Shown here: positions 1 through 64,000 of the stretch, one piece after another
How positions within the stretch are numbered: position 1 is the stretch's first letter
Layout: each line of letters opens with the position of its first letter
DNA from: Chloranthus sessilifolius
Taxonomy: Eukaryota; Streptophyta; Magnoliopsida; Chloranthales; Chloranthaceae
Direction of reading: 5' to 3'
DNA length: 64,000 bases
Assembly: GCA_021018995.1 (NCBI GenBank)
Contig: CM037593.1
Location: 8,460,088 to 8,524,087 of the forward strand
Notes under the pieces: generated by a model
What the model was told of the DNA's origin: nothing
The model's input: only the letters and a program-made list of their open reading frames with translations
Database searches by the model: none
Made by a program: the position numbers and the translations under genes

Positions 1-3000
1 ATTGAAAACCCTGTCGTTCCTTTCCAGCCAAATTTCCCAAACAACTGCATAGGGAACTAGGTCCCAGATTTGAGCGACGTGGTTGTCCCTGTCCATACCT
101 CCGGTCCACTGCTGAAGTAGAAGGTCAAAGGAAGCCGGTAAGACCCAATAGGTACCGAAGATGGAAAAAATCGCTCCCCAAACTTTCGTGGAGAAGCTAC
201 AATGAATGAGAACATGAGAGGCAGATTCGTTAGTCCTCACACTGAGGAGGCACCTTTTTCTGACCGCTACACCTCGCCTCCTGAGCTGGTCTGTAGTGAG
301 GATTCTTCCCCACACCGCTGACCAGGCAAAGAAACGTATTTTAGGAGGAATCTTTGCTTTCCAGTAGCACAAGTACGAAGGCTTGTCCCTATGGGTGATC
401 CTGTGCTCTTGGAGAGTGTAGTAGAAGGACGAGACAGTGAATAATCCTTTAGTATTTTTATCCCAAATTCTGATATCATACTGAGTTGTTAGGGGTAGCC
501 TTGCTGAGCAGACTATGCAATTGAATATACTCATCGATTTCCTCATCTTTCAAACTCCTCCTAGTGCTGATGTTCCAAGCCCATGTGCCTGCAATCTGAG
601 AGGTAAAATCTTTTATAACAGCATTCTGACGGGCTGCAATACAGAAAATATTCGGGAAAGATTATTGGAGGTTGTCATTAGAGATCCACTTGTCTCGCCA
701 GAAATCAATTTTTTCCCCGTCACCCCAGTTGTATTTAAGGCAATTACCGAAATTGTCCTTAACTGTCACCACACCTTTGTACCATCCCGAGCTATAGAAG
801 TGACTAGAAATGAGGTCCCAATCATTGTTGCTGACTCCATATTTTTCCTTCACTATTTGCCTCCATAGGAGGTGCCTATTCCTTTCTTCTCCCAATCTCC
901 AGAGCCATTTGCCTAGCAGGGCCTGATTCATGAGTTTAAGGTTGCGGATGCCCAACCCCCCTTCCTGTTTAGTGGAACAGCAATCCTTCCAATTAACAAG
1001 GTGCACTTTCCCATTATTATTACCTCATTCCCAAAGGAAGTCTCGGATAATTTTTTCCATAGAGCTTATTATCGCGGCTGGGGCTGAGAAGGACATGAAA
1101 AAAATAGGTAGCGCCGAAAGCGTAGACCTAACGAGGGTCAGAAGGCCTCCATTACTAAGCATTTTGCTCTTCCAAGTGGAGAGCCTTTCCTAAAGCGGTT
1201 GACCACCGGTTCCCAGTGGTTGATCTTGGGTTTGCCAGTTCCGAGTGAGAGGCCAAGGGTAATTGAGGGGGGGCTCTTCTTGAAGACAGCCGAAAGATTC
1301 AACGAGGAGGGAAGTCATGGAGGGGTGGATGATGCCAACCACCTTAGAATTCTGAAGGTTAACCTTTTGACCTGAGACCACTTCAAACACCAAGAGAACG
1401 TTGAGGACATTTCTAACTTCATGAAGAGCAGGGCTACAGAAAATGACCGTGTCATCCGCAAATTAGAGGTGGGTGACAGAGAGCTTCTTAGAGATTGTGA
1501 AACCCTTGAAGAGGCTGAGAGTGGAAGCTTTGAGAAAGAAACTGTGGAGGGCTTCTCCGACAATATTAAACAGGAGAGGAGACAGCAGGTCTCCTTGTCT
1601 AAGGCCTCTGGACCCTCTGGAGAAGCCTTTAGGACATCCGTTGAACATGATGGAGTAGAGCGGCGATTCATAACAAGCACGGACCCAACTTATCCACCTA
1701 CTTTGGAAGCCCATTCTAAGACGAAGGTAGCGGAGGAAGCTCCACTTCACCCTTCCGTACGCTTTTTCCATGTCAATTTTAAGGACCAAGCCTCCCATTC
1801 TTCTTCTTTTTTAGCTGTCAATTGCTTCAGGAGCGAACAAGGCTATATCAAGAAGTTGCCTTCCCGAGAAAAAAGACCTCTGATTCAGTGAGATGAGATC
1901 CCCTATGAACAGTTTAAGACGATTGGCCAAGACTTTGGCGAGGATCTTATAGATACAGTTAAGGAGGCTATCGTTCTAAAATCCTTGATGTTAACCGCAC
2001 CCTCCACCTTTGGAATCAGCACTACAAACGTAGAATTGAAACCTGCTGGAAGATTTTCCCTGAGGAAGAATTCATCGAAGAAGAGGATGATCTCACTTTC
2101 AATTGTTTCCCAACAAGCCTGGTAGGAATGAAAGAATTTAGTGTTACCATCCCCGTTTTTGAGCCAGTGCAGTTTTGATTTTTGCCTCCAGATTTCCTCT
2201 TCTTGGGTACATTTCTGATTATACGCAATCTTAAGAGCTAGCCGAATGTCTTTTTCTTCCTCTGAGAGGCGTCTAGTTTCTTCGAAATCATCAAAAGTTT
2301 TTATTTCCGTGAGCAAACGATCCTTGACTTTAGAGACATTTCCAAAAACATCTATGTTTCAGATTCTGATCTTTCCCTTGAGAAGCTTGAGTTTAAAGAC
2401 AAGCCTAGCTGAAGCATTTCCGTTAAAAACATTCTTATCCCCTCCATTCGACCATTCCTCCAAATGGTCATGGACATCCTGGCTTTGTAACCACGTATTT
2501 TCAAAATGGACGGGAGTCGGACCGTTCCCCTGCACAGAAGAGGTTTGAAGGACAATTGGTTTATGATCGGAAACGATAGTGGGACAAACATCCACCACAG
2601 TGCCCGGGATAATCTTGACCATTGGTCCAGGTGAATTGTCCCCCTCTCATGCCAGCATCACGAAGAGCACATTCTGAAATGAAGTCATTGGACTTGGAGG
2701 CGGTTGTACACTGGAAATTGCCCCCATTCTTCTCGGAGATTTCACGGATAACATTGAAGTCTCCCCCAATCTATGGTTGTGGCCCCATCTATTATAGATG
2801 GAGCTGAGCTCAAAGAATAGATCTTCTCGGAGGCCCACATCGTTCGGACCGTAGACCCCCGTGTAGACGGCTATGAAGTCATCGCTTCTTCTCTTAAGCA
2901 CCGCTGATACATAATACTCAGTCGCTTCCCCTTCCAACTTTTCGAAAACTGAAGTCCTCCAAGCCAGTAGGATTCCCCCTGTTGGGCCGTCCTCTGGTAA

Positions 3001-3192
3001 GCATTCCCATTCCCAATCCCCTCTACCCAAAATCGATCTGATTCGGCGAGTACTAACTCCTTCCCATTTAGTTTCCTGGAGAGAGATGACCGTAGGGTTG
3101 ATGATATTGATCGTGGATTTAATGATAGCCCATTTGTCCTTGTCGCCCAGTCCCCTTACATTCCAAGAAAGAAAAGACAAACACCATTGCAA
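1..3192 (-). pseudogene. L1 ORF2 remnant: endonuclease, reverse transcriptase, zf-RVT
   Basis: ORF2 of L1 copy 1. It opens at 3192 with an APE-type endonuclease (LSFLSWNVRGLGDKDKW, then SLQETKWEG). Reverse transcriptase follows at ~2000-1200: LPAGFNSTFVVLIPK, LKIDMEKAYGRVKWSFL, GLRQGDLLSPLLFNIVGEAL, and an active-site FADD near 1455 preceded by a stop. The tail near 350-250 translates to the zf-RVT pattern, and the frame leaves the window. Between ~2150 and 2100 the pre-RT sequence (GDGNTKFFHS) runs straight into QACWETIESEI, a position about 100 residues later in intact relatives, so there is an internal deletion. Several further frame changes are present. Confidence 0.85.
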
Positions 3193-3224
3193 ATTGGAAA
3201 GCCCCGAGATAGAACCCCTACTTC

Positions 3225-5978
3225 TTAGGGTATATTAAGGTTCCCCATTGAAGCAATATTCTTCCTCTTTCTAAGTTTCCTTGCAGCTGATCTAGAGTAC
3301 ATAAGACCCCATTTGAACTTATTTGCCTCCCACTTCCCTTTGATTTTAAACTCTTTTTTACTAACCCTCCTTTTCATCTGGATTTGGTGGAAAATGTCAA
3401 TGATTACGTCCGCTGACCCTAGATATGTCATTCCCAGAGTTTTCCTAACTTCAAAATTGTTCATTGCTTCCTGTTGATTTGAAAGACAGTCCATGTTCAC
3501 TGGCGAGGGATTGTGGGTTCCAACAAGTAAGTGGGTAGGAGCGGTAGGGGAAGAAGGTGTGGCGGTTCCTTCACTTCCTTGGTTCAAAGGCTGATCGGCA
3601 TTAGTGAACATGCCGCAGACTTCCTACAAGAAACACTCACAGTGGAAATACATAAATTAGAAGTAGCAGAAAAAACTGGGGAAGACAGCGAAAGAGAAAA
3701 TTTTGGAGTAGTATAGGCTCCACAGTCGAAGGTAAGGTCCGGCTCGTTAGAAAAGGCCCAGTGGGCCAGTTTAGCATGATCGACGTGTCCTCATAAGCGA
3801 GCTGGCGTGGCTCCACTAGAGGGAGAGGGGTGACATCTGTATCCTTCGCATCATCACGTAGATTCGCATTCAGTTCGGCCTGTTCAACTCGATTTGGTAC
3901 AAGGGTGGTATTCTTGCCCTGGCTTGTGTATACAACATTCCGAGAACCCGATGCCTCAGCGCAAAATGAGGCAAGGCAGGGCAAGAGCGCCGACGTGTCG
4001 ACTTCCAAAATCATTACTGAAGCCTAAAGAAAAAGGTAGTGCATCCCGCAGTCCCCCACGTGGCCCTTCAGCCGACTTTTCTAAAGAGCGACAACCCTTA
4101 TTCTACCCTTGTGACGTACACAATCTAATTTCGGGAAGGCCCCCAGGACTTGAGAAAGGGTAAACTGGATTTGGGGGAGAGGTTAGCCGTCTTGATTCTG
4201 CATCCTCGCCACGTGTCGTAGCTAGAAAGTCGGAAGGCGCATCATCGCCGCTTGTTACAAGATTTTCCCGCATGTCGGAGACGTGTGATGACAACTAGTC
4301 AGGTGACCCCACAGGTACGGTGCATGAAAGCAAATCTCCACCGCTCATTTCAACATGCAACATCTCCATCGTTCGTACACTCCTATCTTCCTTCTAAGAT
4401 ATTTCTTTAGCTCCTATTTAAAATTCAAAAAAATTGTCATTAGCTCCCACGAGAGGTCTTTTCCCTTTCCTATCGATCTCTCCCGCCAAATTCATATAAT
4501 CATATCTCCATGGATCGTTTCCTGCGGCCGCATCGTCGGCATGCTGTCCGCGAAACCGGTTGGCGTCCCTATGCCAACGAGGTGATGTCCCCTTTGGTTA
4601 AATACTGGGAGTTGCGACGGCTCTCCCGCCCTTGGTACCCTGTAAACATCCCGCTTATCGTCGATCAATACTTCCCCTCCTGTCGGCATGTGTTGTGCAT
4701 GGCTGGTCCGGATTATCGAGGCACTTATTTCACGGTGATATCCGCTGATTACCCGTTCCGACCTATCCACTTCCACATTGCACCTGTACTGACTCCGGCC
4801 AACAGAGATATCTCTCCACCTTGGTACACCCCTCCCCAATCTCCCGAGAGCGCAGACACAGGCGCATCTGACATCTGAGTGGTCAGTGGTCCTTCTGTCC
4901 ACTTCGAGCAGCCCCCCGCAGGCGTTGTCGATCCTCCAGAGGATTGTTAAAGACCATAGGTGTGGGGCGGAGGCCGTAGATGTTGATCCAGACCCCAGAG
5001 TTGTCGAGGTGAAGGATCATTTTGACTTCAACCTCCTCCCACCTGGCGAAGCGAAGGGTGTAGCTGCCCCAACTGAAGATGTCGCCCGACGCAATCTCCT
5101 CCACTCTTGTTTCGTCCCCCTCTCCAAATCGTAGAGGCAAAAATCTCTTTCTTAGCTTGGATATGGATGGTTTTTGTTTGTTGGGTGTCTGTTTAGATGA
5201 ACTTTTTGTACTGGTGTTAATGTCCTGATGTAGCCTGCAGTGCACTCCTGACCCTTGTAAGAAATTAACAATATCAATGTTATCAGCTTCACCTTTAATG
5301 CTTTCTGCTAGTAGGCATAGTTTGGTAGGATAGGAGAGAGAGGGTTCAGGCATAAAGTCCAGAGAGAAGGAAAGGTTAGTCTCAGGTGGTGCGTTAAGCG
5401 AGGGTAGAGGGTTAGGGGGTCCAGAAAAATAGACACGTCCTCACTGTAAAGGCGCTTGTCCCGAATGGATCAGTAAAAATCCCTTGGTTGTCTGGAAGGA
5501 CGCAAAAGGGTAAAGTATGGCGTGGACCGTGCTCATGGGACTGGTGTTTACTCTGATGCTTGTTATTGTCACCCAAAAGCTCCTTCGCCACCCCTTTGAA
5601 CCACGTCCCTGCAATGGACCAACGTTTCTTAATATCGTTAGCTTGCTGTTTGAATAACACTGGTTATAGAGGCATTCCCCTAGGGGGACGGGGAAGATTA
5701 ACAAAATTAGTAATGGTGGTTCCTGTTCTCCAGTGAGCTCCACATCCCATCTTGTGGCATATCATTCTTCTACAGAAGTTGAGATTGTTGCAGGCGTTAC
5801 AAACCCAATCTCCGGCCTGGATGACGATGGGTCTGGGTGAGGCCCCCTTCCATCCTTCAGCACTCCTTCGCCGCTCCCCTAAACTCCTTCTCCGCTCCCT
5901 TCCATCCCTCGATGTCCGGATCAAAAGGCTCTTCCCTTCATTTAGAGAATTTGCCCTCTGGTTATAAGTTTTTTCCAT
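3225..5978 (-). pseudogene. L1 ORF1 (gag-like) remnant
   Basis: ORF1 of L1 copy 1, an RNA-binding protein in this family. From the N terminus: a basic stretch, then a motif like a RanBP2 zinc finger (GDWVCNACNNLNF followed by two more Cys, ~5830-5750); a linker rich in Ser and Lys; then a DUF4283-like segment (~5150-4750) with FARWEEVEVK and the common L1 motif GVWINIYGL leading into GNACGGLLEVD after a frameshift near 4900. The C-terminal part (4014-3225) is low-complexity Ser/Thr/Pro-rich sequence ending in a basic tract. At least two frame changes break it. A RanBP2-like finger is not the usual CCHC knuckle of plant L1 ORF1, so that assignment is tentative. Confidence 0.7.
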
Positions 5979-6236
5979 TTTTAGTAAGCAACAAAGAGAC
6001 AAATCATTCTAAAAACATTAAATGGGATTTTCAAACTCCACAATGTTCATTCTTTAAAAATGGTCAATCTCATTCCTTTTCAAGATGTTCCACATTGCTA
6101 ATGCTCTAAGTATATATGAAATAAAGCAACACTATATAGATTCATACTGCAATTTCCTATAATTTTTGAAGATCTTTACAATCAACCCATTACAAGAAAG
6201 GAGAATTGATCAACCCCAAAGATCACCAGTGCATAC

Positions 6237-9119
6237 CTCTCAGGCGTTTTCAGACACAGAATCGACAAATCTGCAAAGATGTATAGAATGATCATAAATA
6301 TACAAGGAATTGCTCAAAAATAAATCCCAAGATAATAAATAAATAATAATAACACACAAACACACACTTATCTACAAGACTAAAGATCACTCATTAATCG
6401 TATACAGTTTTGAAAAATAAATAAGATGGTTATTGTCACAAATTATTGATTGGTAATGAAAATCGAGCATGATCCCTTCTTTGGATTCAGGCAATGGATA
6501 TACTCAAGTGTTCATGGCATACCACTATTTGATGATATAACATCACTTATATCTTTCTAAAATGCATGTGTCTTACAAGTTTTATGACTTATGAGCTCTT
6601 CCTACAATTTGGTGATCAACCAGCTAGTTTTTTATATATATAAAAATAAATAGCTCATATACAGCATAAAAAGAGAGCCACTGACTCTAGGCATCTACAT
6701 CGATAGATGACAACTCTCACCGGCATCTTTTTAGGCCAAGTGGCGCCACATGGCACATATTGTTTACAATTCCAAGTGGTTAGCTATCATGTGAACTTCA
6801 CTTAGTCCAAAAAGCATACCCATTAGCGGGTCCATAAGATCCAATCCGAGCACTTCGATATGGACATTACCTTTAATATAAACAACATTCTCTAAGCAAC
6901 TACTTTGGTCAAATGGTTTTAATTCTCTGATGAGCACCCATTTCAGGCAAAAGTCAGTTGACATGATATTTTGCCACTTGGATGACTTGGATTGGTCACA
7001 GATGTGTGCCACATGGGATAAAATGTGTACTTATGAGCAATTTATCCATTGATGTAGCTGACGCCCCATTAACCCAAAAACAAAGCATAGAATTCAAATA
7101 TAAATACCTTCATTTTTTTCGTCGATGATATGAAGTGAGAGACAACCAGGAGTAGTGAACTCCGGCTGCCCGACATCCGTATCCAAATAAGCTACTCTAC
7201 TGTAACTGAAAAAAAAAATGATAAATAATAAATAATAAATAAAAGTAAGAACTATATCTCAGAAACCGAATGGGAATAGACAGGCAGGTCTATCAGTCTC
7301 ATGGAAGTCAATAAACAGGTAAAATAAAACAGCTATGACTGGTTCTCAACCATGTTGATCCTTATCACTTCTCAATACAAAACCTGACCTTCCATCTATA
7401 AACTACATCTAAACAACCAAATTCCATTCCGTTCCGGTGCAGACTGGTTTTATAGGAAATGAAAAACAAATAAACAGCAATCATAAGAAATCACATCAAG
7501 AAAAATGGAGGGCACTATTACTAACACGCCACTATTAGCTCACACCAAAATTTGAACTTATTAACTGCACATTATCTGATTCTATGTCCACACCAAAAGC
7601 AAATTCAAGCAGCGCTGCATGAGTACACCACATTTTGCTAAATACACACCAAATTATAACTTACTAACTACACGCCATTTGATTCTTTGAGTAATTGTTC
7701 AACACTACTATTAACACATCAAGGGATAGATTTCCACCATCTAACAATAATAACGAGAAAGGCTCCATAGGCAGGACTGTTGCAGAGGCCATGTCTTGTA
7801 GGATATAAAGATGAAGAGTTGGTACTCAGTACCCGACCCGCGCTCGGGTCAAATTCCTTCTTATCAAATGATCAACCTCAGGGAAAAAGGTTATTACCCA
7901 ATGTTGATCCTGTACATGCGGTAGGGATGCAAGTTCAGTGAACCGAACCGAACCGAACCTGAATTATTCGGTGTTCGGTTTGGTTCGGTTCGGTGTAGGT
8001 AAAATACCTATTTTATTTTTGATGTATTTTTTTTTTTCGGTTTCTTCTGTTTTTCTCGGTTTTCGGTTTACTCAACTTACCCCCTCGGTTTTCGGTTTCA
8101 AGCCACCCAAACCAAAACCGAACCGAATTGGGGGTTCGGTTCGGTTTGAATCGGTTTTCGGTGAGGTTCGGTTCAGGGCCCTCGGTTTTCGGTTCAGTTT
8201 CGGTGTTTCGTTTAAGACATGCATCCCTAACGTGCAGTGTGCTGGGAGCGGTGGACGGGATACAGGCCTAACTTTTGATTTTCTACACACAGTAGCTCCT
8301 CTCTGGACTCGAACCCTTGTCTTCACTCTTGACAGCCCAAGCCTTTTCCCATGGCACCAAGTTATTTATGAGCATGCAAATTAGTTAAAGTACACCTCTG
8401 ACCTTTCTCGCTATTTTTTTAGTGGTGTGTATTAGTAAAAAGTGGTGTGCTCGTAGCATCGTCTAGTTGTTAAATGCTGCTACTATTAACGCACCAAATT
8501 ATTTATAAGCATGAAAATCAGTTAAAGTACACCTTTGGCCTTTCACGTAAATTTTTAGTGGGTGTACATTAGTAACAAGTGGCGTGCTCGTAGCACCGTC
8601 TAGTTGTTCAATGTTGCAACTATTAACATACCATTCGTTTCGTACATCTTGAACAAAGCCGTCTAAGGCCATAATTTCTCTATTAAATTAAATAAAAAAA
8701 ACATAATTTCTCTTAGACATTTCGTCGAACTCCTTCTACTCAAACGTTTCTGAGCAAGAATTCGAACTTCATAACAAGATTTTAATAAGTAATAGAAGAT
8801 GAAACAAATTTAAACAACGGAGGATCGATCTGGGTCCGCATAAAAGAGTCAAATTTCGGTTTAAAATGATTTTTAAAACCAAAAAAAAATCTACGGTATG
8901 TGGATTTTCTTTTATTTTTGTTTCTTGGTTTTGGGTTGGTAGTTGTGCATACCTGGTAAGGAGAGTGTTAAGGAGATGGCGAGCGAAAGTAGATTTTCCG
9001 GCATTCTTAGCACCGCAGATGAAAGCTATAGGTGGTGGCGCTGAAGATGATTCATCTTGGGCAATGGAATTCGCAGCTTCCGACCATGAATCTGGTATGT
9101 ATATTACTTTTTCTTCCAT
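6237..9119 (-). CDS. NOL9: NOL9/GRC3-like polynucleotide 5'-hydroxyl-kinase, exons 1-3 (partial gene)
   Basis: Three exons on the minus strand: 9119-8953, 7205-7108 and 6270-6237. All junctions are GT-AG and the phases fit (2, 1, 2). Exon 1 encodes ...PPPIAFICGAKNAGKSTFARHLLNTLLT with the Walker A motif GAKNAGKST at residues 36-44. Exon 2 encodes VAYLDTDVGQPEFTTPG, the Walker B region of the family. Exon 3 gives LSILCLKTPER. These blocks match plant NOL9/GRC3 kinases in order and spacing. The family phosphorylates 5'-OH RNA ends during pre-rRNA (ITS2) processing in the nucleolus. Exon 4 onward (expected FFFGD...) is not found between 6236 and the L1, so the gene continues past the L1 and off the window. 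The start at 9119 is preceded by a GA-rich tract (CT on the plus strand) that would lie in the 5'UTR. Whether the whole gene is intact cannot be seen here. Confidence 0.87.
6746..7019. repeat. MITE of the CCACATGGCACA family, in NOL9-like intron 2
   Basis: The ends are imperfect inverted repeats: CCACATGGCACATATTG with CAATTCCAAGTGG at the left, and on the opposite strand CCCATGTGGCACACATCTG with CCAATCCAAG at the right. Related copies lie near 31107-31373 and 59455-59695. No coding capacity. The superfamily is not determined. Confidence 0.6.
7515..7735. repeat. Degenerate AC-rich repeat in NOL9-like intron 1
   Basis: Two imperfect segments with the words ACTATTACTAACACGCCACT, ACACACCAAATTATAAC and TTACTAACTACACGCC. 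The reverse complement resembles the tandem unit at 8355-8630 (GTGGTGTGTATTAGTAA), so both probably come from one repeat family flanking the hAT MITE. Confidence 0.45.
7922..8229. mobile_element. hAT MITE with reiterated CGGTT motif
   Basis: A 308-bp non-autonomous element in NOL9-like intron 1. Inverted ends are TAGGGATGCAAG and (reverse strand) TAGGGATGCATG. The flanking 8-mers ACATGCGG (7914-7921) and ACGTGCAG (8230-8237) agree at 6 of 8, as expected for an aged hAT target duplication. The interior is mostly CGGTT/AACCG repeats in both orientations. Open frames across it are an effect of the repeat. Confidence 0.8.
8240..8360 (-). repeat. Possible tRNA-derived SINE remnant
   Basis: Read on the minus strand, this contains GGGTTCGAGTCC, a good tRNA-type B box, preceded by GGCTTGGGCTGTC, a weak A-box candidate, and followed by GAGCTACTGTGTGTAG. 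No poly(A) or target duplication was found. It might also be a chance B box. Confidence 0.35.
8355..8630. repeat. Two tandem ~138-bp units
   Basis: Unit 1 (~8355-8490) and unit 2 (~8491-8630) share ACCAARTTATTTATRAGCAT, AGTTAAAGTACACCT, AGTGGYGTGCTCGTAGCA and CGTCTAGTTGTT in the same order, with about one mismatch in seven. No coding. Confidence 0.75.
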
Positions 9120-9120
9120 T

Positions 9121-9182
9121 CTCTCTCTCTCTCTCTCTCTCTCACCTCTCTCGTCTCTGCTCTCTCTCTCTCTCTCTCTATT
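9121..9182. repeat. CT/GA microsatellite in the NOL9-like 5' leader
   Basis: Two runs of (CT)n separated by a short spacer, directly upstream of the NOL9-like start codon. On the gene's strand it is a GA tract, common in plant 5' leaders and core promoters. Confidence 0.85.
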
Positions 9183-9290
9183 TAACAGAACAAAATTTGA
9201 GAGTTGGTATTTACGAACACCGCCGATCGTACACAGATATTTTTGACCGCCAAAAATTAGTTAGAAAGTTAGCGGCGTAGTTTCACTAAA

Positions 9291-9685
9291 GGGAGCCATT
9301 ACTTCCATACGATTTTAAGTGACTGCACCGATGTTAAAGAAAGACTTTGTATTTTAGAACATCTACGCGAAAACGCAATTTAGGCCATCTGATTTAAAAT
9401 TTATGATCTATAAATCTTTAGTGGATATAATTAGACCAAAATATGATATTTATCATATAATCTATTATTGTCAATTGTTAAATCAAATAATATCTTTTGA
9501 CCATATTTAATCACATGACGAAAATTATATTTCATGTCAATCTTATCTATTAATGATTTATAGATCATAAAATTTAAATCATACGGCTCAATTGTGCTTT
9601 CACATGTCACATGTCCCTAAATTACAAGTCTGATTGTAATCTCGGTGCAATCATTTAAAAAGCAAGTCCAAGTAATGGCTCCTTG
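9291..9685. mobile_element. 395-bp MITE with ~45-bp inverted ends
   Basis: Left end GGGAGCCATTACTT...GACTGCACCGA and right end (reverse strand) CAAGGAGCCATTACTTGG...GATTGCACCGA pair over about 45 bp with mismatches. The perfect 7-mer CACTAAA lies immediately outside both ends (9284-9290 and 9686-9692), giving a likely target duplication. It is 170 bp upstream of the NOL9-like start codon. A 7-8 bp duplication would fit hAT, but the family is not certain. Confidence 0.75.
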
Positions 9686-9721
9686 CACTAAATTTAGGGG
9701 GCCATAAAGCTTTCTTGTTTA

Positions 9722-10400
9722 TGGTCGGGTTGGGACAGGCTAAGAACTATGGCTGGCGTTTATGGTGCATGCTGACCCGGCCCAATGGGAAGGATATATG
9801 CCCGATCTGACCCAAAAAAAAATTGACCTAATTGGACAGCTTACTGACAAAACCTATCCAACAAAGTTGAAAACCCAATATATTTTCCTTGAATTTATAC
9901 AGAAAATATCGTGCGAACTCGGAATGACCCACAAGAGTAGATACTACCCAAAGGTTGGGTCAGATGCCTCATGCATGACTCAATCAAACAAATCAAATTT
10001 ATATGTCTGACCCGGTAAAAAACTTGTGTCGGGCGGGTCAAGTATCGAGTCGACCCATCCCGTTGGACTAGATTGTTGGTTATGTCAAAATTAGTATTAG
10101 GGCTATTTATGGGTTGGGTCGGGCCATAGTTTGGCTCTCCATTGAGTAAAGGGTAGATGCCCAATCCCATGGTGCACCTTGGCCTTACCCGTCTCGCAAC
10201 CCAAGACTATGTGCCCGACCCAACCTAACTCAACTCGGCTCACCGATTGTTTTATATAAAATATGCAACATGACACGAGCCGATGAGGGCTGCCAATGGG
10301 TCAAGTCTGGTTGGGGCAAAAAAATTGGCTGACCAACAGAATACAGCAAATGTCAGACCCCAACTCTAACCATTTGGGCACCCCACCCGATCTAGCTCAA
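9722..10400. repeat. GGGTCGGG-rich repeat cluster (decayed hAT MITEs)
   Basis: Dense GGGTTGGG, GACCCGACC and GGGTCGGGCC words, with fragments of the end TAGGGCTNTNNATGGGT at 10098 and GAGGGCTGCCAATGGGT at 10286. The part at 10140-10390 matches 13240-13780 in order, so this is a dispersed family. A better-preserved relative with target duplications is at 60137-60492. Confidence 0.6.
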
Positions 10401-10402
10401 AG

Positions 10403-10405
<3 letters not shown>

Positions 10406-10431
<26 letters not shown>
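10406..10431. repeat. (TA)n microsatellite
   Basis: About 13 TA units between the GGGTCGGG repeat cluster and the mitochondrial insertion. Confidence 0.95.
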
Positions 10432-10437
<6 letters not shown>

Positions 10438-10498
10438 TGAGGCAAAACAAAGTTTTAGTTTTCTAATTTGAATTTCTCTGACAGTTCACGTTCCCGAA

Positions 10499-10758
10499 AG
10501 AGATCCTATCAAATATTTCACATTTTCCATGATTATCTCAGTTTTAGGTATTTGGGGAATCCTCCTTAATAGACGAAAATTTCTTATTATGTTAATGTCA
10601 ATCGAAACAATGTTACCAGCTGTCATATGATGGATCAATCATTTGTTTCATTAGTTCCAACAGTGGCATCTGTAGAATTTGCTATAGCCATTTTTGTTAT
10701 TATTTTCCAAGTTCGAAGTACTATTGTTGTAGAATCTATAAATTGCGTTCAAAGTTAA
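10499..10758 (+). pseudogene. nad4L: Mitochondrial nad4L pseudogene
   Basis: NADH dehydrogenase subunit 4L of complex I, a membrane subunit in mitochondria. Seen here: [19 protein letters not shown], then [15 protein letters not shown], and after a gap VPTVASVEFAI and FVIIFQVRSTIVVESINC with a terminal TAA at 10756-10758. Compared with the normal ~100-codon gene, about 13 codons (the NLNFLVFS region) and a further 6 nt are missing. The start codon area is altered. It is a decayed nuclear copy with no role in complex I. Confidence 0.9.
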
Positions 10759-10933
10759 GCATGACTACTAGAGAGTTACCAAATACCAAGTTTTGTTCTC
10801 GTTTTGTTCTCTTCATTTTTTATTTTTTTTTCACTTGGTTGGCCGGGGCAGAGCCTTTCTTGCTATTCTATAGTCTTGTCCTAAACAATTTCCCGTTAAA
10901 TTGTTAAAGGATAGATGTTGATAGCTTTGTTAA

Positions 10934-11204
10934 ATGAGATTTGAGTTCCACACATATGCAGGATACAAAGATGCTATTTGCAACTATTCCATCTCTTTTA
11001 TTTGTACATCAAGTCCGAAGATCTAAATCTATAATCAAGAAATGATACTAGCTCATCGTTTTATAGGCTTTATCATTTTCAGTGGAAAGAGTTTAGATAA
11101 GACTTTCAACGTGACTCTCAAATGAAGAATCCTGACTATTCAGGAAGAATTGCAGCAATTCCCCAATCCTAAGGAAGTAGTTCCTTTGAAATCCAAGGAA
11201 CAAC

Positions 11205-11206
<2 letters not shown>
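10934..11206 (+). pseudogene. atp4: Mitochondrial atp4 pseudogene, 5' part
   Basis: The first ~90 codons of ATP synthase subunit 4 (subunit b; also called orf25). Visible pieces: an ATG at 10934, MQDTKMLFATI, RFIGFIIFSGKSLDKTF in shifted frames, and IQEELQQFPNPKEVVPLKS. Several stops and frame changes are present. Homology ends abruptly at CAACAA (11206), where the gene normally continues, so a microsatellite replaces the 3' part. Confidence 0.88.

Positions 11207-11287
<81 letters not shown>
11207..11287. repeat. (CT)n(TA)n compound microsatellite
   Basis: About 24 CT units followed by about 16 TA units, lying between the atp4 fragment and a TA-docked MITE. Confidence 0.95.
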
Positions 11288-11291
<4 letters not shown>

Positions 11292-11637
11292 AACATGCAT
11301 GGAGGACAATCACCGTCCTCCAAGGTTCCACGTGGTGCTCATCGTGGCACTTGGAATATTGTTTCGGGGCCGCTTAGAGCTTGGGTGCATTGCTTAGATT
11401 ATCTTTAATTTAAAAAAAATTGAAAACTCTTTTCCATCATATGTTTTTTGAACCGTGATTATTTCCGTCAAACTTTGACTTGTGTTTTTTAAAAGTTTTT
11501 TTCAAAAAATCTTTTTTATTTTAAATTGATATAAACCATCCACCATGTTCCATGTGACACCCAAATAGTGTTTTGGGTGCCACGTGGACCTTAGAGGACT
11601 ATAACCGGCCTCCCATTGAGGACGGAATCGGCTCCCA
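11288..11637. mobile_element. TA-docked MITE with GGAGGACGGT hairpin ends, copy 1
   Basis: About 350 bp. The left end carries GGAGGACAATCACCGTCC (a hairpin), then CCACGTGGTGCTC; the right end has GTGCCACGTGGACC and GAGGACTATAACCGG. It lies between (TA)n at 11255-11287 and TATATAGATA at 11638. Two further copies are at 47156-47514 and 47586-47932, also bounded by (TA)n. The copies differ in orientation. No coding. Confidence 0.7.
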
Positions 11638-12200
11638 TATATAGATAGTCAAGGGGAGAATGTGCCCGCGCATAGAGATTTTATATGCCCAGATTACTCT
11701 ATAAACGACATATGGTATAGGGCATACTTTATTAACTAGGGTTAAAACACTAAAAATATTTTAAATGCTAGATTTTCTTTCAACTGTAAGACTAACTTTT
11801 TCAGAAGTCGCTTTTTTTTTCTTTTTCTTCTCTCTTTTTTTTAAGAAAGTGTCATACTTACTTTTTCATAATTATCTTTCTTTTCTTTCTTTTTTGTCTC
11901 ATTTTTCAAGGAAGTCTTCTTCTTCTTAAAATCAAACCTGTCGTAAACTGCTTTGATTCTCATATAAAGACCATTTTTCATCCTGATCTTTCACAAGATT
12001 GATCTTGAAATCATGGGCGTACCATCAGATGATTTATTTTACTAAAAAACTTGGAGCTGCGATAGAGAAGTTTTGGAACCCCTCTAGTGGAGCTTTGATA
12101 CCGCAATAGAGAAGCATTGACACTCCTCAAGTGGAGCGCTAACACCTCGCGAGAAGCGCTGACACTCTTCTAGAGGAGCGTTGTGTCACGCATCATGCAA
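11638..12200. mobile_element. One end of a TA-docked long-inverted-repeat element plus GCG minisatellite
   Basis: Starts on TATATAGATA with GGGGAGAATGTGCCCGCGCA and TAGAGAT, then ACTAGGGTTAAAACACT and AAAATATTTTAAA, the same order as the inverted ends at 15317 and 17610. At 12055-12185 follow imperfect units with words such as GGAGCGCTAACACCTCGCG and GAAGCGCTGACACTC. No matching right end was found, so this copy looks truncated. Confidence 0.6.
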
Positions 12201-13239
12201 CATTGAATCTTTCCTACCGGATTTGTACCATATATATATTTGTTATACTTAACAGAGAATACTCTAAAATAGTAGAGTAACAAGGGAGGCTCGAAGGTTC
12301 TAGACCCATAACCATCTAGATTCATAAAGGAGTGGAGAGCTTGGGAGAAAACTTGAAAGAGTGTGGAACCAAAGATTAATATAAAAACTTTTAGAAAAAA
12401 TTCTAAAGATTTCTATTACCGTTGGAACACTAGAGAGCGAGCTAGTAACTTCTATCCGATCAAATATGGGTCAAAACTTATGTCCCATTTGGCTAAATTC
12501 ATAAAATAATTTTTTTATGCTGAATTTTTTATGATGAGCCAAATCATTGACCCATTCATCCACATGCCATGGTGTAACCATTTGCATTTGTTGAGCTGAT
12601 GGGGTGTGATATGTCAATGACCGTTTATAATAAAAGGGATACAAATTCTGTAGTTCTGTTATTAGTTTTTCAATTTCTCATGTGGGGTTACATGCTTTTT
12701 TCGTGATAGAAAAGGGTATTGTAGAAAAGTGTCTTCACGTGATTGGTGGAGTTAGTGTCAACTTGGCCGCTATCACTAATGATAGTGCTTATGCAGTTCA
12801 TCTAATGTGAACATGCATCAGTCACCAAATTTTAGTCTCCCGACGTTTTGAAAAAGGTTGTGAATAAAACGCGAATTATTTGTTTTACAAATAGTTCACA
12901 ACTTAACGTTTAATTGCTTCGGCTAAAAAATTTGAATTTAAAAAGAAAATGCTGCGAATTTCACGATTAGTTTGCAACTTTTCTATATTTTATTCACAAT
13001 TGTTAATTTTATCGGAAAGGTCATCTTACCGTCTAATAGGCGTGCCATGATCTTAAGATCTATCACGAGGAAGATTGGAACCAAAAACAATTTCCATCAT
13101 CTGATTCATGTCAATCAATAGTTTTCATTCGTGAAAATTTTGTGGTACTTACTATTAAATGGGTGAGAATAGTTTTACGCTTTTAATATTCTTTTCATAA
13201 TTTTTAATCCTTAGTTTTCAAATTTTTAATTTTTGTCGA
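12201..13239. other. Non-coding stretch with repeat fragments only
   Basis: No gene seen. At ~12810-13045 is an AT-rich piece beginning CAGTCACCAAATTTTAG, like the MITE at 62196-62511. At ~13020-13100 is a fragment of the GATCTTGAGATC foldback family. The remainder is unassigned. Confidence 0.6.
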
Positions 13240-13780
13240 GTCAAAGGTAGATGCCCGCCCCGATGGTGCACCACGGCCTTATCGTTCCCACCAAGTATCA
13301 AAATATCGGTTTCGTTTTTGGTTTCGGGCATGACTGAAACCGAAAATTTGACCTAAATTTCGGCCAAAATTTTGAGGGCCATGGCCGATATTTATGTACC
13401 CAAATTTTATTTTATTTTTTTTAAACCCAAAATATCAAGACTTCAAATTATCAACCGATAATTTGAAGTCTCAATATTTTGGGATTTCGTTTTGGTTGGG
13501 TCGAAATTTTGATCCATGGTTCCCACGAATCAAGACAATAAGCCTGACCCAATTTGACCCAACTCGGCTCACCGACTTTATTTTTTATATAAAATATCAA
13601 ACTTCACATGACCCAATCAGGGTTATCAATGGGTTAGGTTTGGTTTGGCCAAAATTTTGGTTGATCAATCGGAAAATGGCACATGCTAGACTCGGCCCGT
13701 ACCCCACTCAAGCCAACTTGAAAACCCGATCTAGCCCGGTAAAAACCTCATATTTTCTATGACCCAACCCATTGACAGCC
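13240..13780. repeat. GGGTCGGG-family repeat split by a younger MITE
   Basis: Flanks of the inner MITE (13240-13291 and 13519-13780) join to match 10140-10390: TAGATGCCC...GATGGTGCACC, then CAACTCGGCTCACCGA, then AATGGGTTAGGTTTGG. The right end TGACCCAACCCATTGACAGCC is an inverted partner of ATCAATGGGTTAGG at ~13625. Confidence 0.65.
13292..13518. mobile_element. hAT MITE, CAWGGATCAAAAT family, copy 1
   Basis: 227 bp. Ends CAAGTATCAAAATATCGG and (reverse strand) CATGGATCAAAATTTCG. The 8-bp target duplication GTTCCCAC is perfect (13284-13291 and 13519-13526). The interior holds TCGG/CCGA-type repeats and a palindrome near 13440-13475. It inserted into an older GGGTCGGG repeat. Confidence 0.9.
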
Positions 13781-13796
13781 AAGTAGTGAAGCATTT

Positions 13797-14011
13797 AAAC
13801 CTCAAGGGGTTAGGCAAGCTGGCCAGGTACGTGCTTCCAAAAGTAAGAGATCCAAGTTCGAATCTCCTCCCCCCCTGAGGCCACCCTAGGAATTTATATC
13901 CTGTGCCAATTAGGCATGTGCTGAATTTAGAGTGCGCATGTGCCCATGAGATTAGGCGCTGCTCTAAGAGGCCCGGATACCCAAGTTACCAAAAGAAAAA
14001 AAAAAGTAATA
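13797..14011 (+). mobile_element. tRNA-derived SINE with target duplication
   Basis: About 215 bp. A tRNA-like head has an A box TAGGCAAGCTGG (13811-13822) and a B box GTTCGAATC (13856-13864), about 33 bp apart as in a Pol III promoter. A tRNA-unrelated body (GTGCCAATTAGGCATGTGC) follows, with a short A-rich tail at ~13990-14006. The 8-mer AAGCATTT flanks it (13789-13796 and 14012-14019). No protein is encoded; it would depend on LINE enzymes, and L1 and RTE relics are both nearby. Confidence 0.82.
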
Positions 14012-14130
14012 AAGCATTTCTAACAGGCTTAGCTATCTTTGCACCAAGCCTAGGCCCCCACGTGCAAATAAAAAAAGAGCCTTTTTCTCAACAGAGGTGA
14101 AAAAACACCGGACCAACTCTCCTAACCGTT

Positions 14131-14538
14131 ATTTAAATACCAAATGATGTTTAAACAATCTTTAACAATTTATTGGCTTATGATCTTAAAAATTCATACC
14201 GTCAAAGTAATATATCACCAATTGAGGAGCTATGGATTCAAAAATCACACTCTTTGGGAGATTCAATTCATCCGATCTATGCACTCTAATACTCATGATT
14301 GTTCTCAATTTTGATGATTGACATTAAAGTTTACCGATCAAATAATTTACATCCACTTATAAGCATGATTTTTTGGCTGAAAAATGTTCCAACTACGGAT
14401 TGCTACTTGGGCAATTTATATTGATAATGGATGTGTGCCACATGGCACAATAACAAACCACACTTCAATGGTGTGAGGTAAAAAGTGGCATTTTAATAGT
14501 GTAAGATCATTTAAACACCATTTAATTTTTAAATGTAG
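14131..14538. repeat. MITE of the TTTAAATGATCTTACACCA family, copy 1
   Basis: Both ends carry a small hairpin (ACCAAATGATGTTTAAA left; TTTAAACACCATTTAA right) and pair as inverted repeats with TGATCTTACACTATTAAAAT. The interior has ATCACACTCTTTGGGAGATT and GTGTGCCACATGGCAC. Other copies: 22381-22794 (reverse), 22838-23200, and 48031-48310. Confidence 0.65.
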
Positions 14539-14815
14539 ATCAAAGCCATTATACAAAAATACAACAACGAACAACACTCAATTGTTCTACCCTCCTCAAT
14601 CTCCTCTTCTAGGTTTGAGCTTCTTCTAGATATCAACAAGAGCTCTACTCCCACCATTAATGGTGCTTTTACAACTCACTTGCTATAAAAGTCTGGGAAC
14701 ATTGTATAGAGCCATTGCTAGTTGACTGATGTGTAGCACCTGATTACATGATCAACCAATGGAGTCAATTGTTCAGAAAAACGAAAGGTTAAACCAACTA
14801 TAATTTCACCTTTCA

Positions 14816-14817
<2 letters not shown>

Positions 14818-14863
<46 letters not shown>
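14818..14863. repeat. (TA)n microsatellite with palindromic flanks
   Basis: About 22 TA units between TTTCACC and its complement GGTGAAA, so the whole tract is one perfect inverted repeat with potential to form a cruciform. Confidence 0.95.
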
Positions 14864-14865
<2 letters not shown>

Positions 14866-15316
14866 TGAAAAAGAAACTAAAAAAAAAAAACAAGAAGAAG
14901 AGGGTGATTCGGTAATGTTAGCATCTCTTTGTGGTTGTTGGAATTAAAGAAGAAGATGAACAAGAAAAAGGAACTAGAATAAAAAATGATTATAAAGGTG
15001 AGCGCCCACTAAATAAAAAGACGGTGGGTGCCATCTTTCAAAATAGAGAAAAAAAAAATTCACTTATTTCACGTGACTCAATAAAATGGTGGGTGCGAAC
15101 AAAAATACCCTATGCTTATACTCATTGGAAACAGGCCGGGTGGGTCTTCCCTGTCCCTTGAAGAACATGACTATAATGGTTAAATATTATCTTTTTTTAA
15201 ACCATGTGGCTTATGAACTTAAATAAGTTTTTTTTTTTTTTATCACGTGCCACATGCTCTTGACATTAGTGTTGCATTCAAACGTGGCATCACTAGTGTA
15301 GGGACCCCTAAATATT

Positions 15317-17609
15317 TATATATATAGAGGGCTGGGGATATGTGCCCAAACGTAGAGATATATTTACGCCAATTGATATGAGTGCGACACATAACACCAT
15401 TTTGTAAAGTGATGGGTGATATTGGAACCATTTTACTAATTAGGGTTATACTTTTAAAATATTTTAAAAGTTAAATATCCTTCCAGCATTCATTCTTGAC
15501 TTTTTTAAAGTCTCTTTTATTTAATTTTCTTCATTTTTTTTAAAAAGCGTCAAACTTACTTTTTCAGGTATATTTTTACTTCAAAAATATGGTCGTCTGG
15601 TAGCAAATAATCAGTCACATAATTTACTATTTTATTATCCTTAACTTAGTAATGTTAGGACTTAGTTTGCTACTAACAAGTTACTGATGTGCATATATTA
15701 AGGAAAAATAGTAAAAAGGAGTTAAAGTGTTAATATTCGCCAAAATGAACTCAAAAAGCAGTAAAAGACGATTGAACGTAAGAGACAATTCTTCGCCTAA
15801 AAAAAAATGAAGAATCGTGTTTTACGATTATGCGAAATAACATATTAAAAAGTGAGAAATTGTAATTTAGAAAAGCCGTATCAAGTAAAGACGATGCAAG
15901 AAAGGCGAAGAATCGCAGTAAAGAATCGTTAGCTGGAAGCTGACAGAAAATAGAAAATTGTGATTCATAATTTTCTGAAAAAGAAAAGAAAACAGACAAT
16001 CGTAATTTACGATTGTATAAAAGAAAAGTTTTTCCTCTTGCTACAACTGCTGCTGCTGATCGCGTGAGTGAAGACTATCACCGTCATGTACCGAATCAAA
16101 AGATCTCTAAAATTAGAAGTTTGGTGAATTATGGATCTTGAAAAGATTGATAAAAATAAACTTCGAAGATCTTTGCTGCTGTTATTAAGGAAATAAAGCC
16201 AAAATACATCTACAGTTTAAAAGCGAGGAAGAATAAAATTAAGAATTAGAGTTATATTATGATACTTTTATTTTAGTAATTTCTTTTATTAGAATTAGAA
16301 GTCTTAGAAATCGACTCCTTATGATCTATAAATAAGAGAGCTTAGTGCAGGAATAAAACATTGAAAAATTTCAGCATCAATTGACGACTGAGGTTGAATT
16401 TTCTGCCGATCAGTAGTGTAAAATAGTTAGAGTAGATTAGATATCAGAGGTTTTATCAAGAGCAATTGACGACTGCTATTGGGTACTAAAGATTAGTATA
16501 GATATCCAAAATTGACGACTGGGACTGAAGGATAAAAGATATATATATTTTGCTTTATAGTTTAGATTTATTTGCTTTATTTACTGCTTTGTAGACATCT
16601 CCAAGTTTTAATTTGAATTGACGACTCAGCTTGAAATTTGTAAATTAGTATAAAGTTTTTACTTTTTCATCTTCAATTTTCTAGAGTTTGATTGACGCCA
16701 AAATTTTTGGTAGATTGTTGATTAGATTAAATTTGTGTTAAGGAATTTTAGTCTTTGATTGACGATCAAATTCTAGAAGACTGCAATACGGTACTGTTTA
16801 TTTTTATAAATATCCGATAGCTGAAGATTGAGATTAACGACCTCAATTTAAAAAAAGATTAGAATTTATTTTATGCACTTTAGATTAAGAAAACCTATTC
16901 TTTATTCATATTTCTCCAATAGTTTAGAACCTTAAAAGATAAATATAAATTTTGAAATATAAATATAGATAATAAATAAGATAATAACTTCTTCGTGGGA
17001 ACGATCCTATATTAACTCTACAATTCCATTGTACGCTTACAATAAGTTAAAATTTAATTAGATACACACATAAGTAGCGATCAATGACGCTTCTTTCTCG
17101 GCGGAACTTGGCTCCTAGCACCGGGTTAAGCACTAACACCTTGGCTCCTCGTTTTAGGGGGGCCGATGCCTCGTAAAATTATTATTATTTATTTTTTTAT
17201 CGTTAAATTATTTATTTATTATTATTTTTAATTAAAGCGCCTACACAGCGATATAGAGGCGTCGACATTCCGATTTTATTTTTTAGCGAAGCGCCAACAC
17301 CTCGGCGCTAGGGTACCAGCGCTTCGTTGTCGGACGCTCACATTTTTTGAGTAAAATATACGTGAAAAAAAAAAGTCTGAAACTTTCTTAGAAAAAGAGA
17401 GAAAAGAAAGATCCTTTAAAAAGACTTTTAAAAAAGTCAAGAATGATGGCTGAAAGAATATTTAACTTTTAAAATATTTTAAAAGTGTAACCCTAGTTAG
17501 TAAAGTGGTTCGAATACCACCCATCACTTCACAAAATGGTACTACGCATCGCACCCATATCAATTGGCGTAGAGATATCTTTACGCTCGGGCACATTTTC
17601 CCCTCTCCC

Positions 17610-17616
<7 letters not shown>
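15317..17616. mobile_element. 2.3-kb TA-docked element with ~230-bp inverted ends
   Basis: The left arm (~15325-15530) and right arm (~17400-17610) are inverted copies. They share GTGCCC, the palindrome GTAGAGATATCTTTACGC or relatives, ACGCCAATTGATATG, AAGTGATGGGTG, CTAGGGTTACACTTTTAAAA and CATTCTTGACTTTTTTA. Both outer borders are TA tracts (TATATATATA at ~15317; (TA)n at 17617). Toward the right arm are GCG-rich minisatellite words (GCGCCAACACCTCGGCGC). No transposase frame is seen. The layout resembles microsatellite-targeting elements such as rice Micron, but homology is not shown. Confidence 0.7.
15650..17070 (+). mobile_element. Possible LTR-element fossil inside the inverted-repeat element
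   Basis: Non-coding sequence with a TATA-like TATAAATAAGAGAGC at ~16332 and the phrase CGTGGGAACGATCCTA (~16995), which occurs in non-coding parts of many plant LTR elements. It also has six spaced copies of ATTGACGACT between 16378 and 16770. Exact ends and family are not determined; it appears old and has no protein-coding part. Confidence 0.35.

Positions 17617-17658
<42 letters not shown>
17617..17658. repeat. (TA)n microsatellite
   Basis: About 21 TA units at the outer border of the inverted-repeat element; a hAT MITE begins 15 bp further on. Confidence 0.95.
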
Positions 17659-17660
<2 letters not shown>

Positions 17661-17672
17661 CTGGGGTACTAC

Positions 17673-17867
17673 CATGGATCAAAATGTCGAAAAATCGGTA
17701 CGTATTGTCTGGTCAAAAAATCGGAACGTATCGGTACCGGTCTATATCGAACGATACATTGAATGTATCGTTCGATACATACATATATTTTAACAATACG
17801 GTACATTTAATGTACCGTGTCGTTTACGTCCGATACCGATACGTATCGGACGATATTTTGATCCATG
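17673..17867. mobile_element. hAT MITE, CAWGGATCAAAAT family, copy 2
   Basis: 195 bp. Ends CATGGATCAAAATGTCG and (reverse strand) CATGGATCAAAATATCG. Flanking 8-mers GGTACTAC (17665-17672) and GGTGCTAC (17868-17875) match at 7 of 8. The interior is made of palindromic ATCGGTACCG and CGATACGTATCGG words. Confidence 0.88.
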
Positions 17868-18039
17868 GGTGCTACCCACGAGTGTATTGAATACTAAGTG
17901 GCACTGAATGCGGAGAAAGTGAGTGAGTTAGTACTCTGCAATTTGGGAGAGGATGTAAATATGTATAGTGGATATGGAAAAGAGTACCTCTAAGTCCAGC
18001 CACCAAATCTTTGGGTTCATTCATACCGAAACACATTGA

Positions 18040-18345
18040 ATGCATTAAATCAGATAATGGAGATTGTTAATTATCCCAATCTTTCACACGATGGATCTTG
18101 AGATTATGAGCATACCATCAGATGGTCGGTTTTTTATTGCATGTGATACACACTCAAAAAGTGACCTTAAAGTCAACTTTGAGTCTATACGTGATATTAA
18201 GGTCATTTTTTTGAGTCGTGTGCCATGTGAAATAAAACACTGAGCGTCTGATGGTACGCCCATGATCTCAAGATCCATCGTGTGAAAGATTGGGAGGATA
18301 AACGATTTCCATCGTTGGATTCAACTTAATCAATGTGTTTCAATG
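18040..18345. repeat. Foldback MITE (GATCTTGAGATC family), copy 1
   Basis: Two arms of about 90-130 bp pair across a short centre. The left arm has CAATCTTTCACACGATGG, ATCTTGAGAT and CATACCATCAGATGGTC; the right arm is the inverse, with GTCTGATGGTACGCCC, GATCTCAAGATC and CATCGTGTGAAAGATTGG. The RNA would fold into one long hairpin. Seven clear copies are in the window. Confidence 0.8.
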
Positions 18346-18703
18346 TGGGTGAACTCAAAGATTTCATGGGTGGATTTAAAGGTACTCTATCCAAAACACC
18401 AATATCATGGTTCTCATTTTTAAGGAGAAGGCGTTGGGATCAAGATTTTTAAGTAGAGGGCAATAGTCATGTCCAAGTCCAACGAGGTTGAACCAGATTT
18501 CAAGTCCTTAGAAATAGGAGAATTTTGACTGCACGTCATCCTATAAAAATTAAAAACCATGAAAGTCAATCTATAGATGTGGTTGATCTTGAAATCCGAT
18601 TCAGCCTGGTTAGACCTGATCATTCCTGATAAGTAGAAACGAAGAGTTGTATCACTTGGGAGCGGCTTTTGTTGGCGTGACGTTATAGATAGGATGCGCC
18701 TTT

Positions 18704-18707
<4 letters not shown>

Positions 18708-18766
<59 letters not shown>
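18708..18766. repeat. (TA)n microsatellite
   Basis: About 29 TA units, followed directly by a 66-bp tandem duplication. Confidence 0.95.
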
Positions 18767-18770
<4 letters not shown>

Positions 18771-18898
18771 CCAAATGGGTGGTTAAGGATAAAAAATATG
18801 ATGCTGAATTGTAAATTTAAAATGATATATAAGCCAAATGGGTGGTTAAGGATAAAAAAAATATGATGTTGAATTGTAAATTTAAAATGATATATTTT
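18767..18898. repeat. 66-bp tandem duplication
   Basis: Two near-identical units starting AAGCCAAATGGGTGGTTAAG and ending TAAATTTAAAATGATAT. The few differences suggest a recent event. Confidence 0.9.
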
Positions 18899-19544
18899 AT
18901 TTTATTTATAAATTAAATCAATCCATTTTCTGGGTATGTATCAATTGTTTTTTAGTTACAACAATACTTTTGTATCCCTTCTTTTAACTTATTCTTAAAT
19001 TAGATAATTATGTGTATCACAATTTTTGAGGCTTGCCTTATGGTTAATAGTGCTTTCACTTCACACATTATCAAAATTATTCATCATTACTAATTTTTGT
19101 AATACCCAATGTATCTCTACTTTATGGAATTTTGAAGGCGGTGTCCGATTGTCCTTTTAGTAATTTAAAACATGTATAAGGTTAAAGAGAAAACTCATTT
19201 AATGAAGTGCCATTGCATGTAGTAAATGGTTACTTTTTAAAAAAAAAAATTTCTTATAGGTATTTGTATTTCCAGCTGAAGATTTGGTCTCTGCACCACG
19301 GAAGGAAAACTTTATGTTGGAGATCGTCGCTCCAAAAATGAATATTTGGTTGCAAATATTGATACCCATTTTACGTAATTACATTCATGGAAGGGGATTG
19401 CGTTTGACACATGTAGGTACAGACCTGATGTAAACTTAATTGAAGATTTTGATGGGGCGAATATAGATTTCCTCTTTCTTATGGTACGTTTGTTCTCGCC
19501 CACACATTTACTGAAAGCACTCCCGTGAGAAACCCCTTAAAACT

Positions 19545-19830
19545 CGTGAATTAGATGATGGAGATATTCCACACAAAGGATCTTGAGATCATGTAGCACC
19601 TATCAGACGGTCAATTGTTTATTACACATATCACATATCCCCAAAATTTGACCCTAAAATGACGTTTGAGAGTGATGTGTATCATATGATTCAAGGGCAA
19701 TTTTTTGGGATTTGTGGCACATGGAATAAAAAAATTGACCGTCTGATAGGTGCAACATGATCTCAAGATCTTTTGTGTGGAAGATCTGGGTGAAACACAA
19801 TCTCCATCATCTGATCTCACCCAATGCGCA
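19545..19830. repeat. Foldback MITE (GATCTTGAGATC family), copy 2
   Basis: Arms TTCCACACAAAGGATCTTG, AGATCATG and ATCAGACGGTCAATT, against the inverse AATTGACCGTCTGAT, CATGATCTCAAGATC and TTTTGTGTGGAAGATC. Confidence 0.8.
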
Positions 19831-19869
19831 ATCAGAGGTAATCCTTTTTTCTTTTTGTTATTGGGTCTT

Positions 19870-20615
19870 TTTTATTAAAGCATTCAATAACTTCTAAGCC
19901 GATAAAGGTTGGATATTAGAAATTAAATTAGTCTTATGTCAATGACTCCATTTTCCTCTCTAATTTCAAAAATAACATAAGTGATATTTTTTTAATCATT
20001 TATATGGTATATATAATTTACTACAATATATTCTTACTTTTTTAATCTCACACTATTTTATGTCCTCTAAGTATAAATTTTTCATTTATTTGATGATATA
20101 ATACAACTTTTAATGTTGTTAGCAAACATATAATATATATCTTGTGGCCATTACAAAATTTAATATAAAATATTAATTAAAGTTGCCTTTGTGTGCAAGT
20201 TTAGTAAAAAAGTAACTTTAAAATAAAATGATGGAAATGTCCTTGTTTTGATTAATGCATTCAATAGCTTCTAAGCTGGTAAAGGTTGAAAATTAGAAAT
20301 TAAATTTGTCCTATCGTCAATGACTCAATTGTCCTCTCGGATTTAAAAATAAAATAAGTGATAATTTTTTAACCATTTATATGGCGTGTATAATTTACTA
20401 TAATACATTTCTACTTTTAAATCTTACATTTTTTTATGTCCTTAAAGTATAGATTTCTCATTTATTTGATGATATCATACAACTTTTAGTGTTGTTAGTA
20501 AACATATGATATATATTTTGTAATCATTATAAAAATTAATATAAAATATTAATTAAAGTTGTCTTTTGTGCACCTTTAGCCCAAAAGTGACTTTAAAAAG
20601 ATTGAGAGTTTTAAG
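19870..20615. repeat. ~377-bp tandem duplication
   Basis: Unit 1 begins near 19880 with GCATTCAATAACTTCTAAGC and unit 2 near 20257 with GCATTCAATAGCTTCTAAGC. Alignment holds through ATTTATTTGATGATATNATA and AAAATATTAATTAAAGTTG with roughly one change in ten. No coding. Confidence 0.85.
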
Positions 20616-20689
20616 AGATGATACGTGAAACAAAGCATGCACAGAGAATATTCTTATCCAATGGGTTTGAAAAGGTCTTTAACAAATTA

Positions 20690-20820
20690 CATCACTACCA
20701 ATTTTTCTTATCAAATTATATTACTACTTTCTTATTTAGCAAATTACATCAATACCCATCTTTCTTAGCAAATTACATCATTACCCTCTTTTTTTTACCA
20801 AATTACATCATTACCCCTCG
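20690..20820. repeat. ~35-bp tandem repeat, about four units
   Basis: The word CAAATTACATCATTACCC recurs about every 32-36 bp with pyrimidine-rich spacers (TTTCTTAG, TTTTTTTTAC). Confidence 0.85.
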
Positions 20821-20829
20821 ATGGACGAT

Positions 20830-22220
20830 GAAAATTGGATAACGAATACTATTACAATAATATATATATTTTCTTACTAATCTGAATATCAAATCCAAAA
20901 AAGATGAATAATACTATTTTGAAAAATGTCATCCCAATAATAGAACAATCTACAATGTTAATTCAAGATCCAAAATAGAGAACAAAATTGAAACTTTCAA
21001 AACACTTAACGAAACTGAGTCATTCCATTGTGCAAACATTGGGTTCAAGCTCGCTCCTGCTCACTTTTGCCAATATTTTGGCAGCCCTCCTATGTAGTAT
21101 AAGTATGACTGAAGATATTCAGGGTCGTATATGAATGACAGACTATATTTGCAAATTACTTTATATTGTTATATTTCTATGAGTCATAAATATAAATTTT
21201 ATAATTATCATATAGAGGACAAATTTAATTCTTCTATTTCATCAATTATCATAATCTCAACCCGAAGTGTCAGAAGTGCGAAACATGTGCATTTAACTAA
21301 TATATATATAAAGAAAGAAAATTCTTTAGAAAATTGTGGTGTTGCCACATCAGCCTCTTTTGGTTTACTTTAATAGATTTAGATTATAACCGGTCTGGTT
21401 ACTATCTCTAAGTGTGAACAAAAAAAATATCGTTTTATAGGATATTTGCGCTCGATCTCTCTCTAAACTGGACCGGTCATTGATGGCAGCAATTATCGTG
21501 CCACAAGGTTGTAAGGACATCATCATGTCTAGAGGTGCGGATTCGATTAAAAAAAAATGGGAAAATTTTGTTTTTGGGTTCGGTTCAGCGTGAATCAATA
21601 TCAAACCAAAACAAGTTGAATATGGTTTGGTTCAATTTTTCATATATCTTTTTCCGTCTTCTGATCCTATATAATCGATTTTTGGTTTCCGTCACCCGAG
21701 ACTGAAACAAAAACAACTTAGAATTGGGTTGGTTTCTTCAATACTTGTCCCGGATCAAGTTACCGTTTTCAATCGGTTTCGGTTCATATATGAGCTCATA
21801 AGTCAGAACGACAAAGATTAGTTGAGATCAGTCACATTTTTTTTTTGACTAATGACAATATTTTTTATTTAGTGTGCCGAGTGAATGGAAGACCATGATA
21901 CAAAAATATATGCTATCAAAGATTGGAACAAAAGTGTTACTAGTACACCCTCTTTTGTTACTGCAACACCATTTAGTTTCGATGGCTTTAGATTAAATGA
22001 TGGAGATTATTTTTTATATATTCCACATAACAAAATTTAACTTCTACGTTAAATATTTACTATTATTTTTAATAGTAAATATTTTTAATGGAGAGGCTAA
22101 AAGATATATTATTTTTAGTGCGTAGAATGACCATCATCTAGTTGTTAGAATAAAATAACATTATTTATATTTAAGTGAAAAATTAGACTAGCATTTTCAA
22201 AAAAAATTAAGGGCCAACAT
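20830..22220. other. AT-rich non-coding stretch
   Basis: No gene recognised. At ~21520-21800 there is GGTTTCGG/GGTTCGG-rich sequence, probably a decayed MITE of the 7922-8229 kind. The short open frames here have no recognisable content. Confidence 0.6.
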
Positions 22221-22380
22221 TTGACCGTCATTTGATAGGTGTGCCAAGATCTCAGATCAACTTTGGAAGTCTGATTCAAGGGAATCAACGGCTCTCACAT
22301 GTGAAAAACCCTGATTATAGGTAGAGAATATTTGATTGCAAATACCATACCTATATAATAGTATAATGACTCTGCACAGG

Positions 22381-22794
22381 CATTTAAACACTAAATGGTG
22401 TTTAAATTATCTTACACCATTAAAATATTATTTTTTTAAGTTACACCACTGATGAAGTGTGATGTATCATTGTGTCATGCGACACAAATCTATAATCAAT
22501 CTAAGTTTTCCAAGTGGTAATCCATTGTTGGAACATGTTCCAACTAAAGGATCATGCTTCTAAGTTGATGTAAACCATCTGATCAATAAACTTTAATATC
22601 AGACATCAAAATTAATAATCGTTGTTATTAGACTGGACAAATAAGATCATTTGAATTTCTCAAAAGGTTTGAGTTTTGGACTCATAGTTCTTCAATTGAT
22701 GATGTATTACTTTGACGGTATGAATTCCCAAGATCATAAGCCAATATATGGTGTAAAATCGTTTTTAACACCAATTGATGCTTAAATCAGGAGA
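22381..22794. repeat. MITE of the TTTAAATGATCTTACACCA family, copy 2 (reverse)
   Basis: Left end CATTTAAACACTAAATGG with TTATCTTACACCATTAAAAT; right end (reverse strand) has GATTTTACACCATATATTGG. The interior matches 14131-14538 in reverse order. Confidence 0.65.
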
Positions 22795-22837
22795 GTCGGT
22801 CCCTATAATATTTTTTCAGAGCTGCTCATTTACTGTC

Positions 22838-23200
22838 ATTTAAGTACCAAAATGGTACTTAAATGATCGAATGTCATTGATGGTCTCAAGGCGTGGGCCA
22901 TCCACACTGCCAAAGTAATAGGTCATAAGTTGAAAGTCAGTGAGCCTAAAAGTCAAATTTTTTTGAGATGTTTTATCCATTCGATCTATGCATTCTAATA
23001 TCAACCGTCGTATTTAATTTTAATGACTAACATTCAAACTTGCCAATTGAATGATTCACGTCCACTTATGAGCATGATTCTTTGACTGTAACATTTTTCA
23101 ATAATTTTTTGCTGCCTGAGCCATTTAAATTGATCATAAATCCATACTATATGGCATATTAGGAAACCACACTATAGTATGAGATCAAAAGCTGATAAAT
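22838..23200. repeat. MITE of the TTTAAATGATCTTACACCA family, copy 3
   Basis: Starts CATTTAAGTACCAAAATGG, then the shared words GATCTATGCATTCTAAT and CACGTCCACTTATGAGCATG. The right end is degraded. Confidence 0.55.
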
Positions 23201-23499
23201 TGGTCATAAATCAGCTTTCGGCTTTAACATTTGTGAGAATCTGTTTTAAACGGAAGCCAAAAGCTGGAGCAACACCAAATAGATCAGACACCGTTCATTT
23301 ACATTGACTAACACAGTGGACCAAGTCACTCTCAAAATTTCATACAACCGTGAAAAATAGGAGGTAGAACTGTAGAAAATGGTATCCCATGGGCTTTGAC
23401 TCTATGAGTGGTCTTAGATTCACTAATATCCATATTTATGTTGTTGTCTTATACAGGAGACTTTTTCATACTGTAACCACTACGCCTAGTATACTAGAA

Positions 23500-23592
23500 A
23501 AAAAATCTAAGACCCTAGAGAACTAGAGAACGAAGAAGAAGAAGAAGAAGAAGAAGAGGACAGCGTCATTTGAAGCTGTTGATTCTCGAGGT
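23500..23592 (+). other. Possible 5'UTR exon of an unidentified plant gene
   Basis: CTAGAGAACTAGAGAACG, a (AAG)n run (23530-23557), and TTGATTCTCGAG followed by GTAAGTTCG, a textbook splice donor at ~23593. Purine-rich leaders with (GAA)n and a leader intron are common in plants. No open frame or partner exon is identified; the MULE begins 270 bp downstream. Confidence 0.3.
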
Positions 23593-24206
23593 AAGTTCGT
23601 AAATATCTTGCCTAATTTTGTTTTCAATGTTCAGATCATATATAGAAAGCATATAGTTTTCGGGAGATCCTTGCTTTAGTTGTTGCATTCACAAATTTGG
23701 CTTGATCTCCTGAACCCTAAAACCTAAATCTTAAACCCTATCCGTTTTGGGTACACTAATTTTTCATGTTATTAGTTTTTAATGCAATGGTTTCCAATTT
23801 TCTAATTATTTATATGTAGGTGTATACTTTTTGATTTAATGAGTGTTTGGAATATTATAATAAGGGAAATTTTCGTAATCGAACCTGTCAGATTCACCAT
23901 TTTCGTCAAGAGACCCTATAGTTTCTCCTTTCACCAAACCGACCAGCTTGTAGCCGAGCCGACGCCCTCCTTTATGATTTACCGAAATTACCGCCAAGCT
24001 AATAAATTGCCGTAAAATATTCAAGTCATTACTGTTTTACTTTTTTTACTTTTTACTTTTCATTCGAAGTCGGTGGAAGGTGTAAGTTAGAAATCAAATT
24101 ATCTTCTATTGCTGTAGAATTTTTTCTTCCTCTATTGACGGTCTATATTTCAAAGTAATTTTTTTTTTCATTTTCCCAATGACGGAGCGATATCGCACCT
24201 TTAAAC

Positions 24207-24335
24207 AGTCGGTATTGACTGTTTCGAAGGTCGATATTGACTGTTTCGAAGGTCGATATTGACCGTTTAGATAGTTGATATCGATTGTTTAGTAAGTCGA
24301 TATCGACTGTATAGGAAGACAATATCGTTCTCTTA
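24207..24335. repeat. Subterminal palindromic iterons, MULE left side
   Basis: Five or six units of about 22 bp with the core GGTCGATATTGACTGTTT or GTCGATATCGAC, a near-perfect dyad. They lie ~350 bp inside the left end. Confidence 0.85.
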
Positions 24336-24431
24336 GCCTGATTATATATTACAGTTCATTTAAATAATTTGTGTTAATATGAGACTCACTCATTTCCTTT
24401 TTATTACAGTTCATTTAAACAAGCTGTCAAG

Positions 24432-26439
24432 ATGGTCGTACAACGGGCTATTGCCAAATGTTCCCCTATTGGCATTTGGAAGCTCTACGATGACGCTAGT
24501 CCGAGGCGAAAGGAGTTGCTGAGAGCATCAGTTTTCGGTGGGATATTTCAAATGCCAAAGGGTGTGGGTTTTCTTGGAGATGTCGTCGATGCGATGTTGA
24601 GTTTTTGGGTTGAAAAAAATCACTTCCGAATCGGGAAGACTGATGTCTATCTTCGGAAGATGGACATTGCATTAATACTGGGTATTGCCGTAGTTGGCCC
24701 CGAACAGTATACCCCCTCCGTTAAACCACCGGAAGAAGAAACTATTCGCTACAAATATTTTCGTGGATTGCCTACCGGAAAAATTCTCCGCTCTCATATA
24801 GACTTTGGAATGAGGAGAGCGGAAAGTGACGACGATTTTGTAAAGTTGTCTCTTCTATTTGTGCTGTGTACATTTCTTTTTCCCGGGTCCCACCATCAAC
24901 TGGCGGAAGAGCACGTCGACCTCATCGATGACGTCGAGAATTTCAATCGAACTCCTTGGGGTCTTCATGTGTACCATGACTTGCTTGAGTATATAATGAA
25001 GGGCGTGGCCAGTAGAAAGGCTGCCGACATGGGTAAAACCTTTAAGTCGTTCAACGTTTATGGCTGCATTTGTGTACTTCAATGGTGGGCTTATGAGATG
25101 CTGCCACAAATCTCACCTGAAAGAACGCCCCTGAAGAACCCTTTCCCACGATTGTTGAAATGGGCGGAGAAAGCGCAATCAAGGATGAAAGGCTACACTC
25201 TTGGAAAGATGCTGAACAACAAGGTATGATGTCTTTTTAAATACGTCAAATTTCTAAAGCTAATGATTGTAAAGAATACCAATGTCGATTGAATAAGGGG
25301 TCGATACCGACCTCTTAAAGAGTCGATATTGACTGCGTACAGAGTCGATACCGACCGTTTAAGGAATCAATACCGTGCACTTATATTCTATTTTCGATTT
25401 AGTGTTCTGATATTTAAGTTTTTTCTTTTTTTTGTAAGGTTTATGCTCCCCTCGAACCGATTTCCTTTGAGTTAGAGATACCCGTCGTACGAGAATATCT
25501 GAGAGATCGAAAGGTCGTTGGGGCGAAGAGGAAAGAGGTTGATGAAGAGGTGAAATTCAAGAAATTTGTAGAAGTGGAAGTGGATGTGCGGCCAAAGAAA
25601 AAGAGAAATTACATTTCGGTTGACATTGACGAGGAAGGTTTTGACGCTCAATCGATGTCGGACGAAGAATCATCCTCGGAAGAGGGTCCCGTCCATTTAG
25701 AGCGATCGAGAACAAGGGAGGTCACGAAGGAGAGTGCCAGTGCACCGACCTCCTCTAGTGAATCGTTATTGAGGAAGATCGACGGTCTGATACTCGACAA
25801 CTTAAAACTCACCCAGAGACTCACCCAGAGAGTGAGCCATTTGGAGCAAGAGAATGAGCGGCTCGTGACACGATGCAACTCCTTGGATGAACGACTCACT
25901 TCAAGGGATGTGGAGCTGCAGACGATGAATCACTCAAACATGTTGATCAGAAAGGACCAACTGATTCTGAAAGAACTTCTTCAAACGATTTTGGAGGCTA
26001 CACGTAAGGTATGTGTTATAACGTAGTTTGTATAGGTGAATATAATATATTCCAGCTTTCTAATAATGTTTCATTGGATGGTCAGGATATTGTTATCTCG
26101 GAGCTGCTATCAAAGGTGCCTAGTACAACCTTCGATATGACATCTTCAACCGATAAGAGACCTCCTTCCATACATGAGGACGCGACAGCTAGTCCGGCAG
26201 TTGGTGACGAGCAACTCGAGTCTCAAGCCGATAAGGGACCAACTGGTGATGAGCAACCCACTTCCCAGTTTACGGGTGTGCCTGAGCAACAAATTGACAC
26301 TTGCTTGAGACCTCATAAACTCACGAAACACATTGTCGTGAAACCTAGGACCGAGCGAAAGGGACCCCCGAAAAAAAAGCTTGTAACGGAGAGGGCCATT
26401 GAGGAGACGTTGGTCGTTGACACCATTGAGCAGACATAG
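24432..26439 (+). CDS. MULE-borne plant-mobile-domain/DUF1985-like protein with coiled coil
   Basis: Three exons, 24432-25223, 25439-26008 and 26056-26439, with GT-AG junctions and phase 0, predict 581 residues without a break. The N-terminal ~260 residues (FGGIFQMPKGVGFLGDVVDA, VYLRKMDIALILGIAVVG, NVYGCICVLQWWAYEMLPQ) have the layout of transposon-associated plant mobile domain or DUF1985 proteins: a helical region, a repeated G-F/L-x-LG pattern, then a W-rich segment. A basic RPKKKR (about 315-320) could be a nuclear localisation signal. An acidic Ser-rich stretch and a Leu heptad coiled coil follow (~372-450), and the C terminus has GPPKKK. Such genes ride on some plant MULEs; their role in transposition is unknown. 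Intron 1 contains three of the element's palindromic repeats. Domain naming is by resemblance only; I see no Ulp1 protease domain. Confidence 0.72.
25283..25378. repeat. Palindromic iterons inside intron 1 of the MULE accessory gene
   Basis: Three or four units GTCGATACCGACC/GTCGATATTGACTG spaced ~22-24 bp, the same unit as at both MULE ends. Confidence 0.8.
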
Positions 26440-27560
26440 GAGCAAAAATACATGATGACAACTCTTTATTTAGTTTTGAATTTCAATGTTGGCCATTATT
26501 TATGCAGCGCCTATGTAAGCATCATCGTTGACGACTCTTTAGACAGTCGTTCGATTGTTTACTTATTGGCTATGTTAATATTACATCCCAAATTTATGAC
26601 TAATCGAATTTGTATATTCTAAGTTTTTGAGCAAATGTGCATTCAAAGCAAATGTACATTTCAAATTTGTAAATATTGCATTCCAAATTTAGAACTATTA
26701 CGAATCGAATTTTCGGCCAAACTTTGTCTCGTAACGCTCCTTGTACGATCTAGCCGACTTCTTATACTATTTTTGGATGCGATCTATCTCCATCCACCGC
26801 GCGTGAATTGCAATCCTATCATCTATCGACAGATGACTTGTGTCAAATTTATACTAAAGTGTCATAATTTCGGAGGATGATTCTGTATCGGAGGTTCTTT
26901 CACTCTTGAAATTTAAAAGAGTTACAAAGGCGATCATTATAAAGGAAAATTTTCATATAATAAAAGCGGTACCATTAGTGGTCGTGAAATGAGTCTGACA
27001 GTTCCCCCGTCCACAACTTCGAAAGTTTCAGGGCGTAAACAATGTCTTGCCCTCGCCGAAGGTACAAAGTCCATAATTATCGTTTATATTGTGTTACGGA
27101 AGCGACGTACTTTCATAATGGAAAATACAGACCAATATGTAAGTTGCCAAAATATCCCATTTCTTAATAGAAAATGCAAGTTGCCAAAAAATCATATTTG
27201 TTAATAGAAAATGCAAGTTACCAATCCCTTAATGGAACAATATCGCTCTGATGGAAGAGTGTTAACGATCTCTTAGAGGATTGCTAGCGATCTCTTAATA
27301 GAGCCATATCGATCATCATTGCTTGAATTAGAAAGTGATTTACTATATAAAGGAGGCACGTACTCTATCAACACATCGGTTCAATTGCCATGCAACTCCT
27401 GCGATTGTGATCATACTCACTGCACCTTCCACATTGTAGGGCTCTAACTTCACCTTTAGACCTTATCATTCTCTTCATCAGGCATCCAACTTGCTTTCGG
27501 GAATTATAGGATGGTCTCGCTTTCATATTTTTCAGCAGTTGGTCAGCTTGAATTTTCCAT
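26440..27560. other. MULE interior between the convergent genes
   Basis: No convincing gene. On the minus strand near 26880-26690 are frame pieces with charged composition (e.g. SARSYKERYETKFGRKF) but no recognisable family. A further small cluster of ATCG-containing units lies at 27236-27320. The 3' part of the transposase gene may extend into this area. Confidence 0.5.
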
Positions 27561-29663
27561 TGGCTTTTATCGAAGGTGAGAACCTATTATTCGTCGTATG
27601 ATTATCTAAAGCAAGCGGTGAAAAATCACTTTTTACAGAAGTTATAGTAATCGTAACTTCTTCGATTGATGGCCGCAACGGCATGCGAGTAAGGTAAACT
27701 ATGAATGTGCCAACGACGACAAATACATGTCTTATGTTCCAAGTTGACGTGATGTATGAAATTCTCGAAATTCACTTAGAAATGATCCCGCATGTATGGT
27801 TGAGCTCTCTTTCTACCAGCTCATTAGAGCACCTTCTTCATGTGCTCGCCTGCTTTCGGGCAGAGAAGAGTGTTCCAATTATTAGATCTCTATTGGCGCT
27901 TTTGAAAATAATCGGGGACTTTCTCTCTAATAGTTCTGATTAAGTCGATTATTGGTTTCTCCCGAGCTAGCTTCAGTACGTTATTCAAGCTTTCAACATT
28001 ATTCGTAGTGAGAAAATCGTACTGCCTTCATTTGAAATGTGTGCGTGCCCAATGCTTCGGGTCTATTTTACAAATATACTCTACGCCCCGAGGATCAACA
28101 TTTTCCTTGATTTTGTTCATAAAATAATCAAACCACTCTACTGAATATGCACGCACAACGCACTACCATAGATCCAATGCACCGTTCTTAGGATGTGTCA
28201 AATTCTGTGTCATATGTCGCATGTAGTAGCTGTGATATGCGTTAGGAAAGATTCATTTCACCGCATTTATTATTTTACCCTTCGACCTGTCCGTGATAAT
28301 AACGAAATTTTTGTTAAACTGATCGATTACGAACGCATCTATCCGTTCAAGAAACTACATCCACGTATCCTCTTCTTCTACCTCGACGACGACGAACGCT
28401 AATGGTAATATATGGCCATTACCGTTTTTCACCGAGGCGATAAGTATGATCCATTCGAAACGTCCCTGTAGGTGTGTGCAATTTACAAACAATATGCGAC
28501 GAAGTGTATTGCGATAGCTTCTGATGCATGGGCCAAAACTCCAAAAAAATCTTTGAAACTTACCGTCAGGCGTAGGTTGAAAGGACGTTCGTAAATTAGC
28601 ATCTACCCTCTCCATCCTTCATGTAGGGCAGTAGATCCACAAATTGCCCTTGCCAACTGCCCCCAATATCGTTCAGGGCGAGTTCTTTTCCTCTCCAAGC
28701 CTTAAAATATTTTATTTGCACGTTATAAGCTTTTGCAATGTCAAACATTATCGATGCAGGTGTGTAGTCGAATCCTTTTATAAGTTTCTCCCGTACATAG
28801 TTGGCTACGAAGGAGATTGTTGCATTATGGTGACCGTGCGCTCCGATTTTAGGAGCCCCGTATGTGTGAGTACTATTGAACGTCTTAATTTTGAAAGAGT
28901 CAAGCCCATTCAATTTAGACGCATGTATTCGCCACAAACAATTGGGTTCGTAGCATCCTACTATCACTCGATAACTAGTGGTTTTCAAGGGCAGGATTTG
29001 GAAGTTTTTCTCCACCGCGTGTTCTTTCAGTGCTCTTTGGAATGTTTGCTTGTCTTTGAAGACCTCTCTAATTTTAAACATCCAATTCCGGTATTCGATT
29101 TCTGCATCTTGATCGAAAGAGTCGCCCGATGTCTCTGACCCTTCGTAATCTTCGTCTACTGGAGGGTTATCAATGCTTTTCACGAAATTTCTCGGATCCT
29201 CTTTTCTAAACCCATATGGTTCGCTATCATAGTATTGAGCGTTTTCTTCTAAGTTATCTTCATTAGGGGTTGAGGATGACTACGCCCTTCACTAGCGGTG
29301 TTCTCAGGTGGTTGAGTAGACCCTTCACCACCGGGGTTTTGATGTTGTTGATTAGGCCCTTTACCGAAGGGTTCTGACGTGGTTGACTAGACCCTTCACC
29401 GAAGGGGTGCTCATAACAACATTGTTGGGGTTGAGCTCCTCCGGTAATCCCCATCGATGGAATGGTAGAACATAATTCGCGAGTCAACCAAGTTGTGAAT
29501 CCACTGGGGAAGAGATGATCGAAATCGTCTTCATCCCCCATCCTTTCTAACTTGTAGTCTAACTCTTGACGACATTGTTGTGACCCATGTACATATTTTA
29601 ATGGGTCATCCTATGATTCAACTGGAGCATTGCTTAAATCAATAGTTGCTTTACTAACCGACA
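27560..29663 (-). pseudogene. mudrA-like MULE transposase, broken
   Basis: Read right to left. ATG near 29663 (MSVSKATIDLSNAPVES, then an in-frame stop). Next come acidic sequence and a repeated VKGL(I/L)N module, then MFKIREVFKDKQTFQRAL and the MuDR zinc/WRKY-like box (VGCYEPNCLWRIHASKL, THTYG). The MULE catalytic domain follows: QPTPDGKFQRFFWSFGPCI, then FVNCTHLQG where intact relatives have DGTHLKG, so the first catalytic Asp is Asn here. Then FVIITDRSKG with the second Asp, and YDFLTTNNVESLNN. A frameshift near 29263 and several stops interrupt it. The SWIM finger was not located. The product would bind the ends and cut DNA if intact; this copy cannot. Confidence 0.85.
29283..29410. repeat. 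Minisatellite in the MULE transposase N-terminal coding region
   Basis: About four imperfect 33-48 bp units built on CCCTTCACCGAAGGGGT or variants, giving repeated VKGL peptides on the minus strand. Confidence 0.75.
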
Positions 29664-30185
29664 TCTTCGCCGTAATATCGTCGTCATCGCCTAAACGACT
29701 GTTTCGTATATAGGTCCATCCTCGTCAAACTTACATGGTTGAAAAGAATGGTTATTCACAAAATCGGTCCTGGCAAGAGGTACTTGTTCAGCTTCGACTC
29801 GGAAGAATGGCGGTTTTTTAATAATAAATATCTTTATGGTGTCCACTCGGCTTTATAAAACGTAAATTGAGAGGCCAAAATCATTCGAGTCCAAAATGTC
29901 GGCAAACATAGGGGTATTCACTATCTTCATAGAGAACTTTACGGAAAGTGTTTCATCCACCATTGCAAAACTGATAACGTACGTTCGCTTTATGAATTAT
30001 TCATAAGAAATACCCATCGAAATGGAAAGAAGTCACCGTCGCTCACCTTCATATAAGCCATCAGCGCTTACAAGAAAACTCATAGTGACAGAGAAGAGGA
30101 ATGCCCATCTCTGATACTATATGTTGAATAATACAAAGAAAGGGGTCATAAGGCAGATGACATAAAGGGTGATGAAGTCTGCCTA

Positions 30186-30382
30186 TACAATCAATACCGA
30201 CTATATAGACAATCGATACCGATTGTATAAACCGACGATACCGACTTTATAGATAATCGGTATCGACTGTTTAAAAAGGCGATATCGACCGTTTATACAA
30301 TTGGTATCGATTGTCTATAAAGTCGGTATCGACGGTTTATACAATCGGTATTGACCGTTTATACAATTGGTATAGACTGTCT
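30186..30382. repeat. Subterminal palindromic iterons, MULE right side
   Basis: Eight or nine units of ~22 bp, e.g. CGGTATCGACTGTTTA and CGATATCGACCGTTTATAC. The largest of the four clusters, ~480 bp from the right end. Confidence 0.85.
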
Positions 30383-31000
30383 TGTCTACGAATGCGATAA
30401 CATTTCTTTAAAAAAAAATTACCAATAAAATATAACTCTTTTTTATACTATACCATTATGAAACCCCAAGAAATTGAAAATGAGATTTACACTGGATAAT
30501 CTGAATATATCTCGTGTCGTAATGGCAAACTGTAGGGTTTTTTTTTTTCCAATGGCAAAATGCAAGGTCTTCTTCTCCCAAACCTGTATTTTCTACTTCC
30601 AAACTGTAGCAGACTGGATTGAGGAAGAAGATGTCTTCACCTTTGCCACCTCTAACTTTTTATTAATTGGAACAGATTAAAATGAGGAAGAAGGGGTTGC
30701 TTTTCTGAGTTAAAGAAAGTCATAGAAGGGGTATCTTCGACTTTTTACTCTCCTTAGGGTTGGGTCGGCTTGGAGCTGGTCGGTTTGGTGAAAGGTGAAC
30801 ATATAGGGTCTTTGACGGAAAAGGTGAATCTGACAGGGTCGAGTAGGGAAATTTCCCTTATAATAATATAATATATTTTTTAATTTCTATTTATTATTTT
30901 CTTCCCTAAAATTTATTTTATTTTTTAACATTAGATTATATTTATTATGGATATTGCAGTTACACATTTACAGTGGTTGGTTTACTTTGATTCACTCTGC

Positions 31001-31005
<5 letters not shown>

Positions 31006-31050
<45 letters not shown>
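31006..31050. repeat. (TA)n microsatellite
   Basis: About 22 TA units about 140 bp right of the MULE. Confidence 0.95.
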
Positions 31051-31055
<5 letters not shown>

Positions 31056-31106
31056 TTATTTTAAAATAATGGCACATGAATGCCTTTATCCCATGCCTGT
31101 CAACTT

Positions 31107-31373
31107 ATTGGGCCATGTGGTACATGTCTTTGAGCAATCCAAGTCATCAAGTAGATCATTATCAAACTAAAGTAGGCCAAAGAATCACTCTCACTGGAGG
31201 ATTTGAACCATCCAATCTATGAATTCTAAAATTGACAATTGTTCATCTTTTTTTTATTGATTGAAGTTAAAGTGCACCAATCGGATAGTTTTTTTGCAGA
31301 GACTTGTATCAACGATAGGCTGGCAGTTAAACTACTTGGATTGGTCAAACATGTGCGCCATGTGGCCTAAGAG
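31107..31373. repeat. MITE of the CCACATGGCACA family, copy 2
   Basis: Ends GGGCCATGTGGTACATGTC...GCAATCCAAG and (reverse strand) GGCCACATGGCGCACATG...CCAATCCAAG pair over ~40 bp. The interior matches 59455-59695 (GATTTGAACCATCCAATCTA; AAAGTGCACCAAT). Confidence 0.7.
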
Positions 31374-31449
31374 TTGGTGGTGATAGGATAATTTGTGTAG
31401 CTACCCCAACCCCATAGGGGTTTAGGTGCCACTAGCTAAATATGGGGCC

Positions 31450-32489
31450 GCAACCCATTTTTTTTTGTAGAACCGTACAATGTTTCCACAAGTTAAATTT
31501 AAATGTTTAAAGTCTCTTAGCTTAAAATCAAACTTAAATGTTGCGATGCTGATTATTATGGGTGTTTTAAAATTCTTCAGCTATTGACCTTTGAATTGCA
31601 TCCATCTCCCGCTACAAAATTGGGTTCATCTTCAGGTCCTCTTGCCTGCATCAATGAATAGCCCAGCTATACTGTACCATGCGAATTTTGCATAAGCTAA
31701 GGCTTCTTGTCTAATATAATTGTGGATTGTTATACTTGCTATCAATATTTTCATGTGGGTCTGCAACGGAAATTGCGACACAACTTCTAAAAGAGCAAAC
31801 GTGATTTAAGCACACCAAACCACCGTTTGTTTACATTCCTCAATGATGAATGTGCATGATTGAATAATTCATTCATGTCATGTGGGCGCCCACTCTGTCT
31901 AGATGATAACGTGTGCCTCGGTATGGTGTTATAAACCCCATTATGTTTTGCTATCCAACGTCAAAGACGTAGTATTTTCATGACTAATGAAAAGTTTATT
32001 ACATACCTAATGACTAAGATATACTGACTAGGAGGAGCATGAGGAAATCCAGTGCTGGGTTGCTTATAGCTTCAAGGAGAATACGAGTCATTGGTAGTGC
32101 CCTCTCACCCGACATATACAATGGTAAATCATGCAACCATCACATTCGGAGCAAAAATTTTCCTCTACAATATTTCAGTTGATGTTATAATGGCAGATAG
32201 ACCTCAATATGTGCGCCATTGATTACTCCCAACACATTTCCAACAAGGAGACACCAGACTCTTAAGGATATATTCCATCCAATCTAGCAACCTCCAAGGA
32301 TACAAGGCTCTAAGGGTATGATCAACCTAATTTACCTGCCTCTTAAGGGTATATTTAGCAATGATTAAAGAGGAAAATCTAGAGCCCTTAAAAGAATGTA
32401 CCTATCTCTATTTTACTTTTGGATGAATGAAAAGAGATGGATTTTTCTAAGCTATGTATATAACTTAAGCTGTTTGGGCTTCAAAAGCT
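31450..32489. other. Non-coding stretch apart from the Harbinger relic
   Basis: Outside 31990-32250 I see no gene or clear repeat. Confidence 0.55.
31990..32250 (-). pseudogene. PIF/Harbinger transposase relic
   Basis: On the minus strand, in shifting frames: VGNVLGVINGAHIEVYLP (relatives read DGTHI, so the first catalytic Asp is Asn), then IFAPNVMVA, FTIVYVG, EGTTNDS (with the second Asp), and SRILLEAISNPALDF-like sequence. This is the DDE_Tnp_4 pattern. At least three stops or shifts in 260 bp. The remainder of the gene and the TIRs were not found. Confidence 0.75.
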
Positions 32490-34344
32490 CCAAACAAAAT
32501 AAGAATGGCCACTCCGGGTCTTGTGCTCCCACCCTCCAGGGGTGGCTTTAACTCCCTCTCAAAATCTCAAAGCAGCCACCTCGAGTTACCTTTGGAAGAA
32601 GAAGAAATCAGAAAAGCAGTTTTCTCTAGCGTGAAAAATAAAGCTCTAGGCCCTGATGGGTTCTCAATAGAGTTATTCCAATCCTGCTGAGGTACTATCA
32701 AAGGTGAAGTCATTCTTTTCTTCAATGACTTTTTAAACTATACTAATCTCCCCGCGGGAATCAATTCCACCTTTGTTTCCCTTATCCCTAAATTGGTGGG
32801 AGTTGTCGACATTCGAGACTTTCGGCCCATCAGCCTCCTTAACTGCTTATACAAGGTCCTTGCCAAAGTCCGAGCCAATCGTCTTAAACTCGCCATTGGG
32901 GATTTGATCTCTCAGAACCAAGGGGTGTTCATACCGGGGAGGCAGCTTCTTGACAGTGCTCTTTCTACCCAGGAAGCCATTGATAGTGTCAAACGAAGTG
33001 GAAGGGGTGGCCTCATTTTAAAGATTAACAGGGAGAAAGTGTATGACAGAGTTAACTAGAATTTCCTTAGATGCTTTCTTACAAGGACGGGCTTCCGTAA
33101 CAGGTGGATCAGCTGGATCAGAGCTTTCTACGAATCGCCGTACTTTTTCGTTCTTATTAATGGGAGCCCCAAAGGATACTTTCGTGGCTTCCCCTTAACC
33201 CCACTTCTTTTCAATATTGTGGGAGAAGCACTTCACAGACTTCTCCATAAAGCTACTTCTTTGAAGCTCTTCCACAGTTTTGTCATTTCGGACCAGCTCT
33301 CCATATCTCACCTCCAATTCACTGACGACATGGTGATTAATTTTAACCCATCCATTCCGGAGGTTAGAAATGTCCTCAACGCCCTTGCAGTGTTTGAAGC
33401 GAGTTCCGGTCAGAAGGTGAATTTCCAAAAGTTAAAGTTGTGGACATTAACCTGAGCCAACACTTTACTTCTCTTTCGGATGCCAAGAAGAAAAGCTGCC
33501 TTTTAAATATCTAGGTTCACCCCTAGGCTCAGGTAAGCCTAGAATTCACCACTGGAACCCGGTGGCCAATTGTTTTCGTAAAAGACTCACCAAGTAGAAA
33601 AGTAGAATGCTATCTAATGGAGGTCGTCTTACGCTCATTAGATCCACCCTCTCGGCTCTTCCTATATTCCTTATGTCCATCTTTTTAGCCCCGACATCGG
33701 TCATCAAAACTTCGGAAAAAATTATCAAAGACTTTCTTTGGGAAGGAGGTAACAACTGTAAATTTCACCTTGTTAACTAGATGAACTGTTGTACTAGTAA
33801 ACCTGATGGTGGTCTGGGCATCCACAATCTTAAACTGATGAACTTGGCTCTTTTGGGAAAATGGTTGTAGTGACTTGTGGATAACAACACCGACATCTTC
33901 TTTGGAGAAGAATCGTGGTGGAAAAATATGGAATTGATAGAAATGGATGAGACCTTCCCTCTTCCCATCGCAGCTGCTCAGGGTCGTATAAGGGGGTGCT
34001 GACGGTCAAGAATCAGTATGAAAGATGCCTCAAGTTCAATTGGTGAGATGAGGAAAAGATAGACTTCTGGAACAACAAATGGATTGGTAATGATAGCCTT
34101 AAGGATACCTATCCTCGTATTTTTCGCATTGCTTCTTGTCAAGAAGGCTTAGTAAGGATTTTGCCTCGCTCAATGGCTCTACTTGGGTGTGGAATGTCAA
34201 CACTAGAAGAATGCTCAAGGACGAAGAAATCGATGATTTTATTAGTCTCTTTAGTATGCTCAGTGTTCTTAAAATCACTGGGCGGGTTCGGGCGGTCGGG
34301 GGAATGTTCGGGCGGAAATCGTTGGGCGGCGTCCGGGCGGCCGC

Positions 34345-34382
<38 letters not shown>

Positions 34383-35540
34383 CCACTTGCCATAATAGGA
34401 GGAAGAAAAAAAAGAAGAAGAACAAAAAAAAAGATTTGTGCTCACTGCTCAGTTGCCGGAAAAAAAAAGTGTTGTGCAAGAATCATGATCATAAAAAATC
34501 GGGGAAGAAGAAGAAAAAAACTGAGGAAAAGAACAACAGAGGAAATAAAAAAAAATGGAAAAAATTGGGGACTAGGGCGACTGGAGCGGCCAGGGGCGGG
34601 TCCAGGCGGCCTAGGCTGGCGCCCTAAATCCGGTCTGCCTAGGCCTAAATCGGGGCGCCCTGGGGCCCGAACCGCCTGGGCGGCCGCCCCGAGCGATTTT
34701 CAGAATAGTGAGTATGCTCCACGGATCTCTTCCTAATTCTTCAGGTAGAGACTACAAATTATGGGACAAAAATGCTAAGGGAGTGTTCTCGGTCTCGTCT
34801 TTTTACTCTACCCTTAACAGCCATAGTATCACTTACAAAGACAAGCCTAAGTGTCTTCACTTTTGGAAGGTTAAGATACCCCCTAAAAGCCGCTTCTTTG
34901 CTTGGTCGGCTGTTTGGGGTTGGATTACAAGAGATCAGTTACGGAAGAGGGGTATTGTGGTCCCTAAGAAGTGCCTCCTTTGTATGCAGAGTAGGGAATG
35001 CCCTGCTCATATTTTGATCCAATGTAGCGGTTTTTTTCTTCGGAACTAGGGTACTTCCTGGGTTTTCTTGGCCTCTCTAGACCTTTTGCTTCACCAAAGG
35101 ACGGGGGGAGAAGCCCGAGATAACCTTTTCTCCTCAAATTTGGTCTCTTACTCCTTTTGCTATCACTTGGGCAATCTGGCTTAAAAGAAACAGTAGGGTT
35201 TTCAACCGCAAAGCTAGGCCTTTTGCTTTGGTTATCGATTTCGCTAAGGACTTCCTTGTCAACTGGGTGTCCCTGGTCAACGGTCAAATTCATCAAGAAT
35301 TCTTCGCCCTCTTTAACTCCTGGGACCTCATACCATAACTCATGCATCCTTCTTTCCCTCTTGGCTTCCGTGCAATGGGTCTTTTCTCTATTTTTTCCAT
35401 GGGTAAGATACTAAGTGGGGCTTCTTTTCTCTTTCCCGCTTTTTGGTAGTTTCTCACTGCCACTAAGGTATGTTTTCTGTATATTGTACTTTCTCGTTTT
35501 AATATATTTTTTTCTCGCTTGCTGATAAATAATAAAAAAT
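32490..35540 (+). mobile_element. L1-type LINE, copy 2, 5'-truncated and hit by a hAT MITE
   Basis: Begins inside ORF2, just before the RT (LEEEEIRKAVFSSVKNKALGPDGFSIELFQSC); no endonuclease or ORF1 is present, so it is 5'-truncated. RT motifs: [52 protein letters not shown], and the active site as FTDD instead of FADD (~33320). The zf-RVT tail is well kept: FFAWSAVWGWITRDQLRKRG, CLLCMQSRECPAHILIQC (34860-35035). Several stops. The 3' end near 35540 is A-rich. A 450-bp hAT MITE (34261-34710) splits ORF2. Sequence is closest to copy 1 in this window. Confidence 0.88.
34261..34710. mobile_element. hAT MITE, GC-rich, inserted in L1 copy 2
   Basis: Inverted ends CAGTGTTCTTAAAATCACTG and (reverse strand) CACTATTCTGAAAATCGCTC; perfect 8-bp target duplication AGTATGCT (34253-34260 and 34711-34718). 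Subterminal GGGCGGNCGGGCGG repeats, a (TA)n(TG)n microsatellite (34345-34382) and an A-rich core. Removing it and one duplication copy rejoins the L1 frame (SLFSM|LHGSL), which confirms the borders. Confidence 0.92.
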
Positions 35541-35544
35541 TAAA

Positions 35545-36060
35545 TTCCAACAATATTGACCTTTAAATAGGCTTTTACAATGCATAAAATTAGAAATCCT
35601 AGTATAACTCCAATTCCTAATTTAAATAAAAGAAATACCCTAATTTTTTTAAAACAATAAAATAAAGTCCTAAATAATAGGAAAAACTTATTTTTAATAA
35701 AAGAAACAAATCCATTTTGCTAAAATAAGATTATAACAAAATTAATCCTAATTAGCTAGAAGTCTTGAAAGCCGTCACTTTTAGCGTAGTCTCCTAAACA
35801 AACCATAACTTCTTTAATACTTGTCGGAATTGCATGTTTCTTTGGTTCGTTGGAAAGATGCTTTACTAAGCTTTCAAATAAGGACTAATTTCACATCAAT
35901 CTGATGTTATTTCACGCTTGAAAATAGGCTAAACATAAAAGTGATGGGATTGAAAGTTGAAGACTTTGCAACCCTCCACCAGAGTATGATTTTATTTATT
36001 CACTTATTAATTTATTATTATTACTATTATTTTACAATTCTTCTCCAATTTTCTCTAGGC
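35545..36060. mobile_element. LTR-like fossil fragment
   Basis: Non-coding sequence homologous, in reverse orientation, to ~55890-56240: GGAATTGCATG, TTGGAAAGATGCTTTACTAA and GCTTTCAAATAAGGAC match there. Such phrases are frequent in plant LTRs. Family and true ends are not determined; old and without coding parts. Confidence 0.35.
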
Positions 36061-36950
36061 TTCTTTCTCAGATTTTGCGATAGATTACAATTTTGCACTG
36101 CATCAATATATGCATGAAAAACCCACACATATGTATGTATTTGTGTACATTGTATGTAGCATGAATTGTCTCCACAAATTTCTTCCAACTATGGTTACAC
36201 ATTTATCATGGAGCTATAGTATATATTAATCATATTTAAATATATACAATTCTTCATGTAGGATAGAAATTAAGACACTAACCTTTGGGCCTCATGTAAG
36301 GCAAGGGACAAAAGGCAAAATATGTATCACTCGCTAGAACATTTCATTAAGAGAGATGAATTGTTCATTAGATTGTGCACATTTTTTCTTCTTAGAGAAT
36401 ATATTTCTAAATATACAGGAATCTTCAAATTAAAAGATCAGATCAGTGAAATGAGTTTCTAATACCATCATATAATAAACCTGTCCAAGAGATTTGGATC
36501 TAAAGAAAGTGATCACTCATTCACTTGTTAAACAACAAGGAACCCTAAAAATTCCCATTGCAGCAAATATCCTTATCATTTGGTTAACACAAATTTCTAT
36601 CATGTTCTATTGGCTAATTCTGAAATTATACAACACATACTTCATCTCTTAATACAGTAATGTTGCTGATACATATTCTATGAGCTTCATGCAACCACTA
36701 CAACTAGTTATTTGAAGAGTATATTCCTTAATATGAACTCATCTTCAAATTGAAAGATTGGGTCAGAGTATAAGAAATCAAGAATATGAGTCTCTAGTAC
36801 CTTTGCAAAATATGAGTCAAGAGTATAAGAAATCCAGAATATATCTCTAATACCTTTGCAAAATATGAGTCTCTAAAGTACTCCACTTCTCTCATGGCTG
36901 ACACCCTTAAACTCACATTAACCGTTAAAGCATACAACACAAAGAAGACG
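36060..36950. other. AT-rich non-coding stretch
   Basis: No gene seen. Short local duplication at 36765-36880, where AAGAGTATAAGAAATC and ACCTTTGCAAAATATGAGTC recur. Confidence 0.6.
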
Positions 36951-36959
36951 TTGCAGAGG

Positions 36960-38440
36960 GAGGGAGGGAGAGATGCGGTCAGCTATGAGGATTCGACTTC
37001 TGTAAGTAATCAGGTGGTCAGATTTTAAATCCATAATATCTCTGAAAAAGGATAACATTGAGGAACCTTCTTCTGGAGACAAGTTGAAAAGGGCTATCAT
37101 GATGAGTGATAAAAATAAGGCACCGGGGCTTGATGGTTTTACCATGGAGTTTTTCCAGAAGTTTTGAGAGGTGCTAAAGGGAGATATCATGACATTCTTC
37201 ACAGAGTTCAAAAAAATGGCCAGTTGCGAAAGAATATGAATGCCACTTTTATTTCTTTGATCCCAAAGTGGAAGGGGCTAAAGATATTAGAGACTTCAGA
37301 CCAATTAGTCTTTTGGGTAGTATGTACAAAATTTTGGCGATGGTGTTTGCTAACAGGTTAAAGATTTTGCTGGGGGGATTATTTCAAACCACAAGGGGCC
37401 TTCATCATGGGCAGGCAGATGCTAGATGTGGTGGCCACAGAGCAAGAAGTCGTGGATTCGATGTATAATGCTAAAATGTCAGACATTATATGGAAGGTGG
37501 ATATGGAAAAAGCTTAAGACAAAGTCAATCGGTCGTTCCTCGATTACATGATGGCTAGGATGGGGTTTGGAGATAAATGGAGATGATGGATGAAGGCCTG
37601 CGTTTCTTCGGCTACGTTCTCCGTCTTGATCAATGGATCCCGAAAGGGTACTTCAAGAGTACTAGGGGCGACCCCCTTTCTCCAATGCTCTTTAACATAA
37701 TGGGAAAAGTTCTCTGCGTACTGCTGCAACGATCTTCAGAGCTCAATTATTTCTCAGGTTTCAGGATTGAGAGAATGGTCTGATCATAACACACCTACAA
37801 TACGCAACTGATACAATAATTTTTTGTAAAGCTGAAATGGAGGAGTTGCAATAGGAAGGTGTTGACCATCTATGAATCGGTGTCTGGGCAGAACGTCAAT
37901 CTCCACAATTCCAAGCTCTTCCGTATTATAGTGGAAGAGGGGACTATGGAGGATCTTCCCAAGGATGTGGGATATGTGGTGGAAAAGCTTCTGATTAAAT
38001 ACTTGGGGATGCCGTTAGGTGTTGGAAAGCCGGAAGGTAATTTGTGGGACCCGGTCATCCAGAGATTGGAAAATAGGTTGACGGGTTGAAAAGGGAAGCT
38101 TCTGAGCAAAGGGAGGAGATTGATTTTAATTCAATCAACCCTAACCAGCCTGCCTGTCTTTAGTTAGCTATGTTCAAGGCCCCTGCTGTTGTTTTGAACC
38201 AGATTAAGAAAATTTAGAGAGCCTTTTTTTGTTTGGGGGGGGGGGAGATAGAAAATTTCATCTTAAAGGGTCGTATCAAGCAATGGAATCGAGACGTTTT
38301 CGGGCTGTCCCGCGAATGGAAAGCGACTATCCTTGATCGTCTTAAGGAGCCGGATCTCCTTGAAGAGGATAGAAGTCTGACGGACAATGAAATGGCTGAA
38401 AGGCTAAATCTCAAGATGAAGTTCAGGCGCTGCCGGATCT
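36960..38440 (+). mobile_element. L1-type LINE, copy 3, rearranged fragment
   Basis: RT pieces in several frames: DKNKAPGLDGFTMEFFQKF (37100), [11 protein letters not shown] (37240), [22 protein letters not shown] (37290), a weak YATDT in place of YADDT (~37803), and ESVSGQNVNLHNSK (37875). At ~38250 the post-RT segment (CLGGGEIENF) jumps to LKGRIKQWNRDVFGLSREWK, a segment that normally lies before the RT, so two parts of an L1 were joined out of order. Many breaks. ORF1, endonuclease and zf-RVT are missing. Confidence 0.82.
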
Positions 38441-39066
38441 AGTTGGACATGGATGGGCTCCGGCGAATCGGTATCGGCGGCGGCCACGATTGGGTGCTCG
38501 GCCTCGGATTTGCCGCACTACCAGGGCTTTCTCGCTTCTCCGGCCACGCCGGGTGAGGCTGTTTTCACTCTCTGAGTCGCTCATTCTCTACCGGCGATGG
38601 GCTTCGAGCTTCGTCCTAATGCGTTGTCGGCGGTCGCTGAGCAGGCGGGTGAATCGATGGTCCAGCTTACTTCGTACGTTGAGCCAGAAAGCGTTGACCT
38701 GCATGTTCAGAGGGTAGGTGAGTACATGGGCCTCCTATCGGAAGGGACAAACGAGGTAAGGGATCGTACCTGGGATCCGATGCTTCTCGAGGTGGTCGAC
38801 CCTTTTCGGAGATCTGCTGCTGCTGGAAATAGAAAGTAGCTTAGGGTTTATATAAGAAGGAGAAGACGTTGGAAGGGGCCTCGGGAAGCGAGCACCCTTG
38901 TGAGGTCGACACGCGGCCAAGTCTTGGAAGGATCCAAAGGGTCTTCGGGGGGGCTATTGCTGTTTGACTGCGGAACTGGTAGGAGGAGGGGGTTTATACC
39001 TGCGCAGGGGGGGATGACACGTGGTGGGCTGAGCTGACACTTAGCGAAGGCTTTAAGGGGGGCCAC

Positions 39067-39837
39067 GTGATCCGTCTCTGGAGCCCATGTCTATCGGGCC
39101 ATAAAGGGTTTCGAGGACCCAGCGGGGAAGACTGGCTTTGGATCTGGAGGATTTATTGGATTGGGGTGTTCGAGCGGGCCAACCCTGTGTTTCGACGGGT
39201 CAGGGGCTTTAGGCTATTCTCTTCAGGGTGGATCGACTCAGAGGTCCAGATCGTATCCCACGATTTGGATGGGGGGACTCGTCTATCCTTTTCTGCTTTT
39301 AGGATGGGGACGATGGGGAGGAGTTACCAGAGGAAGACGGGGGTCCTCTGTTGGAGTAGCATCACTGCCAGGGATGTCGACACGGGCTCGGGAGATATTA
39401 CCGATTCGGGTTCTAACGGTTTGGGAATGGAGATTCAACGGGTGTGCTGGCCTGACACGGCAGAGGCTGGGATGAGCAACTTAAGCAGTTTGACGAAAGA
39501 GGAGATGCAGGTGCAACTATGCCTAGATCCTCCTGGACTTGCCCTGGATGTCGAATTGCTGGTGGAAATAGATCGGTTGATTGAAGTGGGGCGAAATCTT
39601 GGGATGTCATTTAAGGGCTCTCAGGCTGAACTGTGTGAGGTATTCAGGTCGATTAGCATGGGCCGTCAGACCACCATGAGAAAGCGGCGAGGTGGGTCGC
39701 GGGAACTGGCGTGGCTGCGATGGGACAAGTCGGATGGGAGGAGGGCGGGGGGATATAATTTGTCTCCTTTTGGTCGGGCGGGCATAAACTGGTTACAGAA
39801 TGAAGGTCTTATCTTGGAATGTAAGAGGATTATGTGA
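39067..39837 (+). pseudogene. L1 copy 4 ORF1, open C-terminal part (256 codons)
   Basis: An open stretch ending in ...GLILECKRIM, which overlaps ORF2 by 38 bp. The upstream portion (38460-39060) is in other frames with stops (e.g. MGFELRPNALSAVAEQAGES at 38597), so ORF1 is broken. No CCHC knuckle is obvious. Assigned by position before ORF2 and by composition, not by a clear domain. Confidence 0.6.
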
Positions 39838-42735
39838 TCGGCAGAAGCGGGCGGGGGCTAAACAGGTGATTGTGGGGATTAATCCTATTATTGTCACCCT
39901 CCAAGAAACTAAATGGGGTACCTGTGACAGGAGAAAAGTTGCTTCGGTATTGGGGGGGAACAGCTGAGACTGGGTTGGAGTCGACTCAGTTGGTGCTTCT
40001 GGAGGGATTCTTGTGGCCTAGTCGACGGTGCTGTTTGACAAGGTGGAGGAATTGGGTTGGTACTCGGCTTCTGTGGTGCTCCGAGACAAAGTGAAGGGGA
40101 AATTATGGAGTTTTGCGGGTATTTATGGTCTAGCGACTGATCGGGAGAGGGAAGAGTTCTGGTTAGAACTTCATGCTATGGCTGCTCGATGGGATTTCCC
40201 TCTCTGCCTCGCTGGGGACTTCAATGCTATCCGATGGGACGCAAAGAAGCAGGGTGGACCCGCTAATCAGGGGGTTATGAGGGATTTCAACTCCTTCATT
40301 ACGGATTGGGGCTTATTCGATATTCCACTGGTTGGGCGCATTTATGGTCGAGAGTCTGCGCAGATTCGCCGTCCCTCGTGGGATGATTCTGCTCTCTGGA
40401 TTGGCTCGACATATTCGAGGGCCCGAGAAGCTTTCGACGGCCATTTTACCATCGCCCTATTGGGCTCACGTGCGAATCCCGCGGAAAGGGCCCTTCCCCT
40501 TTTCTGTTCGAAAACATGTGGTTAATGGATGAGATGTTCCGGCAGAAGGTTCGAGGCTGGTGGTTGGATCATGTGCCCAACGGGACGGCTGCTTTCAGGT
40601 TCCTCTCTAAGCTCCGGCGGTTAAAGGATAGCATCAAGGCCTGGAACAGAGACGATTATGGAAGGGTGCAAGTTAGGAAGGCGAATCTACTTTCTAAGCT
40701 AAGGGTGTTAGACAATTTGGAGGAAACTAGAAACTTGTCGGGGGAGGAAAGGGAGATCAGCTTGTAGGCGAAGGTGGAGTTCAGAGAGGTATGTAGGGCC
40801 GAGGAAGTGCTTTGGATGCAGAAGGCGAAGGCTCGATGGTTCAAAGAGGGGGATGCCAATACAAAGTATTTTCATGCGGTCGCTAATGCTCGTAATAAGC
40901 ATAAGTACCTGGGGAGCATTACAGTGGATGGGATGACGTACTTGGGACACGATCAGGTGCGGGACAATATCGTTGGCTTCGACGAGCGATTGTACTCTGA
41001 TGACGGCCTCCCGAGGCCGGGTTTGGATGAGTTATCCTTTACCTCTCTCTCTCGGAGGAGGTTAGCAGGGGTTGGAGAGTGTTTTTACGGAGGATGAAGT
41101 ATGGACAACGATCAGATTTGGTGGCAGAAACAAAGCACCGGGGCCGGACGGGTTTACCATGGAATTTTATAGCACTTTCTGAGAGGTCATTAAGACGGAT
41201 CTGATGGAGGTCTTTCGTGAGTTCCATTCGACTGGTTTTGTCGGGAGAGCTTTAAACTCTGCTTTTATTACCCTCATCCCAAAGAAGCAGGGGGTTGAGG
41301 ATATTTCCGACTACCGACACGGCCTCAAGGGTGTTGGCCAACAGGATGAAATGGGTGATGGGTTCTATCATTCTGAGCAGCAGGGGGCTTTCGTTCGTGG
41401 TAGGCAGTTGACGGATTTAGTGGCGGTCGCTAACGAGACTATTCATTCGACCTTCGCTCACCGAAGGCCGGCTGTGGTTTGGAAGGTAGATATAGAGAAA
41501 GCTTATGATCGGGTCAGCTGGGAGAATTTGGATTGCATGCTGGAAAGGGTGGGTTTCGGGGCTACTTGGAGGAAGTGGATGCGTGGGTGCTACTCTTCTC
41601 CGTGATTTTCGGTATTGGTGAATGATACGTCTGCTGGGTATTTCAAGAGCTCTAGGGGTCTCAAGCAGGGGGATCCTCTTTCCCCTTTTCTTTTCAACTT
41701 GGTTGGGGAGGCTTTATCCGGGCTGATCGGTCGTGCTAAGGACTTGGATAGGCTTGCTGGGATTTAGGTTGGAGAGCAGGGCAGAGCCATCACGCTCTTG
41801 TAGTATGCGGATGATACTATTCTATTTGGGTCGGCTGATTTGATTGGTCTTCGCACTATGGCTGATGTGCTTTCGGTGTTTGAGGCTGTGTCGGGACAGT
41901 GGATCAATCTCTCTAAATCTACTGTTTCTGGCATAGGGGTGGATGAGGATTCCCTGGCTATTCTCGCGGAGTCGGTGGGATGTGGTATTGAGAGGCTGCC
42001 CATTAGATACCTTGGCCTGCCACTTGGGATTAGAAAGCCTTCGAGCCGCGATTGGCTGCCGGTTGTGCAGAGGTTTGAGCAGTGCCTGTCATCCTGAAAA
42101 GGAAGGTTTCTGAGTAGTTGGGGGGAGGTTGATATTGGTTAAAGCGGTGTTATCATCGACCCCAATTGTGTCTGCTTACAGAAGAATCAATTTCTCACCT
42201 CTTTATACACTGCTGGGTTGCAACTAAGATATGGGGCGCTATCTTAAAGTCTTTCGATCTCAGCTGGGTGGTCCTGGAGAACCTACCAGACTTTCTCATC
42301 TCGTGGAATGGGTTAAGATGATACGGTCAGCAAGGAGGTTTCTGGAGGGTGGGCACCTACGCGGTTATTTGGACCATTGGGCTTGAATGAAATGCCAGAA
42401 TTTTTAGTCGGCACCATCCTATGTCATATTAAAGAATTGGTGTGCCACTGGTCGTTGTTGGACAAGTATGGAGGGCAGGATATAGAAGACCTGTGGCGAT
42501 GACGCTTCAGTTTTTCTCCCCCCACCAATGATTGGGGGCAGGTGGAGGGCTTTTGTTAGGTCGGCTATCTCTGCGGGATGCCTCTTTTCTGCGGGTTGCC
42601 TTCGGTTTCGGTTTTTTGTTTTCTCTGCCTTCTATCTTTGGCGGTTTTTTGGCCGTTTTGTAATCTTCCAGCTTCTCGCTGGTTTTTTTATGGAATGGAT
42701 ATCTTTTACTAATCGAAAAAATAAAAAGAAATTAG
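39800..42735 (+). pseudogene. L1 copy 4 ORF2 remnant
   Basis: Starts MKVLSWNVRGLCDRQKRAG (39800), an APE-type endonuclease with VTLQETKWGT and LCLAGDFNAIRW. Then the pre-RT region (KARWFKEGDANTKYFHAVAN) and RT: APGPDGFTMEFYSTF, NSAFITLIPKKQG, VWKVDIEKAYDRVSWENL, LKQGDPLSPFLFNLVGEAL, and the active site YADDTILFG at 41804. About 1 kb is in open frames of 60-165 codons. Stops interrupt at several points (one just before YADD), and part of the domain after VEDISDYR is deleted and shifted. Confidence 0.87.
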
Positions 42736-42959
42736 GAAGTGTGCCACTCTTAAAAAGAGGGTGTAGGGTTGGGCATTAGGAGAATGTTGGAGCTAACATG
42801 GCTCTGCCGAGAAAATGATTATGGAGGGTTGGGGAGGAGAAAGAAAGAGAGAGTCAGTAGCGGCTGGTCATCTCTTCTAAATACGGCTGTATGGATGATA
42901 ACTGGGGTGTTAGAGACATGGAAGGCAGAGGTGGGATGGTCGAATGGAGTGAGATGAAA

Positions 42960-43260
42960 TAAAAGTGGCATTAAGCGCCCTCCCTAAGAATGCCAAGGCA
43001 TAAACTTCTTGTAAGAACTCCATCAAATCTCCTTAGTCACCTCCCAAAATGTCTGAAAGAACTCCATAGTATACCCACCCGGTCCCAGAGCTTTATTATT
43101 TACTCCCTTTGAACATGGCTTTTTAAATTTCCTCTTCAAAACAACTTTCAAGCCCTTCGTTATCTGCATTCAAAAGGTAACCTGCCAACTTAGGTCTCAC
43201 CTATCCACCCTGTACATCCCATCATAAAATTTAACAATTTTCCCTCCAATCTCCTTTTTA
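42960..43260 (-). mobile_element. L1-type LINE fragment, copy 5
   Basis: Minus-strand frames read VNNKALGPGGYTMEFFQTFWEV, YKKFMPWHS and RLMPLLF, the start of an L1 RT (compare GPDGFTMEF and NATFIS elsewhere). About 300 bp with several breaks, facing copy 4 tail to tail. Confidence 0.7.
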
Positions 43261-44181
43261 TTAAGGAAAAAAAAACTACAGTTAGACTTTCGGCTTAGCT
43301 CTCCTCACTAAACGACTAAACTTTAAACCCTATTGCTCTCATCTCCCTCTTCTCTTCTGTCCCCTATCTAAAACCCCTAACCCTCTAATCTATCCGTCCT
43401 GTCTTTTCTCTTAGTCTCCCCTCTCTAAAACATTAACTCTTAGCCAGAAGAAGAAAAAGCACTGACACAGGTGATATAAAAAGAAATTTAAATATAAAAT
43501 CACTGTGAATCATAGTAATTTTTTTATTTTTAGTTTTATTAAATAACGGTAATTTATTATTATTTTTTTAAAATAGTGAATCCTTGTGATTCTCCATGAA
43601 TGTAGACATAATGTCATTGCTATTTTAAGGTACTCACTGATTACCTCCATGCAAATCAGAGATATATAGCCCAGAAATCTGGTTTTTGATAGCACAACAG
43701 AATGAGGTTTTAGGGTTTGTGAAGAGCCCCAATAAAATCTAGTTTTGTTTTTCAAATTCAGGTTATGAACTTATGACAGCCAATGAAAATCAGCTCTGAG
43801 GCTATTGATTTAGGGTTTATTCACAGCGGTGTTTTACATTGAATCTATGATTTTATTTATTTTGATATATTTTATGGATTCCTTACCATGATAATTATAT
43901 TTTTGAATCACTCTTTATTTTTGTGATTGTTATTGAAGTTTATTTGCATTGAAAACACTGATAATCCCTTTTATCAGTGTTTAGTGGTAGGTGTCAACAC
44001 TGAATTTTTTTTTAATTATCTTTATTCCTGTTCACTGTTTCAGCACATGATAAACCCTCTTTATTAGTGGTGAGTGGTGACTATTAATTATTAACACTCT
44101 TTACACTGTTAATTTTATCAGCTTATCATTGGTTTGATTTTGATTTTTTTTTCCCTATCTACTTTTTTGAGCAGAACTACA
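43261..44181 (+). other. Region upstream of the hAT transposase; possible leader
   Basis: A CT-rich stretch at 43330-43470 could be a leader exon: CACAG|GTGATA at ~43468 would be a donor, and TTTTTTGAGCAG at 44163-44174, seven bases before the ATG, is a good acceptor. TGATAAWCCC/TTATCAGTGTTTAGTGG motifs recur at 43960-44080. No other gene. The hAT TIR was not found. Confidence 0.4.
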
Positions 44182-46284
44182 ATGCCGAGACGAAAGGATC
44201 CATTTTGGGAGTATATGATGGACGAAGGAGGGAAGATTAGATGTGGATTTTGCCAAGAACAATTTGTGGGAACTATCACAAGAATGAAGATTCATCTATC
44301 AAAGTTAGTGCAAAGGGATGTGCGACCATGTCCAACGGTCCCTGATTCTGTTTGTAAAATGGCATTAAGAGCCGTTGGCGAGATGGACTCACGTAAAAAA
44401 ACAAAGATATCAAATTTTTTGAAGCCAACTGGGGGCAATTCTTCTCCCGGGTCAGCTGCAAGTTCAACGTGTGGTTTAGTGCCACTAGAAGCGCAACCGC
44501 TAAAGATGACATCTTTGATAAAAAACGAAGAAAAGGAGTTAGCTGACAATGCATTGGTCAAGTTTCTAATTGCATACAATCTTCCATTTAGTTTATTGAT
44601 GTCCGATGAATTCCGTGAAGCAATCGTAGCCATTGCAAATCATGGCCCCGGATATGTTCCTCCGAGTAGTGAAACTTTAAGAACGAAGCTATTACCATCA
44701 TTGAAGGAAGAAGTTGATGAGTATATAAAGGAGATAAAAAGATCATGGGCTCTTTCAGGGTGTACCTTAATGTTAGACTCATGGACCGATGGGCAAAAGA
44801 GGCTACATATTAATTTATTGGCATCTTCCCCTAAAGGGACGATTCTTTTAAAATCCGAATGCATGGCTAGAAAGGATAAAGATGACAACTATATTGCAAA
44901 TTTCATTTCCTCTGGAATTGAAGAAGTGGGACACGAAAACGTCGTGCAATTCATATCTGACAATGCTTCGTTTAGTAATTCAGCGGAGTTTGTTATTGAA
45001 GAAAGGTTTCCAAACATATTCAAGACTTCTTGTGCTGTACGTTGTTTGGATATCATCTTAAAAGAGATCGATAAACTACCCAATGTGGAGCCCGTTTTAG
45101 CTAGTGCACGGAAATTGGTGAAGTTCTTTTATAAATATCAACTCATTCTAGATTTGATGAGATCGCATACAAATGGTAGAGGATTGATAAGATCAGATGC
45201 AACTAGATTTGTTACTCAGTTCATGTGTTTGCATTCAATCGTCAAAGAAGAACAAGCACTACGATTTATGGTTGCTTCAAATGAATGGAGAGCTTTACCT
45301 CAAAGTAAAATGGATGAAGGGATTGAATTGATGAACATAATCCAAGGGGATGTATTTTGGGAAAATGGGAAAGAAATTTTATCCACTGTTGAACCCTTGG
45401 TTAAAGTGTTAAGGATGGTGGATTGTGATGGCTCCACTATGGGATATTTATATGGAAGTATAAATAGGGCAAAAGATGTAATTAAAGAAATTTATAAAGG
45501 TGAGAGTGAGAAATTTTTGCCTTATTGGGAAATCATTGATGAGCAGTGGAACCAAAATCTACATAGTTCTCTTCATGCTGTTGCGGCCTACCTAAATCCT
45601 CACTTGTTTTACGATAAACTCGTGAATTTGGATAAACAAGTGAAAGCAGGATTCGAGAAGATAAGAGAAAAGATGGTTCGATCTGATGAGATCATGGCTT
45701 TAACTAGAGAGCTCAAACTTTACCACCTAAGGGATCCATGTCTCTTTGGATCTATGGCAATTGAAGCTCTTCATGAAACACATCCAAGTGAGTTTTTGAA
45801 TTTATTTATTATTATAGTTAACAGAATTTTTATTAGCTTAGACTTCTTAATTGTCAAATGATGATTTATGTATTTGTATTCAGGAGTTTGGTGGGACATG
45901 TGGGGGGCGGAGTTCCCAATTTTACGAAAGTTGGCAATCAAATTGCTCAGCCAACCATGTAGAGCTTTTGCTTGTGAAAGAAATTGGAGCGCTTTTAAAG
46001 CAGCACACATGAAGAAGGGGAACAGGGTGAAACAAAAAAAATTACATGATTTGTTTCTTTTTCGAATGAATATGCGATTAATGAAGATAAGTGCAAGTAA
46101 GGACGTAAAAGATTCTGAGCCAATCAACCTCGATGATATTTTGGCATTCCCAAATGTACCGCTATCCAACGAGGACGATGACTTTGAAGATGATGCTTAC
46201 GCTTCTACTAATGAGTTGTCAGAGAATGCAGACTCGGACCATGATATGAGGTTTGGTGATGTTGATAATTTGATGAGTTCTTGA
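44182..46284 (+). CDS. hAT-family transposase (BED finger, DUF659, dimerisation domain)
   Basis: Exons 44182-45787 and 45884-46284 (GT-AG, phase 1) predict 668 residues, all open. N-terminal BED-type zinc finger (C21-x2-C24, then H and C). DUF659 core: LMLDSWTDG with Asp199 and FISDNAS with Asp260. C-terminal hAT dimerisation domain: WWDMWGAEFPILRKLAIKLL, CERNWSAF with Glu567, KKLHDLFLFRMNMRLM. In most relatives the segment after the second Asp reads CAAHC; here it is CAVRC with Arg287 in place of the conserved His, which may impair cutting. I chose the ATG at 44182 because MPRRKDPFWEYM fits the family start and a splice acceptor precedes it. It could be an autonomous hAT, an immobile copy, or a co-opted host gene. 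No TIRs were identified. Confidence 0.87.
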
Positions 46285-46497
46285 TGGTTGTAGTTATCTT
46301 TATATTTTGAAATTTGAACAATATCATGGTTTTTTAATTTGGTATGATGATCATAGGCCATGAACGTTCTTTTTGTCGACGCTGGGATGGTTGAGTTCGT
46401 CATTTTCTTTTCGCAGTTTTGTAAGATGGCCGATGGTCATGAATGATGTTACAGACTTACGGTTGTTGATTTATCAATGGTTATAGTCTTAGCATGC

Positions 46498-46667
46498 CAA
46501 GGATAAAAAATTTGGGTATTATTTCGGTTTCGGAGGGGACCGAAACCGAAATTTCGCCGAAATTTTGGGTCCCATACAAAAATGACCGAAATTTCGGTCC
46601 AAATTATCTTTTCGGTGCAGACTGAAACTGATAATTTCGGTCATTTCGGCCGAAATTTTGATCCTTG
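46498..46667. mobile_element. hAT MITE, CAWGGATCAAAAT family, copy 3
   Basis: 170 bp, 214 bp after the hAT transposase stop. Ends CAAGGATAAAAAATTTGGG and (reverse strand) CAAGGATCAAAATTTCGGCC. Perfect 8-bp duplication TAGCATGC (46490-46497 and 46668-46675). The interior is built of ACCGAAATTTCGG palindromes. Confidence 0.92.
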
Positions 46668-46675
46668 TAGCATGC

Positions 46676-47140
46676 ATATAATAACAGTCTATGGCGGTAT
46701 GATTTTTTTTTTTTAACCTTTTTTTTTCAATTTGTTATATTGCTGAATAATATGTTAAAAGCTTAGAAGAAATACTACTATGTTCAAAGCTCAAATAATG
46801 TGTTATATTTCATAAGTATCAAATAATAATCGGATTGGATGGCGAGGGATCCATTGGCCGATAATTATTGGTCCGATATGTATCTGAATCATCCGATAAT
46901 TAGAACCATGATCCAACCTCCATGGGAGAGAATCTCATCCGGAGAGCACATAACTTCTCCCCTAAACCTTGTTGGCAGCCACACTAACTTATAAGGAGAT
47001 GAGGGCCACTCTCCACCCATAAGAGCACATAACACACCAACACCTAATTCTAATCTAACCAGGAAGCACAATGGAAGGTTGACAATATTTCAACTTCAAT
47101 ATCGCAAGTTCGAGCCTAGCTTACAGGCCAAAAATATAAT
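46676..47140. other. Non-coding stretch with repeat fragments
   Basis: CCGATAATTATTGGTCCG at ~46857 suggests another TCGG-type MITE remnant. CAAGTTCGAGCC at ~47108 resembles a tRNA B box, without other SINE features. No gene. Confidence 0.5.
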
Positions 47141-47155
47141 ATATATATATATATA

Positions 47156-47512
47156 GGGAGTTAGGTCCGTCGTCCATGAGAGGACGGTCACTGTCCTCTA
47201 AGGTCCATGTGAATGCATATATGGCATCTAAAACACTCTTTGATTGTCACGTAGAGCACGGGTGGATGATTTAGATCAATTTAAAAAAAATAAGTTTTGA
47301 TTTTTTTTAAAAAAAAAGCATATGTCAATGTTTGACTAATTTCAATAGTCTATATTTCACGGTTAAAAAAAGACATAGTAGAGATGAGTTTTCAAAATTA
47401 TATTTTTCTAAAAATGATCTAAGCAATGCACCTGAGATCCATGTGGCATTGAAACAATGTTTTGGATGCCACATGGACCTCCACTTGGAACCTTGGAGGA
47501 CGGACACCTTTT

Positions 47513-47514
<2 letters not shown>
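47156..47514. mobile_element. TA-docked MITE with GGAGGACGGT hairpin ends, copy 2
   Basis: Starts right after (TA)n (47142-47154) with GAGAGGACGGTCACTGTCC and AAGGTCCATGTG, and ends GGATGCCACATGGACC...TTGGAGGACGGACACC at the next (TA)n. Confidence 0.75.

Positions 47515-47582
<68 letters not shown>
47515..47582. repeat. (TA)n microsatellite between two TA-docked MITEs
   Basis: About 33 TA units separating copies 2 and 3 of the same family. Confidence 0.95.
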
Positions 47583-47585
<3 letters not shown>

Positions 47586-47586
<1 letters not shown>

Positions 47587-47932
47587 AGAGCCGGTTAGGT
47601 CCTCCATTGGAGGACGGTCACCGTCCTCCAAGATCCACGTGGAGCACAAGTGGACAGTATAGATCAATATTAAAAAAAAAAAATCGAAAAAAACTTTTTA
47701 AACTCACAAGTCAAAGTTTGACGGGTTCCATTGGTTCACATTTCACGATTCAAAAAACAGACGGTAGAGATGAGTTTTCAATTTTTTTTTTTTCAAAGAT
47801 GATCTAAGCAATGCACCCAAACTCCACGTGGGATCGAAACAATATTTTGGGTGCCACGTGGAGCTCCACGTGAAAGCTTGGAGCACGGTGACCGTCCTCT
47901 CATGGAGGATGGAGGCCTTTTCCATATATAAA
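47586..47932. mobile_element. TA-docked MITE with GGAGGACGGT hairpin ends, copy 3
   Basis: Begins just after the TA tract with GGAGGACGGTCACCGTCC and CCACGTGGAGCAC. Ends GGGTGCCACGTGGAGC...GGTGACCGTCCTC and then TATATAAATA. Same orientation as copy 2; the interiors match (AAAGTTTGACGGGTT; AGAGATGAGTTTTCAA). Confidence 0.75.
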
Positions 47933-48030
47933 TAATATTTGACTTTTAATTTTAAAACTCGATTTTGAATTCATTTTTTTATAAAATTGATTCATACAAG
48001 AATACATGACCCTCTTGGCTGGAATTTACT

Positions 48031-48310
48031 TACCAAAGTAGTGTTTAAGTGTTTAAATGATCTTACACCATTAATGGTTTAAGATGTGAGTAATCTACAA
48101 TGTCAAAATGATATATTATAAATTGAAGTGCAGTGGGCTCAAAAATCACATTTTTGAGAGATTTAAACTATTTTATCTATGTATTCTAATGCCAACGGTT
48201 GTTCTTAACTTTAATGGTTGATATTAAACTTCTCCCACTGTGTGGTTCACATCTACTTATGGGCATGATTCATTGGTAGAAAAATATTCCAATGATGGAT
48301 TGCCACTTTG
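48031..48310. repeat. MITE of the TTTAAATGATCTTACACCA family, copy 4
   Basis: Starts GTGTTTAAGTGTTTAAATG with ATCTTACACCATTAATGG; the interior shares CACATTTTTGAGAGATT and CACATCTACTTATGGGCATG with copies 1-3. The right end is lost near 48310. Confidence 0.6.
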
Positions 48311-48694
48311 AAATGGCCATACCTGACCCGATGGATCACTCATATGTATATGCTTAACCCAACCTGACTAGACAAGATCCAACTCGACCCGGTTTAAAAT
48401 CTAGTAACCACCCCATTTCTCTTTACATTTTACTTAGGGCGTGTTCATTTCCAGGTAATCCCTTCTCCTGTAATATCCACTTTACCTGTATTAAAGTACA
48501 CTTTTTTTTTTGTAAAAAAGTACATAATTAGTGTAAAATGATTGTTCACTTCATCGTAAAAAGTGGGTATAAAATCGACTTTATGAGTTATTATTCATTT
48601 TGCATCGAAGTGAACGGCCTATGTAATATTGCACAGTGCACACTCCATAAAACTGTAACTTCACCCCAACTCCTCCAGTTGGCATACATTGATT

Positions 48695-48985
48695 ACCTTT
48701 GAATTAAACGAAAGAGATCATTTTTTGTGTCAATGTTCCACACAACAGATCTTGAGATCATGGATATTTTATCAAACAGTCAATTTTCTATTTCATGTGG
48801 TACACATCCCAAAAAGTGTCCTTAAAATCATGTGGCATATATCATGCTCAACCATGATTGAGGGTCACTTTTTGGGATGTGTGCCACATGGAATAAAAAA
48901 GTGATCGTCTGATGGTACGCTCATGATCTAAAGATTCATTGTGTGGAAAATTGGTACTAGAAACAATCTCCATCGTCAAATTACA
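48695..48985. repeat. Foldback MITE (GATCTTGAGATC family), copy 3
   Basis: Arms TTCCACACAACAGATCTTG/AGATCATGG and the inverse with GTCTGATGGTACGCTCATG. The centre carries ACACATCCCAAAAAGTG and its inverse CACTTTTTGGGATGTGTG. Confidence 0.8.
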
Positions 48986-48989
48986 AGGT

Positions 48990-49600
48990 GGTCAGTGGTG
49001 AGATTGCAATTTCATTGGCTATAAACAAAGGTATTCATTTACTTTTAATTGATATACTTTTAAGTACGAATATAGAGCGACCGTTGCAGATTTTACTTGC
49101 AACAAATGAAAATTACGAGTTATAATCTCGTAAGTAAAAAATATTGTAAGTAATATTTAAGGCACAAAACACAACAAATTACATCAAAATGAACAAGCAA
49201 AATTGTACTTTTTTATAGTAAAATGGGGTGATTACAAGTAGTATTCACATATTACAGTAAACTTAATGTGCCCTTAGTGGGATGCACATGTTACCCACAT
49301 GTGAGATAGGTGTGAAAGACAAGCAAAGATCTTTTAACACTTATTATTTTTTTGAGGATGCCATACGCCATAGACACCTCAGATGTAGTGCCCGTGTAAC
49401 AATGCACGTAAAGATAATCCGTTTTTGGCCCACCACACTGGGAGGAGACCTGCACACAGGGCAGAGCAGGTGTGGGGATACCCACGACCTATTGCTTCTA
49501 CAAGGGAAGAGGATACCTGATGAGCTATTGCTCAACCGGTACTTTATTTTCAATCGAAGGTTCTTTCTTCTCAACTCTGGTTCAACATGCACAAAAAATT
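48990..49600. other. Non-coding stretch
   Basis: A 110-codon frame at 49282-49614 has no recognisable domain, no splice support and ordinary composition; I treat it as chance. No other feature seen. Confidence 0.5.
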
Positions 49601-49604
49601 ATTG

Positions 49605-49790
49605 CTTGTTTTGAATTAGACGATAGAGATCATTTTTTGTCTCAAACTGTGACAAAATAAATCTTGAGATTATGTTCTCTCATCAGTTGTCAAATTTTGA
49701 TTCCACGTGTGGAATCAAAATCTCACCATATGGTGAGAGAACCAAAAGATTAGGACAAAAAATGATGTCCATCTTCATATTCCAAGCAGT
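49605..49790. repeat. Foldback MITE (GATCTTGAGATC family), copy 4, short
   Basis: A reduced copy with a perfect centre: TTTTGATTCCACGTGTGG pairs with GGAATCAAAATC, and ATGTTCTCTCATCAG with GGTGAGAGAACC. Confidence 0.7.
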
Positions 49791-49799
49791 CAACTTGTT

Positions 49800-51110
49800 A
49801 AGATCGTGAAGCGTATTTTTCATCATGTATATCATTTAATGCAAAGATCAATATGCTCAGATTTGTGATATAAAAAATTATATAAAAAATATTTCTATGA
49901 TGATTGTTTGATTGGTCAAACTCTTTTAAAATGGACTATGCTAAAGTTAATTTTTTAGAATATTTAAATCCATTTTTTTTTTCTTTTTTTGAGATGGAAT
50001 ATTTAAATCCATTTTGGAAGTACTTGATTGGCTAGTCAACTATTATAATTTTATGCAGGCTTCATTATATCATATCTAAGCATCATAGTCTTCGCATTAA
50101 ATAACATTAATATTAACAATTACCGTGACATATTTAGCATATGAGACTCATTTGATTTTTTTTTTTTAATGGGCCACTTAACTTATACTAACTCTTAAGG
50201 TTCCTCTCACATTCGGATGGCCAACGGGTCACGTTGGGCCAAAATTTTGGCTTCCCAATGGAAAAATGGCATATCGCTGACCCGACCCAATGGTGTCCAT
50301 GCCTCCGACCTGGCTCCCAACCTGACCCGACCTGACTCAACCCAATAAACCCTCCTATTTTTCATGTTTTTTTATATACTAGTAAAATTGCACATGCGTT
50401 GGACATGTTCCGTCTTATAGTTATTAAAAAAATTAATTTATATATATAATTTATCTATATCCTTTGTATGATTATTAATATGTGGCGGATCATCTAATCT
50501 ATCAAAATGTTTATATTCTAGTAGTTGTTACTATATTTTACATAGGGTTGTCACCGACTTGAGTCGATTTTATACCTGAGCTACCTGATAACAACCAAAG
50601 TTTTGTCACCGACACTGTCACATGGTATGATTAATCCAAAACAACACCCGTTTTAAGTTGATCAATGTAGACATGACTTTAAAAAAAATTTACTTTTTTG
50701 GCCTTCATTTGATGAATAAAAGATAAGGTGACCTCCAAACCAACTTAGTTTATTAATTTTGAGTACCTTGGACCAAATTTTCAATGTTGATTATTCATCC
50801 GATCATGTGCCCAATTTTTTTGTGTAGTACTTGATCGATCATTAGATTACAACTTTTAAATTAGACGACTCAAATTGTATTTTCACATGGTATAGTTTCC
50901 CAAAATATCAAACCTTTCTTTTAAACTATGTGCAAAAGCTAACTACTATGGTGCAAGTAATGACTCCCTCACCACGGCTCTCTCTCTCTCTTATAGGGTT
51001 CTTAGAGACGTTTCTTTTTGTAATAAGGTACCTTTATTTTCAACTCTAAGATTTTTCTTTTTAAACATTGCTAAAACCACTACACACTTTCAATTTGTTC
51101 AACGATTTTT
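49800..51110. other. AT-rich non-coding stretch with a GGGTCGGG-type repeat
   Basis: At 50211-50360 lies a GGGTCGGG-family repeat (GGCCAACGGGTCACGTTGGG ... CTGACCCGACCCAATGG). A 33-bp local duplication, AATATTTAAATCCATTTT, is at 49958-50015. Otherwise nothing identified. Confidence 0.55.
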
Positions 51111-51114
51111 CATC

Positions 51115-51385
51115 TCAATCTTCGATAGAATAGGTCTAGAAATCTTGGTCTCAGCATGAGACTCTCAGATTTTGATGGTATGCCTGTAATATCAAGATTC
51201 CTTATGTTTGAGTGTGATATAGGTCATGTGATTTTAAAGTTATATTTTAAATTAGTGCGCCATGTGAAATAAAATTATGATTGTTTACCGATATGCCCAT
51301 GATTTCAAGATCAACTTTTTAAAAGATTAGGATAAAAAATTATCTTCATCCTATGATTCAAAGCGATCAATGCATGGAGGTGAGA
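51115..51385. repeat. Foldback MITE (GATCTTGAGATC family), copy 5
   Basis: Degraded arms: TGGTATGCCTGTAATATCAAG against ATATGCCCATGATTTCAAG, with ATCTTCATCCTATGATTCAA at the right end. Confidence 0.6.
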
Positions 51386-51412
51386 TAAGGCCCTGTTCGA
51401 TAGAAATCTTTG

Positions 51413-51415
<3 letters not shown>

Positions 51416-51475
<60 letters not shown>
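51416..51475. repeat. (TA)n microsatellite
   Basis: About 30 TA units; a 169-bp tandem duplication begins directly after it. Confidence 0.95.
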
Positions 51476-51477
<2 letters not shown>

Positions 51478-51481
<4 letters not shown>

Positions 51482-51797
51482 ACTTTTGATGGGGTGATTT
51501 TAAAAGGAAATCATGAAAAGTTCCAAAAGTAAAATTTTCTTGAGAGTGTAATTTTTTCATTTTTCCTTCGTTTGCCACAAATAAAATCCAAGGGATTGGT
51601 CATTTTATGATACTGTTAAATTACCCTGGATATATATATTTATTTATTTTACTTTTGATGGGGTGATTTTAAAAGGAAATCATGAAAAGTTCCAAAAGTA
51701 AAATTTTCTTCAGAGTGCAATTTTTTCATTTTTCCTACGTTTGCCACAAATAAAATCCAAGGGATTGGTCATTTTATGATACTGTTAAACTACCCTA
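51478..51797. repeat. 169-bp tandem duplication
   Basis: Units start TTACTTTTGATGGGGTGATT at ~51480 and ~51649 and run through GGAAATCATGAAAAGTTCC to TACTGTTAAAYTACCCT, with about five differences in 150 bp. Recent. Confidence 0.92.
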
Positions 51798-51869
51798 AAA
51801 TCTGTAAATAGTCCTCAACCATCCAATTTGTGAGGTCATATTGGAGTCGAATCAAATGAGTGAAATTAG

Positions 51870-52105
51870 TTTTTATCTTAAGCTTCCACACGATTGATTT
51901 TGAGATAATGGGTATACCATCAAATGGTCAATTTTGAATTCCATGTGATGTAGATCCTGAAAAATTGACTCAAAAATAATTAATTTTTAGGATATGTGCA
52001 ATGTGAAAACACCATCTAAGTTGTTTGATTCGAAGGTTGAATCTAAAGATCTTTGGTGAAAAAGATTAGCATAAAACATGATCTCTATCATATGATTCAA
52101 CCAAA
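51870..52105. repeat. Foldback MITE (GATCTTGAGATC family), copy 6
   Basis: Left arm CTTCCACACGATTGATTTTGAG and GGTATACCATCAAATGGTC; the right arm is partly lost (GGTGAAAAAGATTAGCAT, ATCTCTATCATATGATTCAA). Confidence 0.6.
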
Positions 52106-52269
52106 TCAATCGTTGAATCAAATAATAGACTTTGACTGCACTGGATCATACGATAAAGATCGTGTTTCGTGCCACTTTTTTCAACATAGGATCTTCTAAT
52201 CATGAATTTCAAATCAGATGGCTTAATTTTTTGAGCATCAACAATTGATTGATATTTTACTGGCACAAT

Positions 52270-52560
52270 GTAGATCTTTTTCACCTCAATTTTTCACACA
52301 AAAGATCTTGAGTCGATAGTCATATCATCATAAGATCATTTTTTTATTTCAATTGACATAAATCCGAAAAAATTGACCAAAGAGTCAGGTGCCACACATC
52401 ACACGAAGAGATGAAGTTAGGGCCACTTTTTGAGAAGCGTGCTATGTAAAATAAGAAGTTATGATCTGATAGGAAGTCCATGGTCTCAAGATCTATTGGG
52501 AAAAAAATTGGAGTGAAAACCGATCTCTATCATCAAATAAAAAACTATCAAAGCAATTTA
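52270..52560. repeat. Foldback MITE (GATCTTGAGATC family), copy 7
   Basis: Arms TTTTTCACACAAAAGATCTTG and the inverse CCATGGTCTCAAGATC; the right end is GATCTCTATCATCAAAT. Confidence 0.65.
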
Positions 52561-52780
52561 ACATGTACAATCCGACTTTAGATAAAGAATATGGAGTTTT
52601 AAGAGGTGCAAATGTACAAATCCTTTTAAGATTTTAGCTTGCTTCCTGAGCTAAAAAAGTTTTCTACTAACTGGTACCTCTAAGCTTACAGATTTATTAA
52701 AAAGGTGGAGTGATTTTAGGAATTATTTATGATTCCGGATTCTTAGGTTAAATCTTTTTTTTTTTTTTCTCACTTAAAGG

Positions 52781-52846
52781 TCTAATTTTAAGCAAGAGAG
52801 ATCTTAGGAGATGTCTAATTTTAAGCAAGAGAGATCTTAGGAGATA
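52781..52846. repeat. 33-bp tandem duplication
   Basis: TCTAATTTTAAGCAAGAGAG, ATCTTAGGAGATG occurs twice back to back with no difference over the shared part. Confidence 0.9.
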
Positions 52847-52849
52847 TTA

Positions 52850-54070
52850 AATAACACAGTGGAGTGATTTTAGAAGATATTTATGAAATAAAGGAAAAAT
52901 TGAAGTTTCCTAATTTAATTAAAAATGTAGTTATGGAAAATTAGAAAATATAGGGTTACAAAAAAATTAGAACGTGACCATAGATAAAGTAGTGTAGGGG
53001 TATTTTGTTCCTAAAATATGAAAACACTAAAACTGATGAAAATAGGAATATATTATTTTAGCTTTTATATAATCGGATGATATGTTTCAATTTTGTCCAA
53101 AATTTTGATCCATATCTATGCATTTAGACATGAAAATCCGATGACTTAGGAGCTTCATCGGGAGATAGTACAGCAGCAAAGAGACGTTGAGGTTGTTATT
53201 GTAGCTAGAAGGAAAGGATGATCGAGTTTTGTCTTCAATGTATATAGAGAGAGAGAAAGAAGGGTAAATTTATTAATTAGTGGGTATTTATAAATGTATA
53301 ATTAGAAATAAATGTGGGGACTTAGTTTCCTAATTGACGAAAGAATTAGCGAGAGTTTCTTAATTGGCAGCGTTTTCAGTTGGACTCTAACTTATTCTGA
53401 TACGATAAATTGAAGAGTAGCTTAGACTAATTACAATAATAATAATTAGTAAGGATAATAATACTTCGGTTATTATTCTTACTAATAATAATTAGTAAGG
53501 ATAATAATACATCGGTTTGGGTGGATGAAGCCATGCCCTATTTTTGCCTAACCTAAACCAACCAACCCAAAGTTCCGGTCAGATGTCTGATGCCCAGCCC
53601 GACCTGACAGGTCAGTTAAGTCACCGACCCGTTAAATGTTGGATTCAGTCGACCCGACCCGTTAAATGAATTCTCTCCCTCTCTCTCTCTCGCTCGCTCG
53701 TTTTCTTTTCCAGGTAATTGTTATTTTTATTATTTTTGCAGTTGGTTTCTTTTAATTTGGTTGTTTTTTTATGGTGAATTTGCAATTCTCATTTTCCATA
53801 AATACCAGAATATGCGTTTTTTATTGGTTAGAATCTTTTACCCAAAGATTATTAGGGATTGTACCTTTTTATTGTTATTGTGTAATTTGATTTTACCTGA
53901 AGTTTATTAGAAAATTCCCATTTTTGTTTCAGATGTAAGGCAAAATTTATCAATTAACTATAGGAAAATTTCTCTACTGTGGTTATATTTTGGTGTTCTA
54001 TTGGGAGAAATTGTGTGTGTGTATTCCATTTGTCGTAGCCCAATTGATCGATAAAATGCCTCTGAGAAAA
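52850..54070. other. Non-coding stretch with short inverted and GGGTCGGG-like repeats
   Basis: At 53430-53510 ATTAGTAAGGATAATAATAC occurs twice directly and once inverted, making a small hairpin. At 53510-53670 there is a GACCCGACC-rich repeat, then a CT tract. No gene. Confidence 0.55.
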
Positions 54071-54099
54071 ACCTCATTTGATTTTTTGTTTTTGGTTTT

Positions 54100-54540
54100 T
54101 GGAAATCATTTATGGAAAATGGGTATATAGTTTCGAAGGAAGTGGAGTATTATTGGTTGCTTCCCCAAGGAGTGTAGCAGTGTTTTGGTGGAATTATCCA
54201 GCACGTCTATCTCAGTTTCCTGTTTTGGTATCGAGATCAGACTCTTGCCATTGGCTGTTTTTGTTGCAATTTGGAGGGGAAGAAACAGTCGTATCTTCAA
54301 AGGCAAGGCTAAAAGTGGCAGTGCCATCATCGATGAGGTTTATAGCTCTATAAAACTGTGGATTTCTGCATTTCACTTGGCAGTTGGCACACATCTCTCT
54401 AGGGTTCACCCCTCTCTAGGGGTTTTTGGACAAAAAAAAAACCTCAATAAAAGGTTCACAGTTGATCTAAGGGAGTTAAAAATGAACAGTGAATTGGTAA
54501 AGCCATATCTTTCCTTTCCCACCAGATGGCCTATGTAATA
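54100..54540 (+). mobile_element. L1-type LINE 3' fragment
   Basis: Plus-strand frame with LAVFVAIWRGRNSRIFKGKA, the W-x-x-W-RNSRIF motif found after zf-RVT in L1 ORF2 (compare LERNDRVF in copy 1), followed by SIKLWISAFH. Truncated on the left. Confidence 0.7.
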
Positions 54541-54960
54541 TCAATCGGGGAAGCTCTCCGCAAAGCACCTCTTAGAGCACACGTATTTCCCATGTCCCAC
54601 ATAGTCAGCAACTCAAGCCAGGACTGGGGAAACACCCAATAGATCCAAAACATCTTCAGAACCATAGAACAGATCTCCCTATCAACAACACAAGGAATAT
54701 ATTTGTGGTTAGCAAACACCAAGTCAGCCGATTCTCTGAGACACATGGATACCCCGAAACCTGCACGAAAGTAGTCCCATAATTGTAGAAAAAAAGGCAT
54801 TCTACAATCAAGTGTGCGATTGTTTCCTCCCCCTCCCTACAAAACACCAATATCTTAGGTGCCAACATACCCCTCTTACATGGCTGCGTGCAAGTTAGAA
54901 TTCTACCCGAAGCCACTTCCCAGGCAAAGAATTTTACTTTCATTGCAGTTTCAATTTTTC
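54541..54960 (-). mobile_element. L1-type LINE zf-RVT fragment, opposite orientation
   Basis: Minus-strand frame KVKFFAWEVASGRILTCTQ, CKRGMLAPKILVFCREGEE and TIAHLIVECLF: a zf-RVT domain with one Cys lost. It abuts the plus-strand fragment tail to tail at ~54540. Confidence 0.78.
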
Positions 54961-55299
54961 ACAAAGATGCCCACGGTTGATCAGTCACAGAGATTTGACA
55001 GTCAATTTACTTGATTTTTTCCAACGCCACATCCTTTTCTCTTGTTAAGTATCATCCACTTTCACACTACTTAGCTACTCTAAAAGTTCAAACAATCCCC
55101 TCTCCTCCTCCTTTCGATTCCAATAGTCCATTGATGGGGACATCAGATCCAAAGTATCATTTACCGCGTACCAAAGGCCCAAGAAAAAGCCCAAGGCGCT
55201 TCACACATTGTAGATCGGCGATTGAAGGAAGTGAATACGTGGGCGCAACACGTGAGAGAGAATACGCGCAAGGATGGGCCAAAGAATGTTAACGAAAGC

Positions 55300-55510
55300 A
55301 AAGAGGAAGAAAAGGTAGAAAATCGGCTCTCTGCCCAAACACGCTCAAGCGAGTTCTATTCTCGCTCGAGCGAGATCGGACAGAGAGTCCCCCAAAATAA
55401 TTAGGCAACACAGTTTGAACATTGCCAAGCGAGTTCCTTTCTCGCTCGACCGAGTTCGCAGATCCAGACTTGATCAAGCGAGTCTAGATTTCACGAGAGC
55501 GAGATCGCGC
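55300..55510. repeat. CTCGCTCGAGCGAG-type palindromic repeats
   Basis: Four copies of the dyad CGCTCNANCGAG about 45-60 bp apart. Such words occur in the non-coding parts of some plant LTR elements. No coding. Confidence 0.5.
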
Positions 55511-55599
55511 ACAAATTTTAGGTTTAGTTGCAAATTTTAGAAGTTTAGTACCTTTTTAAGCTAGGAGTCTTTCTATGTTGATGATTTAAGTTGAGTTAA

Positions 55600-57060
55600 G
55601 GTGATGCAGGACTGAAATGCGCTAACCCTAAAGTAGCATAAAACCCGCACGACAAGATTATGGTTTTGATCTCCGGGATAAAATGAAAATAAAAATAGAA
55701 AAATAAGAAGATATAGAAAATCATTGGAATTTCACTAGCCAAAATATAGGCCTCACACCAAACCCTAAGCTCGGGGAAGACGAAAATTCTCAACGAACTC
55801 TCAAAGATAGCACCAAGCAATCAAATTTTCATTAACTCATCATTAATTTTTTTCTCAAAAGAGATTACAATGTATTTATAAAGCAAAGAAACCCTAAGAA
55901 TACTAGTGAAAATAAAACTCCTAAAATAACTATTAAATTTTTTTAATCTAACGTTTATAATTAATTTCACCACTAATCTCGTTTTTTAATTATGCGACCA
56001 CTTTTGAAGGGTCAAACGATGTCCGATTGATGTGAAATTGATCTTGTTTGAAAGCTTATCCAAGTAGTTTTCCAACAAGACAAGAATCACGCAATTTCAA
56101 CATATATTGATAGACTTATGATCATGTTTTCGATGGTTGCACTGAAAGTGACGAAATTAACAGTCACATATCGCATATATGTGCCTGACCCCTAAATAAT
56201 TCAAATAAGGAAACTAATCTTAAAACAAACCACTTATTAAAAGAATCCTAATAAAAAAGGAAACTAAACCTAGATTTAAAATGCCTAAAATAACGTACAC
56301 ACGGATCTTTAACGGGCCTTTTAAAAACCTATTCGCGGGCCCACTTTCTCTTTCGATGCTTCCTATTTATCCGATCACGATCTCGGTGTGTAAGCTTCGA
56401 TTTCGCATCATAAGGTTTCTTAGCTATAAATATAGCCTTGTAAAGACAATTGAGAGATTTTTGATTGATTAATGATTGCTTTGAATTAAATTTGAAACTT
56501 GAGAGAGTGATTCTTTCAACTAGAAGAGCGAGTCTTCTTTCCCGTGGGGTTTGTGTGAGGTCAACAATCTATCATTCTTATCCACTTCTATCGCTTGATT
56601 ACGTGTAAGTGGATTTGATTACATTGTTTCCTTTGATCTCTAATTAACATCGTAAGTTTGCTTGTTCGATCTTTCTTATTCCCAAGCCCAAGATCGTTCT
56701 AAGTCCTATGTGCCAGATTATTCGTTTTGAGCCTTTCATTGCATAATATGATCAATTCCTTTCTTTTATTGTTTAGTATGGAATTGAAATAATCCATTAT
56801 TGGTTTTCTTCAATACCATAAGCTTTTAGAGATCTAGTTCATTCATTAGAATCGTAGTCTTCTAGATCCTAAAGGGAACGTACTATGGAAATTAACACTA
56901 ATTTGAGCTATTCAAAATTTGGTAGATTAGGAATTCTTCCACTTTCTTTGTTAATTTGCTTGGAAAATTATTACTTTAAGTGTTCGTGTTAATTCAAAAT
57001 TAATCTCAGCCCAAGTCATATTTTGTTAGTGCTAGTTACTGCATCATCCATGTTACGTGA
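55600..57060. mobile_element. LTR-like fossil sequences
   Basis: The left part (to ~56280) matches 35545-36060 in reverse. The right part (~56380-57060) has CTATAAATATAGCCTTGTAA followed by leader-like sequence, as in a plant LTR. No protein-coding part is present. One or two old elements; family and exact ends undetermined. Confidence 0.35.
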
Positions 57061-57429
57061 TCTATTTTGTACATGCATTACTTTGGCATTTTTGTTCTTT
57101 GGAGATTGAAAATCGAAGAAAACCTCATAAGCGGACTATCACCACACTATCTTTCCAAATACTAACTGAATCTCCCACTCTGGGAGTTAGGTGATACCCT
57201 CCTCAAAATTTAGCCTGACCTTGTGCGCACTCTTCCAACGTCCATACACTGGTCCTGGTGCTCATAATTTAGGTACTCGTTTCAATGGGTTTCTACTCAT
57301 CTGCGGATGATTTGATTCCCTGTTTCATCGCTAATGTGAAATGTAATTGGGCAATTCATGATTCTAGTTATATTGCCTTGTTTCTAACATGGTATTTCAC
57401 TACTTATGATGGAATTTTTTATTTGTTAT

Positions 57430-57700
57430 TATTGGTAAAAAGGAAATGCATTGACTAACAATAGAAAACGGGGATATATACCTGCTGGACAGCGAGAAGC
57501 TGAAACCAGACAGACACAAAAAACAAGGAAACCAGAAAAAAAAAAGAACAAATCAGAACAGCAGTCAGATCGCCAGATCAGCGACAGGACAAACAACCAC
57601 CACAACCAGAGCCAGCCCAGGAGGCAAAAGTCTAGATTGCTTTGGCTTGCAGGGTTTGACAAAAGCACGATAGTTTTTCGTTTCATTGGAAAATGATTGC
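57430..57700 (-). mobile_element. L1 3'UTR fragment
   Basis: Reverse strand reads pyrimidine-rich sequence ending in GTTAGTCAATGCATTTCC and TTTTTACCAATAATAAC, a common form of plant L1 3' end. No coding motif remains. Confidence 0.5.
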
Positions 57701-57990
57701 TTTTGAAAAAAGTAACACTCTTGAACACAAACCTCCATCTCGTTTTAGGGTCAATAATACACCTCACAATTAGAATGCAATAAATGCGAATGAAGTAACA
57801 CCCATGCACCAACCTCCGTTACGTTTTAGAGTCAAAACACTTGTATCCATTCCACTAATGTAGTTTTTGCTTTTATTTTTTGTTGAAAAAACAATTACAT
57901 GTTTTTATGCATTTCATTTGGCAATTATTTATGGTAGGAGTAAAGAACAACATTGCCAGCGTCTCAAAGATGAAGTAAAGAATAGTATTA
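57701..57990. other. Non-coding stretch with a local duplication
   Basis: AACACAAACCTCCATCTCGTTTTAGGGTCAA (57724-57754) resembles CACCAACCTCCGTTACGTTTTAGAGTCAA (57806-57834). Nothing else identified. Confidence 0.5.
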
Positions 57991-57999
57991 GGACCATAT

Positions 58000-58625
58000 C
58001 AAGAAATATGGATCATATTTGTTGGGTTGGGGGGTTGGGATGCGCTTCTTATTTGGTTGACCAAAGTGTTAAATAAAATATTGAGAACAAGTAATATCCC
58101 TGAAGAATGGAAAAAGGGCATCATTATCCTTTTTATAAGAATAAATGGGATATATATATCACAGTTCTGATTATCGTGGTATTAAACTTACGAGTGCAAC
58201 TAGAAAACTCTTGAAAAGAGTAATAGAAGTAGAGAACATTGTCTACGAGAAGAGAAAAATATTTTTGAGAACTAGGTTTGATTTATGCTAGGAAAATTAG
58301 CAACTAAAGTCATTTTCTCGTCGAGGAAAACTTCTTGGATAACTGCAGAGATATAAGGAAAATGTTACATATGGTTTTTATTGATTAGGAGATGACCTAT
58401 GATAGGGTGCCGAGGGAAAAAAAAATTGGTGGGTGCTAAGGAGAAAATGCATCCCAAATGAATATGTCAAGATTATCTATGCATCAATGGGCTGCATCAC
58501 AATGAGTTCCCTATTGGAGTTATTGTTTCAAGGGTTTGGTTTAAGTCCTTATTTGTTTGCATTGGTCATTATAGAATAGACAACAATAATAAATATTGTG
58601 CTTTCACAATATTTTTTCTTTATTC
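58000..58625 (+). mobile_element. RTE-type LINE reverse-transcriptase relic
   Basis: Plus-strand frames read WLTKVLNKILRTSNIPEEW, KKGIIIPFYKNKWD, SDYRGIKLTSATRKLLKRVIE, MLHMVFID-EMTYDRVPRE, and IGVIVSRVWFKSLFVCIGHY. These follow the RTE order (PEEWKKG...NYRGIKL...FIDLEKAYDRVPR...LHQGSALSPYLF), distinct from the L1 copies. Only the RT middle is present, with several stops and shifts. Confidence 0.82.
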
Positions 58626-58689
58626 AATAATATATCTGCTATTTACCAATCAGAAAATAACTATAACCTGCCTATATATATAGGCAAAA

Positions 58690-59066
58690 GGGCATATGGG
58701 TTGGAATACCCGTGCATTCCAATCTCAGATCACGTGCCACGTGGCAGGTGATCCCAAAACAACACCTGTTTTCGGATCATGTGCCATCTGGCATGTGATC
58801 TAGAAAAAAAAATTATTTTTCAGTGGCCAAAACTGTGGTCAAAGTTTGGGTACCGTCCCACATATTTTGGTGCATTGAATTTTTCCCCCTTTGACCACAT
58901 TTTGAACGGTGGATATGTATCGGATCATACCCAAATTTTTTGAGTGACCTCTGATCATGTATGGACAAGTTTCCATCTCGCCCAATCCCCTTGATAGTTT
59001 CCACATGGACCCCACCTGATTGGAATGCATCTATCCACCATGCATTCCAACCCATATCCCATATAT
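58690..59066. mobile_element. MITE with CATATGGGTTGGAAT ends, TA-flanked
   Basis: About 377 bp. Left GGGCATATGGGTTGGAATAC...TGCATTCCAATC; reverse-strand right GGGATATGGGTTGGAATGCATG...GCATTCCAATC. Short TATATATA tracts bound both ends. The interior has repeated CACGTGCCACGTGGCA-type palindromes. Confidence 0.78.
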
Positions 59067-59089
59067 ATATATAAAATATGTTTTTTTCT

Positions 59090-59235
59090 TATTGGTATGA
59101 GGGGATGTTGGCGTTGATTTCCTTGTCTGCTCTGTTTGTATTCTTGCTGGTGCTTCTTGTGTCCCAACAAGCTTCTCGCTTGGCGTTACCCTTTGTAATC
59201 TTTTTCTTCTAGGAATTTTTTTCCTAAGAAAAAAA
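59090..59235 (+). mobile_element. L1 3'UTR fragment
   Basis: TTGTATTCTTGCTGGTGC...CTTTGTAATCTTTTTCTTC...AAGAAAAAAAAC resembles the 3' end of L1 copy 4 (TTTTGTAATCTTCCAGCTTC...TAATCGAAAAAATAAAAAG). Confidence 0.5.
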
Positions 59236-59454
59236 ACTATAACCTGCATTTGGACTGTATCTTTGAACTTTAGTGCCATTTAGTCCCTATATTATCAGAA
59301 GTAGCAAATAAACCTTCAACCTTTTCTGGAATGCCTTTCATTTTATTACTTTTTTTGAGCCATAGGATAAATGGAAAATAATCGACTGGGGCTTGACCGC
59401 CCCAGTTTGTGGTCGTAGCATATAATTTTAGCAATCCAATTCATAGTAGCTCAC

Positions 59455-59695
59455 ACTGGAGCCTACCATGGGCCCAAAAGATCGCGCTCATTAGAAGATT
59501 TGAACTATTCAATCTATGAACTCTAATATAGATGGTTGTGCAAATTTTTCAATGGTTGAGATTAAAGTGCACCAATTGGATGGTTTGAAAGCTCTTTTAG
59601 GCTTGAATCTTTGTCTGAGATGTTCTTATGATGGGCAGCTAGTTGGGCTACTTGGATTGACCAAAAATGTGTGCCACATGGCATAAAAGTAGGCT
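59455..59695. repeat. MITE of the CCACATGGCACA family, copy 3
   Basis: The right end ACTTGGATTGACC...GTGTGCCACATGGCATAA and the interior GATTTGAACTATTCAATCTA and AAAGTGCACCAATTGGATGG match 31107-31373. The left end is worn. It lies 155 bp upstream of the COQ4 start codon. Confidence 0.65.
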
Positions 59696-59849
59696 GTCAT
59701 GGCCTTAATCTGTGGAAATGCAGTCAGCAGAGTCAGTTTCTTTTTCATATTTTGCCTGTCAGTTAGTACCTGATTTTTCTCTAAACACCCCATAATACTT
59801 TCCATCGTTCATTTTTTTGGGTCAGATTTTGTAATTGGATAAGCAAAAA

Positions 59850-61732
59850 ATGCAAAAAAGCATGCACATCCAGCTGAAGGGATGGCAGCAGGCAGCAGTT
59901 GCCCTTGGGTCAGCTGTTGGTGCACTAATGGACCCCAGAAGAGCAGATTTAATAGCTGCTCTGGGTGAGACAACCGGTAAGCCGGCTTTTCAGAGAGTGC
60001 TCAATCGGATGAAGAAGAGCCAGGAAGGCAGAGTAAGTTCATTATCCACTTACAGATAAGCATAACTGACATAAACACTTAAGCAAGCAAATATGCCTTG
60101 GCTTCATAAGCATAACTCTATTAGATCCATTTGTAGTAGGGCTGTGACCAAGGTAGCAATGATGGACCGATATGTATCGGTCTCGGCCGATACCATATAT
60201 ATATATATATATAATTTCAAATTTGGTAGGTCTCGGCCGATACCCGATCCATATCGGCCAATACTTGACAGTTGATACCTTGGCTGTGAAGAGTCGGCTC
60301 AGCCTGTTGCCTGACGATGTTTTTGAATCGGATTAGCCACATAAACTGACCCGACCTGTTAATTTATATCTATTAGGATATATTTTTTGTATATTTTATA
60401 TCAGGTCCGGTATTTCTGGTCGGATGCCCAAAGGGTCGGGCCGACCTAGATTTTGGCTCAACCCAACTCGACCTGGCCTGTTGACATCCCTAACTTGTAG
60501 TCTGGAGGACTCATTGATCTTGGGGTTTGGATTCAGTGGGTAGCATCTGCTGTACATGGTAGCTGATTGGCAACCTATTAGATACGCTGTAGCCTAAATT
60601 ATCTCATCATGATCCTAACTGGCTGAAAAATTGTCCACTGTCTCCATACTTAGATTCACCTTCCAAAAGTCTCCAATTGATCTGAAGGTCATGATCATCC
60701 CACTGGAGTGACTTTTGGGTTATCAATCATCAGTTGGATTATTTAAGATTTTGAACCAATGGGCTTGTGTGCTGCTTGCGAGTAGAAATGGTATATACCT
60801 TGTACCTTGAGTTTGAGAGTGTGACCGACCATTTTATTTTAATAAGAAAACGGGTCATCAAAGCTCGGACATGCAGCACTATTTTTCATCTAGTATGCCA
60901 CTTAACACGAAGTCCACAATTATTAGAATTAGATTGGTGGTGTCGAAAATTGAATCGAAAAAAAAAAAACATCTCTACTGGGTGGTCAAACGCTTTCAAA
61001 ATAAACGGCTACATAAATCTCCAAACCTCTTTTAGTCTTTCATTTTAAGGGCGCTTGACCGACCCTGAAACCACCATAAAGATCATTTGATGGGATGTTC
61101 GACACGACAAATCTGCCCATCGTGGTCTTCGCATCAAGTTATACAAATAGTGCTACTTGTCCAGTTTTGTAACATTGTTTGTACTTTATAGGAAACTCAT
61201 TGGGAGTTATTTTTGTCAGGCCATTCTTTTAGACCATCCTCGTGTCGTATCAACAAGCGTTGGGCATGCATGGGACCTTCCGGAAAACACATTCGGTGCA
61301 GCATACGCGAAATTCATGGGATCACGAAACTTCTCTCCTGATGACCGCCCACCTGTGCGGTTCATGGACACCGAAGAGCTGGCCTACGTGGCCACACGTG
61401 CACGTGAGGTGCATGATTTCTGGCACGTTCTGTTTGGCCTTCCCACAAATTTGATAGGTGAATCGTCTCTCAAAGTGATCGAGTTTGAGCAGATGCTTCT
61501 CCCCATGTGTTTCCTATCTGTCATCGGGGGCTCTGCAAGGTTTAACGAGAAGCAACGGAGTCTTTTCTTCCGGCATTACTTCCCATGGGCCACACGTGCT
61601 GGTATGCAGTGCACGGATCTGATGTGTGTCTACTATGAGCGACATTTTGATGAGGATTTAGAGGGTGTTCGGAAGAAATGGGGAATAATCACAGCCCCTA
61701 GTCTGAAGGAAATATTACTGGACCAGCAATGA
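59850..61732 (+). CDS. COQ4: COQ4, ubiquinone biosynthesis protein (mitochondrial)
   Basis: Exons 59850-60032 and 61220-61732 (GT-AG, phase 0) predict 231 residues, the usual plant COQ4 length. COQ4 belongs to the CoQ synthesis complex on the matrix side of the inner mitochondrial membrane; recent work links it to oxidative decarboxylation of the ring. Exon 1: [40 protein letters not shown]. Exon 2: [40 protein letters not shown], and the metal-binding motif HDxxHx11E as His126, Asp127, His130 and Glu142. I chose Met at 59850; the Met four codons on is an alternative. TTTTTTTGGGTCAG at ~59812-59825 may be a leader-intron acceptor. The 1.19-kb intron holds two nested hAT MITEs. All coding landmarks are intact, so it is likely functional. 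Confidence 0.95.
60137..60492. mobile_element. hAT MITE (TAGGGNTGT ends, GGGTCGG interior) in the COQ4 intron
   Basis: Ends TAGGGCTGTGA and (reverse strand) TAGGGATGTCAACAGG. Flanking 8-mers ATTTGTAG (60129-60136) and ACTTGTAG (60493-60500) match at 7 of 8. The interior has GGGTCGGGCCGACC words, so it identifies the dispersed GGGTCGGG family as hAT-derived. A second MITE interrupts it after 12 bp. Confidence 0.82.
60149..60282. mobile_element. hAT MITE, CAWGGATCAAAAT-like, copy 4, nested
   Basis: 134 bp. Ends CAAGGTAGCAATGATGG and (reverse strand) CAAGGTATCAACTGTC. 8-mers GCTGTGAC (60141-60148) and GCTGTGAA (60283-60290) match at 7 of 8. The interior is TCTCGGCCGATACC repeats around a short (TA)n. 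Confidence 0.85.
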
Positions 61733-62195
61733 ATGATTTTCTAATTAATTATTTTTTTAGGTTTTCATTTTGTATGGTATAATATCCATTGGTTTAAGCT
61801 ATTTGACTTCTTGTAAGTTGTTATGAGTATTAGAAAGATGACGGAGTGTGGTTCCCTCTACAGTTCATAGTCTCTGAGATAAAGATCTGTTATCAGTTTG
61901 CTCTACATGGTTTAAGAGAGAAATTGCCTAAATTAGCTAATGAGTTTGCTAATCTATTTGCCCTATCCGGTTTTGACTGAAGTCATGAACAATGCTACCT
62001 GGTTCACTGGTTCGCTCAGTTTGTATTTGGATTTGCGATTCGCTAGGGGTTAGAATGTGTTTTTGCTTAATTCCAAGGTACGTAAAATATTGCCATTTCA
62101 CCCCATGTGAGGAATAAGACCAACTTGTATCTAGTAATCTTTAAGCAGAGTTACGTAATTCGCTCAAGCCCATGAGATGTGTGAACCAACATGCA
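61733..62195. other. COQ4 downstream sequence
   Basis: Probable 3'UTR and intergenic DNA. TGTATGGTATAATATCC at ~61770 and other A/T-rich words could serve as polyadenylation signals, but none is decisive. No other feature. Confidence 0.5.
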
Positions 62196-62511
62196 ATCGT
62201 AGTCACCAAATTCGCGGAAGTTTTGAAAAAATCATGAATAATTCGTGAATTTGGGCCTTTGTGAATTAATCTCGAATTGTCCGCAAATTTTCAAAAAATC
62301 AACTTGATTTGGTGAAGTTCGTGAATATTCATGAATTATTCCGAATCATTCCCGAATTTTGTCAATAATGCGCAACTTCAATTTTTAAATATTTTTTATT
62401 TTCCTCTTGGATTCTTATCCGAATATTTCCCCAACTTGCCAAATTTTACTGGATTTTTTCGGTTTTTAACCTTGCAGACTTTTACCGAACCCCGCCTTGG
62501 TGACTATGCAT
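62196..62511. repeat. MITE with TAGTCACCAA ends and TTCGTGAAT interior
   Basis: Inverted ends TAGTCACCAA (left) and TTGGTGACTA (right). The interior repeats ATTCGTGAAT/TTCATGAATTATTC words. Flanks do not give a clear duplication. A related fragment begins at 12810. Confidence 0.6.
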
Positions 62512-62644
62512 GCAACAAACCAATTTGCATACCTGGAGTCTTTTACAATTATAAATATATTTGTTAGCATATTTAAACTCAAGCCTCAGTATAAGCTAAA
62601 GACTTGACCTCCAAAGCTATAAAATATTTATTTTTTTATAAAAT

Positions 62645-62649
<5 letters not shown>

Positions 62650-62679
<30 letters not shown>
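62650..62679. repeat. (TA)n microsatellite
   Basis: About 15 TA units at the border of the next element. Confidence 0.95.
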
Positions 62680-62682
<3 letters not shown>

Positions 62683-62964
62683 AAAGGGGAAAATGTGCCC
62701 ATGCGTAGAGATTTCTCTGAGCTAGGCCAATGAAAAGCACACATGTGGAAAGTGTTTTTGCTCTAACCCGGGTTAGTCACAACAGAGATATCTCTGAGAG
62801 ATCTTGCTGACAGGGGTAGGTATAGAGGTAGGTAGCACAGGCGGCTACACCAGACTGAGGTAGGTAGTGCCTTCAAAGCAAAATGAATGTCAAGTCATAT
62901 AGGATGGTAAATGAATTCAAAATTTTGCCCTCTCTCATCATCTCTCTTGCTCCATCTTTGAGAC

Positions 62965-62966
<2 letters not shown>

Positions 62967-63014
<48 letters not shown>

Positions 63015-63085
63015 TCGTTGCAATACTCTCTGTGGAAGCGCCCTCGCTCCATCTCTGAGACAACTCTCTCTCTCTCTCTCTCTGG
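62967..63085. repeat. Duplicated (CT)n tract
   Basis: GCTCCATCTTTGAGACAA plus (CT)n, then after ~45 bp GCTCCATCTCTGAGACAA plus (CT)n again. Confidence 0.9.
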
Positions 63086-63189
63086 AGCTATGAGTAGATA
63101 GAAATACAGAACAGTGATATAAGAGGTAAGCGCTAACGCAATATCGCTTCATTCACTTATTTAGAATGTATAAATCATAAAATTTTAAA

Positions 63190-63960
63190 CATTCAAAATA
63201 TATAAGGCGGTGTTGACGTAGACGTTTCTTCGGTGAAGAGTTGGGGCTCAGCATAGCCCGCAATCGCTTCTTATGTAAAGCGATGGTGCTTCTAAATAGT
63301 TGTGCCATCACTTCTTACGTGAAGCGACAGCGCCTCAAAATAGTAGCACCATCGCGTCTCATGTGAAGTTTTACCTTATTTGGCTGTTGTTGTTCGATCT
63401 CTTCGTTTAGTTATTTGCAATGTATAACTCATAAAATTATAAGGATTTAAGTAGTATAAATCGGTGTCGACGCAGATGCTTCTTCTGTGAAGAGTTGGGG
63501 CTTAGCATAACCCCTCATCGCTTCTTATGAGAAGCGATGGAAGCGATGGCACCTCATACTAGTTGCGCAATCGCTTCTTATGCGAAGCGATGAGGCCTCA
63601 GAATCGATGCGCTATCGCTTCTTATGTGAAGTTTTGCCTTATTTGTCCATTAGCAAAGTTTTCCTATATTCAGTGGCCTCGTCGTAGATCGATCGATACT
63701 TCACAATGGTGCACTTAGTCGCTGGAGTCTTGATAATCATCTTAAAAATTTGCGAATTATAAAAAGTTACAGAAAGACAGAAAAAAGGAGCGTCATTGCT
63801 TCGTCATCGTAGATAGAAGCGTTGACACTTCCAATAAGAAGCGTTAGCACTGCTTACATGGAGAGATTGTGCCTGTACACAGAGGTGCAGAGGCGCTAAC
63901 ACACCATGAAAGGAGCGTTGGCGCTCCATCAAGGAAGGATTGGCGCATATTTAAAGCTGC
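63190..63960. repeat. GAAGCGATGGCGCY minisatellite
   Basis: Reiterated ATCGCTTCTTATGNGAAGCGAT units: a dyad with CGCTTC/GAAGCG arms, in at least eight imperfect copies, plus a ~250-bp higher-order duplication (GACGTAGACGTTTCTTCGGTG and GACGCAGATGCTTCTTCTGTG start the two halves). Confidence 0.8.
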
Positions 63961-64000
63961 ATGAAAATAAAAGGACACTCACCTTGTTTCAGAAAAAGGA

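Follow-up and report, generated by a model that had tools for sequence, protein, structure and literature searches.

Phased palindromic arrays in a TIR-bearing Mutator-like element of Chloranthus sessilifolius are candidate operators for its own PMD/DUF1985-type accessory protein

Which protein, if any, reads the clusters of a 22-bp palindromic repeat that are distributed over a Mutator-like element (MULE) of Chloranthus sessilifolius, and to what effect? The element lies in the 64-kb stretch of DNA analysed here (hereinafter the window), measures 6,994 bp (23864-30857), and is flanked by a perfect 9-bp TSD, TTATAATAA (Table 1). The 9-bp TSD, the MULE and MuDR transposase domains and the long TIRs identify it as a TIR-MULE, consistent with the preliminary description of the locus. 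Its termini are GGGAAATTT with a 9-bp TSD, and not the CACTA termini and 3-bp TSD of a CACTA element. The accessory gene and the transposase remnant are convergent. Within the window, the element is single-copy by blastn (E up to 1e-3), tblastn found no further accessory gene (best match outside, E 0.17), and no tRNA was found; no Rfam family reaches its gathering score in 23700-31000.

Table 1. Coordinates of the element and its parts (positions in the window)
Feature	Position	Strand	Description
TSD left (TTATAATAA)	23855-23863		same 9-mer at 30858-30866
Left TIR	23864-23963	+	85% identity to reverse complement of 30759-30857, 100 columns
Array A, 7 cores	24186-24329		22-bp period, 5' of accessory ATG
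Accessory exon 1	24432-25223	+	PMD / DUF1985-like region, Pfam
Accessory intron 1 (GT-AG)	25224-25438	+	splice sites, phase-0 junctions predicted from sequence
Array B, 5 cores	25278-25377		within accessory intron 1
Accessory exon 2	25439-26008	+	open frame; heptad stretch
Accessory exon 3	26086-26439	+	open frame; ends at stop codon
Array C, 4 divergent units, half-site TANCG	27236-27323		gap between convergent genes
Transposase remnant, MULE domain and degenerate SWIM	27600-28618	-	10 in-frame stops
Transposase remnant, N-terminal MuDR DNA-binding domain	28619-29279	-	Pfam DBD_Tnp_Mut 5.9e-12
Array D, 9 cores	30190-30377		5' of recognised transposase parts
Right TIR	30759-30857	-	85% identity to left TIR, reverse complement
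TSD right (TTATAATAA)	30858-30866		same 9-mer at 23855-23863

The accessory gene is open, and its product is a PMD/DUF1985-like protein of 571 aa that contains a heptad stretch. Specifically, exon 1 matches Pfam PMD (1.7e-10, 41.1 bits; cut-off 34.9) over profile positions 35-217 of 347 only, while its lower-scoring match to DUF1985 falls under the cut-off (2.2e-5, 24.9 bits; cut-off 35.1). No Pfam match to DUF287 or Ulp1 is listed for the element. Sequence searches with the exon 1 protein gave no PDB relative (E up to 1), no NCBIfam match and no relative in plasmids; of seven pattern matches in viral contigs, none was confirmed by tblastn. A two-site motif pattern matched four viral contigs. 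The AlphaFold model of exon 1 alone, made without an alignment, is uninformative (mean pLDDT 37.6). The heptad stretch of exon 2, with hydrophobic residues at 15 of 23 a/d positions in the best frame, is probably a coiled coil; the coiled-coil Pfam matches of this exon are all below cut-off.

The transposase is dead. The remnant matches Pfam MULE (1.7e-12, with X placed at stops) and, below cut-off, SWIM (0.011), and a frame change at 28596-28618 parts the DNA-binding domain from the MULE domain. Ten stops interrupt the 559 transposase codons counted, which retain 34 codons that a single C-to-T or G-to-A change would turn into a stop, whereas the 571 accessory codons contain no stop and 37 such codons (p=0.0015; 0.006 with eight transposase stops, 0.012 with seven), although this comparison is not uniform because the 220 transposase codons of 28619-29279 are also stop-free.

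The element contains four arrays with an exact 22-bp period, 25 units in total, all outside its recognised coding parts. This confirms the four clusters of the preliminary description, including the one in accessory intron 1 (array B) and a weaker one between the two genes (array C), with coordinates that were good to about 20 bp; the clusters placed "near both ends" are array A, 322 bp from the left end, and array D, 480 bp from the right end, and no array lies within the TIRs. Cores of arrays A, B and D follow one another in exact 22-bp steps with zero indels, and the halves of array D are inverted copies (97+97 bp, 80%). TA occupies 20 of the 21 core centres and 18 of the 21 spacer centres of these three arrays, and thus recurs every 11 bp. 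Only one core, at 24296, is a perfect palindrome, and edge units agree less well with the consensus (7-8 of 12 positions at 24186, 24318, 25278 and 25366; 9 of 12 at 30366). CpG observed/expected ratios are 2.25, 1.71, 1.15 and 2.67 in arrays A to D and 0.98 in the other non-coding DNA of the element (2,054 bp), an enrichment that we discount as evidence because the core has a built-in CpG. Arrays A and D were also considered as an extended TIR and rejected as such: owing to the palindromic units, they resemble each other in direct orientation (75% over 112 bp) much as they do in inverted orientation (71% over 119 bp).

With at most one mismatch, GTCGATATCGAC occurs eight times in the window, each time inside the element (arrays A, B and D), against an expectation of 0.08 from 100 shuffles. 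When each of arrays A, B and D was scored with a PWM built from the other two, 15 of the 21 units exceeded 12 bits and 14 outscored every site outside the element. The unit at 24274 (13.9 bits) is equalled by two outside sites, and six units, namely the five edge units given above and the one at 30300, remain below 10 bits. The window contains 18 sites of at least 12 bits, two of them outside the element (38467 and 63460). The PWM sites at 17730, 17740 and 17829 form a loose group without phase in a MITE-like palindrome, and those at 63206 and 63460 are the two copies of a 254-bp duplication.

Array C is real but divergent, and retains one half-site (TANCG) without the palindrome. Compared with itself at lags of 22, 44 and 66, it shows identities of 0.56, 0.50 and 0.55, of which the lag-22 value alone is not unique because seven regions outside the element reach it. 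Most of those regions are dinucleotide microsatellites, and a 22-bp repeat near 12107 is also among them. TANCG occurs in array C at four consecutive 22-bp steps, whereas 60 simulated windows, searched on both strands, gave 38 runs of two and none of at least three; in the real window all TANCG runs of at least two are confined to the four arrays.

The anatomy, the periodicity, the open accessory gene and a constraint on the core described below are the observed basis for a mechanism to which we assign about an even chance: the accessory protein would bind the arrays and counter silencing of the element, its own promoter and intron included. The four arrays are thereby candidate operators for the PMD/DUF1985-type protein that the element encodes. 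This protein probably dimerises via the heptad stretch and may bind the purine/pyrimidine (R/Y) palindrome cooperatively, as proposed from the 22-bp spacing of the sites, which is about two turns of the helix, and from the 11-bp recurrence of TA steps. Sasaki et al. 2022 (EMBO J, e110070) reportedly treat motif density and helical periodicity as determinants. Bound in non-coding DNA at four places (5' of the accessory gene, in intron 1, in the convergent gap and 5' of the transposase), the protein would counteract DNA methylation across the whole element, and the accessory gene, formerly the transposase as well, would thereby stay expressed in an autoregulatory manner. Overall, this would constitute VANC-like anti-silencing within a TIR-bearing MULE.

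The preliminary description knew of no such autoregulatory design among described MULEs, but VANC21 of Arabidopsis VANDAL21 is a close precedent: it binds tandem motifs that lie in introns (also in that of its own gene), in intergenic regions and in terminal non-coding regions, and it demethylates and de-silences its own element (PMC5735166). VANC proteins carry DUF1985 (PMC5735166). Like VANC21/VANDAL21 and VANC6/VANDAL6 (PMC5735166, PMC10398659), the present locus combines a MULE with an accessory gene, here of putative DUF1985 type, and with tandem arrays of a short motif that are mainly non-coding and include an intron of that gene. The VANC-type layout over introns, intergenic and terminal non-coding regions is found here in four arrays, none of them in recognised coding sequence.

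The locus is distinct from the VANDAL21 precedent in having real TIRs, a palindromic and strictly phased motif, a PMD-scoring protein and a dead transposase. Specifically, its TIRs are about 100 bp long, whereas those of VANDAL21 and VANDAL6 are degenerate, as described for VANDAL elements (PMC10398659), and we do not file the element as a VANDAL, since its TIRs are neither degenerate nor absent; a section of PMC6446971 lists TIRs of 46-174 bp for group 45 (VANDAL). The motif here is an R/Y palindrome in strict 22-bp phase, in contrast to YAGTATTAY or AGTTGTCC/AGTTGTAC of the VANC21 and VANC6 systems; the copies of the VANC21 motif are described as sharing one orientation, and both VANC motifs are non-palindromic (PMC5735166). 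Unlike VANC proteins, the accessory protein scores better as PMD than as DUF1985, with DUF287 and Ulp1 unlisted, and unlike in VANDAL21 and VANDAL6, anti-silencing at this locus is a prediction from sequence.

Alternatively, though this is unlikely, the arrays may serve transposition, as subterminal sites of the En/Spm TnpA type that the accessory protein or the transposase would use to join the element ends, the internal arrays being by-products. Arrays A and D are both subterminal and are the largest, with seven and nine of the 25 units, and excision of En/Spm depends in cis on subterminal repeats to which TNPA binds (PMC2613891, in the part cited here). However, arrays B and C are internal and have the same 22-bp period, arrays A and D sit well inside the ends and outside the TIRs, and the ends are of MULE type. 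The earlier proposal that the arrays are binding sites for the transposase or the accessory protein thus holds in part: they resemble sites for an element-encoded protein, and the transposase is a less likely binder than the accessory protein because the TIRs contain no array and two of the four are internal.

The proposed operator role gains from the constraint on the 12-bp core, which is kept as the R/Y palindrome RTYRRTAYYRAY. The 12 core columns had been set in advance by the dyad of the preliminary description. Among 16 units, five edge units (24186, 24318, 25278, 25366 and 30366) having been dropped by the analyst's choice, the core has 26 transitions and 2 transversions in 192 sites and the spacer 20 and 25 in 160, so that transversions are about 15-fold rarer in the core (2/192 versus 25/160) while transitions are equally frequent (column permutation p=0.0024). 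With all 21 units, the counts are 40 and 10 in 252 core sites and 33 and 36 in 210 spacer sites (p=0.0097), and per-cluster consensus gives p=0.0018 (16 units) and 0.012 (21 units); units within an array are related by descent and are not independent data. Compared with seven tandem-duplicate pairs elsewhere in the window (76 transitions to 52 transversions; two of the seven pairs overlap by 9 bp), the core differs (p=0.0004; 21-unit core, p=0.009) and the spacer does not (p=0.12). The TIRs, with 4 transitions to 10 transversions, have no such depletion. Between clusters, R/Y identity of the core is 0.98-1.0 and nucleotide identity 0.74-0.85, and the conserved block has no sharp edge: shifting the 12 columns right by 1-3 takes R/Y identity between clusters from 0.983 to 0.972.

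This pattern bears on the explanation, unlikely in our judgement, that the arrays are a non-functional minisatellite, spread within the element via slippage or gene conversion and now decaying. Spacers are 46-60% identical between clusters, so the arrays probably share ancestry; the edge units and array C are degenerate, and the transposase is dead. A freely decaying minisatellite, which the preliminary description had named, for sister elements, as one of two refuting outcomes, is nevertheless disfavoured because transversions are depleted in the core, and not in the spacer, the TIRs or the seven other duplicates. In addition, there are zero indels across the 25 units, and recognised coding sequence is free of arrays.

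Within the operator reading, the motif might be an R/Y code, a doubtful proposition at present, in which the protein senses R/Y steps through purine N7 or DNA shape and the operator is deamination-proof. An R/Y-reading protein would tolerate every transition, and therefore its sites would outlast C-to-T decay from host cytosine methylation. If true, such an operator would let a TIR-MULE maintain its anti-silencing despite the mutations that silencing itself promotes.

It is improbable that the arrays, D above all, act through hairpin RNA, whether as a substrate of small-RNA silencing or as a decoy. Array D folds to -107.3 kcal/mol (z -15.1), and arrays A (z -8.6) and B (z -4.1) also fold well, none of 200 shuffles being as good in any of the three cases; but good folding is trivial for palindrome arrays, and array C, despite its kept period, does not stand out (z -0.8; 38 of 200 shuffles as good). 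Host transcription-factor sites captured as enhancers are very improbable: array A lies directly 5' of a TATA-like stretch (~24341-24352) and the accessory ATG, but a promoter would not need copies in an intron or a convergent gap, and no phased TANCG run occurs elsewhere in the 64 kb.

VANC-type anti-silencing has been described from VANDAL elements, with degenerate TIRs noted alongside (PMC10398659). If the anti-silencing reading is correct, a MULE that has TIRs as well as a PMD-type protein and a VANC-like array layout would decouple anti-silencing from degenerate TIRs, and would be a specific candidate case for what the cited part of PMC5418596 proposes, namely that PMD genes captured by MULEs serve anti-silencing. 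Given the strict 22-bp phase and the R/Y palindrome, short probes suffice for a direct test of how this poorly understood family of proteins recognises DNA.

According to the sections of PMC6446971 cited here, MULE groups 42 and 47-50 likewise carry a PMD-type gene that runs antisense to the transposase, and in groups 47-50 TIR length ranges from 14 to several hundred bp and TSDs, where indicated, are 9 bp long (9-10 bp in group 50); those sections do not mention iteron arrays in these groups, in contrast to the four arrays here. Like the accessory protein, Arabidopsis MAIN and MAIL1 belong to a PMD protein family tied to TE expression, and a "DOWN" DNA motif is enriched at promoters of genes that require them, although the cited parts of these studies do not demonstrate direct binding (PMC7156037, PMC5418596). 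Unlike the accessory gene, MAIN and MAIL1 are, as presented there, host genes that act in silencing, without element-borne arrays. En/Spm (CACTA) shares with this locus clustered short motifs near the ends, and its TnpA is an element-encoded DNA-binding protein (PMC2613891, in the part cited) with a reported link to demethylation (PMC10398659); it differs in its CACTA ends and 3-bp TSD, against the 9-bp TSD, MULE transposase and internal arrays here. The CTCTTA spacer of some units in arrays A, B and C resembles TCTTA of the En-1 motif, which we judge a coincidence.

The Mutator-like transposon (MULE) is flanked by a 9-bp duplication, TTATAATAA, both copies of which are identical, and is bounded by terminal inverted repeats (TIRs) of ~100 bp with 85% identity, the differences of the pair being 4 transitions and 10 transversions. 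Within it, an accessory gene converges on a transposase remnant encoded by the − strand, and there are four arrays (A–D) of a motif with a 12-bp core and a 10-bp spacer.

Coordinates of the element, its arrays and its accessory gene in the window
Feature	Position	Strand	Size or units	Remark
Mutator-like transposon	23864-30857		6,994 bp	
Array A	24186-24329		7 cores	upstream of accessory gene
Array B	25278-25377		5 cores	in accessory gene intron 1
Array C	27236-27323		4 divergent units	between 3' parts of both genes
Array D	30190-30377		9 cores	5' of recognised transposase parts
Accessory gene exons	24432-25223, 25439-26008, 26086-26439	+		predicted from sequence

The dyad GTCGATATCGAC, which the preliminary description had singled out, occurs eight times in the window with at most one mismatch (0.08 expected), and all eight occurrences are in the element. 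The step is exactly 22 bp throughout the four arrays, none of which (0/4) overlaps recognised coding sequence. When each of A, B, and D was scored with a matrix built on the remaining two, 15 of the 21 units exceeded 12 bits and 14 outscored any site elsewhere in the window; six units, the one at 30300 and five at array edges, fall below 10 bits. A TA dinucleotide is located at the core centre in 20/21 units and at the spacer centre in 18/21, and thus TA recurs every 11 bp. Array D (30185–30384) is also a gapless inverted repeat of 97+97 bp with 80% complementarity, which as RNA would form a long hairpin (−107.3 kcal/mol, z −15.1).

The core is constrained in a specific way. With the 16 inner units (arrays A, B, and D), there are 26 transitions and 2 transversions in 192 core sites, and 20 transitions and 25 transversions in 160 spacer sites. 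Core and spacer have equal transition rates (Fisher p=0.87), while the core has too few transversions (Fisher p=1.5e-7; column permutation p=0.0024, with columns rather than units as items). The depletion is also observed with all 21 units (permutation p=0.0097) and with per-cluster consensus sequences of all units (p=0.012). Compared with seven tandem-duplicate pairs elsewhere in the window (76 transitions, 52 transversions), the transition/transversion ratio is shifted in the core (p=0.0004; p=0.009 with all 21 units) and not significantly so in the spacer (p=0.12). Additional deamination of the core is insufficient as the sole explanation, because it would add transitions without removing transversions. 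A caveat to the constraint is that the units share ancestry.

The core arms are complementary at the purine/pyrimidine (R/Y) level, with the inner four pairs matching in 20–21 of 21 units and the outer two in 18 and 19, while Watson-Crick complementarity of pairs 5-8 and 4-9 is found in only 9/21 and 11/21. Similarly, cores of different clusters agree at 0.98–1.0 in R/Y and at 0.74–0.85 in bases. Thus, the conserved entity of the core is RTYRRTAYYRAY. The R/Y-conserved block has no sharp boundary on its right side.

Array C had been described as a weak cluster of the same palindrome. Its 22-bp phase holds, with TANCG at four consecutive 22-bp steps; the palindrome does not, with one half-site kept. 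Self-identity of array C is 0.56, 0.50, and 0.55 at lags 22, 44, and 66, and the lag-22 value is equalled by seven regions outside the element, mostly microsatellites. In simulated windows (n=60), 38 TANCG runs have a length of two and no run is longer, and the TANCG run is the better evidence for array C.

The accessory gene, as read from the sequence, has GT-AG introns of phase 0 and encodes a 571-aa product with no in-frame stop (0/571 codons). Exon 1 has a match above cut-off to the Plant mobile domain (PMD; 1.7e-10) and one that stays under the cut-off to DUF1985 (2.2e-5). Exon 2 contains a heptad stretch with hydrophobic residues at 15/23 a/d positions in the best frame, and its coiled-coil Pfam matches are all below cut-off. 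The structure predicted for exon 1 from its single sequence is uninformative.

Among the 559 transposase codons counted (27600–29279), 10 are stops, and the reading frame changes between 28596 and 28618. At the motif position of the first catalytic Asp, the transposase probably reads Asn. The transposase has 10 stops and retains 34 codons that a single C-to-T or G-to-A change would turn into a stop, against 0 and 37 in the accessory gene (p=0.0015; p=0.012 with the most cautious of the counts tried). The comparison suggests, without proving, that selection kept the accessory gene intact for longer than the transposase; it is no more than a suggestion because 220 transposase codons (28619–29279) are likewise free of stops. 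The transposase region also contains a 35–36-bp tandem repeat of about 3 copies (29277–29406), at which a − strand frame (29263–29610) encodes a repeated peptide.

Most likely, by analogy, the arrays and the protein serve anti-silencing like that of the Arabidopsis VANC proteins: the element-encoded protein would bind the arrays, and the bound protein would protect both the element and the protein's own gene from silencing. We infer that the predicted accessory protein would carry out binding, dimerisation, and demethylation. The preliminary description considered such autoregulation unfamiliar among MULEs, a claim that fails because tandem repeats within the intron of VANC21 are among the VANC21 targets (PMC5735166). 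The same paper describes DUF1985 in VANC proteins, and VANC6 as using another motif and acting on other elements. In contrast to VANC/VANDAL, the motif here is palindromic and strictly phased, and the protein is a better match to PMD than to DUF1985. PMC10398659 calls degenerate TIRs a feature of VANDALs, whereas the element here has true TIRs; the VANDAL group of one survey has TIRs of 46–174 bp (PMC6446971). PMC10398659 also reports non-coding regions of VANDAL elements as RdDM targets, and an overlap of RdDM and VANC targets that is less clear for VANC21. According to the survey, several MULE groups carry PMD genes antisense to transposase, and a counter-silencing role is suggested for transposon-borne PMDs in PMC5418596 and PMC8616336. 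Among the matches listed (titles and abstract beginnings in open-licence PMC literature), none reports arrayed motifs in a MULE with a PMD gene.

Other features are present in the window. A repeat set with a palindromic ATCGCTTCTTATGTGAAGCGAT-like motif (63143–63645) may belong to another transposon close to the end of the window, and a small MITE-like stretch (17672–17868) encloses CGGTACCG-like palindromes and has arms CCATGGATCAAAATGTCG/CGATATTTTGATCCATGG. An open frame of 582 aa (44113–45858), the window's longest from stop to stop, matches DUF659 (7.5e-43) and is probably a hAT-type transposon gene. An open frame at 61151–61729 matches Coq4 of ubiquinone biosynthesis (7.3e-63) and is probably a host gene exon.
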